A stretch of 64,000 bases of DNA. Origin: Leptodactylus fallax (lineage: Eukaryota > Chordata > Amphibia > Anura > Leptodactylidae). Under the pieces are notes generated by a model that was not told where the DNA came from, ran no database searches, and saw only the letters and a list, made by a program, of their open reading frames with translations. The DNA lies in the NCBI GenBank assembly GCA_947044405.1, contig CAMRHE010000021.1:8168501-8232500 (forward strand), given 5' to 3'. A program made the translations under genes and the position numbers. Of this stretch, positions 1 through 64,000 are shown in pieces (position 1 is the stretch's first letter; every line of letters starts with the position of its first letter).

Positions 1-746
1 CACTTTGGATGAACTACAGAGATCTACAGCTGAGGTGGGAGAGTCTGTCCATAGGACAACAATCAGTCGTACACTGCACAAATCTGGCCTTTATGGAAGA
101 GTGGCAAGAAGAAAGCCATTTCTCAAAGATATCCATAAAAAGTGTCATTTAAAGTGTGCCAAAAGCCACCTGGGAGACACACCAAACATGTGGAAGAAGG
201 TGCTCTAGTCAGATGAAACCAGAATCGAACTTTTTGGCCACAATGCAAAACGATATGTTTGGCGTAAAAGCAACACAGCTCATCACCTTGAACACACCAT
301 CCCCACTGTCAAACTTTTCTTCAGCAGGGACAGGGAAGATGGTTAAAATTGATGGGAAGATGGATGGAGCCAAATACAGGACCATTCTGGAAGAAAACCT
401 GTTGGAGTCTGCAAAAGACCTGAGACTGGGACGGAGATTTATTTTCCAACAAGACAATGATCCCAAACATAAAGCAAAATCTACAATGGAATGGTTCACA
501 AATAAACGTATCCAGGTGTTAGAATGGCCAAGTCAAAGTCCAGACCTGAATCCAATCGAGAATCTGTGGAAAGAGCTGAAAACTGCTGTTCACAAACGCT
601 CTCCATCCAACCTCACTGAGCTCCAGCTGTTTTCCAAGGAAGAATGGGCAAGAATTTCAGTCTCTCAATGTGCAAAACTGATAGAGACATACCCCAAGCG
701 ACTTGCAGCTGTAATCGCAGCAAAAGGTGGCGCTACAAAGTATTAA
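1..746 (+). pseudogene. Tc1 transposase (DD34E), broken copy
   Basis: Transposase that would cut and paste its element at TA sites in the nucleus. The frame enters from outside the window. It carries the second helix-turn-helix region, then an in-frame TAG at 206-208 where the sister copy at 42031-43050 has the Trp of LWSDE, directly before the first catalytic Asp. A 32-bp deletion near 314 removes the HGGGSIMVW block and shifts the frame. Downstream the second Asp (FQQDNDPKH) and the Glu (SPDLNPIE) are intact with 34 residues between them, and the frame ends GGATKY then TAA at 744-746. It therefore cannot make a functional protein. Family assignment is firm from the motifs and from the near-identical copy at 42 kb. 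Confidence 0.92.
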
Positions 747-966
747 CTTAAGGGGGCCGAATAATATTGCACGCCCCACTTTTCAGTTTTTTATTTTTTA
801 CAAAAGTTTAAAATAACCAATAAATTTCGTTCCACTTCACGATTGTGTCCCACTTGTTGTTGATTCTTCACCAAAAAATTAAAATTTTATATCTTTATAT
901 TTGAAGCCTGAAATGTGGCAAAAGGTTGAAAAGTTCAAGGAGTCCGAATACTTTTGCAAGGCACTG
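1..966 (+). mobile_element. Tc1-type DNA transposon, 5' part outside the window
   Basis: The right terminal repeat ends at 966 with the reverse complement of CAGTGCCTTGCAAAAGTATT and is followed by TA (967-968), as expected for Tc1 insertion at TA. The same terminal sequence closes the related copy ending at 43267. The left end lies before base 1. Confidence 0.9.
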
Positions 967-968
967 TA

Positions 969-2486
969 TGGTGTTCGGCCATACTCAGGAGAAAATGCAG
1001 AACAAATTGTTTAGTGCATTATCACCTGTTACCACTTATGAAGATTAAACATTTTGAGATAACACTGCTTATTATTGGGAAAAAAATCATGTCCCAATTC
1101 AAATAATTTCTATAACAAATATGTTGGGTGAAAATGGTTACCACACCATTAAATTAATTCCTTAAGGAATGTAGCTTCAAAATGTTGTGAGGATTTTGTT
1201 AATATTTTATTTTCTGAAGCGTATTCTAAAGGCCACAAGATCCATAAGTTGCTCCTTTATTTCAAAGACATGTGTTTCAGTCAAGTTGCTCCCATACAAA
1301 ATATTTCTAAAAAGTGCAGAATCAAAGCAATAAATATTGAGTAATAAACAGTCTCTGCTTACTCCTTCGGGAGTCATGCTATCTCTGATAGCTACTGTCT
1401 CCTGTAGCTGTATGATTTTCATGCAGCTGCAGATTTTGCAATGATACTTTTGCAGACTTTCTTACTGATCAGCTGGATGTTTACTAGTTCATTGTAGCTA
1501 ATTGATTAAAAGCATAGATGCAACCTATTAAAATTATAAACTGCTATTTATACATAGCAGGACTGTATGGCATGAATTTATAGGACCTTCTATGACTAAT
1601 TCTGTTGGGTTTAAGGCCTTTATATGGAGTATAGGTTGTGGAAAAATAGCACATTTCCCTCCATTGTTGCCTTTATCTGAACCACTGCTTGGGGCATATC
1701 CATACTAATGTTTTTTCACTGCATTTTTTTTAAACAAATGATCATGTTGGATCACTTAACATATACTAACATATAGCTTTCAAAAATTATAGTACAAAAA
1801 CTCTATTATAGTTGTGTCGTCACTGTAAACTTTGAATATTTAACTCCCCTATAACATCGCTATGACAAATATCTTTTCGGTCAAATATTTTAATATTATT
1901 AGATGATTAAATATTTTTAACCCAAAACATAAGATTTTTATTATAATTAAACCACTATCAGCATTTAATTATCCAAATTGGCATTAAATAATTCAGGTTG
2001 TTAAATACTAATGAAACTGATTTGTAATTTACATTCTAGCTCAACGTTTTTTGAACTCCAGTTCTCTAAAACCACTAACAGTGCAAGTTTCCAGATGTCC
2101 TAACGCAAGCCAAGGTAGATCAGTGAATTAATCATTTTGACAGCTCTTCTTGTATTAATCTTAGAGCCACCTGTGCTCTTATGAGGATATCCTGAAAACT
2201 AACGCTAAACAACCAGATTTTGAAATGCTAAAAACATTTTATTAAACTTACTGTATGTAGTTATATACACAAATTATTATCTATCCTTCTTTATATCTAT
2301 TTAATTCATTTACGTTTGTAGAATAGAGTTTGGAATTGTAGAAGAGCTGGATTTGTAATATGGTTATAACCATAACATATAACTAATTGTGATATTATGA
2401 TTTGTACAAAAAAACTGGTTGGGACAATCATAACTATGTCTGTGATATCTGTGTCTATGCTACAGAATAGCATATTGACTTACATG
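969..2486. other. AT-rich stretch without recognised features
   Basis: About 1.5 kb of AT-rich DNA between two Tc1 insertions. Only short stop-bounded frames (71 aa at most) are present, with no familiar motif. I see no terminal repeats or tandem array in it. Confidence 0.6.
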
Positions 2487-2488
2487 TA

Positions 2489-4111
2489 CAGTACAGACCA
2501 AAAGTTTGGACACACCTTCTCATTCCAAGAGTTTTCTGTATTTTCATGACAAAAAAAATTGTAGATTCACACTGAAGGCATCAAAACTATGAATTAACAC
2601 ATGTGGAATTATACACTTAACAAAAAAGTGTGAAACAACTGAAAATATGTCTTATATTCTAGGTTCTTCAAAGTAGCTACCTTTTGCTTTGATTACTGCT
2701 TTGCACACTCTTGGCATTCTCTTGATGAGCTTCAAGAGGTAGTCACCTGAAATGGTTTTCACTTCACAGGTGTGTCCTGTCAGATTTAATAAGTGGGATT
2801 TCTTGCCTTATAAATGGGGTTGGGACCATCAGTTGTGTTGTTCAGAAGTCAGGTGGATACACAGCTGATAGGCCTACTGAATGGAGTGTTAGAATTTGTA
2901 TTATGGCAAGAAAAAAGCAGCTAAGTAAAGAAAAACGAGTGGCCATCATTACTTTAAGAAATGAAGGTCAGTCAGTCTGAAAAATTGGGAAAACTTTGAA
3001 AGTGTCCCCAAGTGCAGTGGCCAAAACCATCAAGTGCTACAAAGAAACTGGCTCACATGAGGACCGCCCCAGGAAAGGAAGACCAAGAGTCACCTCTGCT
3101 GTGGAGGATAAGTTCATCCGAGTCACCAGCCTCAGAAATCGCAGGTTAACAGCAGCTCAGATTAGAGACCAGGTCAATGCCACACAGAGTTCTAGCAGCG
3201 GACACATCTCTACAACAACTGTTAAGAGGAGACTGTGTGCAGAAGACCTTCATGGTAAAATAGCTGCTAGGAAACCACTGCTAAGGACAGACAACAAGCA
3301 GAAGAGACTTGTTTGGGCTAAAAAACACAAGGAATGCACATTAGACCTGTGGAAATCTGTGCTTTGGTCTGATGAGTCCAAATTTGAGATCTTTGGTTCT
3401 AACCACCGTGTCTTTGTGCGACGCAGAAAAGGTGAACGAATGGACTCTACATGCCTGGTTCCCACCGTGAAGCATGGAGGAGGAGGTGTGATGGTGTGGG
3501 GGTGCTTTGCTGGTGACACTGTTGGGGATTTATTCAAAATTGAAGGAATACTGAACCAGCATGGTTACCAAAGCATCTTGCAGCGGCATGCTATTCCATC
3601 CGGTTTGCGTTTAGTCGGACCATCATTTATTTTTCAACAGGACAATGACCCCAAACACACCTCCAGACTGTGTAAGGGCTATTTGACCAAGAAGGAGAGT
3701 GATGGGGTGCTACGCCAGATGACCTGGCCTCCACAGTCACCAGACCTGAACCCCTGGTTCGGGGTCAGCTGGACAGCAGAGTGAAGGCAAAAGGGCCAAC
3801 AAGTGCTAAGCATCTCTTGGAACTCCTTCAAGACTGTTGGAAGACCATTTCAGGTGACTACCTCTTGAAGCTCATCAAGAGAATGCCAAGAGTGTGCAAA
3901 GCAGTAATCAAAGCAAAAGGTGGCTACTTTGAAGAACCTAGAATATAAGACATATTTTCAGTTGTTTCACACTTTTTTGTTAAGTATATAATTCCACATG
4001 TTTTAATTCTTAGTTTTGATGCCTTCAGTGTGAATCTACAATTTTTATAGTCATGAAAATACAGAAAACTCTTGGAATAAGAAGGTGTGTCCAAACTTTT
4101 GGTCTGTACTG
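2489..4111 (+). mobile_element. DD38E Tc1-type transposon, copy 1
   Basis: Starts CAGTACAGACCAAAAGTTTG at 2489 after TA (2487-2488) and ends with the reverse complement at 4111 before TA (4112-4113). The terminal inverted repeats are about 268 bp (roughly 2489-2756 and 3844-4111), so the right one covers the last codons of the transposase. Three further copies are at 21965, 26859 and 37834. Length 1623 bp. Confidence 0.95.
2903..3948 (+). pseudogene. DD38E Tc1 transposase, decayed copy
   Basis: Start ATG at 2903 aligns with the intact copies at 27273 and 38248 (MARKKQLSKEKR). Codon 26 is TGA (2978-2980) where the intact copies have CGA (Arg). The frame is then open through both helix-turn-helix regions, the GRPR linker, WSDES (first Asp) and QQDNDPKH (second Asp). 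Just after SPDLNP the text NPIEMVW is replaced: comparison with the intact copies shows a net loss of 7 nt, which removes the catalytic Glu and shifts the frame, giving a false C-terminus at 3784. The original frame resumes and would end EEPRI, TAA at 3946-3948. Compared with the intact copies it has V for A in TSAVED and R for K in SLRNR, states it shares with copy 2. Confidence 0.93.
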
Positions 4112-4149
4112 TACATCATAACCATATTTATAGTATATTTATATTTATA

Positions 4150-6085
4150 GTATACTAGCAGAAGAACCCGGCTTCGCACGGGTATATTTCATTTTTTGTT
4201 TGTGTAGTGGCCCCATAAGAATCGGCCAGTTTTGCACTTGACATCTAGTATGGCAGTCCAGTATAGGCACAGTCTATTTATGGCTGTGTTGTTATGGAAA
4301 CCTAGTAAATGAAATGTGAACTTATATTGGCCGATCCCCTCATATAACTGAATATTTAAGGAACTGCGAACTGCTCACACAGGTCATAAATAGCTTGGTT
4401 GCTATGGAAACCTGGTGTAAAACTGTGTATATGTCAAGACTGAAGAACCAGGGATTTTCCATTGGTCCATACGCATCATGAGATCATGTGTATCTCAGTT
4501 TAGATATCAGTGAAAAACCTGCGATCGGTTTTTATGGAAAACCTGGAGCAAAGCTGTGTGTATGTGACCTTGTGTAACAGTGTCATCTACAGCGCCCTGC
4601 CCCTTTAAAGCTGACCTACAGCAGTGAAGAAAAATGGCTGGGTTGTTATGAAAACATGTAGTGCAGATGTGTGCATGTGGCTGACAATGTCTTGTCAGAT
4701 TGGAGACAGGCTTGGGTCTGCTAGGGAGTTTCAGCAGCTTGCTGTTGTATGTGACATACTTTGTTAGATTGGAGACGGGTTTAGGTCTGCTGAGAGTTTT
4801 CATTAGCTCGAGCAGCAGCCATGCATTTTGCTGCAGGAGGCATGAGCAGTTTAAAAACGTTTCAATTTATAAGAAGGCTGACATCCAGTATGGCAGTCCA
4901 GTCAGTGGCGTAAAGACCGGGGTAGCAGTGGTAGCGGCAGCCACAGGGCCCGGGACATTAGGGGGCTCGGCGAGCCCCTGATGTTTTTTTTTTTTTAATT
5001 GGCCGTTACCTGCTGGTAAGAGTATAATGATCGGAGGCCCAGAGGAGGTGAGGGAACATAAAAAATAATGTTACTTATCTCTCCTGCGCTCCAGCAGGGT
5101 TCGGGACTCCTTGGTGATGTCCCAGACATTGGTGGGCCAGTCCAACATCATTATGCGTCGCGATGCATGCCTGGCTCACGTGATGTCTGGTCCAAAATTG
5201 AAGAGGTAGCGGGGAGTGCGCCGGAGCCAGGGAGAGGTAAGTAACATTGTTCTTATGTTTGTATCCTCCCCTGGGTCTCCCATCATTATACTCTATAATA
5301 ACAATAATAACAATAACAATAATAATAACAATAATAACAATAATAATTGTTCATGGGTGGTCCACAATGGGGCATAATACTATGTGAAGGGGCCACTAAG
5401 GGGCATAATACTGTGTGCAGGGAACACTAGGGGGCATATTACTGTGTGCAGGGGCCACTATGGGGCATAATAGTGTGTGTAGGGGCCAATATGGGGCATA
5501 ACAGTGTGTGTAGGAATGCAGTTTGTGCGGGGGGGCGGTTGCCGGGGGGGCATGTCAAATGTTCGCCTTGGGGCCCAGCTATTCCTAGTTACGCCACTGA
5601 GTCTAGTATAGGTACAGTCTATTTATAGCTGTGTTGTTATGGAAACCTGGTAAATTAAATGTGAACTTATATTTGCTTATACACGTGATATGACTTAATA
5701 TTTAAGAACCTGCGAACTGCTATCGACTAATACAGGTCATAAATAGCTTGGTTGCTATGGAAACCTGGTGTAAAGCTGTGTGCCTGTGGAAACTAAGCGC
5801 CTGCGAGCTTCTATTGGCTGATAAGGGACATGTGAGCATGTGTATGGCAGTTGGAATATGAGTGAAAGACTTGCAGGCTTGTATTAGCTAATGTAGGTCA
5901 TTTTATGGGAATACTGTATCTCAGGAATGGTACGTCCTAGACAGCTGAGACGCAGTCTAAAATCTTCCAGGACACCTGATGTACCTGTTTGCCAAATTTG
6001 GTGAGGATCGGCCCAGTCATTTGGTTGTGCAAAAAGAACAGACAGACAGACAGAAACTCATTTTTATATATATAAGAGAGAACAG
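4150..6085. repeat. Dispersed repeat with CCCGGCTTCGCACGGGTATA head, split by a hAT MITE
   Basis: Begins near 4155 with a GC-rich head (CCCGGCTTCGCACGGGTATA). It ends near 6080 with a GACA run (about 6040-6055) followed by a TATA run, a layout I associate with a widespread repeat of uncertain class. The interior has several diverged units of about 100 bp built round a 14-bp X-box-like motif: 4288-4301, 4398-4411, 4642-4655, 5633-5646 and 5751-5764. Blocks 4255-4335 and 5600-5690 are near copies. No coding capacity is seen. The hAT MITE at 4903-5599 interrupts it. Confidence 0.6.
4903..5599. mobile_element. Non-autonomous hAT element with 8-bp target duplication
   Basis: Perfect 11-bp inverted ends CAGTGGCGTAA / TTACGCCACTG. 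Flanking 8-bp direct repeats are AGTCCAGT (4895-4902) and AGTCTAGT (5600-5607), one mismatch, the duplication size of hAT transposons. The 697-bp interior is non-coding, GC-rich at both ends, and holds an (AAT/AAC)n tract at about 5287-5349. Confidence 0.88.
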
Positions 6086-6087
6086 CT

Positions 6088-6390
6088 ATGAATGTGGCCA
6101 CATTTAACTCCAATTTGGTTAAGGACTCCAATTTCTCATGAATCAACGTAGCACAATATCACAACATGCTAATAAAAGCACTGAATGGCTACGATTTATA
6201 ACCCTCCACACACACAAACACACACACATTGTACATAGACACATATAGGGCAGTGATCCAATCACTTTATTATTAAATCATGTTGTTTCTTTTTTTAAGA
6301 AAAATTGTTTAACTTGTGATGCTCGCATGTCCAGCAAGAGGACACATAAGGAAGGATACATCTGTATGTCACAAAGTCTTCCTCTTTTTC
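6088..6390 (+). repeat. Copy of an unnamed ~300-bp dispersed repeat
   Basis: Contains a block (ACATTTAACTCCAATTTGG, 6100-6118) and, about 230 bp on, a second block (CATGTCCAGCAAGAGGACA at 6327). Both blocks recur with similar spacing at 30955-31225. Partial copies occur at 7180-7255, 20170-20240, 21095-21185 (inverted) and 36165-36255. No terminal repeats or coding potential are seen. A (CA)n tract at about 6207-6229 lies inside it. Confidence 0.6.
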
Positions 6391-7179
6391 TCCCTTTCTT
6401 TCTTCCTTTTATCTTCTCTTCCTTTATGTTCCCTTCCACTATGGTACTTTCATACTGAACAAAAAAAAAAAAAAATTATAATGGTTTTAAATCAATTGTT
6501 GTTTTACTATATCCTGCAATACAAATATGCACTGTACTGCTGTGCCTGAAATCAACTTGAACATGACAGAATATATAAATTTGACAAATGAATCTTAACC
6601 CTGAAGAATTTATAATATCATTTCACACTGATACCCTGCTGTTCACCTTTTCTTGACTGTCTAGTTTGATTTTATATACAATCTATGATACTAAAGCATA
6701 TTAAAATCTGTGGTCTGAAGTTTGCATTTGATTTAAAATTAAAATTTAATGCAATTTATTTGGCTGTATATATAGTACATACATTCAAATAGGTGATGTG
6801 TATTTTAATCTGACTTAAGCAAGTAATAGCATTTCTTAATAAAATGGCTAAAATACCTTAAATTTATGCTACTAACTTTGCAGTATGTTAGACTTTAAAA
6901 AGTGTTAGTTGTAACATGCAATTATCCCTATTCTTTTTGTTTTGTCAAAGCTAAAGCTTTTTTTTTTTTTAAGTTTTATCAAAATTACTATTTTCCAAGT
7001 AATGTCTTATTTTATAATTATTATTTTTTTTACCATTGCAGATTTAAGTAGGTTTCAATTATTATATATGGAGGAGAAAATATACCACTATTTTGCATAA
7101 TTTCTACTTTCTGGGATAGAAATATACATTTTTAGATTGAAATATTTTCACGTAATGTAAATGCATTGATTTACAGTTG
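6391..7179. other. AT-rich stretch without recognised features
   Basis: Low-complexity A and T runs only (for example A at about 6461-6475 and T at about 6958-6972). The short frames have no motif. Confidence 0.6.
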
Positions 7180-7257
7180 TGTTCACATTTAACTGCTCTC
7201 TAAGTTGGTTAAGGATCCCAATTTCTCATTAAACTAACTCAACACAACATCATGAAA
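7180..7257 (+). repeat. Partial copy of the unnamed ~300-bp repeat
   Basis: First block only (CACATTTAACTGCTCTCTAA through CTAACTCAACACAACATCA). It is followed directly by the end of a hAT-type element, which suggests the second half was displaced. Confidence 0.55.
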
Positions 7258-7264
7258 TTATAAC

Positions 7265-7492
7265 TAGAGATGAGAGAATCGAATCTGCAGAAGTGGAATT
7301 CGATCCGAATTTCAGGAAATACTCAATTCGCATCTAATTCAAATTTCCTCATGCTTTGTGGTAATGATTCGCATTTAGTTAAAAATGGCTGCTCTACATG
7401 GGGCAAGGAACTTTGGGCACGTGGAATCACCCACAATGCCATACATGCAGCCAATCAGCAGCCAGCCCTGTGATGTCACAATCCTTTAACCC
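7265..7492 (+). mobile_element. End fragment of the TAGAGATGAGCGAA hAT family
   Basis: Starts TAGAGATGAGAGAATCGAAT and continues colinearly with the left end of the 9.25-kb hAT at 40256 for about 230 bp, including the shared blocks CAGAAGTGGAATTCGATC and TCACCCACAATGCCA. It stops where a truncated Tc1 begins, so only one end survives. Confidence 0.75.
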
Positions 7493-7497
7493 CTTCG

Positions 7498-8170
7498 CAA
7501 GGTTGGCACACACTGTTGCTGGTATGTTGGCCCATTCCTCCATGCAGATCTCCTCTAGAGCAATGATGTTTTGGGGCTGTCGCTGGGCAACATGGACTTT
7601 CAACTCCCTCCAAAGGTTTTCTATGGGGTTGAGATCTGGAGACTGTCTAGGCCATTCCAGGACCTTGAAATGCTTCTTACGAAGCCACTCCTTTGTTGCC
7701 CTGGTGATGTGCTTGGGATCATTGTCATGCTGAAAGACCCAGCCACGTTTCATCTTCAATGCCCTTGCTGATGGAAGGAGGTTTACACTCAAAATCTCAC
7801 GATACATGGCCCCATTCATTCTTTCATCTACACGGATCAGTCGTCCTAGTCTCTTTGCAGAGAAACAGCCCCAAAGCATGATGTTGCCACCCCCATGCTT
7901 CACAGTAGGTATAGTGTTCTTTGGATGCCACTCAGCATTCACTCTCCTCCAAACACGACGAGTTGTGTTTCTACCAAACAGTTCTACTTTGGTTTCATCT
8001 GACCATATGACATTCTCCCAATACTCTTCTGGAACATCCAAATGCTCTCTAGCAAACTTCAGACGGGCCCGGATATGTACTGGCTTAAGCAGGAGGACAC
8101 GTCTGGCACTGCAGGATCTGAGTCCCTGGCAGCGTAGTGTGTTACTGACGGTAGCCTTTGTTAGTTAGTT
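7498..8170 (-). pseudogene. Tc1 transposase (DD34E), both ends missing
   Basis: Read on the minus strand, the frame is open from about 8170 through [21 protein letters not shown] (first Asp), [21 protein letters not shown] (second Asp) and [11 protein letters not shown] (Glu, 34 residues later) to TVCANLAKG. There it runs into unrelated DNA at about 7497 and loses its C-terminus. The N-terminal DNA-binding region is gone: coding sequence jumps at about 8170 to the 5' untranslated part across a GTTAGTTAGTTA run. The catalytic core alone could not recognise the element ends. The family link to 23678-25564 rests on shared terminal sequence and protein. Confidence 0.9.
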
Positions 8171-8427
8171 AGTTCTTAAAGAAGAAGTTACAGGTCTGTG
8201 AGAGCCAGAAATCTTGCTTGTTTGTAGTTGACCAAACACTTATTTTCCACCATAATTTGCAAATGAATTCTTAAAAAATCAAACAATGTGATTTTCTAGA
8301 TATGTTTTCTCATTTTGTCTCTCATAGTTGAGGTCTACCTATGATGTCAATTACAGGCCGGCCTCATCTTTTCAAGTGGGAGAACTTGCACAATTGGTGG
8401 CTGACTAAATACTTTTTTTCCCTACTG
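7498..8427 (-). mobile_element. Truncated Tc1-type transposon
   Basis: The 5' terminal repeat of the minus-strand element ends at 8427 (reverse complement of CAGTAGGGAAAAAAAGTATT) before TA 8428-8429. The other terminal repeat is missing: the element stops at about 7497. A second copy of the family is at 23678-25564. Confidence 0.85.
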
Positions 8428-8662
8428 TATATGCAGAGAGAACAGCTGATTAGAATAGCTGCCTAAGGTAAGATTAAGTAAAATATAGCTTGGACAAAGA
8501 ATTCATAGGAAATATTTAGCCCAACAAGTAGTTCCTGACCACCTTGTGCTCTTCAATAAAAAAAAAAAAAAAATCTACTTGGGTCTGCTCCTTTTTCCTG
8601 TACAGAACTTTTGTGCCACCTCACCTCTCTGTGTATGAGGTTAATTCCGACCTCCACCTCTA

Positions 8663-8868
8663 CAGGGTGGGCCATAAGTATGGATACAGTCAGATACCAT
8701 TGTTTTTCTTGTGCAATTCTCCATGTGTTTGATGTGTCACTTGACCCTCTTCCCATGTACTAATATGTCACAAACGGTAAGGTGATATCAGCAACCACTT
8801 CTATTTTAGCCGGGTGTATCCATACTTATGGCCCATCCTGGGTGTATCCATACTTATGGCCCACCCTA
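8663..8868. mobile_element. Mariner-type MITE with doubled right terminal repeat
   Basis: Left end CAGGGTGGGCCATAAGTATG at 8663 after TA (8661-8662). Right end is the reverse complement at 8842-8868, then TA (8869-8870), with the final base G changed to A. The right terminal sequence is present twice in tandem (8815-8837 and 8841-8867). The element is 206 bp, non-coding, with TA duplication typical of Tc1/mariner. Confidence 0.8.
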
Positions 8869-8999
8869 TACATCCCATTTGTGTGTTGTCAATCCTGTGC
8901 AAAAGGGAAAGTAATTGTTACTACTATCACCTTATCTAACTTTCTATTCCTCTTCTGTAACCAAATTTAGTAAAACTCAAACAATCTATTTAAGTTTGG

Positions 9000-10275
9000 T
9001 ATTGCTATAATTGTAATGTTATGCAGTGTAAATTTACAATGTTATTTATACCACATATGGAATCCTGTAAAATATAATCCCCAAAACCAATGGAATTGCT
9101 ACTTTTTTTTTCTATCCTTCTGCCCATAAAAATATTAAAAGTTGTTATTAAATGTTATTATTCAACACATAATTACGTGTCCCTTGCGCACGACCGGAAA
9201 AACTCGGATAGCACACTGACCCATTTATTTCTGTCAGCCCACGCACACAACGAGGCCTCAAATCTCAGGATAGGCCCTATTCCTTGTACTTTGTAATGGC
9301 ACCATTCAATATCTTGTACAATGTACTGGAAAGCTGGAAAAAAAGTGAGAATGAGATGGAATTGGAAAAAAAAAAACGTTTTCGCCAATTTCTTATGGGC
9401 TTAATTTTTATGGCATTCACTATGTGGTAAAAATGACATGTTACCTGTATTCTGCGGGTCAGTACGATCACGGCAACACCAAATTTATATAGTATTTGTA
9501 ATGTTTTGATACCTTTTACAAAATTAAAAACTTTGCAAAATAGAAAAAATATTTTGTGTTACCATATTGTGACACCTGTAACTTTTTTATATTTATGTGT
9601 ATGGAACTGGGTAAGGCATATTTTTATGAGGGACAAGATGGCATTTTTATTGATACCATTTTGGGAAAGGTCTGATGGTTTGATCACTTTTTATTACATT
9701 TTTTATAGGAGGCAAAAAGTTGAAAAACAGCCATTTGGCCTTTTTGATTTTTTCCCCCTCTATGCCGTTTAATAGTGTGGGCATTTTTGAGCATATGAAC
9801 CCCTTAAAGTGTTTATATCTACTTCTGTTTATTTATTTTTATTTGTGTTCTGGGGAATGCGGGAGTGATTTAAACTTTTATATTTTTTTAAGTTTTTTAA
9901 TATTTAAAAAAACCTTTTCTTTTACCTTTATTTTCAGACCCCCTAGGGACTTGAACCTTAGGGGGTCTGATCACTCATACTATTCACTGCAATACTAATG
10001 TATTGCAGTGAATAGTAAAATCCCATGACTTCTATTACTCTCTGTCTTCAATAGGCTCCAGGCTGTCATGACCAATCGCCGCTCTCTGATGACGTTCTGG
10101 AGGGCAGCGATCAAGTAAAGATGGTGATGCCCATGGCACCTGTGCACCTTAGATGCCGCAGTCACGTTTGACCGCGCCATATAAAGTGTTAACAGCTGCG
10201 ATCAGTGTCAGCACCGTTCGCAGCTGTTAGTGGCAGGTGCTGGCTGTATTAACCCCTTTTGCATGAAGGGGTTAA
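9000..10275 (+). repeat. Non-coding interspersed repeat with conserved hairpins
   Basis: AT-rich repeat that ends in structured DNA. There is an 11-bp stem at about 9935-9970 (CAGACCCCCTA pairing with TAGGGGGTCTG) and a perfect 17-bp stem at 9978-9994 / 10001-10017 with a 6-nt loop. A GC-rich tail with TTAGATGCCGCAGTCA follows. Related hairpins recur in reverse orientation at 31981-32058, and the tail motif recurs near 34856 and 58717. No reading frame is recognisable. Confidence 0.55.
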
Positions 10276-10860
10276 GATATACCTTATTATTGTAAATCTG
10301 TTGGCTGTTCATGCTATGGAGTGTGTAGCTATCGTAACTTGTGAAACTACTATTTGTCATTGCTTATCTTCAGTCATAAAGGGCCTCTAACATCTCATTA
10401 GCTGCTCTCAAGTTATTGCTGCTGTAAATTTCTAATGCTTGCCACTGATTTGATAATAATGTAATCTATTTCTGGAGATAAGCTGTTTCTCACCTATTCA
10501 ACACAATTAGATTAGAACATTCAATATTTAAAAAGTCAATCAAATCTGTTCCTAACACATATTTTACAGTCAGTTCAGTTTTAACACCTGTATTAAATTA
10601 TTTAAAATGAGCACATTGAAAAAAAATTGGAAACAATTGTGAAAATGTAGTACAATAAATATACTTATATATGACTATAAATAATACTAATGCTATATGT
10701 AAATGAAAAAATGGAAAACCAGGACTCTTTATATTTTAGTTTACTTCATATCACCCCACTTCTGGATTGAAAATGTATCTTTTTTTGTCATACTAACAAT
10801 ATTACTCTGACAGATCTCTAACTCTATGGTTAGACATTTTTATGCATTGTTATCTCTATT
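10276..10860. other. AT-rich stretch without recognised features
   Basis: No terminal repeats, tandem arrays or recognisable frames between the 9-10.2 kb repeat and the MITE at 10.87 kb. Confidence 0.55.
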
Positions 10861-10867
10861 TCATTGT

Positions 10868-11419
10868 CTAAGCTGACTCACGAGTTTCAGCCCTCTGGTT
10901 TATTTTGTACTGCACTTGTTCGAATAGAACCAGAAATGCTAATATTATCCTTTGGAGTCTCATCAGACCCCATAGTACAATAAGTGGAAGCCCAGGGGAG
11001 GTGATGAAAAAAAAACTAAACAAAAAAAAAAAACTCTTTTGGACATCTCTGCTGTGTCCAGTGGTTCTTGGCATCCTCTTCAGGCCTCGTCATAGCACTT
11101 GGAGCACTCCATGTAACCACTGAGGCTCAATCACAGGCCTCAGAGGTGATTCTGGAGTGCATGATATCAGCCAGAGACCTCAAGTGGATGCAGGGAACCA
11201 CCAGATGCCCAGAAGAGGTGAGACAAGGAGAGTATAATTGTTTGTTATTTTCCCTTACCTCCCCTGGGCCTCCATTTATTATTCGCTGAGGTCTGGAGAC
11301 CCAAGAATATAAGTGTTTTGTTGGTAATAAATCTTAAAAGTTTTGTGTTTGGGCAAAGCTGAAACTTTGGGAAATTTTAGAGTCAAATTCGGTTCAAAAA
11401 ATTGATTCACCCACCCCTA
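10868..11419. mobile_element. hAT-like MITE of the TAGAGATGGGTGAA type
   Basis: Right end ATTGATTCACCCACCCCTA at 11419 resembles the reverse complement of TAGAGATGGGTGAA. The internal blocks (CAGACCCCATAGTACAATAA, CAGGGGAGGTGA, TCACAGGCCTCAGAGGTGAT) recur in the copy at 55461-56100. The left terminus is not recognisable, so the boundary is approximate. Confidence 0.55.
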
Positions 11420-11427
11420 CTTTATTT

Positions 11428-11806
11428 TGGTAATATTATAAACAGATGTGTATATGAATGTTAGCCTAATTGTTCCTCAGAGGCAGGGTTGGTTTTAGAC
11501 AAAGAGTAGACCTGGACAAAATTAAAAGTAAAGCCCTACAACATAGTCACATGCAGTTAATTCAGTAGATTGTGTGCAGATAGTTGTAGCACAGATCTTT
11601 GGAGATTCCAGGAGTGTTGCCAGGATCTTAGGGGCATATTCACAACTCAGCTGTTTAATCTCCATCATGTGTTTTGTGAAAGTCAATGGGTTGGTTGTTG
11701 CAGCAGAATTTCTGCAAGGATCAGTGGGTCCTCCACTGCTATCAAACTTGAAGATTAGCAGCACAAGCCCCAATGTACACACATTACGCACACACAACAT
11801 AGCTAG

Positions 11807-11840
<34 letters not shown>

Positions 11841-12030
11841 CTCTGTCGATTCAGATAGAACCATATTCAGTCCATCTCTATGTACAATTCAAAGACAAAT
11901 ATTACCAATAATATCACTATAAATAGCCTAAAAATGATCACCACACCATGACCACTAACATTAGAACTATACATTGACATAATAATATTACCATATTGTT
12001 ACAGAATAAAAACCACTATACAGAGATCAA
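11428..12030. other. Unassigned stretch with a (CTAT)n microsatellite
   Basis: Holds a tetranucleotide run of about 38 bp (11804-11841, CTAT units). Otherwise I see no recognisable structure. Confidence 0.6.
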
Positions 12031-12035
12031 AATTA

Positions 12036-12254
12036 CTCATAGATTGTAAACCCTTCCGGGCAGGGCCCTTAATCCCACTGTACCAATTGGTCACTGTTAG
12101 TATTGTATTTGTTTTGTATATTTTGTGTACTGTATGTAAACTCTCAACTATACTGCACCATGGAATTAATATAATAATGTACAGCACCAAGGAATTAATG
12201 GTGCACTATAAATAAATATTAATAATATTAATAATAATAATAATAATAATAATA
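12036..12254 (+). mobile_element. 3' end of a CR1/L2-group LINE
   Basis: The sequence from AGATTGTAAACCCTTCCGGG through ATGGAATTAATATAATAATG matches the 3' untranslated end of the LINE fragment at 47282-48145. It ends in an (AAT)n tail (about 12217-12254), as LINEs of this group do. It is a dead, severely 5'-truncated insertion. Confidence 0.8.
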
Positions 12255-12943
12255 GATTACCAACATACAGTAACTATATAAGGTTCTACTGTATGAGCAT
12301 CCTGAAGAGGCTGATAAATCTGAATGTGGTACTTCCCTGAGGACCCAGGACAAAAATCCAGGCCTTTTATCATAGATACAGTACATCATTACTTGTAGGG
12401 TCAGCTGTATGATAATACAGCTGATACCCAACGCTAAGGGGTTTGTGTAAGTGTAAATGTCATCATGAAAAGCATTTACATTTATTGATAAATTTTACAG
12501 TGGCACAACCATTCAAAATCAACAGCAAATGATTGTTTTATGATTTATAGCTGATTTTTTTTCACCATAATTTACACAGATCAATAACTGTTATGATTTC
12601 TCACATATGAGTGGATGGTAATGCTAATTAGCCAGTGTAAAGACCCCTTGATACCTCAATATGCCAGGAAAAAAGATGAAATCAGTGTATGCAAGTGGAT
12701 CCTTTATTCACCTGCACAATGTTATGCTCCATCTCAATGATACCTTTCGTAAGTAAGGTCTCACTTAGTTGGACCAAAATATAACATGGGCAAATAATGG
12801 ATCCACTTCCTTTTGTCAGAATATTTTGCAGTGCTGCTTTTTTTTTTTTTTTTTTTTTTGTGTTCACTGGGACCCTGGTTTGGTAGTCCCTAGATGCTTC
12901 CACACCATTTCTTTTGCTGTGTTGATATCTTTCTGGATATATA
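12255..12943. other. Unassigned stretch, possible degenerate PLE terminal sequence
   Basis: Mostly unrecognised. The minus strand of about 12690-12760 faintly resembles Penelope-type long terminal sequence (CCTTTATTCACCTGCACAAT near 12702), but the hammerhead boxes are not preserved. A T-run of about 20 bp lies at 12839-12859. Confidence 0.35.
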
Positions 12944-14575
12944 CAGTTGAAACCAGAAGTTTACATGCACAATATAAAAAGACACATATGCATGTTTTTC
13001 TCACTATCTGACATGAAATCAGAATAAACCTTTCCCGTTTTAGGTCAATTAGGATTACCAAAATTATTTATATTTGCCAAATGCCAGAATAATGAGAGAG
13101 AGATAATTTTTTAAGGCATATTTATTACTTTCTACAAAGTCAAAAATGTACATACATTTCATTAGTATTTGGTACCATTGCCCTTAAACTGTATGACTTG
13201 GGTCATACATTTTGGATATCCTTCCACAAGCTTCTCACAATAGTTGGTAGGAATTTGGGCCCATTCTTCCTTACTGAACTAATGTAACTGAGCCATGTTT
13301 GTAGGCCACCTTGCTCGCACCTGCCTTTTCAGCTTTGCCCATAAATTTTCAATAGGATTGAGATCAGGGCTTTGTGATGGCCATTCCAAAACATTGACTT
13401 TGTTATCCTTAAGCCACTTTGTAGCCACTTTGTAACCAGTTTGGCAGTATGCTTCAGGTCATTATCCATTTGGAAGACCCATTTGCGCACAAGCTTAAAC
13501 TTCCTGGCTCATGTCTTAATATGTTGCTTCAGTATTGCCACATAATGTTCTTTCCTCATGATGACATCTATTTTGTGAAGTGCACCAGTCCCTCCTTCAG
13601 CAAAACAACCCGACAACATGATGCTGTCACCCCCGTGTTTCATAGTTGGGATGGTGTTCTCAGGCTTGCAAGCTTCTCCCTTTTTCCTCCAAATGTTACG
13701 ATGGTCATTAAGGCCAAACAGTTCAATTTTAGTTTCGTCAGACCACAGAATATGTCTCCAAAAATTAAGGTTTTTTTGTTCCTGTGTGCATTTGCAAACA
13801 TTAATCTGGCTTTTTTATATTTCTTTTGCAGTAATGGCTTCTTCCTGGCAGAGTGGCCTTTCAGCCCATGTGGATACAGTACTCGTTTCACTGTGGATAA
13901 TGACACACTCTTACCAGCTTCAGCCAGCATCTTCACAAGGTCTTTTGCTTTTGTTCTTTGGTTGATATGCACATTTCGTACCAAAGCACGTTCATCTCTG
14001 AGGCATAGAACCCATCTCCTTCCTGAGCGGTATGATGGCTAGACATTCCCATCTTGTTTGTACTTGCGTATAATTGTTTGTACAGATGAATGAGGCACCT
14101 TTAGGTATCTGGAAATTGCACCCAAGGATGAACTAGACTTGTGCAAGTCCACAATTCTCTTCCTGATATCTTGGCTGATTTCTTTAGACTTTCCTATGAT
14201 GCTACACAAAGAAGCAGTGTGTTTCAGGTGTGTATTAAAATACATCCACAGGTGTGTCTCTAATTAGCTCAGATGTTGCCAATAAACTTATCAGAAGCTT
14301 CCAAAGACATGACATCATCATATGGGCTGTCCCAATTTGTTTAAAGGCAAAGTAATCTTAGTGTATGTAAACTTTTGACTTTGCATAAAGTAATAAAAAT
14401 GCCTTAAAAATTCTCTCTCTCTCTCATTATTCTGACATTTGTCAAATAGAAATAATTTTGGTAATCCTAATTGACCTAAAACAGGAATGGTTTATTCTGA
14501 TTTCATGTCAGATAGTGAGAAAAACATGCATATGTGTCTTTTTATATAGTGTTTGTAAACTTCTGGTTCCAACTG
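12944..14575 (-). mobile_element. Sleeping Beauty-like Tc1 transposon relic
   Basis: Ends CAGTTGAAACCAGAAGTTTA at 12944 and its reverse complement at 14575, flanked by TA at 12942-12943 and 14576-14577. Terminal repeats are more than 150 bp and diverged. The end sequence is close to that of the fish Sleeping Beauty/SB-like group. Confidence 0.92.
13162..14197 (-). pseudogene. Sleeping Beauty-like Tc1 transposase, decayed
   Basis: Minus-strand pseudogene. The expected start is ATA (14195-14197) in place of ATG, followed by GKSKEISQDIRKRIVDLHKS, a paired-like helix-turn-helix start typical of the group. A stop follows KYKQDGNV near 14039. A second frame (13640-13984) carries TKAKDLVKMLAEAGKSVS and the KRVLY region. 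The rest, with QMDND-like second Asp (about 13470) and [12 protein letters not shown] Glu (about 13360), is spread over several frames, with a tandem-like GTAGCCACTTTGTA duplication near 13420. It ends FKGNGTKY, TAA at 13162-13164. Clearly inactive. Family assignment is firm from the N-terminus and the terminal repeats. Confidence 0.88.
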
Positions 14576-14744
14576 TAGATGTAACAGAGATTACCATGAC
14601 TCTTGCTTTTTCTGTGATTTTATTTAGTTTCAGCTGTGTACAATCATGCTGCAATAAGTTATCACATTCAAATGAAAGACTGTTACATCTGTATACATAC
14701 ATCACGACATATACAAATGCAACAAATGTTTTGCCAGCTTAAAT

Positions 14745-15019
14745 AAAGTGCTGGCAAAGTAAAGGAGGGAATGCAGCTTTAGATTTCCATGGGTTCCAGA
14801 CTTCAGGCTGTCATTTCTTGCAAAGGATTATCTACATAGTATTAAAAATGAACATTTTATTTATGGTAATGTTAATTTGTCCAATTACTTTTGAGCCCCT
14901 GAAATGAAGAGGCTTTGTAGAAAAATGGTTGCAATCCCTAAATGTTTCAAAGAAAGGTGACATGCAAAGTCCAAATCATGTAGACTGTGTCACTGTCCAA
15001 TTATTTCCGGACCTAACTG
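14745..15019 (+). mobile_element. Right-end fragment of another Tc1-like element
   Basis: Ends with the reverse complement of CAGTTAGGTCCGGAAATAAT at 15019 followed by TA. The interior (GAAATGAAGAGGCTTTGTAG, TTACTTTTGAGCCCCTGAAA) looks like 3' untranslated sequence of a Tc1-type element. There is no coding part and no left end. The superfamily is inferred from the terminus and TA only. Confidence 0.4.
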
Positions 15020-15021
15020 TA

Positions 15022-15360
15022 TGTATAGATGTAGCAGAGTTAACCCGAACTTCTACAATTGGCTAAGCTGCTGCAGTGTGATATCTTTTCACAGAAGACA
15101 ACCAAAACCAATGAAAAGTAATTGAAAAATGTTTTACCAATGACTGGATACCAAATATAAATATTTATACATAGCAAATATACATGCATGACACATCAAA
15201 AATATACTTACAGTACATTTCATGTAGGATCCCTAGGTCCTTTGAACGGGGGTGAAGTTTGATGTACACAGTAGGAATATCACCCTCGTGGTTGCTGACA
15301 TCCTCTGTCCCAAATGTTAATTTATTATTTTACACAACAGTGAAAAGGGACAGTGGAAAA
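15022..15360. other. Stretch without recognised features
   Basis: No frames, terminal repeats or tandem arrays recognised. Confidence 0.5.
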
Positions 15361-15364
15361 ATTC

Positions 15365-15723
15365 TTAAAGGGGTTATTCAATTTCTAATACTTATGGTCC
15401 CGAGGATAGGTCATCAATATTAGATCTTTGAGGGTCCAACAATAGTAACTCCCTCACACTTGCTGACCGGGGACAATGCAGGTCCCGGTATTGTTTACAA
15501 GCTCAGTTCTGCACTGCTCACTTCCCATATGATTTGTAGTGGTGGGTTTTTGTACCGCAGTGCAGCTACATTGAAGTCTATGCAAACATTACCTATAGCT
15601 ACAATGTCCCAAGGCAGCAGATCTGTGGAGTCTTAGCTGTCAGACCCTTACAGATCTAACATTGAACACCTTTGCTAAGGATAGGCCATCAGTATTAGAA
15701 GTTGAATAACCATGCATTTTTAA
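15365..15723. mobile_element. Palindromic TTAA MITE
   Basis: The arms run inward from TTAAAGGGGTTATTCAATTT (15365) and, on the reverse strand, from 15723, sharing blocks such as TCTAATACT and GATAGG. TTAA stands at both borders (15365-15368 and 15720-15723), the target of piggyBac- and Kolobok-type transposases. Non-coding, 359 bp. Confidence 0.65.
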
Positions 15724-16057
15724 GGTGTAACTTAACAGCGTACACTGCAGCTAAATTCTGCCAGAAACTTCTGCCAGCGTAGAATTACTGCAGTATGGTA
15801 CACATTTAGATATTGAGACTGTCATAAAATGCAGCTAGGGAACCAGCAGTGGGGAAGAAGTCCTGGGAAGATGCCCAGTTTACCCCCTTTCAACACAAGC
15901 CCAGATCAGTGAATTAGCATTTTTCATTTGTAAGCAGTTTATCTTGCTCATTCTTTTTAAAGAAATGCACAAGGTTGTCAGTCTGTTGTTGCGTCCTCAT
16001 GGGGCTAGCATTTAGAGCTAGCTGTTGGCTGAATCCTTGCTTAAATTCAGCTGACAG

Positions 16058-17874
16058 GTAAAGTTTTGGGCTATAAAGCTAATTTTTCTAACTCTGAGGT
16101 GCTGAACGTTACGATCCCTCGGACCTTGCAACAATCCTTGAGCTCCATGACACCGTTCCCTTGGAACACTTCATCTCTCTCCTACCTGGGAATATCCCTC
16201 ACAGCTGACCCAGCCGCCTTATACAACAGAAATTGTCTCTCTCTCTCTCTTAGATGAAATCTGGATGTCCCTGACTTCATATGATAGTCTGTCGTGGTTT
16301 GGCAGAAAGAACCTCTTCCAAACGGACTTAGTGCCAAAAATACTGTACAAGCTCAATATGTTGCCTGTTCCCCTACCAGCCACCTTTTTCCATACTTTGA
16401 GACGTCAATTCACCTCTTTCGTTTGGAGAAAAAAGACGCTTCGTATATCATGGTCTCAGCTTATATGCAAGAAACAGATGGGAAATATTGGCCTACCTGA
16501 TATTTTGAAATACTATAAAGCAGTTCAGTTGAATTGGTGGACAAAGTTGATAGCACCAACGACGGCATCACTGGTGGTTAAGCTAATTCAGGCTCTTTTG
16601 AAGGTCCCTATGGAGTCCACACTTTTTCTACCCTGACTGCAAACCAAATGCTCTCTACATCCACTACTCAAAGGCCCAGCTGATATCTGAAAAGATCTAG
16701 GACAGTCTTTAGTGCCGTCCCCTCTTCTCCCAGTGAGCTTTATACCGATCCTACTGACAATTTTATATGGGACAAACTGGACATGCTTACCTTGCGAGAT
16801 CTAGCGCCTACGGGTGCTCCACTCACCTCCCAACAAATCTTGGATCTTTTACCAGACTTCATACTGAACTTCCTTCACCTGCATCACCTGACCCATTACT
16901 TATCTCTCGTCTGGAAGACACTTCAACCTCGTACCGTTTTGATACCCTTTGAGAAACCTCTACTGTCTAAGACAAAAATGTTATGCAGAACATCTAGTAT
17001 ACTGTCCACATATATAGACCCCCATGTTCAGTCAAAACCTGCCTTTATCCATCCCAGGGAACAGGAGCTTGGCATTTCCTTGGACTCGAACAATGTCCAA
17101 CAATGTTGAAGCATTCTCACGGTTTTCACGATGTATCTGATTACTAGAAAACCACTACAAAATTCTTTCAAGAATGTATTGAATGCCTGATAGATTGTAT
17201 TGTTTGAAGCTATCGCCTGATAAAACCTGTTGAAGATGCAAATTGTTAGTAGGCACCTTTTCTCATATCTGGTGGTACTGCCACTTAATCTCTCCTTTCT
17301 GGTCTCAAGTACAGGATTATCTTTGCAAAGTCAAAGCCAAAAATGTCTCTCTCTTACACCAGAACTAATATTCCTGGCCCTGTCCTCTACTGACCTAAAC
17401 CACTCCAAGGACTCTCTACTGGCGCACTTACTTACAAGGTCCATAAACTTGCTCACTTTGAAGAACTCAATAGCTGGAAAATCTGTACACATAGCAAATA
17501 TTTGGAAATCTGGTCTCCATGGCTGAAACTGATGACTAGAACTGATCTTTCTTCTCTTTTCTGTTTCTTTGTTCTGACTAACCTAACTAATCCCCCCCTC
17601 TCTCACCTTCCTCTCCTCCCCCCCTCCTTTGCTGTATACAGTAAGCTGTATTGTGTATTTGTCATGGACTTTGTCACAGCTTTTGATTTTGCTAATTTAC
17701 AACCGTGGCTGGGTGAACCCTCTCCTTGGCAGCGTTCATTACATGGGCTCTGTACTTATCTAAACTCTCTATCTATATGCCCGGTTTTTGTTACCTCAAC
17801 TGTATGCAGACTTTGTAATTTTACTTGTGTTATATTTTGAAAAAATAGACTTTGAATTGAAAAAAAGAAAAAAA
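16058..17874 (+). mobile_element. L1/Tx1-clade LINE insertion, 5'-truncated, with 15-bp target duplication
   Basis: The element is bounded by a perfect 15-bp direct repeat AAATTCAGCTGACAG (16043-16057 and 17875-17889) and ends in an A-rich tail, the signature of target-primed reverse transcription. The 1.8-kb body is the C-terminal part of ORF2. Confidence 0.88.
16060..17850 (+). pseudogene. L1/Tx1 ORF2 C-terminal part, frameshifted
   Basis: Remnant of the reverse-transcriptase ORF2 downstream of the palm domain. Visible in several frames are SYLGISLTADPAALYNRNCL (16066-16257) and LVPKILYKLNMLPVPLPATF with RRQFTSFVWRKKTLRISWSQ (16265-16636). Further on comes a decayed cysteine knuckle of the C-x2-C...HIWW-x-C type near 17230-17290, ending with FWSQVQDYL. 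Many frameshifts and stops. The same C-terminal pattern is better kept at 57925-58362. No catalytic YADD region is present, because the insertion is 5'-truncated. Confidence 0.82.
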
Positions 17875-17889
17875 AAATTCAGCTGACAG

Positions 17890-18006
17890 ATACTTGTAGG
17901 GCCCACCTTTCTGTGGAGATATCAGTGCCGAAACTAATGTCACAGATACCTCCAGTGCCGGGGCGCATATTAGGAAAGTGGACAGGACAGGAAAGGTCCT
18001 CTTTAA
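17890..18006. mobile_element. Right-end fragment of a TTAA element
   Basis: Ends GAAAGGTCCTCTTTAA at 18006 and contains GATACCTCCAGTGCCGGGGC, both matching the right arm of the large palindromic element at 21200-23415 (GATATCTCCAGCTCCGGGGC). The left end is not identified. Confidence 0.5.
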
Positions 18007-18362
18007 CTATTTTCAATATCAACAATCCAGTTTTGCCGAATTTTGATCAGTTATGGTGGAAAGCAGCCTGATGGACGGTTAAAGAATAATTTTTCTTTAA
18101 TAACATATATAGACTAAATTTTACTCACTGAAATTTTCATTTCCCTGAGTCCATAGGCAGCACAATTACACAAGGGTTTTAGCCCCCTAGGTACAACCAG
18201 AGAGACAGGTTATTTAGCCATAAATAGTAATAAAAATGTAATAGGGAGGGTAGCTTGTGCTGTCTACGGACTCCAGGAAATGAAAATTTCGGTGAGTAAA
18301 TTTTAGTCTTTGCTGGACATCCTACGCCAGCACAATCAACAAGGGACTTGAAAAGCAATGAG

Positions 18363-19121
18363 TTAATAGGGAGGGATGCCAGTCGCCACTTCAAGCACTC
18401 TTTTGCCAAATAAGGATCCCTCTGCTGCTAGCGAATCGAGCCTGTAGTGCTTGATAAATGTGGATGAGGAGGACCAGGTTGTGGCCCTGAAAATTTTTTC
18501 TTTGAAGTTTAACAATTTTATTGACGCTTCTTGAAGAGGCTCAAATGGAGATTCCATCAGCACATTAATGACCACTGCCAGGTCCCATAAAGGATCTGGT
18601 TTTTGTGACAAAGGATTTAGATTATTCAATACTTTGAAAAAGGTTCTTATGAGGTGGTGACCAGAAAATTTATTTTGCAATTGAGCATTTATTGCAGTGA
18701 ATTGTACCTTGAGAGTATTAAGCTTTAGTCCTTTGTTATAGCCTTTTTGGAGAAACTGAATCAGCGAGTTTATAGTAGATGGCTGTAAGGAGGACTTGGA
18801 ACACCAGGAGTTATAAATGTTCCATATTTCATAGACCTTCACAGTAGATGGTCTTTTGGCCTCTAGAAGGATATTTATTACCTCAGGCTGGAGCCCCAAT
18901 TCTCCTAAGTTTTCCCAGTCAGTCGCCAGGCCGTTAGATGTAGATGTTGTGGGTTCGGGTGAAACACTCCTTTCTGAAATAGGAGACTTGGGAATACTGG
19001 AAGCTTCCAATACCTCCCCCTCGATTAAGACCAGGCTAGTGAGAAACTGGACCGACGGGGCCAAAAGGGAAGAACTGCTATGACTTCTGCTTTGCCTTGT
19101 TTTAACTTTTTCAAGACACAA
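18363..19121 (-). pseudogene. DIRS tyrosine recombinase, internally deleted
   Basis: The 252-aa open frame starts in the linker after the RNase H region. About residues 74-200 match the N-terminal core-binding part of DIRS recombinases (LLEAKRPSTVKVYEIWNIYN, NTLKVQFTAINAQL, PFEPLQEAS). After KEKIFRATTW the sequence jumps to SSSSTFIKHYRLDSLAAEGS, the C-terminal segment with the catalytic Tyr. The Arg and His-x-x-Arg catalytic residues in between are therefore lost in an internal deletion. The frame ends at 18363 after GIPPY. The protein would integrate circular cDNA without target duplication; this copy cannot. Confidence 0.82.
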
Positions 19122-19125
19122 GGAA

Positions 19126-19578
19126 TTAGTGGAAGAGGAGGGAAAACATATAGGAGTCCTTCCCCCAAGTGGATGGAAAAAAACGTCCTTTGCAAGTGCC
19201 TAATGAACTTGATGCAAAATGCAATAATTCTTGCTCTTGGCATTGTCTCGGGTCAACTATATATCCAGGGTCGGGTAAACCCTGTTTCTCTGTCAATTTG
19301 TTGAAAATTAATTGGTTCAAACTCCACTCCCCTGGATGAAGTGTGTTGCGGCTCAAGAAGTCTGCAGTATGATTCAATGCTCCTTTGATGTGGGTAGCTG
19401 CTATGCCCAAGGTATATTGTTCTACCCAACTCATAAGAAGTCTGCACTCTCTGGACATAGCTGAACTCTTTGTGCCTCCCTGCTTGTTTATGTAATAGAT
19501 CATGGAAATGTTGACTGATTGTAAAATTACTCTGGAGCTACGAAGATAATGCTGAAAATGTATTAGAGCCAGTCTCAC
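19126..19578 (-). pseudogene. DIRS RNase H domain remnant
   Basis: A 150-aa frame resembling the RNase H and connection region of DIRS polymerases: LIHFQHYLRSSRVILQSVNI, MIYYINKQGGTKSSAMSREC, HIKGALNHTADFLSRNTLHP and GEWSLNQLIFNKL. The Asp usual in LIQSDN is Asn here. Frame is then lost, and YSFPPLPLIPCVLKK-like sequence continues in the overlapping frame (19025-19243). It lies directly upstream of the recombinase remnant in the usual DIRS gene order. The reverse transcriptase part is deleted. Confidence 0.8.
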
Positions 19579-19824
19579 CGCCTTTAATTCTTTGATGTTG
19601 GATGAGAGTGCGTGTTCTTCTTGCCCTTAACACATCCTGTCTCCTCAAGCACCTAGAGAGAAATGAAAAAATACAATGTGTCCTGCCTATTTCCCTAGTT
19701 TTATAGGATAGGTCCTTGTTAATTAATTGATTGTTTGTTTACTATGGCTAAATAACCTGTCTCTCTGGTTGTACCTAGGGCGTTAAAGCCCTTGTGTAAT
19801 TGCGCTGCTGTAGGAAGTCCAGGA

Positions 19825-21199
19825 ATGCAAAGTTTTGTATAATTACTTAGACTATTTATAAATGAGAATTTGCTTGATATCTTTTATATATTGCTGTATA
19901 ATTAGTAAAAAGATACAATTTTTGGTAACATTATAAATAATAACTTTAAAATGTAATTATACAGATGTAGTCTTTTTAACTTGAATTTGATAACATGCTA
20001 AAGTGTGATGTCACATAACAAAAGCCAATAGTTGAAGAGGGATGCCTCTGTTTATTTACTTTAATAGCTGTCAATTTATAAAAGACTACATCAGTATATA
20101 AAAACTACACATGTATAGAGGGTAAAGGAGAATAATAAATTCATTATGTTTTTATTTGTGATACAAATATTTGTACATGTCCAGCTAAGAGGACAGGTAT
20201 GGAAGGACACACCTGTATAACTTAGTTGCACATATTGTATGTACTGTGCATGTAAGGTGCTATATGTAAATTGGTTGAAGAACCAAAGATTGAGCAATGG
20301 CAAAAACTTTGCTTGGGCAAGTAGAGAACCAATATTGCTAGTAGTGAAAGGGTAAAGATTCTTAATAACTTTTGTCATTTTCAGTCTCTTAGCTATTGCT
20401 CAGTCATTTTTTTAAATACTTCACATAGAGGTAGCCAAATTCTGTGTATATTTTATTTCAAACAGATAATGATCATATTTTTTTAAACTAATGTTCTTTT
20501 CACTGTTATGTGCCTTGGTAATTATTATAGCTCAGAGATTTAAGAAACTTCTGGGAAATTACCATACAGCAAAACAGAATTTTTAAAGATCTTAGGTCTA
20601 TTTTGTATTAATTTTATATGAGATACAACTCAAAGAGAAATGCAATTGACTTACTCTAATTATAAATTAAGGTGACCAGTCTTAAATAAAAAGCCAATCA
20701 TATGTTAATACTTAATTAGGCAGCATTGTTCTAATTATACATTAATATATGATTTTCTTTAAAAAAAAAAAAATGAAAGGATAATCTCAAATGAAATACC
20801 TTTTGCTCTTAGATTGAGAATATAGCTTGACTTGATTGATTCAAATAGCTTGACCTAAGCTTTCATTGAAAAATAATACGAAATAGTACAAATCCACGGT
20901 TATCATTCTTTTGGCTGAACATATCCTGGTATGTGTCTTGAAATGAGCAACTGTTTGTGACATAATATAGCAAAGTGTTATGCTATACCAAAGTGATGTG
21001 CTTTCAATCCTATATTTGTTTATGTGCAGCCATCCAGTGGTTGTGTTGCCGCTTGTTTAGGTTTTTGCTAAAACGTTGCAATATTGTATTGAATGGGTCT
21101 CATGACAAATTGGAGTTCCTAACCAAATTAGAGACAGGTTAAAGGTGAACACATCTGTAGTGACAAAATGTCCCATGAAGTAGGTGTCAAATTAAGTCC
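19825..21199. other. AT-rich stretch with partial copies of the unnamed repeat
   Basis: The block CATGTCCAGCTAAGAGGACA at 20175 and the inverted block at 21095-21185 belong to the unnamed ~300-bp repeat seen at 6088 and 30950. The rest shows no recognisable feature. Confidence 0.5.
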
Positions 21200-21510
21200 T
21201 TAAAGAGGACCTTTCACGTCCTCATGTATATGTGGTTTTACATACCGCTAGAAAGCTGACAAAGCATTGAATTCAGCGAACTGTCGGCTTTCCCATTATA
21301 TGCCCCGGGGCTGGAGATATCGGGGGTCTAAATTTCACTGTTCACTGTCAGAAGGGCATTCCTGACAGTCTAGCTGAGCTGTGAGGAACGCCCTCCCTGA
21401 CTGTGCTCATCCATAGCCCTGTACTGGGAGGGGTGTTCCTTACAGCTCAGCGTCATCACTGGGCGGTAAGGAACGCCCCCTCTCTCTGTCCTCATCCATA
21501 GCCGAGTACT

Positions 21511-21699
21511 AGTAGTATAATGTTGTACCGTGTTAGCCATTAAAAGTAGTGGAAGAGTGAAGAAATCAGGTGATACCTTTTAGATGAAGGGAGCTAGTAC
21601 TTCCGAAAGCTTACTATAGTATATATACTATATACTATACTAAATATACCCAGCTAGCCTCTAAAAGGTATCAACTGATTTCTTCAATCTTCCAAATCC
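21511..21699 (+). mobile_element. 189-bp PLE-derived insert with 9-bp target duplication
   Basis: Flanked by CCGAGTACT at 21502-21510 and 21700-21708. The text around 21581-21610 (GATGAAGGGAGCTAGTACTT then CCGAAAGCTT) matches the pattern of Penelope-type terminal sequences that hold hammerhead ribozyme cores. GAAATCAGGTGATACC and its inverted partner GGTATCAACTGATTTC flank it. Confidence 0.55.
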
Positions 21700-21964
21700 G
21701 AGTACTGTCAGAGGGGGTGTTCCTTACAGCCCAGTGATGACGCTAAGCTGTAAGGAATGCCCCCCAGTACAAGTCTATGGACTAGTACTGTCAGGGAGGG
21801 CATTCCTCACAGCGCAGCTAGACTGTCAGGAATGCCCTTCTGACAGTGAACGGTGAAATTTAGACCCCCGATATCTCCAGCTCCGGGGCACATAATGAGA
21901 AAGCCGACAGTATGCTGAATTCAGCGCGCTCTCAGCTTTCTAGCGGTATGTAAAACCGCATATG

Positions 21965-23386
21965 CAGTACAGACCAAATATTTGGACACACCTTCTCATT
22001 CCAAGAGTTTTCTGTATTTTCATGACTATAAAAATTGTAGATTCACACTGAAGGCATCAAAACTATGAATTAACACATGTGGAATTATATACTTAAAAAA
22101 GTGTGAAGCAACTGAAAATATGTCTTATATTCTAGGTTCTTCAAAGTAGCCTCCTTTTGCTTTGATTACTGCTTTGCACACTCTTGGCATTCTCATGATG
22201 AGCTTCAAGAGGTAGTCACCTGAAATGGTCTTCCAACAGTTGAAAAATAAATGATGGTCCAACTAAACGCAAACCGGATGGAATAGCCTGCCGCTGCAAG
22301 ATGCTATGGTAACCATGCATATGGTATTCTTTCAATTTTAAATAAATCCCCAACAGTGTCACCAGCAAAGCACCCCCACACCATCACACCTCCTCCTCCA
22401 TGCTTCACGGTGGGAACCAGGCATGTAGAGTCCATTCGTTCACCTTTTCTGCGTCGCACAAAGACACGGTGGTTGGAACCAAAGATCTCAAATTTGGACT
22501 CATCAGACCAAAGCACAGATTTCCACAGGTCTAATGTCCATTCCTTGTGTTCTTTAGCCCAAACAAGTCTCTTCTGCTTGTTGCCTGTCCTTAGCAGTGG
22601 TTTCCTAGCAGCTATTTTACCATGAAGGCCTGCTGCACACAGTATCCTCTTAACAGTTGTTGTAGAGATGTGTCTGCTGCTAGAACTCTGTGTGGCATTG
22701 ACCTGGTCTCTAATCTGAGCTGCTGTTAACCTGCGATTTCTGAGGCTGGTGACTCGGATGAACTTATCCTCCACAGCAGAGGTGACTCTTGGTCTTCCTT
22801 TCCTGGGGCGGTCCTCATGTGAGCCAGTTTCTTTGTAGCGCTTGATGGTTTTGGCCACTGCACTTGGGGACACTTTCAAAGTTTTCCCAATTTTTCGGAC
22901 TGACTGACCTTCATTTCTTAAAGTAATGATGGCCACTCGTTTTTCTTTACTTAGCTGCTTTTTTCTTGCCATAATACAAATTCTAACACTCCATTCAGTA
23001 GGACTATCAGCTGTGTATCCACCTGACTTCTGAACAACACAACTAATGGTCCCAACCCCATTTATAAGGCAAGAAATCCCACTTGTTAAACCTGACAGGG
23101 CACACCTGTGAAGTGAAAACCATTTCAGGTGACTACCTCTTGAAGCTCATCAAGAGAATGCCAAGAGTGTGCAAAGCAGTAATCAAAGCAAAAGGTGGCT
23201 ACTTTGAAGAACCTAGAATATAAGACATATTTTCAATTGTTTCACACTTTTTTGTTAATTATATAATTCCACATGTGTTATTTCATAGTTGTGATGCCTT
23301 CAGTGTGAATCTACAATTTTTATAGTCATAAAAATACAGAAAACTCTTGGAATGAGAAGGTGTGTCCAAACTTTTGGTCTGTACTG
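21965..23386 (-). mobile_element. DD38E Tc1-type transposon, copy 2, deleted
   Basis: Ends CAGTACAGACC at 21965 and its reverse complement at 23386. TA follows at 23387-23388; the left duplicate reads TG (21963-21964), a decayed TA. It sits in the right arm of the palindromic element at the TA of CATATACATG, which is intact in the left arm. 1422 bp, about 200 bp shorter than full length. Confidence 0.92.
22125..22972 (-). pseudogene. DD38E Tc1 transposase lacking two catalytic residues
   Basis: Starts MARKKQLSKEKRVAIITLRN at 22972. It is open through both helix-turn-helix regions, GRPR, WSDES (first Asp) and HGGGGVMVWG, then shifts frame after GDLFKIERI and stops at 22304. Comparison with 38248-39300 shows that the text from FQ (before QDNDPKH) to just before the CWKTISG block is deleted, which removes the second Asp and the Glu. 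The C-terminal codons EEPRI and TAA (22125-22127) remain within the terminal repeat. It shares TSAVED and SLRNR states with copy 1. Confidence 0.9.
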
Positions 23387-24352
23387 TACATGAGGATGTG
23401 AAAGGTCCTCTTCAATACCATGTTTTAGATGATAAGGACCACACAATTCTTTCTTGCTTTTTATTGTCACATTAGTTAGTATAGTACCTATATGTACTGT
23501 AGTTCTTTATTGCAATTATTTTTAATGGTTCCTTTTTCAGGTACATAGCATTTTAAAACATTATAGCCTGTGATACAATGACAGGCGGACTATTAAAGAG
23601 GTTTTCTAAACAACCAATATCCTTATCCTTAAGATTACCCAAGACCTGGGTGTTGGACCCCTGCCGACAAGCTATTACAGTGGGGGAGAAAAGTATATAG
23701 TCAGCCACCAATTGTGCAAGTTCTCCCACTTAAAAAGATGAGAGAGGCCTGTAATTGACGTCATAGGTAACCTCAATTATGAGAGACAAAATGAGAAAAC
23801 ATATCTAGAAAATCACATTGTCTGATTTTTTAAGAATTTATTTGCAAATTAGGGTTGAAAATAAGTATTTGGTCACCTACAAACAAGCAAAATTTCTGGC
23901 TCTCACAGACCTGTAACTTCTTCTTTAAGAGGCTCCTCTGTCCTCCACTCATTACCTGTAGTAATGGCACCTGTTTGAAATTGTTATCAGTATAAAAGAC
24001 ACCTGTCCACAACCTCAAACAGTCACACTCCAAGCTCCACTATGGTGAAGACCAAAGAGCTGTGGAAGGACACCAGAAACAAAATTGTAGACCTGCACCA
24101 GACTGGGAAGACTGAAACTGCAATAGGCAAGTAGCTTGGTGTGAAGAAATTAAATGTGGGAGCAATAATTAGAAAATGGAAGACATACAAGACCACTGAT
24201 AATCTCCCTCAATCAGGGGCTCCACGCAAGATCTCACCCCAAGAACGTTGAGGAAAAATCCCAGGACCACACGGGGGGACCTAGTGAATGACCTGCAGAA
24301 AGCTGGGACTAGTGTAACAAAGGCTACCGTCAGTAACACACTATGCCGCCAG

Positions 24353-25001
24353 AAAATGAACTCCGTACATCCAAAGTAGGTGCAATGAAATGTGCTTTAT
24401 TCACTTCCAAATACAATACGTAGAGTGTATAACGTTTCGGTCCAACCGACCTTCATCAGACTCTACAATAATAACAATAATAAGTGTACAGTGACATATG
24501 TGGAAAATATGCAAATACATAAATTTACATAAATATACAAATATACATAAGTCGCATTATATTAAGATGATGACAATTGAAGAGGCATTATTCCATGGCA
24601 AAGTTTGTAACCTGGATGTCAGATAGAAAAGACCCTATAAAAGCTGTAGTCAGAGGTATACAGAGCTGAATAAGTTTTGCCCATATCGTGTGCATTAAGT
24701 CAAGGTGTAATAACAAGTAAACAGGGAGTAATGAGACAGTTTCAGGAGAAATGGGTTTAGAGAAGTAGTCAGCATGGTGTATATGTACCAGTTCTAAACT
24801 AGTTGCACACATTAACTGCTGGATACCCAGCCCCAATATGGACCTCAACCTGAATGTAAAGGCAAAAGGATAATACATTGCACATACCTTCTGTGTTGCA
24901 TGAAGGGGAGCATAATCCCCAGAAGATCAGGGCGCTTAATGATGAAGAAATGCAGGGGCACCGCTAAGTGTAGAGCGCTGCCATGGTTCCCAGCACTAGA
25001 A
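24353..25001 (-). mobile_element. Penelope-like retroelement fragment (terminal sequence)
   Basis: Contains, on the minus strand, CTGATGAAGGTCGGTTGGAC followed by CGAAACGTT, the block typical of Penelope-like long terminal sequences that fold as hammerhead ribozymes. A CTTTATTCACTTCC block precedes it on the plus strand. No reverse transcriptase or GIY-YIG coding sequence is seen in this segment, so the assignment rests on the terminal block. Confidence 0.55.
24421..24465 (-). ncRNA. Hammerhead ribozyme-like core
   Basis: On the minus strand: 6-bp stem I from TAGAGT (24465-24460) with ACTCTA (24426-24421), box CTGATGA (24459-24453), a 4-bp stem II GGTC/GACC with a 5-nt loop, then GAAA (24438-24435). 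Stem III would be only ACGT, as in the minimal hammerheads known from PLEs. The cleavage triplet cannot be assigned cleanly, so activity is doubtful. Confidence 0.55.
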
Positions 25002-25566
25002 TTCTTTTCCATCAGAAAAGGCATTGAAGATGAAACATGGCTGGTTCTTTCAGCATGACAATGATCCCAAGCACACCGCCAGGGCAACGAAGGAGTGGCT
25101 TCGTAAGAAGCATATCAAGGTCCTGGAGTGGCCTAGCCAGTCTCCAGATCTCAACCCCATAGAAAACTTTTGGAGGGAGTTGAAAGTCCGTGTTGCCCAG
25201 CGACAGCCCCAAAACATCACTGCTCTAGAAGAGATCTGCATGGAGGAATGGGCCAACATACCAGCAACAGTGTGTACCAACCTGTTGAAGACTTACAGAA
25301 AACATTTGACCTCTGTCATTGCCAACAAAGGATATATAACAAAGTATTGAGATGAACTTTTGTTATTGACCAAATACTTATTTTCCACCATAATTTGCAA
25401 ATAAATTCTTTAAAAATCAGACAATATGATTTTCTAGATATAGTTTCTCATTTTGTCTCTCATAGCTGAGGTCTACCTATGATGTCAATTACAGGCCTCT
25501 CTCATCTTTTTAAGTGGAAGAACTTGTACAATTGGTGGCTGACTAAATACTTTTTTCCCAACTGTA

Positions 25567-26856
25567 TAACAGCCACTATATGGAGAACTGTTAGATAGCT
25601 CTGTTCTCTGTGTTGCGGGCATTCTTCCAGGAATTCCATGCTTTTTAAAAATGTTTTACTGGAATTTTTAAATAGTATCTTTTTATAAGAATTTAAACAG
25701 CCATTATTAGTAAGTAATGTTAAAAAGAAAAAAATATGAGTGAAAATGGAGAAAAATATAATGTTTTTGCATGCTGATTTTGTGAAAAAAATCACTGATC
25801 CAAGATACAGTGTTTATTGGCAGTAACAGAAAATTCTGACTACTGCTCCAGGTGTAGATGTAGCCCATACCTTTATTTTCACTTGTTCAAAAGTGCCTCT
25901 GTAGTGGCCAGAGAAGCTCAGTTTTATTTCTTTTGTGACATCATGCCATATATTCCTCATGTGTTGCAGGCTTATATAATGCTTGGAAAAAGCATACACA
26001 GTCTCAACTGCCTTTTTGTTGTTTCCAGAAACTATATTCAACTATAATCCTAGGTAACATAAAAATGTAGAACTAAAAGCCGCTACCCAAATTACAATGC
26101 ATTTCTCTTCCATAGGGAGATGAAACTGTGTAACACTTTGGCAGCATAATCTATGAGGTGTATATTGTGGGTGAGAACAAATAAGTCAAGGAAAGGGTCA
26201 AAAGTTGTGCAGCTGTAGAAGACAGTGTGTTTGGTTGTTCATTGTTTCTCTATAAATATTCTGTATAGAGTATTTGATTTTCTCCCTCTCAGTAGTGGCC
26301 CCTCATCTGTCACACCATAAATGGGCCAGTAAAGCACCTAACTGTACAAATACCCTATAAACCATATAGTTGTCCATCAAGCATCAGTCTTTAATGAAAT
26401 CATTAAACACATGAAAAAATGCTTAACGAATATGACAAATTAGTGAAAAAAATAGTAAAGCAGTGGATGCTCAAGATAGGAAACCAGATCAAAAAAGTAT
26501 TATAGCACAATATTTTAGTCTTTATTTTTTTTTTTACATTCCTTTACTCGTTCCATCTTGCCTACACAGCAGCACCAAAGGAGTGTCAAATACACACAGT
26601 TTATGAAGCTGGATGTGGAGCTTGGCTCAGTGTTCCTGGATCAATGCAGTGTTTGGTAGGACCTGTGAAGGTGTGAGGCCTCATACACCTCTTCCACTAC
26701 CTGTTATACAGTATTTACAGTAAATAAATACTAGTGAAGAGAATGTTATGTGTTGTGGATTGTTTTCTGCACATTTTCCATCAGCAGTGAAGGTGGTGTC
26801 CTGGATCAGCAATATAACAGTCTTTTGGGGATTATTCAATGAAAGTAACATAGATG
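25567..26856. other. AT-rich stretch without recognised features
   Basis: About 1.3 kb between two Tc1 insertions. Only short frames without motifs; no terminal repeats or arrays noticed. Confidence 0.55.
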
Positions 26857-26858
26857 TA

Positions 26859-28476
26859 CAGTGCAGACCAAAAGTTTGGACACACCTTCTCATTCCAAGA
26901 GTTTTCTGTATTTTCATGATTATAAAAATTGTAGATTCACACTGAAGGCATCAAAACTATGAATTAACACATGTGGAATTATATACTTAACAAAAAAGTG
27001 TGAAACAGCTGAAAATATGTCTTATATTCTAGGTTCTTCAAAGTAGCCACCTTTTGCTTTGATTACTGCTTTGCACACTCTTGGCATTCTCTTGATAAGC
27101 TTCAAGAGGTAGTCACCTGAAATGGTTTTCACTTCACAGGTGTGCCCTGTCAGGTTTAACAAGTGGGATTTCTTGCCTTATAAATGGGGTTGGGACAATC
27201 AGTTGTGTTGTTCAGAAGTCAGGTGGATACACAGCTGATAGTCCTACTGAATGGAGTGTTAGAATTTGTATTATGGCAAGAAAAAAACAGCTAAGTAAAG
27301 AAAAACGAGTGTCCATCATTACTTTAAGAAATGAAGGTCAGTCAGTCCGAAAAATTGGGAAAACTTTGAAAGTGTCCCCAAGTGCAGTGGCCAAAACCAT
27401 CAAGCGCTACAAAGAAACTGGCTCACATGAGGACCGCCCCAGGAAAGGAAGACCAAGAGTCACCTCTGCTGCGGAGGATAAGTTCATCCGAGTCACCAGC
27501 CTCAAAAATCGCAGGTTAAAAGCAGTTCAGATTAGAGACCAGGTCAATGCCACACAGAGTTCTAGCAGCAGACACATCTCTACAACAACTGTTAAGAGGA
27601 GACTGTGTGCAGCAGGCCTTCATGGTAAAATAGCTGCTAGGAAACCACTGCTAAGGACAGGCAACAAGCAGAAGAGTCTTGTTTGGGCTAAAGAACACAA
27701 GGAATGGACATTAGACCTGTGGAAATCTGTGCTTTGGTCTGATGAGTCCAAATTTGAGATCTTTGGTTCCAACCACCGTGTCTTTGTGCGACGCAGAAAA
27801 GGTGAACGAATGGACTCTACATGCCTGGTTCCCACCGTGAAGCATGGAGGAGGAGGTGTGATGGTGTGGGGGTGCTTTGCTGGTGACACTGTTGGGTATT
27901 TATTCAAAATTGAAGGACTACTGAACCAGCATGGTTACCACAGCATCTTGCAGTGGCATGCTATTCCATCCGGTTTGCATTTAGTTGGACCATCATTTAT
28001 TTTTCAACAGGACAATGACCCCAAACACACCTCCAGACTATGTAAGGGCTATTTGACCAAGAAGGGGAGTGATGGGGTGCTACGCCAGATGACCTGGCCT
28101 CCACAGTCACCAGACCTGAACCCAATCGAGATGGTTTGGGGTGAGCTGGACCGCAGAGTGAAGGCAAAAGGGCCAACAAGTGCTAAGCATCTCTGGGAAC
28201 TCCTTCAAGATTGTTGGAAGACCATTTCAGGTGACTACCTCAAGAGAATGCCAAGCGTGTACAAAGCAGTAATCAAAGCAAAAGGTGGCTACTTTGAAGA
28301 ACCTAGAATATAAGACATATTTTCAGTTGTTTCACACTTTTTTGTTAAGTATATAATTCCACATGTGTTAATTCATAGTTTTGAAGCCTTCAGCGTGAAT
28401 CTACAATTTTTATAGTCATGAAAATACAGAAAACTCTTGGAATGAGAAGGTGTGTCCAAACTTTTGGTCTGTACTG
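26859..28476 (+). mobile_element. DD38E Tc1-type transposon, copy 3
   Basis: Starts CAGTGCAGACCAAAAGTTTG at 26859 after TA (26857-26858) and ends at 28476 before TA (28477-28478). Terminal inverted repeats are about 268 and 256 bp; the shorter right one reflects a 12-nt deletion in the coding end. 1618 bp with an open transposase. Confidence 0.96.
27273..28313 (+). CDS. DD38E Tc1 transposase, uninterrupted (346 aa)
   Basis: Cut-and-paste transposase acting on its own 268-bp terminal repeats and inserting at TA. An N-terminal bipartite helix-turn-helix region (about residues 1-115) contains the GRPR hook at 59-62, and a basic stretch RRRKGER (about 173-179) could serve nuclear import. Catalytic residues are D157 (LWSDES), D247 (FQQDNDPKH) and E286 ([11 protein letters not shown]). 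The last two are 38 residues apart instead of the usual 34, because of four extra residues before TWPPQSP. Near the C-terminus four residues (LLKL or LKLI) are missing relative to the copy at 38248, a 12-nt in-frame loss. The last 30 or so codons lie inside the right terminal repeat. The start aligns in all four copies. Whether it is active cannot be told. Confidence 0.95.
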   Translation: MARKKQLSKEKRVSIITLRNEGQSVRKIGKTLKVSPSAVAKTIKRYKETGSHEDRPRKGRPRVTSAAEDKFIRVTSLKNRRLKAVQIRDQVNATQSSSSRHISTTTVKRRLCAAGLHGKIAARKPLLRTGNKQKSLVWAKEHKEWTLDLWKSVLWSDESKFEIFGSNHRVFVRRRKGERMDSTCLVPTVKHGGGGVMVWGCFAGDTVGYLFKIEGLLNQHGYHSILQWHAIPSGLHLVGPSFIFQQDNDPKHTSRLCKGYLTKKGSDGVLRQMTWPPQSPDLNPIEMVWGELDRRVKAKGPTSAKHLWELLQDCWKTISGDYLKRMPSVYKAVIKAKGGYFEEPRI

Positions 28477-28536
28477 TATATATAAATGTAACATGTGAAA
28501 ATAAATAAGAACAGGTCATACAACAAAGACAATATA

Positions 28537-28904
28537 CAGATGCATCTCAATAAATTAGAATATCTTTGAAACGTTTATTTCTTTCAGTAATTAAATTAAA
28601 AAAGTGACCTCCTCTATTTTCTAGATTCTTTACACACAAAGTGTTCTATTTCAAGTGTTTTATTTTTGTAAATGTTGATTACAGCTAATGAAAACCAAAA
28701 TCTAAAAAAATTAGAATATTGTAATAAAGTTCAGTATTGTAAATTCAGTGTGTCACCTGCCAAGGTTTCCTAAGCCTTTAAATGGTCCCTCAGTCTGGTT
28801 CAGTAGGACACCCAATCATGGAAGACGCTGATTATGAATTGTATTACTGAATTACTGAATGAATGAACGTTTCAAAGATATTCTAATTTATTGAGATGCA
28901 CCTG
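28537..28904. mobile_element. TA-flanked MITE with ~38-bp terminal repeats
   Basis: Left CAGATGCATCTCAATAAATT and right the reverse complement of CAGGTGCATCTCAATAAATT, matching for about 38 bp with one mismatch. TA is at 28535-28536 and 28905-28906. 368 bp, no coding capacity. The sequence resembles a widespread vertebrate DNA repeat, but the superfamily is uncertain beyond the TA target. Confidence 0.75.
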
Positions 28905-28984
28905 TAAATCATAATGTAAGTCACTATTGAAAAGACCTACATACCATGGATATCACTAAAAATAATGATGCCTACCAAATGATA

Positions 28985-29159
28985 GATCCACCGCCATCAA
29001 CCCTGCTTTCTGAAGACTAATTTGCATAAAGAAGAAAGAAGAAAATTCTCCAAAACAGCGGAGCAGAAAAATAAAGGTAGGAGACGAATAGTCTTTCTAA
29101 AGGCTATTCCGACGTCCTGTTAGTGAAAATAGGGTTTCCCAATGATAGAATCCCTTTAA
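28985..29159. mobile_element. Fragment of a TTAA MITE (right end)
   Basis: Ends CCCAATGATAGAATCCCTTTAA at 29159 in the style of the TTAA palindromic elements of this window. The left end is degraded; CAAATGATAGATCC near 28977 may be its trace. Confidence 0.4.
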
Positions 29160-29896
29160 CTGCAATGTAAAAAAGACATAACATTTTTATCCACGCAGAA
29201 AGATCCGATATGATTTTTTTTTACGAATCTCAGCACTCGCTGGAGTCAATGGATTGTGCATTTTAACCTGATTGACAGGAGGCCTGCTGAGTCTCAATCA
29301 CCCAAGGGCTCGCCAAACCAAGAGCCAGCCCAGCTACTGAGGATTAGATACATAATCTGTTGCATGTGCTTACCATTTAAAAGGGATAGCAAGGTAGTAT
29401 ACATGCACTATGGGCATAAAAAACAGGAGAGTAATAGGTAGAGGGGAGCAGTTATTAAATATATTAATAAATAACACCAAAGATGATTATCTTTCTTGGT
29501 GCTCACAGTACACTCTTTTACTTCATTAATTATATCACTATATCACTATTATTTCCGCTATGTTTTATAGAAAGATTTACTATTCCATGCGTGGTCTCTT
29601 TAATGATTGCTTTATTGCTGAAATCATACTTTACATGCAATTTTTGTAGAAATCTTATTGGGATTATTCACATACATGCATTGATACAAAACAGAAAAGA
29701 AGTACAAGTAAATGGGATTACTGACCTCTACTCGTGTGAATAAACTGCTTTGGCTAAATCAGACTAAAAGCTATCATTCTTGTGTTAATGCACTCTGTTC
29801 CAGTATCTTCCATCTCCCCTCCCATATCCCCTCTCCACAGACCACACAGACTTGAATAGTCATTTATGCAATGTTTGTTGAAAATTTCAAGTGCAC

Positions 29897-29936
<40 letters not shown>

Positions 29937-30949
29937 GTGTGTGTGTACACAAAAATACATGCAACAATATAGATGTGTAATCCATAGTCTGTCATTGACT
30001 TTAATTTCAAAAGAACACGTAAATTTGGGTGTACAAATGTAGCAGCCATTACATTAACATTTGTTGTGCCATTTTACAAAATAGCTTGTTTCATGTAAAA
30101 ATGAAAGAATGAGCATTCCTTAGTGCTATGGACAAACATACGGATTTGAATGATTTGGAAAATGGTGAAATTGTGATTGCTGGATAATAGCGATGCTAAG
30201 TTTTTAAAACTTTATTTATTCTTTCTATAGCTTTATCAAACTCAGCAGTCTTTAAAACACTTTTACCAAATGTATCTTATGTTATACTGTAAAAAGACAG
30301 ATGTGTAAGTAGAACTTTGCACCAACATTTTTTTTATCTCCATTACAACTTTCCACATTTCCTAATTCTTCTCTCATAAATAACATCACATATTGTCTGT
30401 TTCCTAATTCAATACTTTCTCAACTTGAAACAACTTAATAATTCTACTACAACTTGATTTTTTTTTCTTCTATTACACTTACACTATCTTTTAAACCTTC
30501 CAAGTCCTATCATCCTTATGCCAGGAAAATGAACCCCCATAGCTACAGATCTAGCATGATATATAATCACAGAACACTACAAAAGCCATTGGAAAACCAT
30601 TGAAAGAGCTGAGCTAAGTTGTGACCCTTTCATTAAATGTCCTTATTACATCTTTTTCCTTAATACTTTTTATTGAAAATCACAACTTTAGTTAATCCAT
30701 GTAAAGTACATCCCCCATTGCTACCCCACCTTTCACGGGAGCTGGTGAGAAAAAAAAAAAGTATTATTAAAATTATTATTTCTGTTTGTACATGTAATAA
30801 GGACAGTATTGTGCCTCTAGACATACTCTTTTCATTGTGTCTATTTTCTTATAATTAGTGCTGAAGTTGAAGATTTTTTGTATTGGTATATCATTATCTT
30901 CCACATGATATATTCTGTAGAGCTCTTTAGATACTAGTTTGAAAAATAC
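29160..30949. other. AT-rich stretch with a (TA)n microsatellite
   Basis: Holds a 35-bp (AT)n tract at 29900-29934 followed by (TG)n to 29946. The rest has no recognisable frames or repeats. Confidence 0.6.
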
Positions 30950-31230
30950 AAATGTGTTCACATTTAGCTGATCTCCAATTTGCCTAATGTTTCCAATTTA
31001 TTGTGAGACCAATTCAACACAATACATATGAACAGGCTGCATCCCTCTCTCCCATTTAGTTGTCACATGTAGACACAAATAGCATAGTTAGCCTATACAT
31101 TTGTGATAATGTGTTATGAAACCATGTTTTGTTTAGAAAAGTGACTTGAATTGCGATTCACATATTATGACATATCCAACCAAGACAACAAATAAGGGAG
31201 GACACAACTGTCAGCCTACATTTATACACA
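30950..31230 (+). repeat. Copy of the unnamed ~300-bp dispersed repeat
   Basis: First block GTTCACATTTAGCTGATCTC (30957) and second block GACATATCCAACCAAGACAA (31167), 210 bp apart. The middle (CATGTAGACACAAATA, AAACCATGTTTTGTTTAGAA) is alignable with the copy at 6088-6390. Copies are diverged, so the family is old. Confidence 0.6.
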
Positions 31231-31974
31231 AATGGCAAAGTAGAAAAATTTGTACTTTACTGTACCCTTTATTGTCATCCTATTTTAGTAATCCTGCCAT
31301 TGTTTTAAAAGTCTTCAGTTTATCAAGGTAACATATTAGGAGTTGGTTTTTAATAGATTATTTAAATTTTTATATTAAATTTAAACTATTTAAACATTAA
31401 CTACTGTGACGTTAAAAATAAATACTTAATCACTGAAAATACATTGAAGAAGGCCATTGTTGAAAATGATGACAAACAATCCCACTGCTGTTGTGACCTT
31501 CTTGCCCCTACATTCATCTTGTAGTGGGTGTCCATTTTCCTTTTACCATCAAGTTTCTGTGTTCTTCCATTAAGATATTGAAGTAAAAGATGTCAACCTG
31601 GTTTTGTTGTGTATAGTGTACATGATGTTACTTGTATGCTCTATCATGTTGGATATTTGAGCCCTGTAATTTCTACTTAACATCGACATTGTGTCGCTGA
31701 ACTTACTGAACTACCCTGCAACCCTTAGCCTTGTTGGTTAAGGGCAGCCTGGGAAGAATTTTGTACTACTTAAAAACTGAATAATGAAACGGACACATGT
31801 CCTTGCACAAGCCTGGCATGTCACAATATGTGGGACTGCTTCAATAAACAAAAACCCACCATGAACTTTTGAACTTTACATTTACTCTTAGCCTTCTTAT
31901 GTCCAAATGATAACACCATACTCGTTTTCACAGTAAAATGTTTGAGAGAAAGCCTCAATAGGTACATGGGCATT
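31231..31974. other. AT-rich stretch without recognised features
   Basis: No frames, terminal repeats or arrays recognised. Confidence 0.5.
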
Positions 31975-32130
31975 TTGTTATAGACTGCAATACAGATGTA
32001 TTACAGTCTAAAGTACAAGTGATCTAATGATTGCATGTTCAAGCCCCCTACGGGGGGCTAAAATTCGCCTCCCTCAAGGGGTTAAAAAAATAACATTCTC
32101 TTTTCAAAACATAACTTGTATTCATGCAAA
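31975..32130 (-). repeat. Reverse-oriented copy of the 10-kb hairpin repeat
   Basis: Contains a 12-bp stem (31981-31992 with 31999-32010, one mismatch, 6-nt loop) and a second hairpin AGCCCCCTACGGGGGGCT (32042-32059). Reverse-complemented, these appear in the same order as the two hairpins at 9935-10017. Confidence 0.5.
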
Positions 32131-32439
32131 GGGATTAGAGGTAAGGAAAATTACCATAATTCGTTTTGGGTTTGGGTTAGTCAGTTCAAACCATCAGTTC
32201 AGCTGAACCAGTTCATTCTGAGCCAAAAGGGCAAACTGCCTTAAAAAGTAATGTATGAAACTCTAAGGGCTCCTAGTATTCAGTATAACACCTTGCACAG
32301 ATTTAGCAGCTATAGGTAAACAGATGGTAGTTGGTATTAACACAACCTGTTTAAAAACACATTGCACCGTTAGGTGTGGTAATAACTTTGGAACACTTTA
32401 ACTTACCAAAGTGATTTTGAAATAGTTTCTTTGTGAAAT

Positions 32440-34060
32440 ATATTTCTAAAGGAGATTTTAAAGACCAATATATTAGAAGCCCCCCTAAAGTACCCCATTT
32501 TCAAAATTGTACCTCTGAAATAATTCAAAATCAAATTTGGGAAACTTGTTAACTCTTTAACCATTTCACAGGAATTAAAACAATATAAAGGTGAAATTTA
32601 GACATTTAATTTTTTTTTCTTTTAAAAAATACATCTAAGCTGTAAAATGTATACATTCACCAGGGATTAACACGATTTATTATGCAATTTCTCCTGAGCA
32701 CAGAAACACCCCCGATGTGGATGTAAACTGCTATTTTGGCACACAGCAGTGTGCCAAAGGGAAGGATTGCCATTGAGTATTTAAAAAACAGATTTTATTG
32801 GAATGGTATAAAGGTGCCATGTCTTATTTGCAGAGCCCCTAAAGTTTCAGTGCAGTGGAAATCCTACAAAAGTGACCAAATTTTGGAAGCTACACACCTA
32901 AAGGAATTATCAAGGGGTATAGTGAGCATTTTGACCCCACAGCTATTTCACAGATTTTATTACCACAAGGGATAAATAAGAAAATGTTTCCCACAACCTG
33001 ATAAGTAAATTATCCCATGACTACAGAAATTCCCCTCATGTGGACTGAAATTGCTGTTTGGACATACAGCAGGGCACAGAAGGCAAGGAGTGCCTTTAGG
33101 CTTTTGGAGGGAGAATCATTTTAAAATGCCATGGCGCATTTGCAGAGCCCCTAAGGGTGACAGTACAGAGAAAAGTACCAAAAAGTGACTTCATTTTGGA
33201 AAATGCACCCCTCAAAGAAAATTATCAACGGGTATTGATAGTGATTATTTTGAGCTCAAGAGTGCTTTCCAAAAATGAATATGCAAAGTCAAAATTTTCA
33301 TTTTTAAAGAAATATGCCATTTCACTGCCCTATATGTTGTTCCCACTTTGTGTCATCAGAGACACGCACTCCTAAAACATTTAAGTGGGTTATCCCAGGT
33401 ACAAAAAAACTAGTATATGTGGATGTAAACTGCTGTTTGAGCAGCTTTGAGTTGTTTTTTGGGTTTTGGAGTGTAGATTTAGAGAGACTGTTTTTGGACA
33501 CCATACCTTTGCAGTATAGTGGAATTCTTAAAAATGACCCCATTTTGTAAAATACATCCCTTAGAAAATTTATCAAGGGGCATAGCAAGCATTTTGTTGC
33601 ATTAATTTAGTTTCCTGAAAAGTAAAAAGTTAAAATTGATGTTTTTCCAGAGATTTCAGTGCCCAATATGTTGTGGCCAGTTATGTCAGCAGAGAGACAC
33701 ACTCAAAAATCTGGTAAGCAGGTTATCTTGGGTAAAACAGCATTTGGAGTGTTTATCTCTAACACAAGCTGGCCATAACATATTGCTTACTGGGAACCCA
33801 TTATGAAAACTGCACAGTGGGGCATAGTGAGCATTAGTTGTCAAGATTTAAATGCATAGGGGATGGTGAAAAGTTAATATGTAGGCTGTGCAGAGTACAT
33901 TGGGAACACAGAATTCCCCACTATTTTTTCAGAGTTGTGGAGCATTCTGGTGTTGTGGAGCCACGTCTGGTGTTATTTCCCTTGTAGTATCTAAATCTGG
34001 GATGCACAGTTTACACATTTCCCTTCCTTCCACAATTAGTTTTGACCAAAAAAATGTGAG
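32440..34060 (+). repeat. Diverged tandem array with ~330-bp period
   Basis: The block TGTGGATGTAAACTGCT with CAGCA recurs near 32716, 33039, 33419 and, weakly, 33745. The block AAGTGACC/T-x-A-TTTTGGAA...ATTATCAAGGGG recurs near 32872, 33187 and 33531. The units are about 310-375 bp and strongly diverged. I associate this array with anuran genomes from memory. It has no conserved reading frame. Confidence 0.6.
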
Positions 34061-35060
34061 GATTTTTTAGGTTTTTCTGGTGAGTTAGCTTTATGAGGAC
34101 TTGTTTTTAGCATGATGCAATGCATTTTATAATGACACCATTCTGGGGTGTCTATAACTTATTGACTGAATCTTATTAACTCTTTATGGGTGGATTAAAA
34201 AACAAAACATTAATTTTGGCATTGTTTTTGGCATGAGTAACATGTCTCTGTTATTCTACTGGTTGGTAGAAATACAGAGATACCAAATTTATATTTTTTT
34301 ATGCATTACTAATTTTGGCAAAACAAAAACCCATTTGGGGAAAAGATCAATTGTTTTTGCATCACTATCTTCTGAAATGTGTAACATTTACATTTTTTTC
34401 TGTTAACAGAGCTGGTTGATGGCTTATTTTTTGTGGGAAAAGCTGTGCTTTTCATTGGTATCATATTTTTATCATGGCATAAAGTCATTACTTATAGCAC
34501 TTTTTTTTTCATTTTTTATTTTATGATGGTCACTGTGCAGGTTAAATAATGTTTCAAATTATTTGTATGGGTTGTAATGATACCAAATATTTATTTAATT
34601 TTTAGGCATTTTTTTGGGCTATTTATTTTTTACCACATTTTTTCTTTGTTTACAAATGATCGCTGGTTCATTAATATGCACTGAAATACACATATAGGCT
34701 GACTTCCCCTTGTATTGCCAGGATAAACCAGGTATGGGCTTGGCCAGACCTGGGCTCATGGATCAGAACTCAGGCTGTCAAAAATAGATATCAGCACCCT
34801 CCGAACACACTGCAGAGTGACAAATGGGAGGGCATTATACTTGTAGAAACCCCTTAGATGCCGCAGTCATGACTGACCATGGCATCTAAGGGGTTAATGC
34901 TGCTGGACCAGCAGCATACCTGCTCTCACTACCCGCTTCTGTGTCTGTACTAACATTGAGTAGTGAGAGTGGGAGAGAGGTGAAGCCTGTGTAGGGGATT
35001 TCAATCAGGCGATGTCAGTCTGGCATCTGTTCAAGTTCTAATACCATATTGGGTCAGTAA
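34061..35060 (+). repeat. Non-coding repeat continuing from the array, with GC-rich hairpin end
   Basis: The T-rich stretch resembles 9480-9900 (for example ATACCAAATTTATAT near 34279 and ACACCAAATTTATATAG near 9477). It ends with a hairpin whose arms are about 34853-34869 (ACCCCTTAGATGCCGCA) and 34879-34895 (TGGCATCTAAGGGGTTA). The same motif recurs near 58710-58755 and in part at 10148. Confidence 0.5.
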
Positions 35061-36100
35061 TTAGGATGTGAAAAAGTAGTGTGGTTTTGGGAACTGGTTA
35101 AAAACATTTTGGGGCAGGATCACATTAGGTTCTGTACTTGTAATACAGTATACATATGCCCCAGGAAAATCTACATGTCCGTTAAAATTGTATGCACATT
35201 CAGTGTTTTTGGAAAAAGCATTGGCTTTTACAAGCACTCCAAAATTCTCCGTTTTTGGGACTGTAGCAAAATACTTGATTACTGGAAAGTGATGGAGCAA
35301 TCGCTTTTTTTGTTTTATTATGATGGCAGGGGCAGTGGTGGAAGAGGAATGTGCTGAAATGCTGAACACTGGCTTAAAGTCACAGTATCACTGTCATCAT
35401 TATCCTGCAATGACTGAGAAGATGAGTGAGCCATGTGCTTCACAATCTCCTCTGCTTCACATTTATATATAGCTTCACTTTTTGGAATTTGGAAAGGAAA
35501 ACATATGTTTCCATCTAATAAAAAAAAGAGTAGTTTGTGACTTGGCTAAATTGCTTGCTTTTGGTCTTGGAGCTAGTACAGATTAAATTTGAAAGTTTTG
35601 TGAATGACATTGATTGATGCACCTGCTGCAGTACAGTAGTCACTGACATACACTCCCTGTGCTGCTGGTCTAACAGTGTGACAGAAAGACACAAAATTAT
35701 GCCATTCTCTTATCACTATCAATTACATCTGTCATTTTACCACTCCTTCCTGACATGGACACTACTTTCCCCATACTATATTAACAGCATATTGTTAATA
35801 CCTATCTCTCTCAGACTGTCTGAGATGCTCCTACCTGTCTTATATCCCCAAGCAAAATGCACACTTTTTCTTCCTATCTAGGCTTTTTTTATAATGCCTA
35901 TGAAGCTTTGATGACTCATCACTGAATTGTTAGTGATCTCAGACCCTAATGATAGTCATGTCATGAGGGCTGCTTGCAAGGCATTATGGGAAAGTATGTG
36001 TTATCCCTGAGGTTATGTGATCCTTTACTGTTTTCTCCATGCTCTCACATGGCGGCTGCCATTTTAGCCAGTTAGCGAGAACAGACCCACAAAATTTTGA
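35061..36100. other. Unassigned stretch
   Basis: Two opposing short frames at 35061-35369 have no known motif. I see no convincing gene or element. Confidence 0.45.
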
Positions 36101-36104
36101 AAGT

Positions 36105-36148
36105 TTGGGTTGAATCCAATTTATTAAGAATTGGTTCACTCATCTCTA
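36105..36148 (-). mobile_element. Terminal fragment of the TAGAGATGAGYGAA hAT family
   Basis: Ends TTGGTTCACTCATCTCTA at 36148, the reverse complement of TAGAGATGAGTGAACCAA. The other end is not found. Confidence 0.5.
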
Positions 36149-36164
36149 ATAGGCGTCAACTAAA

Positions 36165-36255
36165 GTTTTTATGGATGTATTCAGATTTAACTTACTGTAG
36201 CTGAATTTTGGCTAAGGACTTCAATTTCTCATGAAACCAATTTAACACAAAAATC
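36165..36255 (+). repeat. Partial copy of the unnamed ~300-bp repeat
   Basis: Carries the first block (AGATTTAACTT, GGCTAAGGACTTCAATTTCT, CATGAAACCAATTTAACACA) only. Confidence 0.5.
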
Positions 36256-36451
36256 ACAAGATTTTAACAAAACCCTGGACAAGCAGAAATTCACAACACA
36301 AATAGTGGGTGGGAAAACTTAGACAAAGAGGATAAAAATGACAGAGTAATGCTGTCATTGGTTGAATTCAAACCTAGGACTACAGCACTGCAATTTCATA
36401 TCTTGCAATGTGCTGATCCAAGAGAAAATGAAGGACATCATAAGACTAGAT

Positions 36452-37330
36452 CAGGGGTAGGCAACCTTTTTTGTTCGGTATGCTGATTTAAATAAAAAAA
36501 TCAAAGATGAGGTCCTCGGAGTGCCGCACAATAATTTTAAGGCTTACGACATCTACACTAAAGTGATATAGCACAAACCTTAACATAGGGGTGCTGTCAT
36601 ACTGTGCTCCCAGCCACATGTGTTTACCACTATTAGCCTGTATACACCTGTACTTTTCCATTAGAAGCAATGTAAGTACATGTGTAACCCACAATTAGTG
36701 GTAAATGTATATGACTGGGACCAGAGTGAGGTAACACCTGTGGGATGGTGACACACTATGTACCTGGATACTGCATCCAGTCCCTGGCCGCCGCTACTTT
36801 CACTTTTCTGTAATTGAAGCGTGGATTAATTTCAGCCACTTTTAATTCCTGGTGGTGCAGTAACAGCAAAACCCCAGACAGGAATTTATGAGTGTCACAC
36901 TTACCCCAAAGTGACAGCACTGGTGCCCAGGAACTGGATTTGGCTACAGTCGCACCTGGGTACATCGTGTGTTACCACCCGAAAAGAAACACCCTAAGGC
37001 TACGGCCCCACATTGCGGAAATGCAGCTTTTTTTGTTGCAGATTTTCCTGCAGTTTTTTGAGCCAAAGCCAGATGCGGATTTAGCAGCAGGTAGAAGTAT
37101 AAGAGCTTCTTATATATTTCCCATTCCTTTTGTAGCCATTCTTAGCTTTGGCTCAAGGGCTTCGTCTCTGGCTCTTGGGCTTCCTCACCCCTCTCATTGG
37201 TGGGTAGGGAGGGTAGTGAGAGAAAGGGGAGCGTCCTAGACCAGTGCTCTAGCAGAGCACTGAAGGGACACTCCCCCTTCATTTAATACCTGCAGGTCCT
37301 GCTGGCTGCCATGTTGGTTGCCGACCCCTG
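36452..37330. mobile_element. Non-autonomous hAT (Charlie-like ends) with perfect 8-bp duplication
   Basis: Ends CAGGGGTAGGCAACC and GGTTGCCGACCCCTG. Perfect 8-bp flanks GACTAGAT (36444-36451 and 37331-37338). 879 bp without transposase. Inside, about 36992-37125 (AAGGCTACGGCCCCACATTG and following) looks like part of another short repeat nested in it. Confidence 0.92.
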
Positions 37331-37338
37331 GACTAGAT

Positions 37339-37831
37339 TATAATGTCTCTTATGTTCTCAATGACTGCCCACTGTCTTTTGTTGGTGTCTGTTACAGGTC
37401 CTAAATCTGAATATTTTTTTTCTTTTTTTATAACAATCTTTATTTGAAATGAGTTTTTCAGATACAGAAAATAGAAAAGAAAATGAATACAAATAATAGT
37501 ATCATGTATTGAACATATAGCGAACTTTGAACAATTATGTTGAATTAAAACTATTCTTTATTAATTTTGATAAAAAAATTGTTGTTCCATTTTCTATAAA
37601 ATATAAACATTTCCAGTACAGTATGAGGGACTAATTATTGAGGTAGACCATGATTTAATGATGAGAGAGAAAGATGGAAATTTTTTCTTGCATTGCATAC
37701 ATCTTTATATTACATAATCATAAGCAACCTAGACAAATTGGGCATCCAGAAGACCATAATAAACTGAAGAATTAATTTATTATGTTATTTAGTGTAGAAT
37801 AAACAGAAAAGTACAATGACAAAAATATATA
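37339..37831. other. AT-rich stretch without recognised features
   Basis: Begins with a T-rich run (ATAACAATCTTTATTTGAAA near 37430), which may be the reverse-oriented 3' tail of a LINE, but no coding part is attached. Confidence 0.45.
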
Positions 37832-37833
37832 TA

Positions 37834-39468
37834 CAGTACAGACCAAAAGTTTGGACACACCTTCTCATTCCAAGAGTTTTCTGTATTTTCATGACTATAA
37901 AAATTGTAGATTCGCACTGAAGGCATCAAAACTATGAATTAACACATGTGGAATTATATACTTAACAAAAAAGTGTGAAACAACTGAAAATATGTCTTAT
38001 ATTCTAGGTTCTTCAAAGTAGCCACCTTTTGCTTTGATTACTGCTTTGCACACGCTTGGCATTCTCTTGATGAGCTTCAAGAGGTAGTCACCTGAAATGG
38101 TTTTCACTTCACAGGTGTGCCCTGTCAGGTTTAATAAGTGGGATTTCTTGCCTTATAAATGGGGTTGGGACCATCAGTTGTGTTGTTCAGAAGTCAGGTG
38201 GATACACAGCTGATAGTCCTACTGAATGGAGTGTTAGAATTTGTATTATGGCAAGAAAAAAGCAGCTAAGTAAAGAAAAACGAGTGGCCATCATTACTTT
38301 AAGAAATGAAGGTCAGTCAGTCCGAAAAATTGGGAAAACTTTGAAAGTGTCCCCAAGTGCAGTGGCCAAAACCATCAAGCGCTACAAAGAAACTGGCTCA
38401 CATGAGGACCGCCCCAGGAAAGGAAGACCAAGAGTCACCTCTGCTGCGGAGGATAAGTTCATCCGAGTCACCAGCCTCAAAAATCGCAGGTTAAAAGCAG
38501 TTCAGATTAGAGACCAGGTCAATGCCACACAGAGTTCTAGCAGCAGACACATCTCTACAACAACTGTTAAGAGGAGACTGTGTGCAGCAGGCCTTCATGG
38601 TAAAATAGTTGCTAGGAAACCACTGCTAAGGACAGGCAACAAGCAGAAGAGACTTGTTTGGGCTAAAGAACACAAGGAATGGACATTAGACCTGTGGAAA
38701 TCTGTGCTTTGGTCTGATGAGTCCAAATTTGAGATCTTTGGTTCCAACCACCGTGTCTTTGTGCGACGCAGAAAAGGTGAACGAATGGACTCTACATGCC
38801 TGGTTCCCACCGTGAAGCATGGAGGAGGAGGTGTGATGGTGTGGGGGTGCTTTGCTGGTGACACTGTTGGGTATTTATTCAAAATTGAAGGAATACTGAA
38901 CCAGCATGGTTACCACAGCATCTTGCAGTGGCATGCTATTCCATCCAGTTTGCATTTAGTTGGACCATCATTTATTTTTCAACAGGACAATGACCCCAAA
39001 CACACCTCCAGACTGTGTAAGGGCTATTTGACCAAGAAGGAGAGTGATGGGGTGCTATGCCAGATGACCTGGCCTTCACAGTCACCAGACCTGAACCCAA
39101 TCGAGATGGTTTGGGATGAGCTGGACCGCAGAGTGAAGGCAAAAGGGCCAACAAATGCTAAGCATCTCTGGGAACTCCTTCAAGACTGTTGGAAGACCAT
39201 TTCAGGTGACTACCTCTTGAAGCTCATCAAGAGAATGCCAAGAGTGTACAAAGCAGTAATCAAAGCAAAAGGTGGCTACTTTGAAGAACCTAGAATATAA
39301 GACATATTTTCAGTTGTTTCACACTTTTTTGTTAAGTATATAATTCCACATGTTCCACATTAATTCATAGTTTTGATGCCTTCAGTGTGAATCTACAATT
39401 TTTATAGTCATGAAAATACAGAAAACTCTTGGAATGAGAAGGTGTGTCCAAACTTTTGGTCTGTACTG
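37834..39468 (+). mobile_element. DD38E Tc1-type transposon, copy 4 (full length)
   Basis: Starts CAGTACAGACCAAAAGTTTG at 37834 after TA (37832-37833) and ends at 39468 before TA (39469-39470). Full inverted repeats at both ends. 1635 bp, with a small TTCCACAT duplication in the right terminal region (about 39352-39361). Confidence 0.97.
38248..39300 (+). CDS. DD38E Tc1 transposase, uninterrupted full length (350 aa)
   Basis: Best-preserved transposase of the window. Order: two helix-turn-helix regions (about residues 1-50 and 65-115) linked by GRPR (59-62), D157 in WSDES, the glycine-rich HGGGGVMVWG (191-200), D247 in QQDNDPKH, and E286 in SPDLNPIE. D247 and E286 are separated by 38 residues, counted on the codons, so it is DD38E. 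Known DD38E Tc1 relatives (the group named Intruder) have this spacing; membership is inferred. Relative to the copy at 27273 it has about eleven substitutions, including V121, C271 and D290, and keeps the LLKLI segment. The coding end overlaps the right terminal repeat. Expression would need an outside promoter or one in the 5' repeat; none is evident. Confidence 0.96.
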   Translation: MARKKQLSKEKRVAIITLRNEGQSVRKIGKTLKVSPSAVAKTIKRYKETGSHEDRPRKGRPRVTSAAEDKFIRVTSLKNRRLKAVQIRDQVNATQSSSSRHISTTTVKRRLCAAGLHGKIVARKPLLRTGNKQKRLVWAKEHKEWTLDLWKSVLWSDESKFEIFGSNHRVFVRRRKGERMDSTCLVPTVKHGGGGVMVWGCFAGDTVGYLFKIEGILNQHGYHSILQWHAIPSSLHLVGPSFIFQQDNDPKHTSRLCKGYLTKKESDGVLCQMTWPSQSPDLNPIEMVWDELDRRVKAKGPTNAKHLWELLQDCWKTISGDYLLKLIKRMPRVYKAVIKAKGGYFEEPRI

Positions 39469-39470
39469 TA

Positions 39471-40247
39471 TATTTTTAAATATTTGCACAGCGAAAAAAA
39501 ATTATATAAATCACATGACTGAAAAACACAATTTCTCCTGCATAAAACATATAAGAAATGTAAAATGTTATGGCTGCTGAAATATGAAAAGGATAAAATG
39601 AAAAAAAAATATCTGGTCATTAAGGTCATTTGAGGCCAGGTCTTTACAAACCAACATTCCATGTATCCAACCTTTTTACTGGTACTATATTTTTTATCAA
39701 TACAGTCCATTTTCTTGTTCTCACATCATTATGCTATTTTTGCAATAACAGTTTTTACCTAATCTTATCTTTTTCAACCCTTTAGATTAAAATGAATAAA
39801 ATAGTACTTGAAAAATAAGGAATGGACTAAGACTTCAATGACCTTTAATGGCTTGTTACTGCACATAAACAAATCACTGATTTAATGAAAGTATTTATAT
39901 ACAGAGCATAAATCAAGAGTAGAACACAGATAGAAACTGCCTGTTTTTTAACATATTAATTCATTTTTAATATTCTTATAAAAGTCAACTTAATTTTTTT
40001 TCAAGGCAATTCAGTGGGCAAATAGGTTCAAATGATATTGTCCAGTTTTCATAGGCATGCTCTTTGCTGTTCTCTGTTTAAGAAAGGAACAGAAAACTTA
40101 CTTTCTAATTTTCTGATTGAATAACAAAATTACATAGACACTGTAACTAGCACTATTCTCTAAGGTTAGCACTATATGAGCATTATAACACCATTCAACA
40201 TGTTGTTGTCTAATGGTATAACTGTTTTTTATCTTATTATACCTAAG
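39471..40247. other. AT-rich stretch without recognised features
   Basis: Between the DD38E copy and the large hAT. Only short frames without motifs. Confidence 0.55.
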
Positions 40248-41250
40248 ATTATAGTTAGAGATGAGCGAATCGATTCTGCAGAAGTGGAATTCGATCCTAA
40301 TTTCAGGAAATCTTCGATTCGCCACGATTCCGGATTTCCTCATGCTTTGATGCATCGAATTGCATTTTTTTTATAAAATGGCCGCCGCACATGTTAGGAC
40401 AAGGGGGAAGGGACTCTTGGAGCGCAGCATCACCCACAATGCCAAGCCTGCAGCTAATCAGCACCCAGCAGGACCTGTGATGTCACAGCCCTATAAAAAC
40501 CCTCGGCCATTTTAGGTATAGTCATTCCACATCGCTCTTACTGTAGGGATAGACATCAGCAGGAGCTAGGGAAAGACTTAGAAAACATATAAAAGTTCAG
40601 GGAAAGAGGCGGAGCATTAGAACTATAGGGAAAGGATAGGGAGGAATTGAGAGAAGAATTTGGGGTGGTTGCAGGGTCATTTACAGCAAGAATTTGCAGC
40701 ATAATTCACATCGCAGCACTCACTGCCATTATACTGCTGCTCATTACTCATATCTATGACTTCAAGGTGGAACACAACAAGCCTTTTGCAGTGCAGTACA
40801 GCAAAAAACTATGAATTATCATACACTAATATCTGCATGTATCTGTAAAAAAAAAAATCCTTTTTAAAGGTTTTTATTATAAGGGGCTTATTCACTGTTC
40901 TTCCAAGGCATAACATTATTCAGTACTATTGTGTCAAATAAAACTGAATTATCATCCAATAATATCTGCACTTATCTGTAATAAAAGCCGCCTTTAACGT
41001 GGGGAAAGAAATAAAGACCATATTCTCCATTTTTTACCAGTATAAAGTTGCAGGAAATTTTTCAATACAGTATTGTCAATAATAATTCAATAATTCTTAG
41101 CGGTTATCACTTATTTAAAGGTGTTCATTAGTGTGCAAACCCATAAAAAGGACCATATTCGCCATTTTGTCACCAGTATAAAGTTGCAGGCCATTTTTCA
41201 CTACAGTATTGTCAATAATAATTCAATAATTCTTCGTGGTTATCACTTAT

Positions 41251-41252
<2 letters not shown>

Positions 41253-41322
<70 letters not shown>
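41253..41322. repeat. (AAT)n microsatellite, LINE 3' tail
   Basis: About 70 bp of pure AAT repeats. It directly follows the 3' end of the minus-strand L2 LINE and is best read as its simple-repeat tail, since expanded. Confidence 0.85.
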
Positions 41323-41975
41323 GCCCTTTAGTAGTCCCATAATGGGGAAATTCAGTGTGTTACAGCAGCAAAGATAAGTAGATACAAATACAAATACAAC
41401 ATGTACAGGAATGTTCCAAGATGAGAGGCATTACATTGATAGTAGACAGAGAGATAATAAGTAGCGGGGGGGGGAGGAATTTAACAGGCTGAAAGATATT
41501 TCAGTTCTCTGTGTGTAATGATCTCTGCTTAGGTCGGTGTTGGTTGAACAGCCTAACCGTGGTGGGGAGGAAAGACTTCCGATAGCGCTCCTTCTCATAC
41601 TTAGGGTGGAGTAGTCGGTCACTGACAGTACTGCCCAGCGCGATCACGGTCTTATGCATGGGATGGGACTTCTTCCGCATGGAGCTCACCACGGACAGTA
41701 TCCTTCTATCGCCCACCACCTGCACTAGGTCCAGAGGGCTCCCCAAGACAGAGCTGGCCCTTCTAATCAGCTTGTCAAGTTTATTTCTATCCCTGGTTGA
41801 TATACTGCTCCCCAAGCAGGCCACTCCGAAGAAGATGGCTGATGCCACTACCGAGTTGAAGAAAGCCCTAAGAAGTGCCTCCTGGATTCCAAAGGCTCTC
41901 AGCCTAATAAGCAGGTAGAGCCTGCTGTGGCCCTTCCTGTACAGGACCTCCATGTGTGTAATCAAGTCTCCATAT
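41323..41975 (-). pseudogene. L2/Rex-type LINE ORF2 C-terminus
   Basis: Minus-strand frame of 160 aa (41501-41983), open apart from the ends. It matches the C-terminal thumb-like part of jockey-superfamily reverse transcriptases: YRKGHSRLYLLIRLRAFGI, LLRAFFNSVVASAIFFGVAC, NKLDKLIRRASSVLGSPLDL and DRLLHPKYEKERYRKSFLPT. The catalytic domain is absent because the insertion is 5'-truncated, ending at about 41970 against Tc1 sequence. The 3' untranslated end (TTCCCCATTATGGGACTAC, reversed) runs into the AAT tail. The N-terminal MHLYGD of the frame comes from Tc1 DNA, not the LINE. Confidence 0.82.
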
Positions 41976-43267
41976 AAATGCACCTGCTCTGTGATAGTTT
42001 CAGGGTTCTGTTTAAAGCGCAGAGAGCATCATGAAGACCAAGGAACACACCAGGCAGGTCCGTGATACTGTTGTGGAGAAGATTAAAGCCGGATTTGGAT
42101 ACAAAAAGATTTCCCAAACTTTAAACATCCCAAGGAGCACCGTGCAAGCGATCATATTGAAATGGAAGGAGTATCAGACCACTGCAAATCTACCAAGGCC
42201 CGGCCGTCCCTCTAAACTTTCATCTCAAACAAGGAGACGACTGATCAGAGATGCAGCCAAGAGGCCCATGATCACTCTGGATGAACTGCAGAGATCTACA
42301 GCTGAGGTGGGAGAGCCTGTCCATAGGACAACAATCAGTCGCACACTGCACAAATCTGGCCTTTATGGAAGAGTGGCAAGAAGAAAGCCACTTCTCAAAG
42401 ATATCCATAAAAAGTCTTGTTTAAAGTTTGCCACAAGCCACCTGGGAGACACACCAAACATGTGGAAGAAGGCACTCTGGTCAGATGAAACCAAAATCGA
42501 ACTTTTTGGCCACAATGCAAAACGATATGTTTGGCGTAAAAGCAACACAGCTCATCACCCTGAACACACCATCCCCACTGTCAAACATGGTGGTGGCAGC
42601 ATCATGGTTTGGGTCTGCTTTTCTTCAGCAGGGACAGGGAAGATGGTTAAAATTGATGGGAAGATGGATGGAGCCAAATACAGGACCATTCTGGAAGAAA
42701 ACCTGTTGGAGTCTGCAAAAGACCTGAGACTGGGACGGAGATTTATCTTCCAACAAGACAATGATCCCAAACATAAAGCAAAATCTACAATGGAATGGCT
42801 CACAAATATACGTATCCAGGTGTTAGAATGGCCAAGTCAAAGTCCAGACCTGAATACAATCGAGAATCTGTGGAAAGAGCTGAAAACTGCTGTTCACAAA
42901 CGCTCTCCATCCAACCTCACTGAGTTCGAGCTGTTTTCCAAGGAAGAATGGGCAAGAATTTCAGTCTCTCGATGTGCAAAACTGATAGCGACATACCCCA
43001 AGCGACTTGCAGCTGTAATCGCAGCAAAAGGTGGCGCTACAAAGTATTAACTTAAGGTGGCCGAATAATTTGGCACGCCCCACTTTTCAGTTTTTTATTT
43101 TTTACAAAAGTTTAAAATATCCAATAAATTTCTTTCCATTTCACGATTGTGTCCCACTTGTTGATTCTTCACCCAAAAATTAAAAATTTATATCCTTATG
43201 TTTGAAGCCTGAAATGTGGCAAAAGGTTGAAAAGTTCAAGGGGGCCGAATACTTTCGCAAGGCACTA
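41972..43267 (+). mobile_element. Tc1-type transposon (DD34E), left terminal repeat missing
   Basis: The right end at 43267 (reverse complement of CAGTGCCTTGCGAAAGTATT, last base G to A) is followed by TA. On the left the element starts inside its 5' untranslated region (TATAAATGCACCTGCTCTGT), butted against the L2 fragment. The same family as 1-966. Confidence 0.9.
42031..43050 (+). CDS. Tc1 transposase (DD34E), uninterrupted (339 aa)
   Basis: Complete frame from MKTKEHTRQVRDTVVEKIKA to GGATKY. Two helix-turn-helix regions are joined by PGRP (57-60). Catalytic residues are D152 (WSDETKIELFG), D243 (QQDNDPKH) and E278 (SPDLNTIENLW), 34 apart. The usual Pro of NPIE is Thr here, and HGGGSIMVW has V for G after it (VWVCF). 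The element lacks its left terminal repeat, so even an active protein could not move this copy; it could act on others in trans. The broken sister at 1-746 is almost identical in overlap, so the two belong to one recent subfamily. Confidence 0.94.
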   Translation: MKTKEHTRQVRDTVVEKIKAGFGYKKISQTLNIPRSTVQAIILKWKEYQTTANLPRPGRPSKLSSQTRRRLIRDAAKRPMITLDELQRSTAEVGEPVHRTTISRTLHKSGLYGRVARRKPLLKDIHKKSCLKFATSHLGDTPNMWKKALWSDETKIELFGHNAKRYVWRKSNTAHHPEHTIPTVKHGGGSIMVWVCFSSAGTGKMVKIDGKMDGAKYRTILEENLLESAKDLRLGRRFIFQQDNDPKHKAKSTMEWLTNIRIQVLEWPSQSPDLNTIENLWKELKTAVHKRSPSNLTEFELFSKEEWARISVSRCAKLIATYPKRLAAVIAAKGGATKY

Positions 43268-43436
43268 TACATACACAAGACATGGATCTTCAAAAGGATC
43301 TTGGAATAACAAAATGCAATATAAGTAGGGAAGTATTTAGAACAGGTCAGGAAATAAACAGTGTAAAATTTGTGGTGCATGACAGAGGGATCTGTTATCT
43401 ATCTGTAATCAGGTCGTGATTTCTGACCCTCACAGG

Positions 43437-43870
43437 TCATACATAGTGTGACATGAAGCTGGCATGAATATTAAGTCCAATTTGCAGGGTTTGAAATTTT
43501 TGCATTAACTTGTATTCCCATTCTTTCCTCTCATTCTGCGTCTTAAAATGTCCCATTAAAACCACAACCCGCAAATTTTCAATAGAGTAGTCTTCTCTGG
43601 AGATATGTGCGGCCACCGGGAGGTCTGTTCTGCTGTTATTAATGTTGAATCTGTGTGAGTTCATGCGCTAAGTCTCTGCCCTCTTTCCCCCACATAGAGG
43701 CCTGTGGTGGGACATTGCACACACACTATGAGATACACCACATTGGAATACCTGCAGGAAAATGTCCTCCTAATTCTGTGCACCTGTTGTGACTGTGGGA
43801 TAGGTACACTGTCAGTGGTGTGGATGTGCTTGCAGCTCATGCACTTGTTTTGCAGGCAAGGTGAGGTGCC
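43437..43870 (-). pseudogene. Penelope-like element GIY-YIG endonuclease remnant
   Basis: Minus-strand reading: a zinc-binding-like CMSCKHIHTTDSV (about 43830-43860), then NVVYLIVCVQC and GLYVGE, which form the GIY-YIG core, then RLSARMNSHRFN, LPVAAHISREDYS, EWEYKLMQKFQTL and a C-terminal LNIHASFMSHYV ending at 43437. One base is missing before MNSHRF (about 43665), which shifts the frame. The upstream reverse transcriptase is absent. In PLEs this domain nicks target DNA for priming. The C-x2-C motif followed by GIY-YIG resembles the Neptune-type group. It lies inside the 9.25-kb hAT. Confidence 0.8.
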
Positions 43871-44925
43871 ATTTTCAGTTGGGGCCTTCAGGGCACTCCG
43901 GACAATAATACGTCTCAGGCGAGTACTCCTTGGGTAACTATGGCTCTCACCGCACTAAACACCCGCTCTGATGCCACACTACTGGCCGTGCAGGACAGCT
44001 TTTCCAGGACAAACTAGGGCAGTTGCGGCCACAAATCCAGTTTGGCTGCCCAGTAGTCCAGGAGAGCATCGATGACGGGTGGCAGGGAACACTCTAAGTA
44101 TGCCACCACCTGCTGGTTCAGGTTCTTCTCTGTGTGTAGCTGCTGATGAGTAGTTTCTTCACTATGCGGCTGAAGAAAGCTGCTCATCAGCAACTCTAGC
44201 CTCAGGTTGCTGCTGATGGAGGCAATACTGCTCCTGCCACCCACCCTCACAGCTGCCATGGCAGTGCAAGGTGAGCACTCAGGGCCCGGTCGGACCTGCG
44301 AGAGTATTGATGATGGCACAGACAGGCAGCAGCCAACTTACTACATAGGATATCTCTATAGTAGTTCAGTTTGTCCTCCCTCTCAGCGGGTGTAAAAAAG
44401 GCCCACATTTTTCCCTGATAGTGAGGGTCTAACATAGTGGAAAGCCAGTAATCATCCCTCTGCTGAATAGTGACAATTTGGCTGTCACTGCGCAAGGAAG
44501 TCAGCATGCTTCGGGCCATTTGCTCAAATGAATCCAAGGGACTCCCTCCATCCATCTCCACTGCAAACTGCCATGGTGTGTCTGGGTCACAGGCCTCATC
44601 ATCCTCATCGCCCTCTGGCTGTTCTGGTTGCTCCTGTTCCTCCTCTCCACCCATTTGGCTACACATTATTAGTGCCCCAATGTCCTCCTCATTATCCTCC
44701 TCCAGTTCAGCCCCCACAGGGCTCATGTGGCCTTGAGATGTAGATGCCACATCTCCAGTCCCCTGACCAGCCAGATTGAAAAGCATCTTTTCCAGGATGT
44801 GATTCAGTGGAATGACGTTGTTCATCCCATAGTCCTGGCGACTAACTATCAAAGTGTCCTCCTCAAAGGGAACGAGCAAACGGCAGGTGTCTCGCATGAG
44901 CTGCCACTGGCTAATGTTAAAGATA

Positions 44926-45560
44926 CAGTTGTGCTAAAGGCACAGGAAACTTGGTCAAAATTGAAGGAAAGTTGAAGGCCGCACGTTATCAGCAAATACT
45001 GGAGGCAAATTTGCACTCATCAGCCAGGAAGCTGCACATGGGACGTACTTGGACATTCCAACATGACAACGATCCAAAACACAAGGCCAAGTCGACCTGT
45101 CATTGTCTACAGCAGAAGAAAGTGAAGGTTCTGGAGTGGCCATCAATATTATTGAGCCACTCTGGGGAGATCTCAAGCGCGCAATACATGCAAGACAGCC
45201 CAGGAATTTACAGGAACTGGAGACTTTTTGCCAAGAAGAATGGGCAGTTTTACCATCTGAGAAAATAAAGAGCCTCATTCACAACTACCACAAAAGACTT
45301 CAAGCTGTCATTGATGTTAGAGGGGGCAATACACGGTATGAAGAACTGGGGTATGTGAACTTTTGAACAGGGTCATTTTGATGTTTTTGGTTGTCATTAT
45401 GATTTAAAAAGAGAAAACACAGAAGTTTGACAATAAATGGCTTCAACCAACCACTAACCATGAGTGGAGAAAAAAATTTTTGTGTTATCATTCATATTCT
45501 CTGAAAAAGGGCAAAAAACCAAAAAATCTGCCAGGGTATGTAAACTTTTTAGCACAACTC
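44926..45560 (+). mobile_element. Internally deleted Tc1-type transposon inside the hAT transposase
   Basis: Left end CAGTTGTGCTAAA (only 13 bp remain) after TA 44924-44925. Right end is the reverse complement of GAGTTGTGCTAAAAAGTTTA at 45560 before TA (45561-45562). The left jump goes straight into mid-transposase sequence. Its insertion splits the hAT gene. Confidence 0.9.
44941..45366 (+). pseudogene. Tc1 transposase C-terminal half, two frames
   Basis: Begins at GTGNLVKIEG-like sequence and is open to 45268 through YQQILEANLHSSARKLHMGR and [17 protein letters not shown] (second Asp) to VKVLEWPS. A short deletion there removes the QSPDLN block and shifts the frame. The correct frame continues at 45140-45366 as INIIEPLWGDLKRAIHARQP (catalytic Glu in IIEPLW), FCQEEWAVLPSEKIKSLI and GGNTRYEELGYVNF, then TGA. 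The first Asp and DNA-binding region are deleted. Dead copy. Confidence 0.88.
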
Positions 45561-47281
45561 TACACAGGGGAGTACTTCTGTCCGCTTGGATCATAAAGAA
45601 TCGTTTATGGCTTTTCTCTGTTCATATAATCGATATGGAGGGTGGAACATATGGAGGGTGGAATTCCAATGGGTGGAAACATTGCATATCAGCCTATGTT
45701 GTGGGAGGCCGTTCTGCCGCTGCAGCTCAAGGAGGGTGTGCTTGGCGGTGTATGAGTGGCTGAAGTTTATGCAAAGTTTCCTTGACATTTTTAGGATGTC
45801 TTGCAGATGGGTGGAACACTTAAGGAAACGCTTGACAACCAGATTGAACACGTGTGCCATGCAGGGTGCATGGCTTAGCCCTCCTTGACGAAGCGTCGAC
45901 ACCATGTTTTTTCCATTGTTGGTCACAATGGTTCCGATTTTGAGGTGTCGCGGAGGATTCGATTTCTTGAGGAAGGACACAGAGCAGTTCCTCCCCTGTG
46001 TGACTTCATTCACCCAGGTAAACGAGGTGTAGAACAGGTGTAGAACAGCGTGACACTGCTGTGCCCTGCATAAGTGGTATGCTGGAGGAGCACTGTGAAT
46101 TGTCGCTGCAGTGGAGGCTGAGGAGACAGTGGAGGATGAGGCTGACATTGTTGCAGGACCAACAGCGTGAGAACGTGGAGGCTGTCCAAGTTGCTGGTGT
46201 GTCTGGGCAGGCACCACATTAACCCAGTGGGCCGTAAATGACATATATTGTCTTTGACCATAGTTACAGCTCCATATGTCGGCACTGCCATGAACTTTGT
46301 CAGACACCGACAGGCTCAAGGACTGGTCCACCTTCTCTTCTACATATTTGTGCATGGCTGGTACTGCCTTTTTGGCAAATAAATGACAGCTTGGGACTCT
46401 CCACCTCGGCTTGGCACAAGCCATGAGTTCTCTGAAAGGTGCAGAGTCCACCACTTGGAAAGGGAGTGACTGCAGCACCAGCAACTTCGACAGGAGCACG
46501 TTCAGCTTCTGCACTGTTGGATGAGTGCACGCATACTGATGTCTCTTCGAAATCGCTTCTGTGATGGATTGCTGACGCAATGACTGACTAGGAGGAGGAG
46601 GAGGAGCAGATGATGGAAAGGACACACAGCTTCCTTTGGCTGAGGTGGTGGAGCCTTGACTGCCTGAAATAGCGTGCGTGCCTCTGGGTGCTGCAGTGGT
46701 TGCTGCGGCAGGCTGGACCACCACATTGGAGCCACAGCTCTCCCAGGACACTTTATGGTGATGCTGCATATGTTGACACAGGGCTGTGGTGCCAACATTG
46801 GCACCCTGGCCACACTTCACCTTCTGCCCACAGATTAAACATATGGCCATGTTGACCTCCCCCGGCAGCTTTACAAAAAACTGCCACACCGCCGAGTAGG
46901 TGATTTTACCCCCAACACTCTGTGCTAACTGACTGCTACTGCCACTGCCTCTGTGAACCCCTGCACCACTGCTTTCCAGGCAGGTAGGCTGCTGCGAAGC
47001 GGGTGGTCTACTCCGGGCACGTTTAGCTCACGACCTCCCACTGCTTCCACCCTGCTGACTCATGCACAAGCTGCAACCCTCTTCTCCTGATGACGATGAA
47101 GCCCCTCCCAATTACGATCGGCTTCATCATCATCCACTACAATCTGCAGTTCACTGATGTCCTCCTCAACACCAGCTCCCATGCCACTCTCCTCATCACT
47201 ACTTGCCCGCCTACCAGAGGAAGCGGCGGATGTCTTCTCCAGATCTTAGCTGAGCAGTAGCTGCTGACTGTCCCGTGGGTC

Positions 47282-48145
47282 TGCTGCCTTGGGATAACCT
47301 TGGACTCTGACCTATCCTTCAAGCCACACATCCAAACCCTCAACACCTCCTGCCGCCACCAACTCAAGAACATCCATCGAATCTGCTCCTTCCTCACCTC
47401 AGAAACTACAAAGATGCTAGTCCATGCCCTCATAATCTCCCGCTTAGACTAATGTAACACCCTTCTCCATGGCCTCCCAGCAAATTCTCTCGCCCCCCTC
47501 CAGTCCACCTTAAATTGCACCGCTCGCTTAATACACCTCTCCCCCCGTTCTTCATCTGCCGCTCCCCTCTGCCAATCCCTTCACTGGCTACCCGTTGCCC
47601 AGCGAAGTGAAATCAAATTACTAATGCTGACATACAAAGCCATCCACAACCTGTCCTCTCCATATATCTCCAATCTAATCTCCCGCTACCTGCCCGCACG
47701 TAACCTCCAATCCTCCAAAGACCTCCTACTCCGCTCTTCTCTTATCCGCTCTTCACACAACTGTCTCCAAGACTTCTCCCATGCATCCCCCATACTCTGG
47801 AACTCATTACCAAGCCACATAAAACTGACCCCCACAATCACAAGCTTCAAGAAGGCCCTGAAGACTCACCTATTCAGGAAGGCCTACAACCCCCAATAAC
47901 GCTACTGTCTCCATACCACCACCTGAACAGCCTCTACCCCCACCTTCTGTCTCTATCCCTCTTCCCTCATAGACTGTAAGCCCTTGTGGGGAGGGCCCTG
48001 TATCCCACTGTGCCATTTGGTCACTGTTAGTATTATCTGTTTTGTATATCTTGTGTACCGTATGTAAACCCTCAAATGTAAAGCACCATGGAATTAATTG
48101 TACTATATAAATAAACAATAATAAAAAATAATAATAATACCTCCT
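47282..48145 (+). mobile_element. CR1/L2-group LINE 3' part with AAT tail
   Basis: 5'-truncated plus-strand LINE inserted in the N-terminal part of the hAT. Coding to 47899, then a 3' untranslated region (ACTGTAAGCCCTTGTGGGGA onward) that recurs at 12036-12254, and an AAT/AAAT tail to about 48145. Confidence 0.88.
47285..47899 (+). pseudogene. LINE ORF2 C-terminus (CR1/L2 group)
   Basis: Translates as LDSDLSFKPHIQTLNTSCRH, FLTSETTKMLVHALIISRLD, then TAA where a Tyr-Cys pair is usual (about 47451). It continues QSLHWLPVAQRSEIKLLMLT, YKAIHNLSSPYISNLISRYL and ILWNSLPSHIKL to HLFRKAYNPQ and TAA. WLPV...R..K.......YKA....PPY(L) is characteristic of the C-terminal end of CR1- and L2-type reverse transcriptases. 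Only the stop and the truncation break it, so the insertion is younger than the hAT host gene decay. Confidence 0.88.
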
Positions 48146-48828
48146 CCTTACTCTACAGTGGATCTGAGCCCACAGCATAAAGTAGTTCTATGTTGAGCAA
48201 GTTGAGGACAGGTGAGGGCACAGGGCCTGCTGCCAGGCCATGCTAACTAAGGGTTGTGTCTGACGAACCCACCGACTCTTGGCTGGGGGTGTCTGTTGTG
48301 ACTTGGCATGAATTGGATGACCGATTCAACCAGTCTACAACCGTTGGGTTGTTGATCAAGACACAACCGCTACTTGACACTGAGAGCTGCTGTGACCTGT
48401 GCCTGCATCAGAAACATTTAGGCATGCGGCCCTCCCCTGTGCATGGCCTCTCTGTCTGACATATTGTTCGATGAAAAAACGTAATTACAAAGGGCAAAAA
48501 GGCCTGTTATTTTCTACTTTGAAGAGAATGGAAAATATGCCCCTTATTTCTTTCCCCACTAATGAACATCTATAACAAAAGCGTGATAAAGGCAGAGATT
48601 TGTGGCTTTGAATTATTGAATTATTGACAATACTGTATTGATAAATGGCCTGCAACTTTATACTGCAAAATAGCGAATATGGTCCTCCTTATGGGTTTCC
48701 ACACTAATAAACACCTTTAAATAAGGTGTATGCTCCTTCAGCATACCATATGTACAGGGGACAGTGGTGTCACACTGTTCTACACCTCGTTTGCCTGGGT
48801 GAACAAAGTCACACAGGGGAGGAAGTGG

Positions 48829-49045
48829 GTCACTGTATGTCCTCCTCATGCTGCTTCCCACTGGGTCACACTGTGTACTCCTCATGCCGCTGCCACTGGG
48901 ACACTGTATGCTCTCCTCATGCCGCAGCCACTGGGCCACTGTATGCCCTCCTCATGCCGCTGCCACTGCAGGGTCACTGTATGTCGTCCTACTGCCACTT
49001 TCACTGGGTCACTGTATGGCATCCTCATGCTGCTGCCAACTCCAC
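48829..49045. repeat. Minisatellite of ~40-bp units
   Basis: Five to six imperfect units built on CACTGTATG-x-CCTCCTCATGC-x-GCTGCCACTGGG in the right flank of the hAT. Units vary from about 36 to 46 bp and have no spacer structure. Confidence 0.75.
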
Positions 49046-49513
49046 GTTATGTCACCTTGCCACTCTGTAGACATCTATGAGGAATCTGCAAACGAGGGTG
49101 TAAAAGAAGTGCGCTCTTTCACTCTACAGTAGGATGTTGGGCCTCTGCATGGTTCTTTCTACCTGGCACTAACATAGACCTGTAAGGCTGGGTTCACACT
49201 TGACTTAGTTGGACAGTTTTGGCCCCATAACTGTCCAAATAAGTGAAGTGTGCTTCGATTCTAAGAGCGACGCCTGCCATGTGCATGTCATTCAGATTGA
49301 CAGTATTGTTTGACTACCACAGTAAGCTCCCTATGCGTGTTACTGCAAGGCACAGTGTTCTACACCACTATACAGGATCTCTGAAGCTAGGAAATAGGTG
49401 TTTTTTAGCAATATTTGCAGTGAAGTAATTCGGATCGAAGCAAATTTTTTTGGAACTTCGAATAGAAGTGCTTAATCGAACTTTTGGGAAATTCACTCAT
49501 CTCTAATTATAGT

Positions 49514-50880
49514 ACAAAGATTTTATTTAAACCACTCTTACCTGCCTCCTCAAAAACACTATAAACTGTAACATAAAGATATACCCAAATTTATTCCTCT
49601 CTTAGGAATAAATAATTGACCATATCTTTTACAGTATTACATTTCTGGATAATAGCTGAATTTACACTTAATAGTAGAAGGCTCTTATTTAATAAAGTTT
49701 AATAAAATTGTACAAGGCTCTCTTAATACTCATATTTTCCTCTTTATTAATAACTTGCTCAATTTCATCCAAGTTTCGACCAACAAGCTAATTAAGGGGT
49801 TTGCCTTGATTAAGACTCTACAATATTCTCGAATGCTGTACAAAGCATTACCCTATAACTAAGTGAATTTCGGACCATTTTAGAATACATATTTTAATTA
49901 TACTCTTTACATTTGTCTAATCTACTAGGAAATGTTTTATTATTCAACTAGGATGGTAATGAATTTTATAAAGAATATTTGGGAGATACTTTGGAAGGAA
50001 AACGTTAACACCAAATAAATACCAGTCAATGCACTCCTCTGCTTTTCTTCCAAAACCACCACCAAATCCTTTTCCCTGTCTCACTTTATCATAAAGTGGG
50101 AAAACAAGACTTATGCTATTCCTTAATAGTAAATACTGTATAATTTATACAGGGCATATACTGTTCTTCCTTAATATAAAACCTAAGTTAGCCTATTTCC
50201 CTAACACCACATTTCCATCTTAGAATCTGAAAAATAAATATTGAATCTGTCACAGTGATTCAATAGACCTGATCATACAGTTGCATATCCCTTGTTATTC
50301 AAAGCTTCTCTCAAATGTACATTTTTAAGGTTCTTAAAATACTTTCATTTTTTTAAAGGTGAAGCAAACATTGGATTTTTTAGCTTTAGAATGTTTTAAC
50401 ATTAGTTACTTAAAGAACAAAATGCTTTCAACATTTCCTTCTAATGCCTCTATCCTCACAAATGATATGTTTTGAGGGCTATAAAAAAGAAAAAAAAACA
50501 CACATTTTATATCCTGTTGTATTTCTATTTTTATTTATTTTTTTTGCTTTCTATCACTATGTCATCCTTGTCCAACTTTTTTTTTTTTTTTTGCATTTGT
50601 AAAAAATAGGATGCTGTCATTTATATTTTTCAGCATCACCAAACCATTAAAGTGTGAAAAACTGATGAGATATGGACAGCATATGGATGAAATAGTGCAT
50701 TGAACTAATTTTTTGTCACTGACACTCGGTCCATGAGAAAAAGGATACGTGTGATTGGCTTCATTCACTATATTGGGTTTGTTTTCTGTCCTTGTGCTGT
50801 GTTTTTTCATGGGAAGCACTCAGATACAAAAATCGTTTGTGTGAAGGAGCCCTAAAGGTAACTGCCTCCTTTTACAAACG
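49514..50880. other. AT-rich stretch without recognised features
   Basis: About 1.4 kb. T-run at about 50577-50592. Only short frames; no recognised element until the mariner relic. Confidence 0.55.
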
Positions 50881-52020
50881 AAGGGTATTCAATACCTGAA
50901 TATGAAAACAAACTTTTCTGAGAAAATTGAACTTTCTACTTTTCAATGTAATCGCTATTGACTTCAACACACTTATTCCACTTCACTTCCAGTGATTGGA
51001 TGCCCTCAGAATAGAAGGAGACTGCATCATCATCAGGAAATAGTTTCCCAAGCAGAAATTTCTTCAGGTTACAAAAGAGAAAGTAATTATTGGGAGCCAG
51101 GTCTGGACTGTAGGCTGGATGGTTAAGCTCCATGAAGCCTCATTCCCTGATAGCAGCTTCTGATTTGTGAGTGTTGTGAACTGGCATATTGCCATAAAGC
51201 AGCAACACACCTGCCGACAACTTCCACAGCATTTATCTTTGATTGCCTCACGTAATGCCTTCATTGTTAAAGCTTATTTGTCTCTAGTAATTGTTGTCTT
51301 GTGTGCCATGAAGTACAGTAATAATGCACACAACATTTTTTTTTAAGTTGGGGATCCCTTGTGCTTCCAATGCATGGACTCTTGTTTAGTCTCAGGATCA
51401 TAGTAATGAACCTATATTTCATCACCCATAAGAACCTGAGTATAGAAGTCTCCTGGATTCTCTCTAAGCATGTCTAAATTCTCCTGGCTAAATTGTTGAC
51501 GTGTTTTTTGCTCAGGCGTCAACATTTATGGCACCCTCTGGAAACTGACCTTTGACATCATCAAAACATTATGAATGATACTGGAAACCATAACAACTGA
51601 AATGCCTAATTCGGAAGCTATAACCTATAACACTGACTTTGTCCCGACAATCTTCCAAAATCATGGACCCACTTTATGGAACATTTCCTATGAAGATGCT
51701 TGGACAGGTGGCTCTGACCGGGGGTCATATTCAATTGATTCCCTACCCTATTTAGACTTTACTTGGTAATAGGAAAGTACATCATCACTATATACAGCAA
51801 TCATCCTTTCATGGATTTCTTTAGACTTCAATGCTCCAAATCCCTCAATTTCTTTGTAGATTTGCACAGTACTGCACGTGCTGTCCTGTTACTTCCAGTG
51901 CTTTCATTAGACTGAACTGCTACTGTGTGTGTTGCATGTCTAGACATGTCTCAACTTGTATAGACAAGCTCAGCTGACAGAACATACTAAGGTACTGTAG
52001 ATAACTTATTGAACACAGTT
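50881..52020 (-). mobile_element. Mariner-type transposon relic
   Basis: The ends share a TTCAATA block in inverted arrangement (50888-50895 region and 52009-52015 reversed), and the whole 1.1 kb is covered by the decayed transposase. The length fits a complete mariner. The termini are approximate. Confidence 0.7.
50936..51900 (-). pseudogene. Mariner transposase (DD34D group), heavily decayed
   Basis: Minus-strand fragments in order. IYKEIEGFGALKSKEIHERM is an N-terminal helix-turn-helix remnant. TPEQKTRQQFSQENLDMLRE is followed by MGDEI-stop-VHYYDPETKQ (first catalytic Asp region, about 51420). The next stretch reads as KALREAIKD (about 51250), and then VLLLYGNMPVH stands where mariners have LLLHDNAPVH, so the second catalytic Asp is Gly. 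Last comes ELNHPAYSPDLAPNNYFLF (third Asp), with SDYIEK ending near 50936. At least six stops and several frameshifts. The pattern is that of the mariner group that gave rise to SETMAR-type sequences. Confidence 0.85.
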
Positions 52021-53569
52021 TTTTTTTCAAAGAAGATAACATTAAATGAATCAGAAATACACTCTATATATTGTTAATGTGGAAAAATGACTATTCTAGC
52101 TGCAAACGTCTGGTTTTTAATGCAATATCTACATAGGTGTATAGAAGGCCATTTCCAGCAACCATCACTCCAGTGTTCTAATGGTACATTGTGTTTGCTA
52201 ATTGTGTAAGAAGGCTAATGGATGTTTAGAAAACCCTTGAAAACCCTTGTGCAAGTATGTTAGCACAGCTGAAAACAGTTTTGCTGGTTAGAGAAGCTAT
52301 AAAACTGGCCTTCCTTTGAGCTAGTTGAGAATCTGGAGCATTATATTTGTTGGTTTGATTAAACTCTCAAAATGGCCAGAAAAAGAGAACTTTCATGTGA
52401 AACTCGACAGTCTATTCTTCTTAGAAATGAAGGCTATTCCTTGCGAGAAATTGCCAAGAAACTGAAGATTTCCTACAACGGTGTGTACTACTCCCTTCAG
52501 AGGACAGCACAAACAGGCTCTAACCAGAGTAGAAAGAGAAGTGGGAGGCCCTGCTGCACAACTGAGCAACAAGACAAGTACATTAGAGTCTCTAGTTTGA
52601 GAAATTGACACCTCACAGGTCCTCAACTGGCAGCTTCATTAAATAGTACCCGCAAAACGCCAGTGTCAACGTCTACATTGAAGAGGCAACTCAGGGATGC
52701 TGGCCTTCAGGGCAGAGTGGCCAAGAAAAAGCCATATCTGAGTCTGGCTAATAAAAGGAAAAGATTAATATGGGCAAAAGAACACAGACATTGGACAGAG
52801 GAAGATTGGAAAAAAGTGTTATGGACAGACGAATCGAAGTTTGAGGTGTTTGGATCACACAGAAGAACATTTGTGAGATGCAGAACAACTGAAAGGATGC
52901 TGGAAGAGTGCCTGGCGCCATCTGTCAAGCATGGTGAAGGTAATGTGATGGTCTGGGGTTGCTTTGGTGCTGGTAAAGTGGGAGATTTGTACAAGGTAAA
53001 AGGGATTTTGAATAAGGAAGGCTATCACTCCATTTTGAAACGCCATGCCATACCCTGTGGACAGAGCTTGATTGGAGCCAATTTCATCCTACAACAGGAC
53101 AATGACCCAAAGCACACCTCCAAATTATGCAAGAACTATTTAGGGAAGAAGCAGGCAGCTGGTATTCTATCTGTAATGGAGTGGCCAGCGCAGTCACCAG
53201 ATCTCAACCCCATTGAGCTGTTGTGGGAGCAGCTTGACCGTGTGGTAAAAAGTGCCCATCAAGCCAATCCAACTTGTGGGAGGGGCTTCTGGAAGCATGG
53301 GGTGAAATTTCTCCAGATTACCTCAGCAAATTAACAGCTAGAATGCCAAAGGTCTGCAATGCTGTAATTGCTGCAAATGGAGCATTCTTTGATGAAAGCA
53401 AAGTTTGAAGGTAAAATTATTATTTCAAATAAAAATCCTTATTTCTAACCTTGTCAATGTCTTGACTATATTTTCTATTCATTTTGCAACTCATTTGATA
53501 AATAAAAGTGTGAGTTTTCATGGAAAACACAAAGTTGTCTGGGTGACCCCAAACTTTTGAACGGTAGTG
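52021..53569 (+). mobile_element. Second DD38E Tc1 lineage, left terminal repeat not found
   Basis: Right end is the reverse complement of CACTACCGTTCAAAAGTTTG at 53569, followed by TT where TA is expected. The 5' untranslated region is recognisable from about 52021, abutting the mariner relic. The matching left terminal repeat is absent. Confidence 0.75.
52372..53408 (+). pseudogene. DD38E Tc1 transposase of a second lineage, decayed
   Basis: Start MARKRELSCETRQSILLRNE at 52372. Helix-turn-helix and SGRPC linker follow, then TGA at 52606-52608 after SSLRN (an Arg position in relatives). Reading continues through KKVLWTDESKFEVFG (first Asp), VKHGEGNVMVWG, LQQDNDPKHTSKL (second Asp) and [11 protein letters not shown] (Glu). 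Counting residues gives 38 between the second Asp and the Glu, as in the family at 38248, but overall identity is low, so this is a separate lineage. A frameshift near 53250 makes a false end at 53334. The true end is IAANGAFFDESKV, TGA at 53406-53408. Confidence 0.88.
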
Positions 53570-53571
53570 TT

Positions 53572-53573
<2 letters not shown>

Positions 53574-53620
<47 letters not shown>
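53574..53620. repeat. (TA)n microsatellite, left part
   Basis: Pure TA repeat directly before the candidate solo LTR; its continuation is at 54051-54092. Confidence 0.9.
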
Positions 53621-53623
<3 letters not shown>

Positions 53624-54045
53624 GGGGAACTGCTCAGGTAAATGCTTGGTAGCAGTGCAGGAAACAGGGACACAGAGACTGGATCACACTCAAGTTTGGT
53701 ATTCACTTGGTGCATAACAGTTTGCCTTTACAAAGACATGAACAGAAAACAAAACTCTTCTCGGATGAGAGCTAACTAATACAGAAAACGTTCCTTTTCC
53801 ACACATGAGCCTGGCTGCCAGACTCGCGCTCTGGTTATTTCAAATGGGTGGCGCACAGTTACCTTGATGCAGGTTCAGCTACAAAGGTCACTTTCCTCCA
53901 TGTAGTGCCACACCTCCTAGTTCTGACACACAACCTATATCAGGCCTTAATTAGTCAGCTGACCTCCCTGCTGTGGGCTTCTACCACACACCCTTTAACT
54001 GCCTGGCTGGAAAATACCTGTTCTCCCAAACCACACCCTTCACTT

Positions 54046-54050
<5 letters not shown>
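53621..54050. mobile_element. Candidate solo LTR inserted in a (TA)n tract
   Basis: 430 bp that starts TGTGGGGAAC and ends CTTTCTCA, so it has TG...CA borders. It is flanked on both sides by TA repeats, which hides the target duplication. No coding sequence. LTR identity is inferred from borders and context; the orientation is unknown. Confidence 0.5.

Positions 54051-54092
<42 letters not shown>
54051..54092. repeat. (TA)n microsatellite, right part
   Basis: Pure TA repeat directly after the candidate solo LTR. Confidence 0.9.
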
Positions 54093-54093
<1 letters not shown>

Positions 54094-55029
54094 TGTATAT
54101 TGTGAGATATATACACTCCAGTCCCTACACCTCTGTCTCCTGTCCTTGCAGTTATTGTATTGTATTTTTATCTATTAAAATCAACTCCTGGATATTGAGA
54201 ATACTCTTTCAACCTTTTTAGTACGCCATTTAATTAGTCTGCTATATCTTCCAACAATAGAATCTCATAATTGGGTTCTTGGAACACTGGACCAACTTTA
54301 CTGTGGTCTACAATCTTTTTGGTAGTGAAGGGTTTTACCTCAATGAAGAGGGTGTAGTAGTTGATGGCTAGAAGGGAAGAGGAATGTTTAAACTAGTTCC
54401 TAGGAAGTGCAAAAACAACCCATGTAGAGGACCAGGTAATGTACACAGAGAACCAGGGCTAAGGAATGTAACTAGGAGAGTAGTGGAAGGTTGAGTGAGA
54501 ACAGATAGAAAGGAAAAGAGGAATAGAGATACAGAAAAATACATAAAGTATATGTATACTAATGTTAGAAGCCAGAATAAAAAAAAAATGGAGGCATTAG
54601 AAATGATAATGTTGGAAAATGAATATGATATGGTGGGAATAAGTAAGACATAGCTAAATACTTACTATTAATGGGTTGTTAATTTAAAGAGTTATAGTCT
54701 ATATTGAAAAGAGTGTACAAAAAGGTAAGTGGGTTTGCATGTACATAAAATCCTGTCCCAAGCTTGTCCTGTGTGATGACATCTGTGAGGAAGATTAATA
54801 TGTGGAATCCCTAATATAGCAAAAGGATGAGACTGTAAAGCATAATGAGGTAAATTTTATGGAAACTTCAACTACCTGGATTTACATTGGGAAGAAGAAA
54901 CCTGCAGGTCCAAAAATAGGACCAGATTTTTGTGGGTAATAAAAGACAATTACTTTTCTAATAATTAACTAATACAGGACGCAATGAGATGGGAGGTTCT
55001 TTTAGGCCTAATTTTGACAAATACCACTT

Positions 55030-55410
55030 CAAAGAGACAGATAGGCAGCACTCGTGTTTACACAGTTGCCGGGAGCACAATTCCCCGGAGGACTGGCCAG
55101 ACTCTTCCACAATATTCCACAGTAAAGAAGATGGACAGCACTCCAGATGAACTTGCTGAGCTTACTTATTTTATTAAGGTTACAGAAATTCATGTAAAGT
55201 ATGAAGCCGCATAATCAGTTTTACATAATCAAAGAGTATGAGCAACGTTTCGGGTCTAAATGCCCTTTATCAGGCAATTTGGAAGTATTGGAGTGTATCA
55301 GGATATTAAGACAACCAGGGGTCCAAAAAAAGCAGAGAAGGAAAGGAGGAGGACCCAAAAGATCAGCAAGTTCATCTGACGGATTTTCAAAAGCACAAGT
55401 TATCTAGGCA
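55030..55410 (-). mobile_element. PLE-like terminal fragment inside the CR1 relic
   Basis: GCAACGTTTCGGG...CCCTTTATCAGGC at 55242-55275 is the block typical of Penelope-type terminal sequences (reverse: CTGATAA, GGG/CCC stem, GAAA). It lies between the two recognisable parts of the CR1 endonuclease. Limits are approximate. Confidence 0.5.
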
Positions 55411-55460
55411 ATAGTGACCACAACTTAATATGTTTTAATAATAAAATGCTTAGTAGTGGG

Positions 55461-56100
55461 TAGAGATGGGTGAACCACAAGAGATTCATTTTCGATAAAT
55501 ACTTGTGAGGTTCGGTCCTTCGGTTCGTTTCTGGCCAAACTTGTTTGGCAGAAACCAGAAGTACTATTATATTCTGGGGTCTGCTCAGACCCAAGAGTAT
55601 AATAAATGGAGGTCCAGGGCAGATAATTAAAAATAACATATAGTTATACCTTGCCTAACCTCTCCTGGGCATCCTTGCGGCGTCTGGTGGTAACCTGGCA
55701 TTGTCTTAAGCCTCTTCTGGCCTCTGCCTGATGTCATGTCTCTCAGGGTCACTGCTGAAGCTCAATCACAAGGGTCATAAAAGTCAACATGCCCCCATGT
55801 CTGCTCAGGCCTAATTACAGACATCAGTGGTGATCTAGGTGACATCAGCCAGAAGAGGCCTGAAGAAGATGACAGGAAACTGCCAGACGTCCAGGAGAGG
55901 TGAGGTAAATTGAGTATGACTATGTTATTTTTACTCACCTCCCCTGAGCTTCCACTTATTATATAATGGGGTCTGAGGGAGAACCCAGAATATAATAGTG
56001 TTTCATGGGTGGTGAACACCAAAAGTTTCAGATTCAAGTCGAACATTTGGAAAATTTAGACTGAATCCAGTTCTCTCCGAAAATGGTTCATTCAACCCTT
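55461..56100. mobile_element. hAT-like MITE with internal inverted structure
   Basis: Starts TAGAGATGGGTGAACC. The right end GGTTCATTCAACCCTT is diverged. Inner blocks are inverted copies: ATTCTGGGGTCTG...ATAATAAATGGAGG (55572-55612) against the reverse of 55938-55995. The same family as 10868-11419. No clear 8-bp duplication. Confidence 0.6.
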
Positions 56101-57110
56101 CATGAAGACCAATTTTTACTATCTTAATGGCATAAACTGGGAACATAACCTAAAAAGGAAGGGTACACAAACTAAATGATACATTTTTCAAAGCCATTTC
56201 TAAATAGGATGAAAATGTATACCTTATATGAATAAACATATTAGAAGCAGTTGAAAATCAATCTAAGTGGTGCAATGATTGATAAAAAAAAAAGAAAGTG
56301 TTTAAAATACTAAAACAAGAAGGTAGTGAAGAAGTTGTAAAAAAATAGTCACAAAAGATCGAGACAGAGTTATTTGCAAATGAAAGTAAAAATAATCCAA
56401 AATTATTATTCAACTACATAAATAATATGAAAATAAAAATTGAAAATAATATGTGTGTAATGAAGAAGGAGGATGAAGAAAAGACAGATCTAGTAAAGCC
56501 TTCTTCTCTACTGTATTTACACAGGAAAATCCAATGACAGATAACGTGGTTAGGGATAGCATAAACTGTCACTTAAATGTCACCTGCTTAACACACCAAT
56601 AAGTGTTCTATCACCTTCAAAATACTAAAATAGGCAACTCACCAGGTCCAGATGGCATATATCCCCAAGTACTGTGTTAGGGTATCCCTGAAATTAAATC
56701 ATCAAATTCATGTCTGTGCCCCAGGATTAGAGCATAGCAAATGAGTTGTCAATATTCAAAAAGAGGTCTAAAAATGAGCCTGGAAACCATAGATCTGTAA
56801 ATTTAATCTTTGTTGTGGGACAAATTTTTAACAGGTTTACAATATAAGAAAAGTTATCCTGAAGTATATCAATGGATAATAAACTTATATAACACAGTAT
56901 CAGGGGTTAGTATTGGACTTTGGGCTCTACTATCTAATTTTAGCAACCAGTGCCAGGTAGCTGTTGCCAAGACAAATAAAATCATTGCATGCATCAAGGG
57001 AGGAATAGATGCTGATGACAAGGACATTGGCTTTCACGGCTACACATCAACGTTGCCTATGACATACATTGCAGGGATTCCAAGCATGGGCAAGTTAAGA
57101 CTACCATGAG

Positions 57111-57369
57111 TCTTGAATTGTATAAAGATTGTGGGCCCCTACCATGTTTAAGCTGTACACAATAACCTTGGCCTGTATGCATATCACACGATTGCAGTTT
57201 AATGCTGCCTTCCTTATGAGTATTGAAAGAGGATATTGTTACATTATGACTTGACTTTTAATGATAACCACAAAATAAAAGGGTCACACACCTACACAGT
57301 GCAAGGTGCTGTCCTATTAAAAAAGGACAATAAAAGTACATACACAATACATGTAAAAAAAAAAAGTCC
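57111..57369. other. Stretch without recognised features
   Basis: Between the CR1 relic and the L1/Tx1 relic; no frames or repeats recognised. Confidence 0.4.
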
Positions 57370-58375
57370 CCAGTAAAAGCTCTCTCCTATATAGCACAAT
57401 CGTCGCCTGGCATGCTCAACCCCTACTCTCTCAATCGAGACCCACAATGCCCCTAGACCTACTCTCGTATTTGGTAGACCCTAAATGGCTCGATCAACCC
57501 ACATTTTGGAACAGACTGCAGCACCATTATCTATCCTCCTTCCTTGCAAAAGATGAACTACTTACAGCCATCCTGGCTGTTACAAAGAACAGGTGTAGTC
57601 TTGACAAAGTTTATGCAGCTGCAGGACTACTCCTCTACATGTGACTCTTATTTGTCACAATACTGGTCTGAAGATCAACTGTCCTGGCTAGAATCCTTTT
57701 CTAAAAAATACCCAGAACTGAAGAGAGCCGACTCCCAACTCTATCAGTTCCTTCTTTCTCTGATGGCGGACCCCTGCCCTGGATTCCTGTCACGATGGGA
57801 AAAAGACTTGGGGATCTCTCTTTCTCCATGTGATAGAGAAAAGATCCTAGTCAATGCCCATGGCTTCTCACGGTATGTCCGTACCTGAGAAAATTCTTTC
57901 AAACTGCTTACATGATGGTATAAGATGCCATCTTGGCTTCATAGCATATATCCCTCTGTACCTGATACCTGCTGGCGGTGCCTTAGGGGGTCAGCAGATC
58001 TCCTTCATATTTGGTGGCAATGCCCTCTGATCAGGCCTTTCTGGGACAAGGTACTCAACACTGCAGATAGGATCTGTTCCGTGACCATACCGCACAAACC
58101 TGAACATGTCTTACTTTGGCTCCCCCATGATGCCTTTCATCCCCGCAGGGAAAACCTAGCTGCTTACCTTTTAGCTGCAGCCAAACTCTTGATTCCATTG
58201 CATTGGAGAAATGTGTCTCCCCCCTCCTTCACTCAATGGGTTGATAAAGTTAATGACATCTGTAGGATGGAGTTACTAGCACATTGGACCACCATGTCCA
58301 GGTCGACCTATCTCAAGACATGGTTGCCATGGTTAGCTTTTAAACAGACACTCACAGGTTGACAATTTTTCTCTC
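57370..58375 (+). pseudogene. L1/Tx1-clade ORF2 C-terminal part
   Basis: Three frames in succession. 57447-57644 has PLDLLSYLVDPKWLDQPTFW and HYLSSFLAKDELLTAILAVT. 57660-57888 has WERWEKDLGIS-like sequence (SRWEKDLGISLSPCDREKIL). 57925-58362 has PDTCWRCLRGSADLLHIWWQ then CPLIRPFWDKV, the C-x2-C...H-x3-C knuckle at the end of L1-like polymerases, followed by HPRRENLAAYLLAAAKLLIP and WLPWLAFKQTLTG. Only C-terminal sequence is present, so this is a 5'-truncated insertion. Better preserved than the relatives at 16058 and 60740. Confidence 0.85.
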
Positions 58376-58529
58376 ATTTATGTGCATCTGAATGCTCTCT
58401 CTAATTCATCCACTGAATGAGTCTTGCGCACTGCTATTAGCCGATTTGCCCAGAATCAATTTACTGCCACAACAGCCCATAGACATCACTTGTCTACTCT
58501 CGCTCCACTACACCCGTTATGGTTCTCCA

Positions 58530-58889
58530 TGGATTGCTAGGCCCCTCTCCATCAGCAGTATGTATAGCGGTCGGGGAACCAGGCTTTCCCCGACCACTAT
58601 CATGGGGCCCCAGCACTTGCCTGGGTACGCCAGGTGCTGACGCTGGCCCTGTCGGCACCCCCCGATCTCACTGCGGGGGGGTGTCGAGAGGGAAAGGTGC
58701 ATGGCGGAACCCCTTGGATGCCGCATTCATGTTTGACCGCGGCATCCAAGGGGTTAAAAGCCACAATTGGAGCTGTGCAATTCGTTACCACAAACTGTGA
58801 GGAAATCCGGATTCGATGCGAATCGAATATTTCCTGAAATTCGGCTCAAATTCCACTTCGTCAGCTTTGATTTAATTCGCTCATCTCTA
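58530..58889 (-). mobile_element. Terminal part of the TAGAGATGAGCGAA hAT family, reverse orientation
   Basis: Ends TTCGCTCATCTCTA at 58889. Read in reverse, it matches the left end of the 40256 element for over 100 bp (GAAGTGGAATT, CCGAATTTCAGGAAATATTC). It is joined to GC-rich repeat with the CCCCTTGGATGCCGCATTCA hairpin (58710-58755). Confidence 0.6.
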
Positions 58890-59386
58890 ACTGTCAACAA
58901 ACAAAACACACACTCCTCTCTTAGGATCTTGCCATGTAGACATACTGGTCTCACATGTTCTATTGCATCCTTGAGAGCCTGTGTTGCGATATTGGTGGAA
59001 CCTAGGTCCAAGGCAAGTCCCATGAGTAAATCTTTGGTGGTATCAGCCCAGGGATTTGTGGGCCTGCATAAATGGGTCAAGGATTAGGGAAACAAGTGCT
59101 TTTTCTGTATGGCCCTAAGGGAGAGGGCCCTAGAATTCCGCAAAAACCTACCTCAGAACCGCAGTGCTAACCAATTGCCAACCTGACCAAAACCTGACCC
59201 TAGCAAAAAAACAAGCAAAAACCCTACATATATGGTCCCAATTCAATCATATAAAGTACCGACATGACATGTTTCAACTCCAATACAGAGGCTCTTCAGG
59301 TTACCCTGGGGGACAGTCAGATATAAAAGAAGGGGATAAAAAAAGAATGTGAAAAGATGTATAGGTATATTAGAAGTGTCCTATCC

Positions 59387-59893
59387 TTAAAGTGGTATTC
59401 CCATGAACATAACCACATCTATATTTGTAGATAATTAAATGTTAAACATTTTTGCAAATATAAGTAGTTAAAAATTCTGCAGAGTTTTAAAGATTTTCTC
59501 TAACTATCTTAGTGGTGACAGCCTGTTATCTTGATCGGTTGCCAATGGATACAGGCCACAAAAGCAGAAACTTTATATGGTCTGGGACTAGACAGGAATC
59601 CAACTATGATTTTCTTATTGTAGCTGGGTTATGAGGCAGGAACACTACATGTATCAGAAGAAATCTCGACCACAATAAGAAAATCATGGCTGATTTTCTG
59701 ACCTTACAAAGGTCCTGCATTGGTGGTCGTATCCACTGGCAACCAATCAAGACAACAACTTGTGACCACAAGATATTTAGAGAAAATCTATAAAACTCTG
59801 CAAAATGTTAAATTACTTTTATTTGCAAAAATGTTTAACTTTTAATTATCTACAATTTTAAAAATGGTTATGATCATGGGAATACCCCTTTAA
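59387..59893. mobile_element. Palindromic TTAA MITE
   Basis: The arms TTAAAGTGGTATTCCCATGA and, reversed, TTAAAGGGGTATTCCCATGA mirror each other over most of 507 bp (ATTAAATGTTAAACATTTTT against AAAAATGTTTAACTTTTAAT). TTAA stands at both borders. No coding sequence. Confidence 0.85.
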
Positions 59894-60099
59894 GGTTTTG
59901 GTCGACACATAGTGACTAGTGCTACTCTGGTGAAGGAGAGAGCACAGATGCGGTGTAAGGATAAATAAAACAATGCTACTATTAGCAAGGGGTCCGGTTA
60001 GAAAAGAAACAGATTGCCACTAACATGTATGTTGTCTCATTGGCAATAAATAGACTGGATCAGATATAAAACAAGATATAAATAGATATGAAACATATA

Positions 60100-60660
60100 C
60101 ATTTTTCATTCAATCCCATAGGAGATGTTGTTTTAAATTTGTAAATCCACTTAGTCTTCCTTTGGGTGATCCTAGTCGCCTTTGTGAGAAGTTGGTTCCA
60201 CCAGGTCAATATCCATAAAACTGATTCTATTAGGGTTTCCATTGTGTTTTTGATGTATGTGTATTGCGAGTGGGGTATCCCTAGAGTGGTAGATGTCCCC
60301 AATATGTTCACTTACCCTTCTTCTAAATCCACAAATAGTCTTACCGACATATTCAAGATGGCAAATACAAGTCGCCTTGTAGTTAAACCCTTCAAGCAGT
60401 TGATGAAGACTTTGATTTTAAACTATTTGTTGGTGAAGTGACTGGTAAAGCTCTTGCCAATATGTATATATTTACATGCTACACAACCTCTACACCTAAA
60501 ACAGCAATTTATCTCTCTGTCTAGCCAAGTTTCTGGGAGAGGGCCTGTGTATATTGACTCCTTACTAGACAATCCCTCAAACTGCAATCTGGGGATGCTC
60601 CCGAATCATAGGTGCTACAGTATCTCTATCAGTTCTGTATATTTGCACAAATAGATTACT
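60100..60660 (-). pseudogene. Penelope-like GIY-YIG endonuclease remnant, second lineage
   Basis: Minus-strand text: GPLPETWLDREINCCFRCRG and CVACKYIHIGKSF (cysteine cluster, about 60450-60560). Then FNYKATCICHLEYVGKTICG, which carries the Y-VG part of GIY-YIG, RRRVSEHIGDIYHSRDTPLA, and VEPTSHKGD before a stop, with residual sequence to about 60100. The reverse transcriptase part is largely missing upstream. It differs clearly from the remnant at 43437-43870, so at least two PLE lineages have been active here. Confidence 0.75.
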
Positions 60661-60739
60661 AAACAGCTAGGTATTGTAAATGTGAGCCCTAATTTTCCCA
60701 AATAACCTGTAAACCCAAATAGCCTAACAATCCAGAATA

Positions 60740-61826
60740 TCATAATGCTTTGTCATAACTATAAGTAAGGTTAACAGTTTGGACCAATTCATTTGTAGGA
60801 ACAGATGTAGTTACAATGAGTATCTTACATGACCAAATTTTGAGAGGCATTAGCATATGAGGCAACTTCCATAATAAAAGTGCAACTTCTAGGGATGGTA
60901 GAATATTACTGTGGGCTGTTTCAGATATCATCCTAAACACTTAATTCCAATAAGTTTAAAAAAAACAGGCAATTCCATTAGATATGCAGGAAAGATCCCA
61001 TGCAACCACATTTCCTCCAGCATAACATGGAGGTGGTAGGGTATATTGAATGGATCCTAACTAGGGTATAGTACCTTCTAAGATATATCTTCATGCTTGA
61101 TTAAATATGGGTGCTGCATTTGGAAAATATATGAAGATTCGTAAAAGCTGTTTCCCATTGGTCTTCAAAGAAATGCATACCTAATTCTTGTTCCCATAGT
61201 TTATAAGTGTATGACTTGTGAAAATTATTATAGTCATGTAAGAGGGCATAAAGTGGTTTCAGTCGCTTAACTTGCTGTTCATTAGAAGCAATGCCTTCAA
61301 GCAGTGCATTGCTCCTCAAGTGTTTAATTGAGCCAGAAAATGAGAGATTTGTAAATGTTTAAAGAATTCCCCCATAGGAATATTATATTTTTCCATCACT
61401 TTACTATATTTCAGAAGGCATTCCTCTTCATCAACTGAGCTAATGATATAATACTTTTGGTCATCCAAGGCTTCAGATTCAATTCAGGCATAGCATGTTG
61501 TATATATGATAAAGACAACTCCTAAATCTTAAATGAATGTGAAGGGTGTGGTAATGAGTGAAACTCCTTCCAGAATTTGAGTAACGCCTGAGTGACAGGT
61601 AAGGGCTAATGCTGGAGAGGAGTATTCCATAAATTTAATGTTATATGTGTGGAATGGGAAGTCTCCCTAACCTGTACATTCTCAAGTTGCATACAAGATT
61701 TCAGTGGGTTACTGCTCCACCATTGTTTTGCTTGAGATATCACATTAGCTAGATAATAACCCTGGATATCCGTGAGTCCTAGCTCCACAGCCAATTTGTG
61801 TTTACATGTATAGTATATATAGTATA
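60740..61826 (-). pseudogene. L1/Tx1-clade ORF2 C-terminus, left of a Tc1 insertion
   Basis: Minus strand from 61826: LGLTDIQGYYLANVISQAKQ (61606-61839 frame) and KLWEQELGMHFFEDQWETAF (61101-61319), matching the WE-x-DLG block of L1-like ORF2. Then comes a decayed cysteine knuckle (CWRKCGCMGSFLHI, about 61010) and a final frame 60740-60940. Many stops. The Tc1 at 61827-63552 separates it from ORF1 sequence at 63555-63990 on the same strand, so both belong to one LINE that had also lost most of ORF2. Confidence 0.75.
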
Positions 61827-63552
61827 CAGTGGCTTGCAAAAGTATTCATACCCCTTGAACTTTTTCACATTTTGTCACCTTCCAACCACAAACTTAAATG
61901 TATGTTATTGAAATTTTAAATGATAGACCAACATAAAGTAGCAGATAATTGTGAAGTGGAAGGAAAATGATTCATAAAAATAAAAATCGGAAAAGTGTGA
62001 CTTGCAAAAGTATTCAGCCCCCTGTACTCTGATACCCCTAAATAAAATCCAGTGCAATCAATTGCCTTCAGAAGTCACTTAATTAGTTAATGGAGTCCAG
62101 GTGTGTGTAATTTAGTCTCAGTATAAATACACCTGTTCTGTGAAGGCCTCAGTGGTTTGTTAGAGAACACTAGTGAACAAACAGCATCATGAAGACCAAA
62201 GAACTCACCAGACAGGTCAGAGATAAAGTTGTGGATAAGTTTAAAGCAGGGTTAGGTTCTAAAACCATATACCAAGCTTTGAGCATCCCAAGGAGCACTG
62301 TTCAATCCATCATCCAAAAATGGAAAAAGTGTTCTACAACTGCAAACCTACCAAGGCATGGCCATCCACCTAAACTAATAGATGGAGCAAGGAGAGAAGC
62401 CAAGAGGCCCATGGTCACTCTGGAGGAGCTGCAGAAATCCACATCTCAGGTGGGAGAATCTGTCCACAGGACAACTATAAGTCGTGCACTCCACAAATCT
62501 GACCTTTAAGGAAGAGTGACAAGAAGAAAACCATTGTTGAAAGAAAGACATAAGAAGTGCCGTTTGCAGTTTGCCACAAACCATACAGGGGACACAGCAA
62601 ACAAGTGGAAGGAGGTGCTCTGGTCAAATGAGACTAAAGTTGAAATTTGTGGCCTAAGTGCAAAGCGCTATGTGTGGCGGAAAAGTTACACTGCTCATCA
62701 CCCTGAACACACCATCCCCACAGTGAAACATGGAAGTGGCAGCATCATGCTGTGGGGATGCTTTTCTTCAACAGGGACAGGGAAGCTTTGATAGAGTTGA
62801 TAGGAAGATGGATGGAGCTAAATACAAGGCAATCATGGAAGAAAACCTGTTGGAGGTTGCAAAAGACTTGAGACTGGCAAGGAGACTTACCTTCCAGCAA
62901 AACAATGACCCTAAACAGGGACAGGGAAGCTTTGATAGAGTTGATAGGAAGATGGATGGAGCTAAATACAAGGCAATCATGGAAGAAAACATGTTGGAGG
63001 TTGCAAAAGACTTGAGACTGGGAAGGAGACTTACCTTCCAGCAAAACAATGACCCTAAACTTACAGCCAGTGCTACAGTGGAATGGTTTGGATCAAAGAA
63101 TATTCATGTGATAGAATGGCCCAGTCAAAGTCCACACCTAAATCCCATAGAGCATCTGTGGCAAGACATGAAAATTGCTGTTCACAGCTTCATCCAATCT
63201 GGCTGAGCTTGAGCTATTTTGCAAAGAAGAATGGGCAAAAATCTCAGTCTCTAAATGTGCAAAGCTGGTAGAGACATACCCCAAAAGACTTGCAGCTGTA
63301 ATTGCAGTGAAAGGTGGCTCTACAAAGTATTGATATAGGGGGGCTGAATAATTTTGCACATAGCACTTTTCAGATTTTTATTTGATTAAAATTAAAAAAA
63401 AACATGTATCATTTTCATTCCACTTCACAATTATGTGCTACTTTGTGTTGGTCTATCACATTATATCTCAATAAAATACATTTAAGTTTGTGGTTGGAAG
63501 GTGACAAAATGTGAAAAAGTTCAAGGGGTATGAATACTTTTGCAATCCACTG
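61827..63552 (+). mobile_element. Tc1-type transposon with internal tandem duplication
   Basis: Ends CAGTGGCTTGCAAAAGTATT at 61827 and its reverse complement (with ATCC for AGCC) at 63552, flanked by TA (61825-61826, 63553-63554). 1726 bp: longer than the family norm because 144 bp are duplicated in the transposase. Confidence 0.95.
62189..63333 (+). pseudogene. Tc1 transposase (DD34E type) with 48-codon duplication, decayed
   Basis: Start MKTKELTRQVRDKVVDKFKA at 62189. Helix-turn-helix and GHPPK linker follow; TAA at 62507-62509 replaces a Tyr codon after KSDL. Reading goes on through KEVLWSNETKVEICG, where the first catalytic Asp is Asn, and VKHGSGSIMLWG. An extra T in GGAAGCTTTGATAG (about 62787) shifts the frame. 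The segment 62771-62914 is then repeated at 62915-63058, including FQQNNDPK, so the second Asp is Asn in both copies, and the inserted T is in both. SPHLNPIEHLW (Glu) follows, another frameshift near 63190, and the end KGGSTKY, TGA at 63331-63333. Related to, but distinct from, 42031-43050. Confidence 0.92.
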
Positions 63553-63554
63553 TA

Positions 63555-64000
63555 TATATGCGACAGAGAAGATTTTGGTTTCACAGAGGGCTCTTTCATG
63601 ACCAAGTTTCATCTAAATAAAAGTGCTTCCTTGGGAGATCGGATAACATGGACAATGTTTTCCAAGTGACCAGGATTCTAACCGGGAATCCACACTTGTA
63701 TAAAATCTTATTCTCTCTAAATGTAGCTGTGATGGGGCCCAGGTTATGTCAAAGTTGCAATGTAGCTGCAGATAAGTCAGTAAGAAGAGTGACCTGGTGA
63801 TACAGTTGCAGTATTTGATACATTTTCCTGGAAAGTACCATCAGTTGTTTTTTGATTATATAGAAATTAATGCAGACTAACACATCTCGAGGAGTAGTTT
63901 CAGGTAGATGGTTTGTTCAAGGTAACCTGTGCGTCCTGTCAATAATTAAATCCTGTGGGGAGCAAGTAGGTAGCAAAGTTTGGATTAAAGTTTGCAGATA
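63555..64000 (-). pseudogene. L1/Tx1-clade ORF1 C-terminal part
   Basis: Minus-strand reading from the window edge: DLIIDRTHRLP, then NHLPETTPRDVLVCINFYII, QVTLLTDLSAATLQL, and RENKILYKCGFPVRILVTWK, ending near 63600 at HFYLDET. DRTHR(L)P...RDV(I)V...F...I, D-L-S and Y-(R)-x-GFP-x-(K)-L are features of L1-type ORF1 nucleic-acid chaperones. It lies on the strand and in the order expected upstream of the ORF2 remnant at 60740-61826, with the Tc1 inserted between them. Confidence 0.75.

Follow-up and report, generated by a model that had tools for sequence, protein, structure and literature searches.

The window (the whole stretch of 64,000 nucleotides of Leptodactylus fallax DNA that was analysed) contains a hAT element of 9,250 bp (40256-49505), which has inverted ends of 14 bp and is flanked by a perfect duplication of 8 bp. 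It is composed of the following features, where LT and RT are the left and right arms, RI the 5' part of the transposase region and Tc1b a deleted Tc1-like element.

40248-40255, plus strand: target-site duplication, left copy (ATTATAGT)
40256-40269, plus strand: terminal inverted repeat, left (TAGAGATGAGCGAA)
40256-41251, plus strand: left arm (LT), with subterminal repeat units at 41010-41250
41252-41951, minus strand: 5'-truncated non-LTR retrotransposon, named L2-like in a sequence-only reading of this DNA, with a (TAA)n tail at 41252-41322; apparently private to this copy
41952-43269, plus strand: Tc1-like transposon, right end kept; frame 42016-43050 (Pfam HTH_Tnp_Tc3_2, HTH_SB, DDE_3)
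43270-43917, minus strand: fragment called Penelope-like (PLE) by that reading
43918-44925, minus strand: hAT transposase relic, C-terminal part, collinear with other copies
44924-44925: TA duplication of Tc1b, left; empty site in the uninverted (class A) copies A040, A025 and A031
44926-45560, plus strand: internally deleted Tc1-like element (Tc1b), inherited passenger
45561-45562: TA duplication of Tc1b, right, from the comparison of empty and filled sites
45563-47273, minus strand: hAT transposase relic, N-terminal part, with the BED zinc finger; frame 45591-47027 (478 aa)
47274-48137, plus strand: 5'-truncated fragment with an AAT tail, called CR1/L2-like by the same reading (Pfam gave no confirmation); inherited passenger
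48138-48725, minus strand: RI, with a subterminal repeat unit (48610-48725) at its end
48726-48730: putative inversion junction, from subterminal unit to transposase-derived fragment
48731-49505, plus strand: right arm (RT)
48731-48827, plus strand: transposase-derived copy, matching 46092-45985 and truncated at the inversion junction
48826-49038, plus strand: right-arm minisatellite, period 35, 6 units
49492-49505, minus strand: terminal inverted repeat, right, one mismatch
49506-49513, plus strand: target-site duplication, right copy (ATTATAGT)

The boundaries are those of the single transposon proposed by the sequence-only reading. ATTATAGT is present at both 40248-40255 and 49506-49513, TAGAGATGAGCGAA starts at 40256, and the inverted end TTCACTCATCTCTA, with one mismatch, runs to 49505. 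On its two strands, a stretch of 64 kb should contain ATTATAGT 3.3 times, i.e. about 2.6e-5 per position and strand. When the window was screened for end-like pairs 60-12,000 bp apart (at most 3 mismatches to the end and at most 2 between octamers), the 40256/49505 pair was the only one with matching octamers. Genome-wide, the 14-bp end has 13,955 exact matches, compared to 6 for a reversed-pattern control. Both ends and octamers were readable in 5 of 19 merged copies; in all five, which are copies other than the window's, the same ends flank the same transposase, and each copy has its own 8-bp duplication, perfect in three cases.

The minus-strand BED transposase relic announced by that reading was recovered with Pfam (zf-BED, E=2e-8 in the window). 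The BED zinc finger was also found in copy L040 (E=1.7e-9), and the C-terminal dimerisation domain Dimer_Tnp_hAT in the class A copy L031 (E=3.7e-15). The three transposase frames of the window scanned in addition to the BED frame had no Pfam match, and the 548-aa frame of L025 had no PDB match. In the hAT superfamily the BED zinc finger is common, though not universal. The family is a BED-type hAT, abundant in the 2.5-Gb genome, and resembles the Ac/Hermes type by its BED and dimerisation domains, short inverted ends, 8-bp duplications and subterminal repeats. It differs from that type in its size (the remaining five complete copies measure 5.6-6.7 kb), in that its interior occurs in both orientations relative to the ends, and in that one lineage bears two foreign elements. 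Among 32 flanking octamers, which are partly non-independent, T was observed at position 2 in 25 and A at position 7 in 25. The consensus RTnnnnAY agrees with the Ac/Hermes-type nTnnnnAn, the pattern given for Hermes (PMC10368747); ATTATAGT has G at position 7. A search of titles and abstract starts found no description of this hAT element, which does not by itself make it unpublished, and the 14-bp end had no match in the text of the papers searched.

Thirty loci, one of them in the window, gave the best transposase matches, and 29 of these fall into two classes. Class A copies are uninverted (left arm, RI, transposase, right arm) and both insert sites are empty; the complete ones (n=2) measure 5.6-5.7 kb. 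Class B copies, to which the window copy belongs, have the opposite interior order and carry Tc1b, with its TA duplication, and the CR1-like fragment. At 17 of the 30 loci the A order was read from one or both arms and neither insert was present; the B order with Tc1b was found at 12, of which 11 also have CR1 (the CR1 of L013 was scored in its longer stretch, L044); one locus, L010, cannot be ordered. L021, where the CR1 stretch is absent, has a deletion reaching 48541. A fresh sample was then drawn, confined to exact matches on low-numbered contigs: 10 of the 100 exact matches listed for the filled Tc1b left junction, and as many for the empty one. The order was B in all 9 readable filled loci (of 10) and A in all 9 readable empty loci (of 10), and CR1 was present in 9/9 readable filled loci versus 0/5 readable empty loci. 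Altogether, the interior is inverted relative to the ends in 21 of 21 ordered loci with passengers, versus none of 26 without; these counts are given without Fisher statistics because the loci share descent. In the unrooted tree, a branch with support 92/93 separates off class B. L028 has the inserts and order of class B, yet at the best-supported branch (100/100) its transposase sequence falls with class A, at a mean distance of 0.088 to A and 0.098 to B. It may be either an early branch or a product of gene conversion; support for a class B that includes it is below the tool's star.

In class A copies, an open frame runs through each of the two passenger sites. Tc1b shows the Tc1/mariner features of inverted ends and insertion at TA with TA duplication, as seen from empty and filled sites (the TA is mutated in the empty site of A031); its DDE_3 match is weak and below the cut-off (E=0.099). 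The CR1 site is empty in three class A copies. Genome-wide, the filled left junction of Tc1b was counted 699 times (control 7) and the empty site 1,683 times (control 6), each from one short junction with up to 3 mismatches; partial copies may be included. Among class B copies, excluding L028, the mean pairwise difference is 0.060 for Tc1b and 0.070 for CR1; the hAT itself, with 0.078 and 0.068 in two of its parts, is like its passengers. The element moved with its passengers, since three other complete class B copies have their own duplications (B041 8/8, B042 7/8, B043 6/8) and unrelated flanks. Despite looking recent and private, Tc1b and CR1 are, on this comparison of copies, to be regarded as inherited and as predating the window copy.

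In uninverted copies the transposase has the left arm 5' of it and the right arm 3' of it. Subterminal blocks had been noticed earlier as inverted, and they are (41110-41169 against 48666-48725, 92%; 41174-41219 against 48620-48665, 96%), although this is not the original structure of the element: they are one array split by inversion of the interior. Eleven class A copies were followed into the right arm, and in 7 of them the transposase-derived fragment spans 45985 to about 46182. It is lacking in A025, A033 and A037, as well as in A040, whose right arm is broken. In class B it stops at 46092, at the inversion junction. The uninverted order would then be ancestral, because the fragment is uncut in those seven uninverted copies and cut at the junction in the window.

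A different status applies to the block at 41252-43917, composed of L2, Tc1 and the putative PLE fragment. None of the other copies examined has it at this position, and it looks, from these comparisons, like the only part private to the window copy. The L2-like stretch had no Pfam match of its own; for frame 41501-42028, RVT_1 was found in 2 of 62 relatives. Compared to a complete copy in L044, the Tc1 lacks about 316 bp of its left side. The putative PLE fragment adjoins the transposase at 43917 on one side and is cut by the Tc1 end on the other; in Pfam its 97-aa frame had no match and its 76-aa frame only an unrelated weak one (E=0.079). A relative of it, in two pieces (77% and 95%), is present elsewhere in copy B028, near transposase position 44325 and not 43917, which rules out a PLE shared with L028. 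The sequence-only reading named the single inserts without giving coordinates; inserts that fit its list are present and, going rightward, follow the order it gave. Its view that they came later holds so far for this block, and fails for the deleted Tc1 and CR1/L2.

That all inserts are later, private insertions into the window copy has next to no probability left. Such a reading is in keeping with the insertion marks (the TA duplication of Tc1b, the tails of CR1 and L2) and with the solitary L2, Tc1 and PLE block, but both passengers recur at identical positions (Tc1b in 12 of the 30 loci, CR1 in 11), CR1 is present in every readable fresh filled locus and one Tc1b junction occurs 699 times. 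Breakpoints shared by copies with different flanks rule out later insertion for these two. Segmental duplication or unequal exchange would equally yield shared inserts and order, but no result favours it specifically, and it is barely credible as the means by which class B spread: the octamers of B041, B042 and B043 lie exactly at the ends, and 134-400-bp flanks are dissimilar among four class B copies, window included. For complete copies it is ruled out by these octamers and flanks; the class A duplications of A025 and A031 are both 8/8, and no resemblance was found between the flanks of any end-to-end copies compared.

It is also very improbable that the order seen in class B came first and that class A is the inverted form. 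The tree, being unrooted, would allow it, as would the three class A right arms of 11 without transposase fragment and the fourth that is broken. However, class A lacks both inserts at sites that are otherwise continuous, and its right-arm fragment matches the transposase for about 90 bp past the class B breakpoint. As the match continues beyond that breakpoint, class B could not have supplied the fragment. One might further suppose that a truncated BED protein from class B still acts, as helper or repressor, on the mobility of that class, given that in the window the BED-bearing N-terminal frame stays open over 478 aa. We regard this as unlikely: stops interrupt the stretch in every class B locus (11 of 12) except the window's, where the open frame may reflect only chance and age.

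We consider it highly probable that the window copy belongs to a rearranged, non-autonomous class B lineage with a broken transposase, which spread in trans together with its passengers. The interior of one class A copy would have been inverted, with breakpoints in the left subterminal array and in the transposase-derived fragment of the right arm. Tc1 and CR1 would also have entered, before or after the inversion. Having lost its own transposase, class B may have been moved by class A transposase acting in trans on the unchanged ends, and would so have spread along with them, leaving the roughly 700 filled junctions counted for Tc1b. This source is assumed rather than seen, since no intact transposase was found among the class A copies examined either: 16 of the 17 loci have stops inside the scored 478-aa stretch, and the three copies translated are all broken. 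The window copy would have been inserted at ATTATAGT and have gained PLE, then Tc1 inside PLE, then L2, whose insertion probably removed several hundred bp. The inversion may even have had an effect of its own: turning the transposase around between two unlike arms, along with its truncation by Tc1, could have allowed the element to parasitise its own family efficiently, say through an uncoupled promoter arm or a BED-only protein. This is a speculative and unlikely extension; if true, it would explain why about three tenths of the copies that can be counted at the Tc1 site descend from a single rearranged one.

Faulty gap repair can give rise to non-autonomous DNA transposons with rearranged interiors. 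Like such derivatives, the element described here has its own transposase broken, its ends kept and a filler duplication (44211-44360) at a junction; unlike them, it has its whole interior inverted and kept rather than deleted, and two nested elements amplified as passengers. Nested insertions routinely serve as a clock, the inner element being the later. Here the clock would be reversed: two nested elements came first, and their host element spread them to several hundred loci. Annotating each passenger as an insertion would produce hundreds of separate Tc1 and CR1 events, with wrong ages and copy numbers. As an uninverted form without passengers and an inverted form with them occur side by side in this genome, one can also test what decides whether non-autonomous hAT elements succeed.

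Among the first 17 matches to the BED-hAT transposase (P0001-P0017), 16, all but P0011, are named as frogs, which include Gastrophryne carolinensis, Staurois parvus and Hyla sarda. These 17 have 33-79% amino-acid identity over 26-83% of the query. The Gastrophryne model P0002, which is marked low quality, reads through the Tc1b site without insert.

The octamer ATTATAGT is present at both flanks of the window element and its inverted ends of 14 bases differ by one mismatch. The duplication and inverted ends of the sequence-only reading are thus borne out, as are its inverted subterminal blocks and its minus-strand relic of a BED transposase. No other end-like pair of the window has octamers that match, and the left 14-mer has 13,955 exact copies in the genome (2.50 Gb, 2,215 contigs) against 6 for the reversed pattern. 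By the features tested the element is a hAT. Its parts are as follows (the names L2, PLE and CR1 are those of the sequence-only reading):

40256-41251, left arm
41252-43917, L2 + Tc1 + PLE block (Tc1 41952-43269, PLE 43270-43917)
43918-47273, minus strand, transposase relic
44926-45560, internally deleted Tc1, a passenger
47274-48137, CR1/L2-like passenger (CR1)
48138-48725, 5' part of the transposase region (RI)
48731-49505, right arm

The octamers flanking hAT copies show a target preference RTnnnnAY, in agreement with the pattern nTnnnnAn given for Hermes (PMC10368747). By protein comparison, relatives of the transposase occur in frogs; P0001-P0008, P0010 and P0013, from other frogs, are identical to it at 70-79% of amino acids across 39-53% of the query. 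Such identity is high for dead elements of long-separated frog lineages, and horizontal transfer is possible.

The genome was searched with the 478-aa transposase frame, which gave 89 scored matches among 18,349 candidates, a lower bound. Thirty transposase loci, window included, were compared at the DNA level by cutting the window element into segments and placing every segment in each locus, with longer stretches for some. Class A (17/30 loci) contains neither the deleted Tc1 nor CR1 and reads, in transposase sense, left arm - RI - transposase - right arm, at least one arm being read per locus. Class B (12/30), to which the window element belongs, has the deleted Tc1 at one common site and the arms swapped; CR1 is present in 11 of these 12 loci and was removed by deletion in L021. 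The remaining locus, L010, is without either insert and its ends are out of reach. The unusual point is that one lineage, with several hundred copies, combines an inverted interior with two passengers of foreign origin.

As the first 30 loci had been picked by likeness to the window, a second sample was drawn: 10 filled loci (Tc1 site with the deleted Tc1) and 10 empty ones, from 100 listed exact matches each, chosen by place alone, none being among the first 30. Nine filled loci were readable on the 3' side (L070 was not), and all nine have the left arm there, the class B order; nine empty loci were readable (L080 was not), all with the right arm, the class A order. CR1 was found in 9/9 readable filled loci (L090 unreadable) and in 0/5 readable empty loci (L101, L103, L104, L105 and L109 unreadable at the site). 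With both samples pooled, the arm order is swapped in 21/21 ordered loci with the deleted Tc1 versus 0/26 without it. Because these 47 loci have common descent, they are best seen as one event and not as 47 tests. Genome-wide, at up to 3 mismatches, the left junction of the deleted Tc1 (23 bp) occurs 699 times (reversed control 7) and the empty site, at equal length, 1,683 times (control 6); class B thus represents about three tenths (0.29) of the copies countable in this way.

The inverted subterminal blocks are real, but their source is the class B arrangement, where the subterminal units lie on both sides, face to face; in class A the left-arm units adjoin those of RI (48610-48725), side by side and in the same direction. 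The right-arm minisatellite of 7 of the 11 class A copies read as far as this arm (A014, A017, A022, A024, A029, A031 and A035) includes a fragment copied from the transposase (45985 to about 46180). It is absent from A025, A033 and A037 and from the broken arm of A040; among the second-sample empty loci it is whole in L084 and partial in L089. In the window and in the class B copy B041, the fragment ends after GGAGGAGCA, with one base different in the window, and runs directly into a subterminal unit (window 48726-48731). Since class A keeps the fragment uncut, the class A order is the earlier one. At the other inversion junction, class B has a second copy of transposase 44211-44360, about 80% like it, which may be a trace of faulty repair; the stretch between the two copies seems to be lost in some class B copies. 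The inversion could have arisen by gap repair after excision, or by other end joining.

The empty insert sites come from A040, A025 and A031, all of class A. The target of the Tc1 relic is TA, doubled in class B and mutated in A031; the CR1 insertion point follows GCTGACTGTCC, give or take a few extra bases. Five of the 19 merged copies were read end to end with their octamers, an end being missing, changed or outside the stretch elsewhere:

B041, class B, 6,628 bp, octamer GTTTTTAC on both sides
B042, class B, 6,649 bp, octamers GTTAACAC/GTTAGCAC
B043, class B, 6,696 bp, octamers GTATGGAC/GTAGGGCC
A025, class A, 5,615 bp, octamer GCTGTGTC on both sides
A031, class A, 5,700 bp, octamer ATAATGAC on both sides

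No two flanks (118-400 bp) are alike among these five copies and the window. Given the own octamers and mutually unlike flanks of complete copies, class B elements have transposed carrying their passengers, which are thus inherited inserts. Passengers and hAT are about equally diverged among class B copies: leaving out L028, the mean pairwise difference is 0.060 for the deleted Tc1, 0.070 for CR1, and 0.078 and 0.068 for two parts of the transposase. For the younger Tc1, of the kind at 41952-43269, the differences among five copies are 0.03-0.06.

The 5' junction of CR1 exists in two forms, with 33-34 bases (L028, L030, L034, L036, L038, L091, L095, L097) or 13-14 bases (L011, L012, L016, L027, L096, L098, L099, window) between the transposase match at 47262 and the CR1 match at 47276; L093 and L094 fit neither form cleanly. 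This form is a sub-lineage marker within class B.

In a tree built from the N-terminal part of the transposase (30 sequences), class B forms one side of a branch with support 92/93. Each class looks like a burst, as inner branches are mostly short and unresolved (21/27 open). Mean differences are 0.070 within A, 0.079 within B without L028, and 0.095 between A and B. L028 carries class B traits, yet the best-supported branch (100/100) places it on the A side, a conflict for which early branching or gene conversion would account.

Open frames span both insert sites in class A copies. At the CR1 site they measure 182 aa in A040 and 161 aa in A031; at the Tc1 site, 557 aa in A040 and 548 aa in A025. 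The BED and hAT dimerisation domains are recognised in class A, and the Tc1 relic breaks the frame in class B. Judging from these frames, class B would be unable to make a whole transposase and would have been moved in trans. Counting against such movement, class A likewise yielded no intact transposase, 16 of its 17 loci having stops in the scored stretch. The family may now be dead.

The L2 + Tc1 + PLE block was found at the window's site in no other locus examined. This site was read across in class B copies B027, B028, B030, B036 and B038; in B027, B030, B036 and B038 it is occupied by a hAT stretch of several hundred bp that is missing from the window, namely the 44211-44360 copy with its 3' flank, plus a subterminal unit in three of the four. 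Relative to a complete copy in L044, the block's Tc1 is about 316 bp short on the left. The Tc1 probably entered PLE, since its right end lies at a point beyond which a related stretch in B028 continues; on this one comparison, L2 would have come after Tc1, removing the Tc1 left side and the hAT stretch. A second Tc1 of this kind lies at window 1-968 (3.8% different over 965 bases), and members of the family lie within or next to further hAT copies, at different places (L044, L017, L024, L105).

Short left-arm pieces with the end 14-mer lie at window 7265-7489 (one mismatch, at 7265) and 58776-58889 (exact, at 58889). Among the end-like pairs of the window neither has a partner end with a matching octamer, and both are probably broken short relatives. 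Eight further loci (L001-L008) contain six short elements sharing the ends of the window hAT, with 353, 450 and 499 bp between ends where the octamers agree in 7 or 8 of 8 bases; the left arm is matched by 8/8 of these loci and the right arm by 7/8. Such short copies may account for many of the 13,955 ends.
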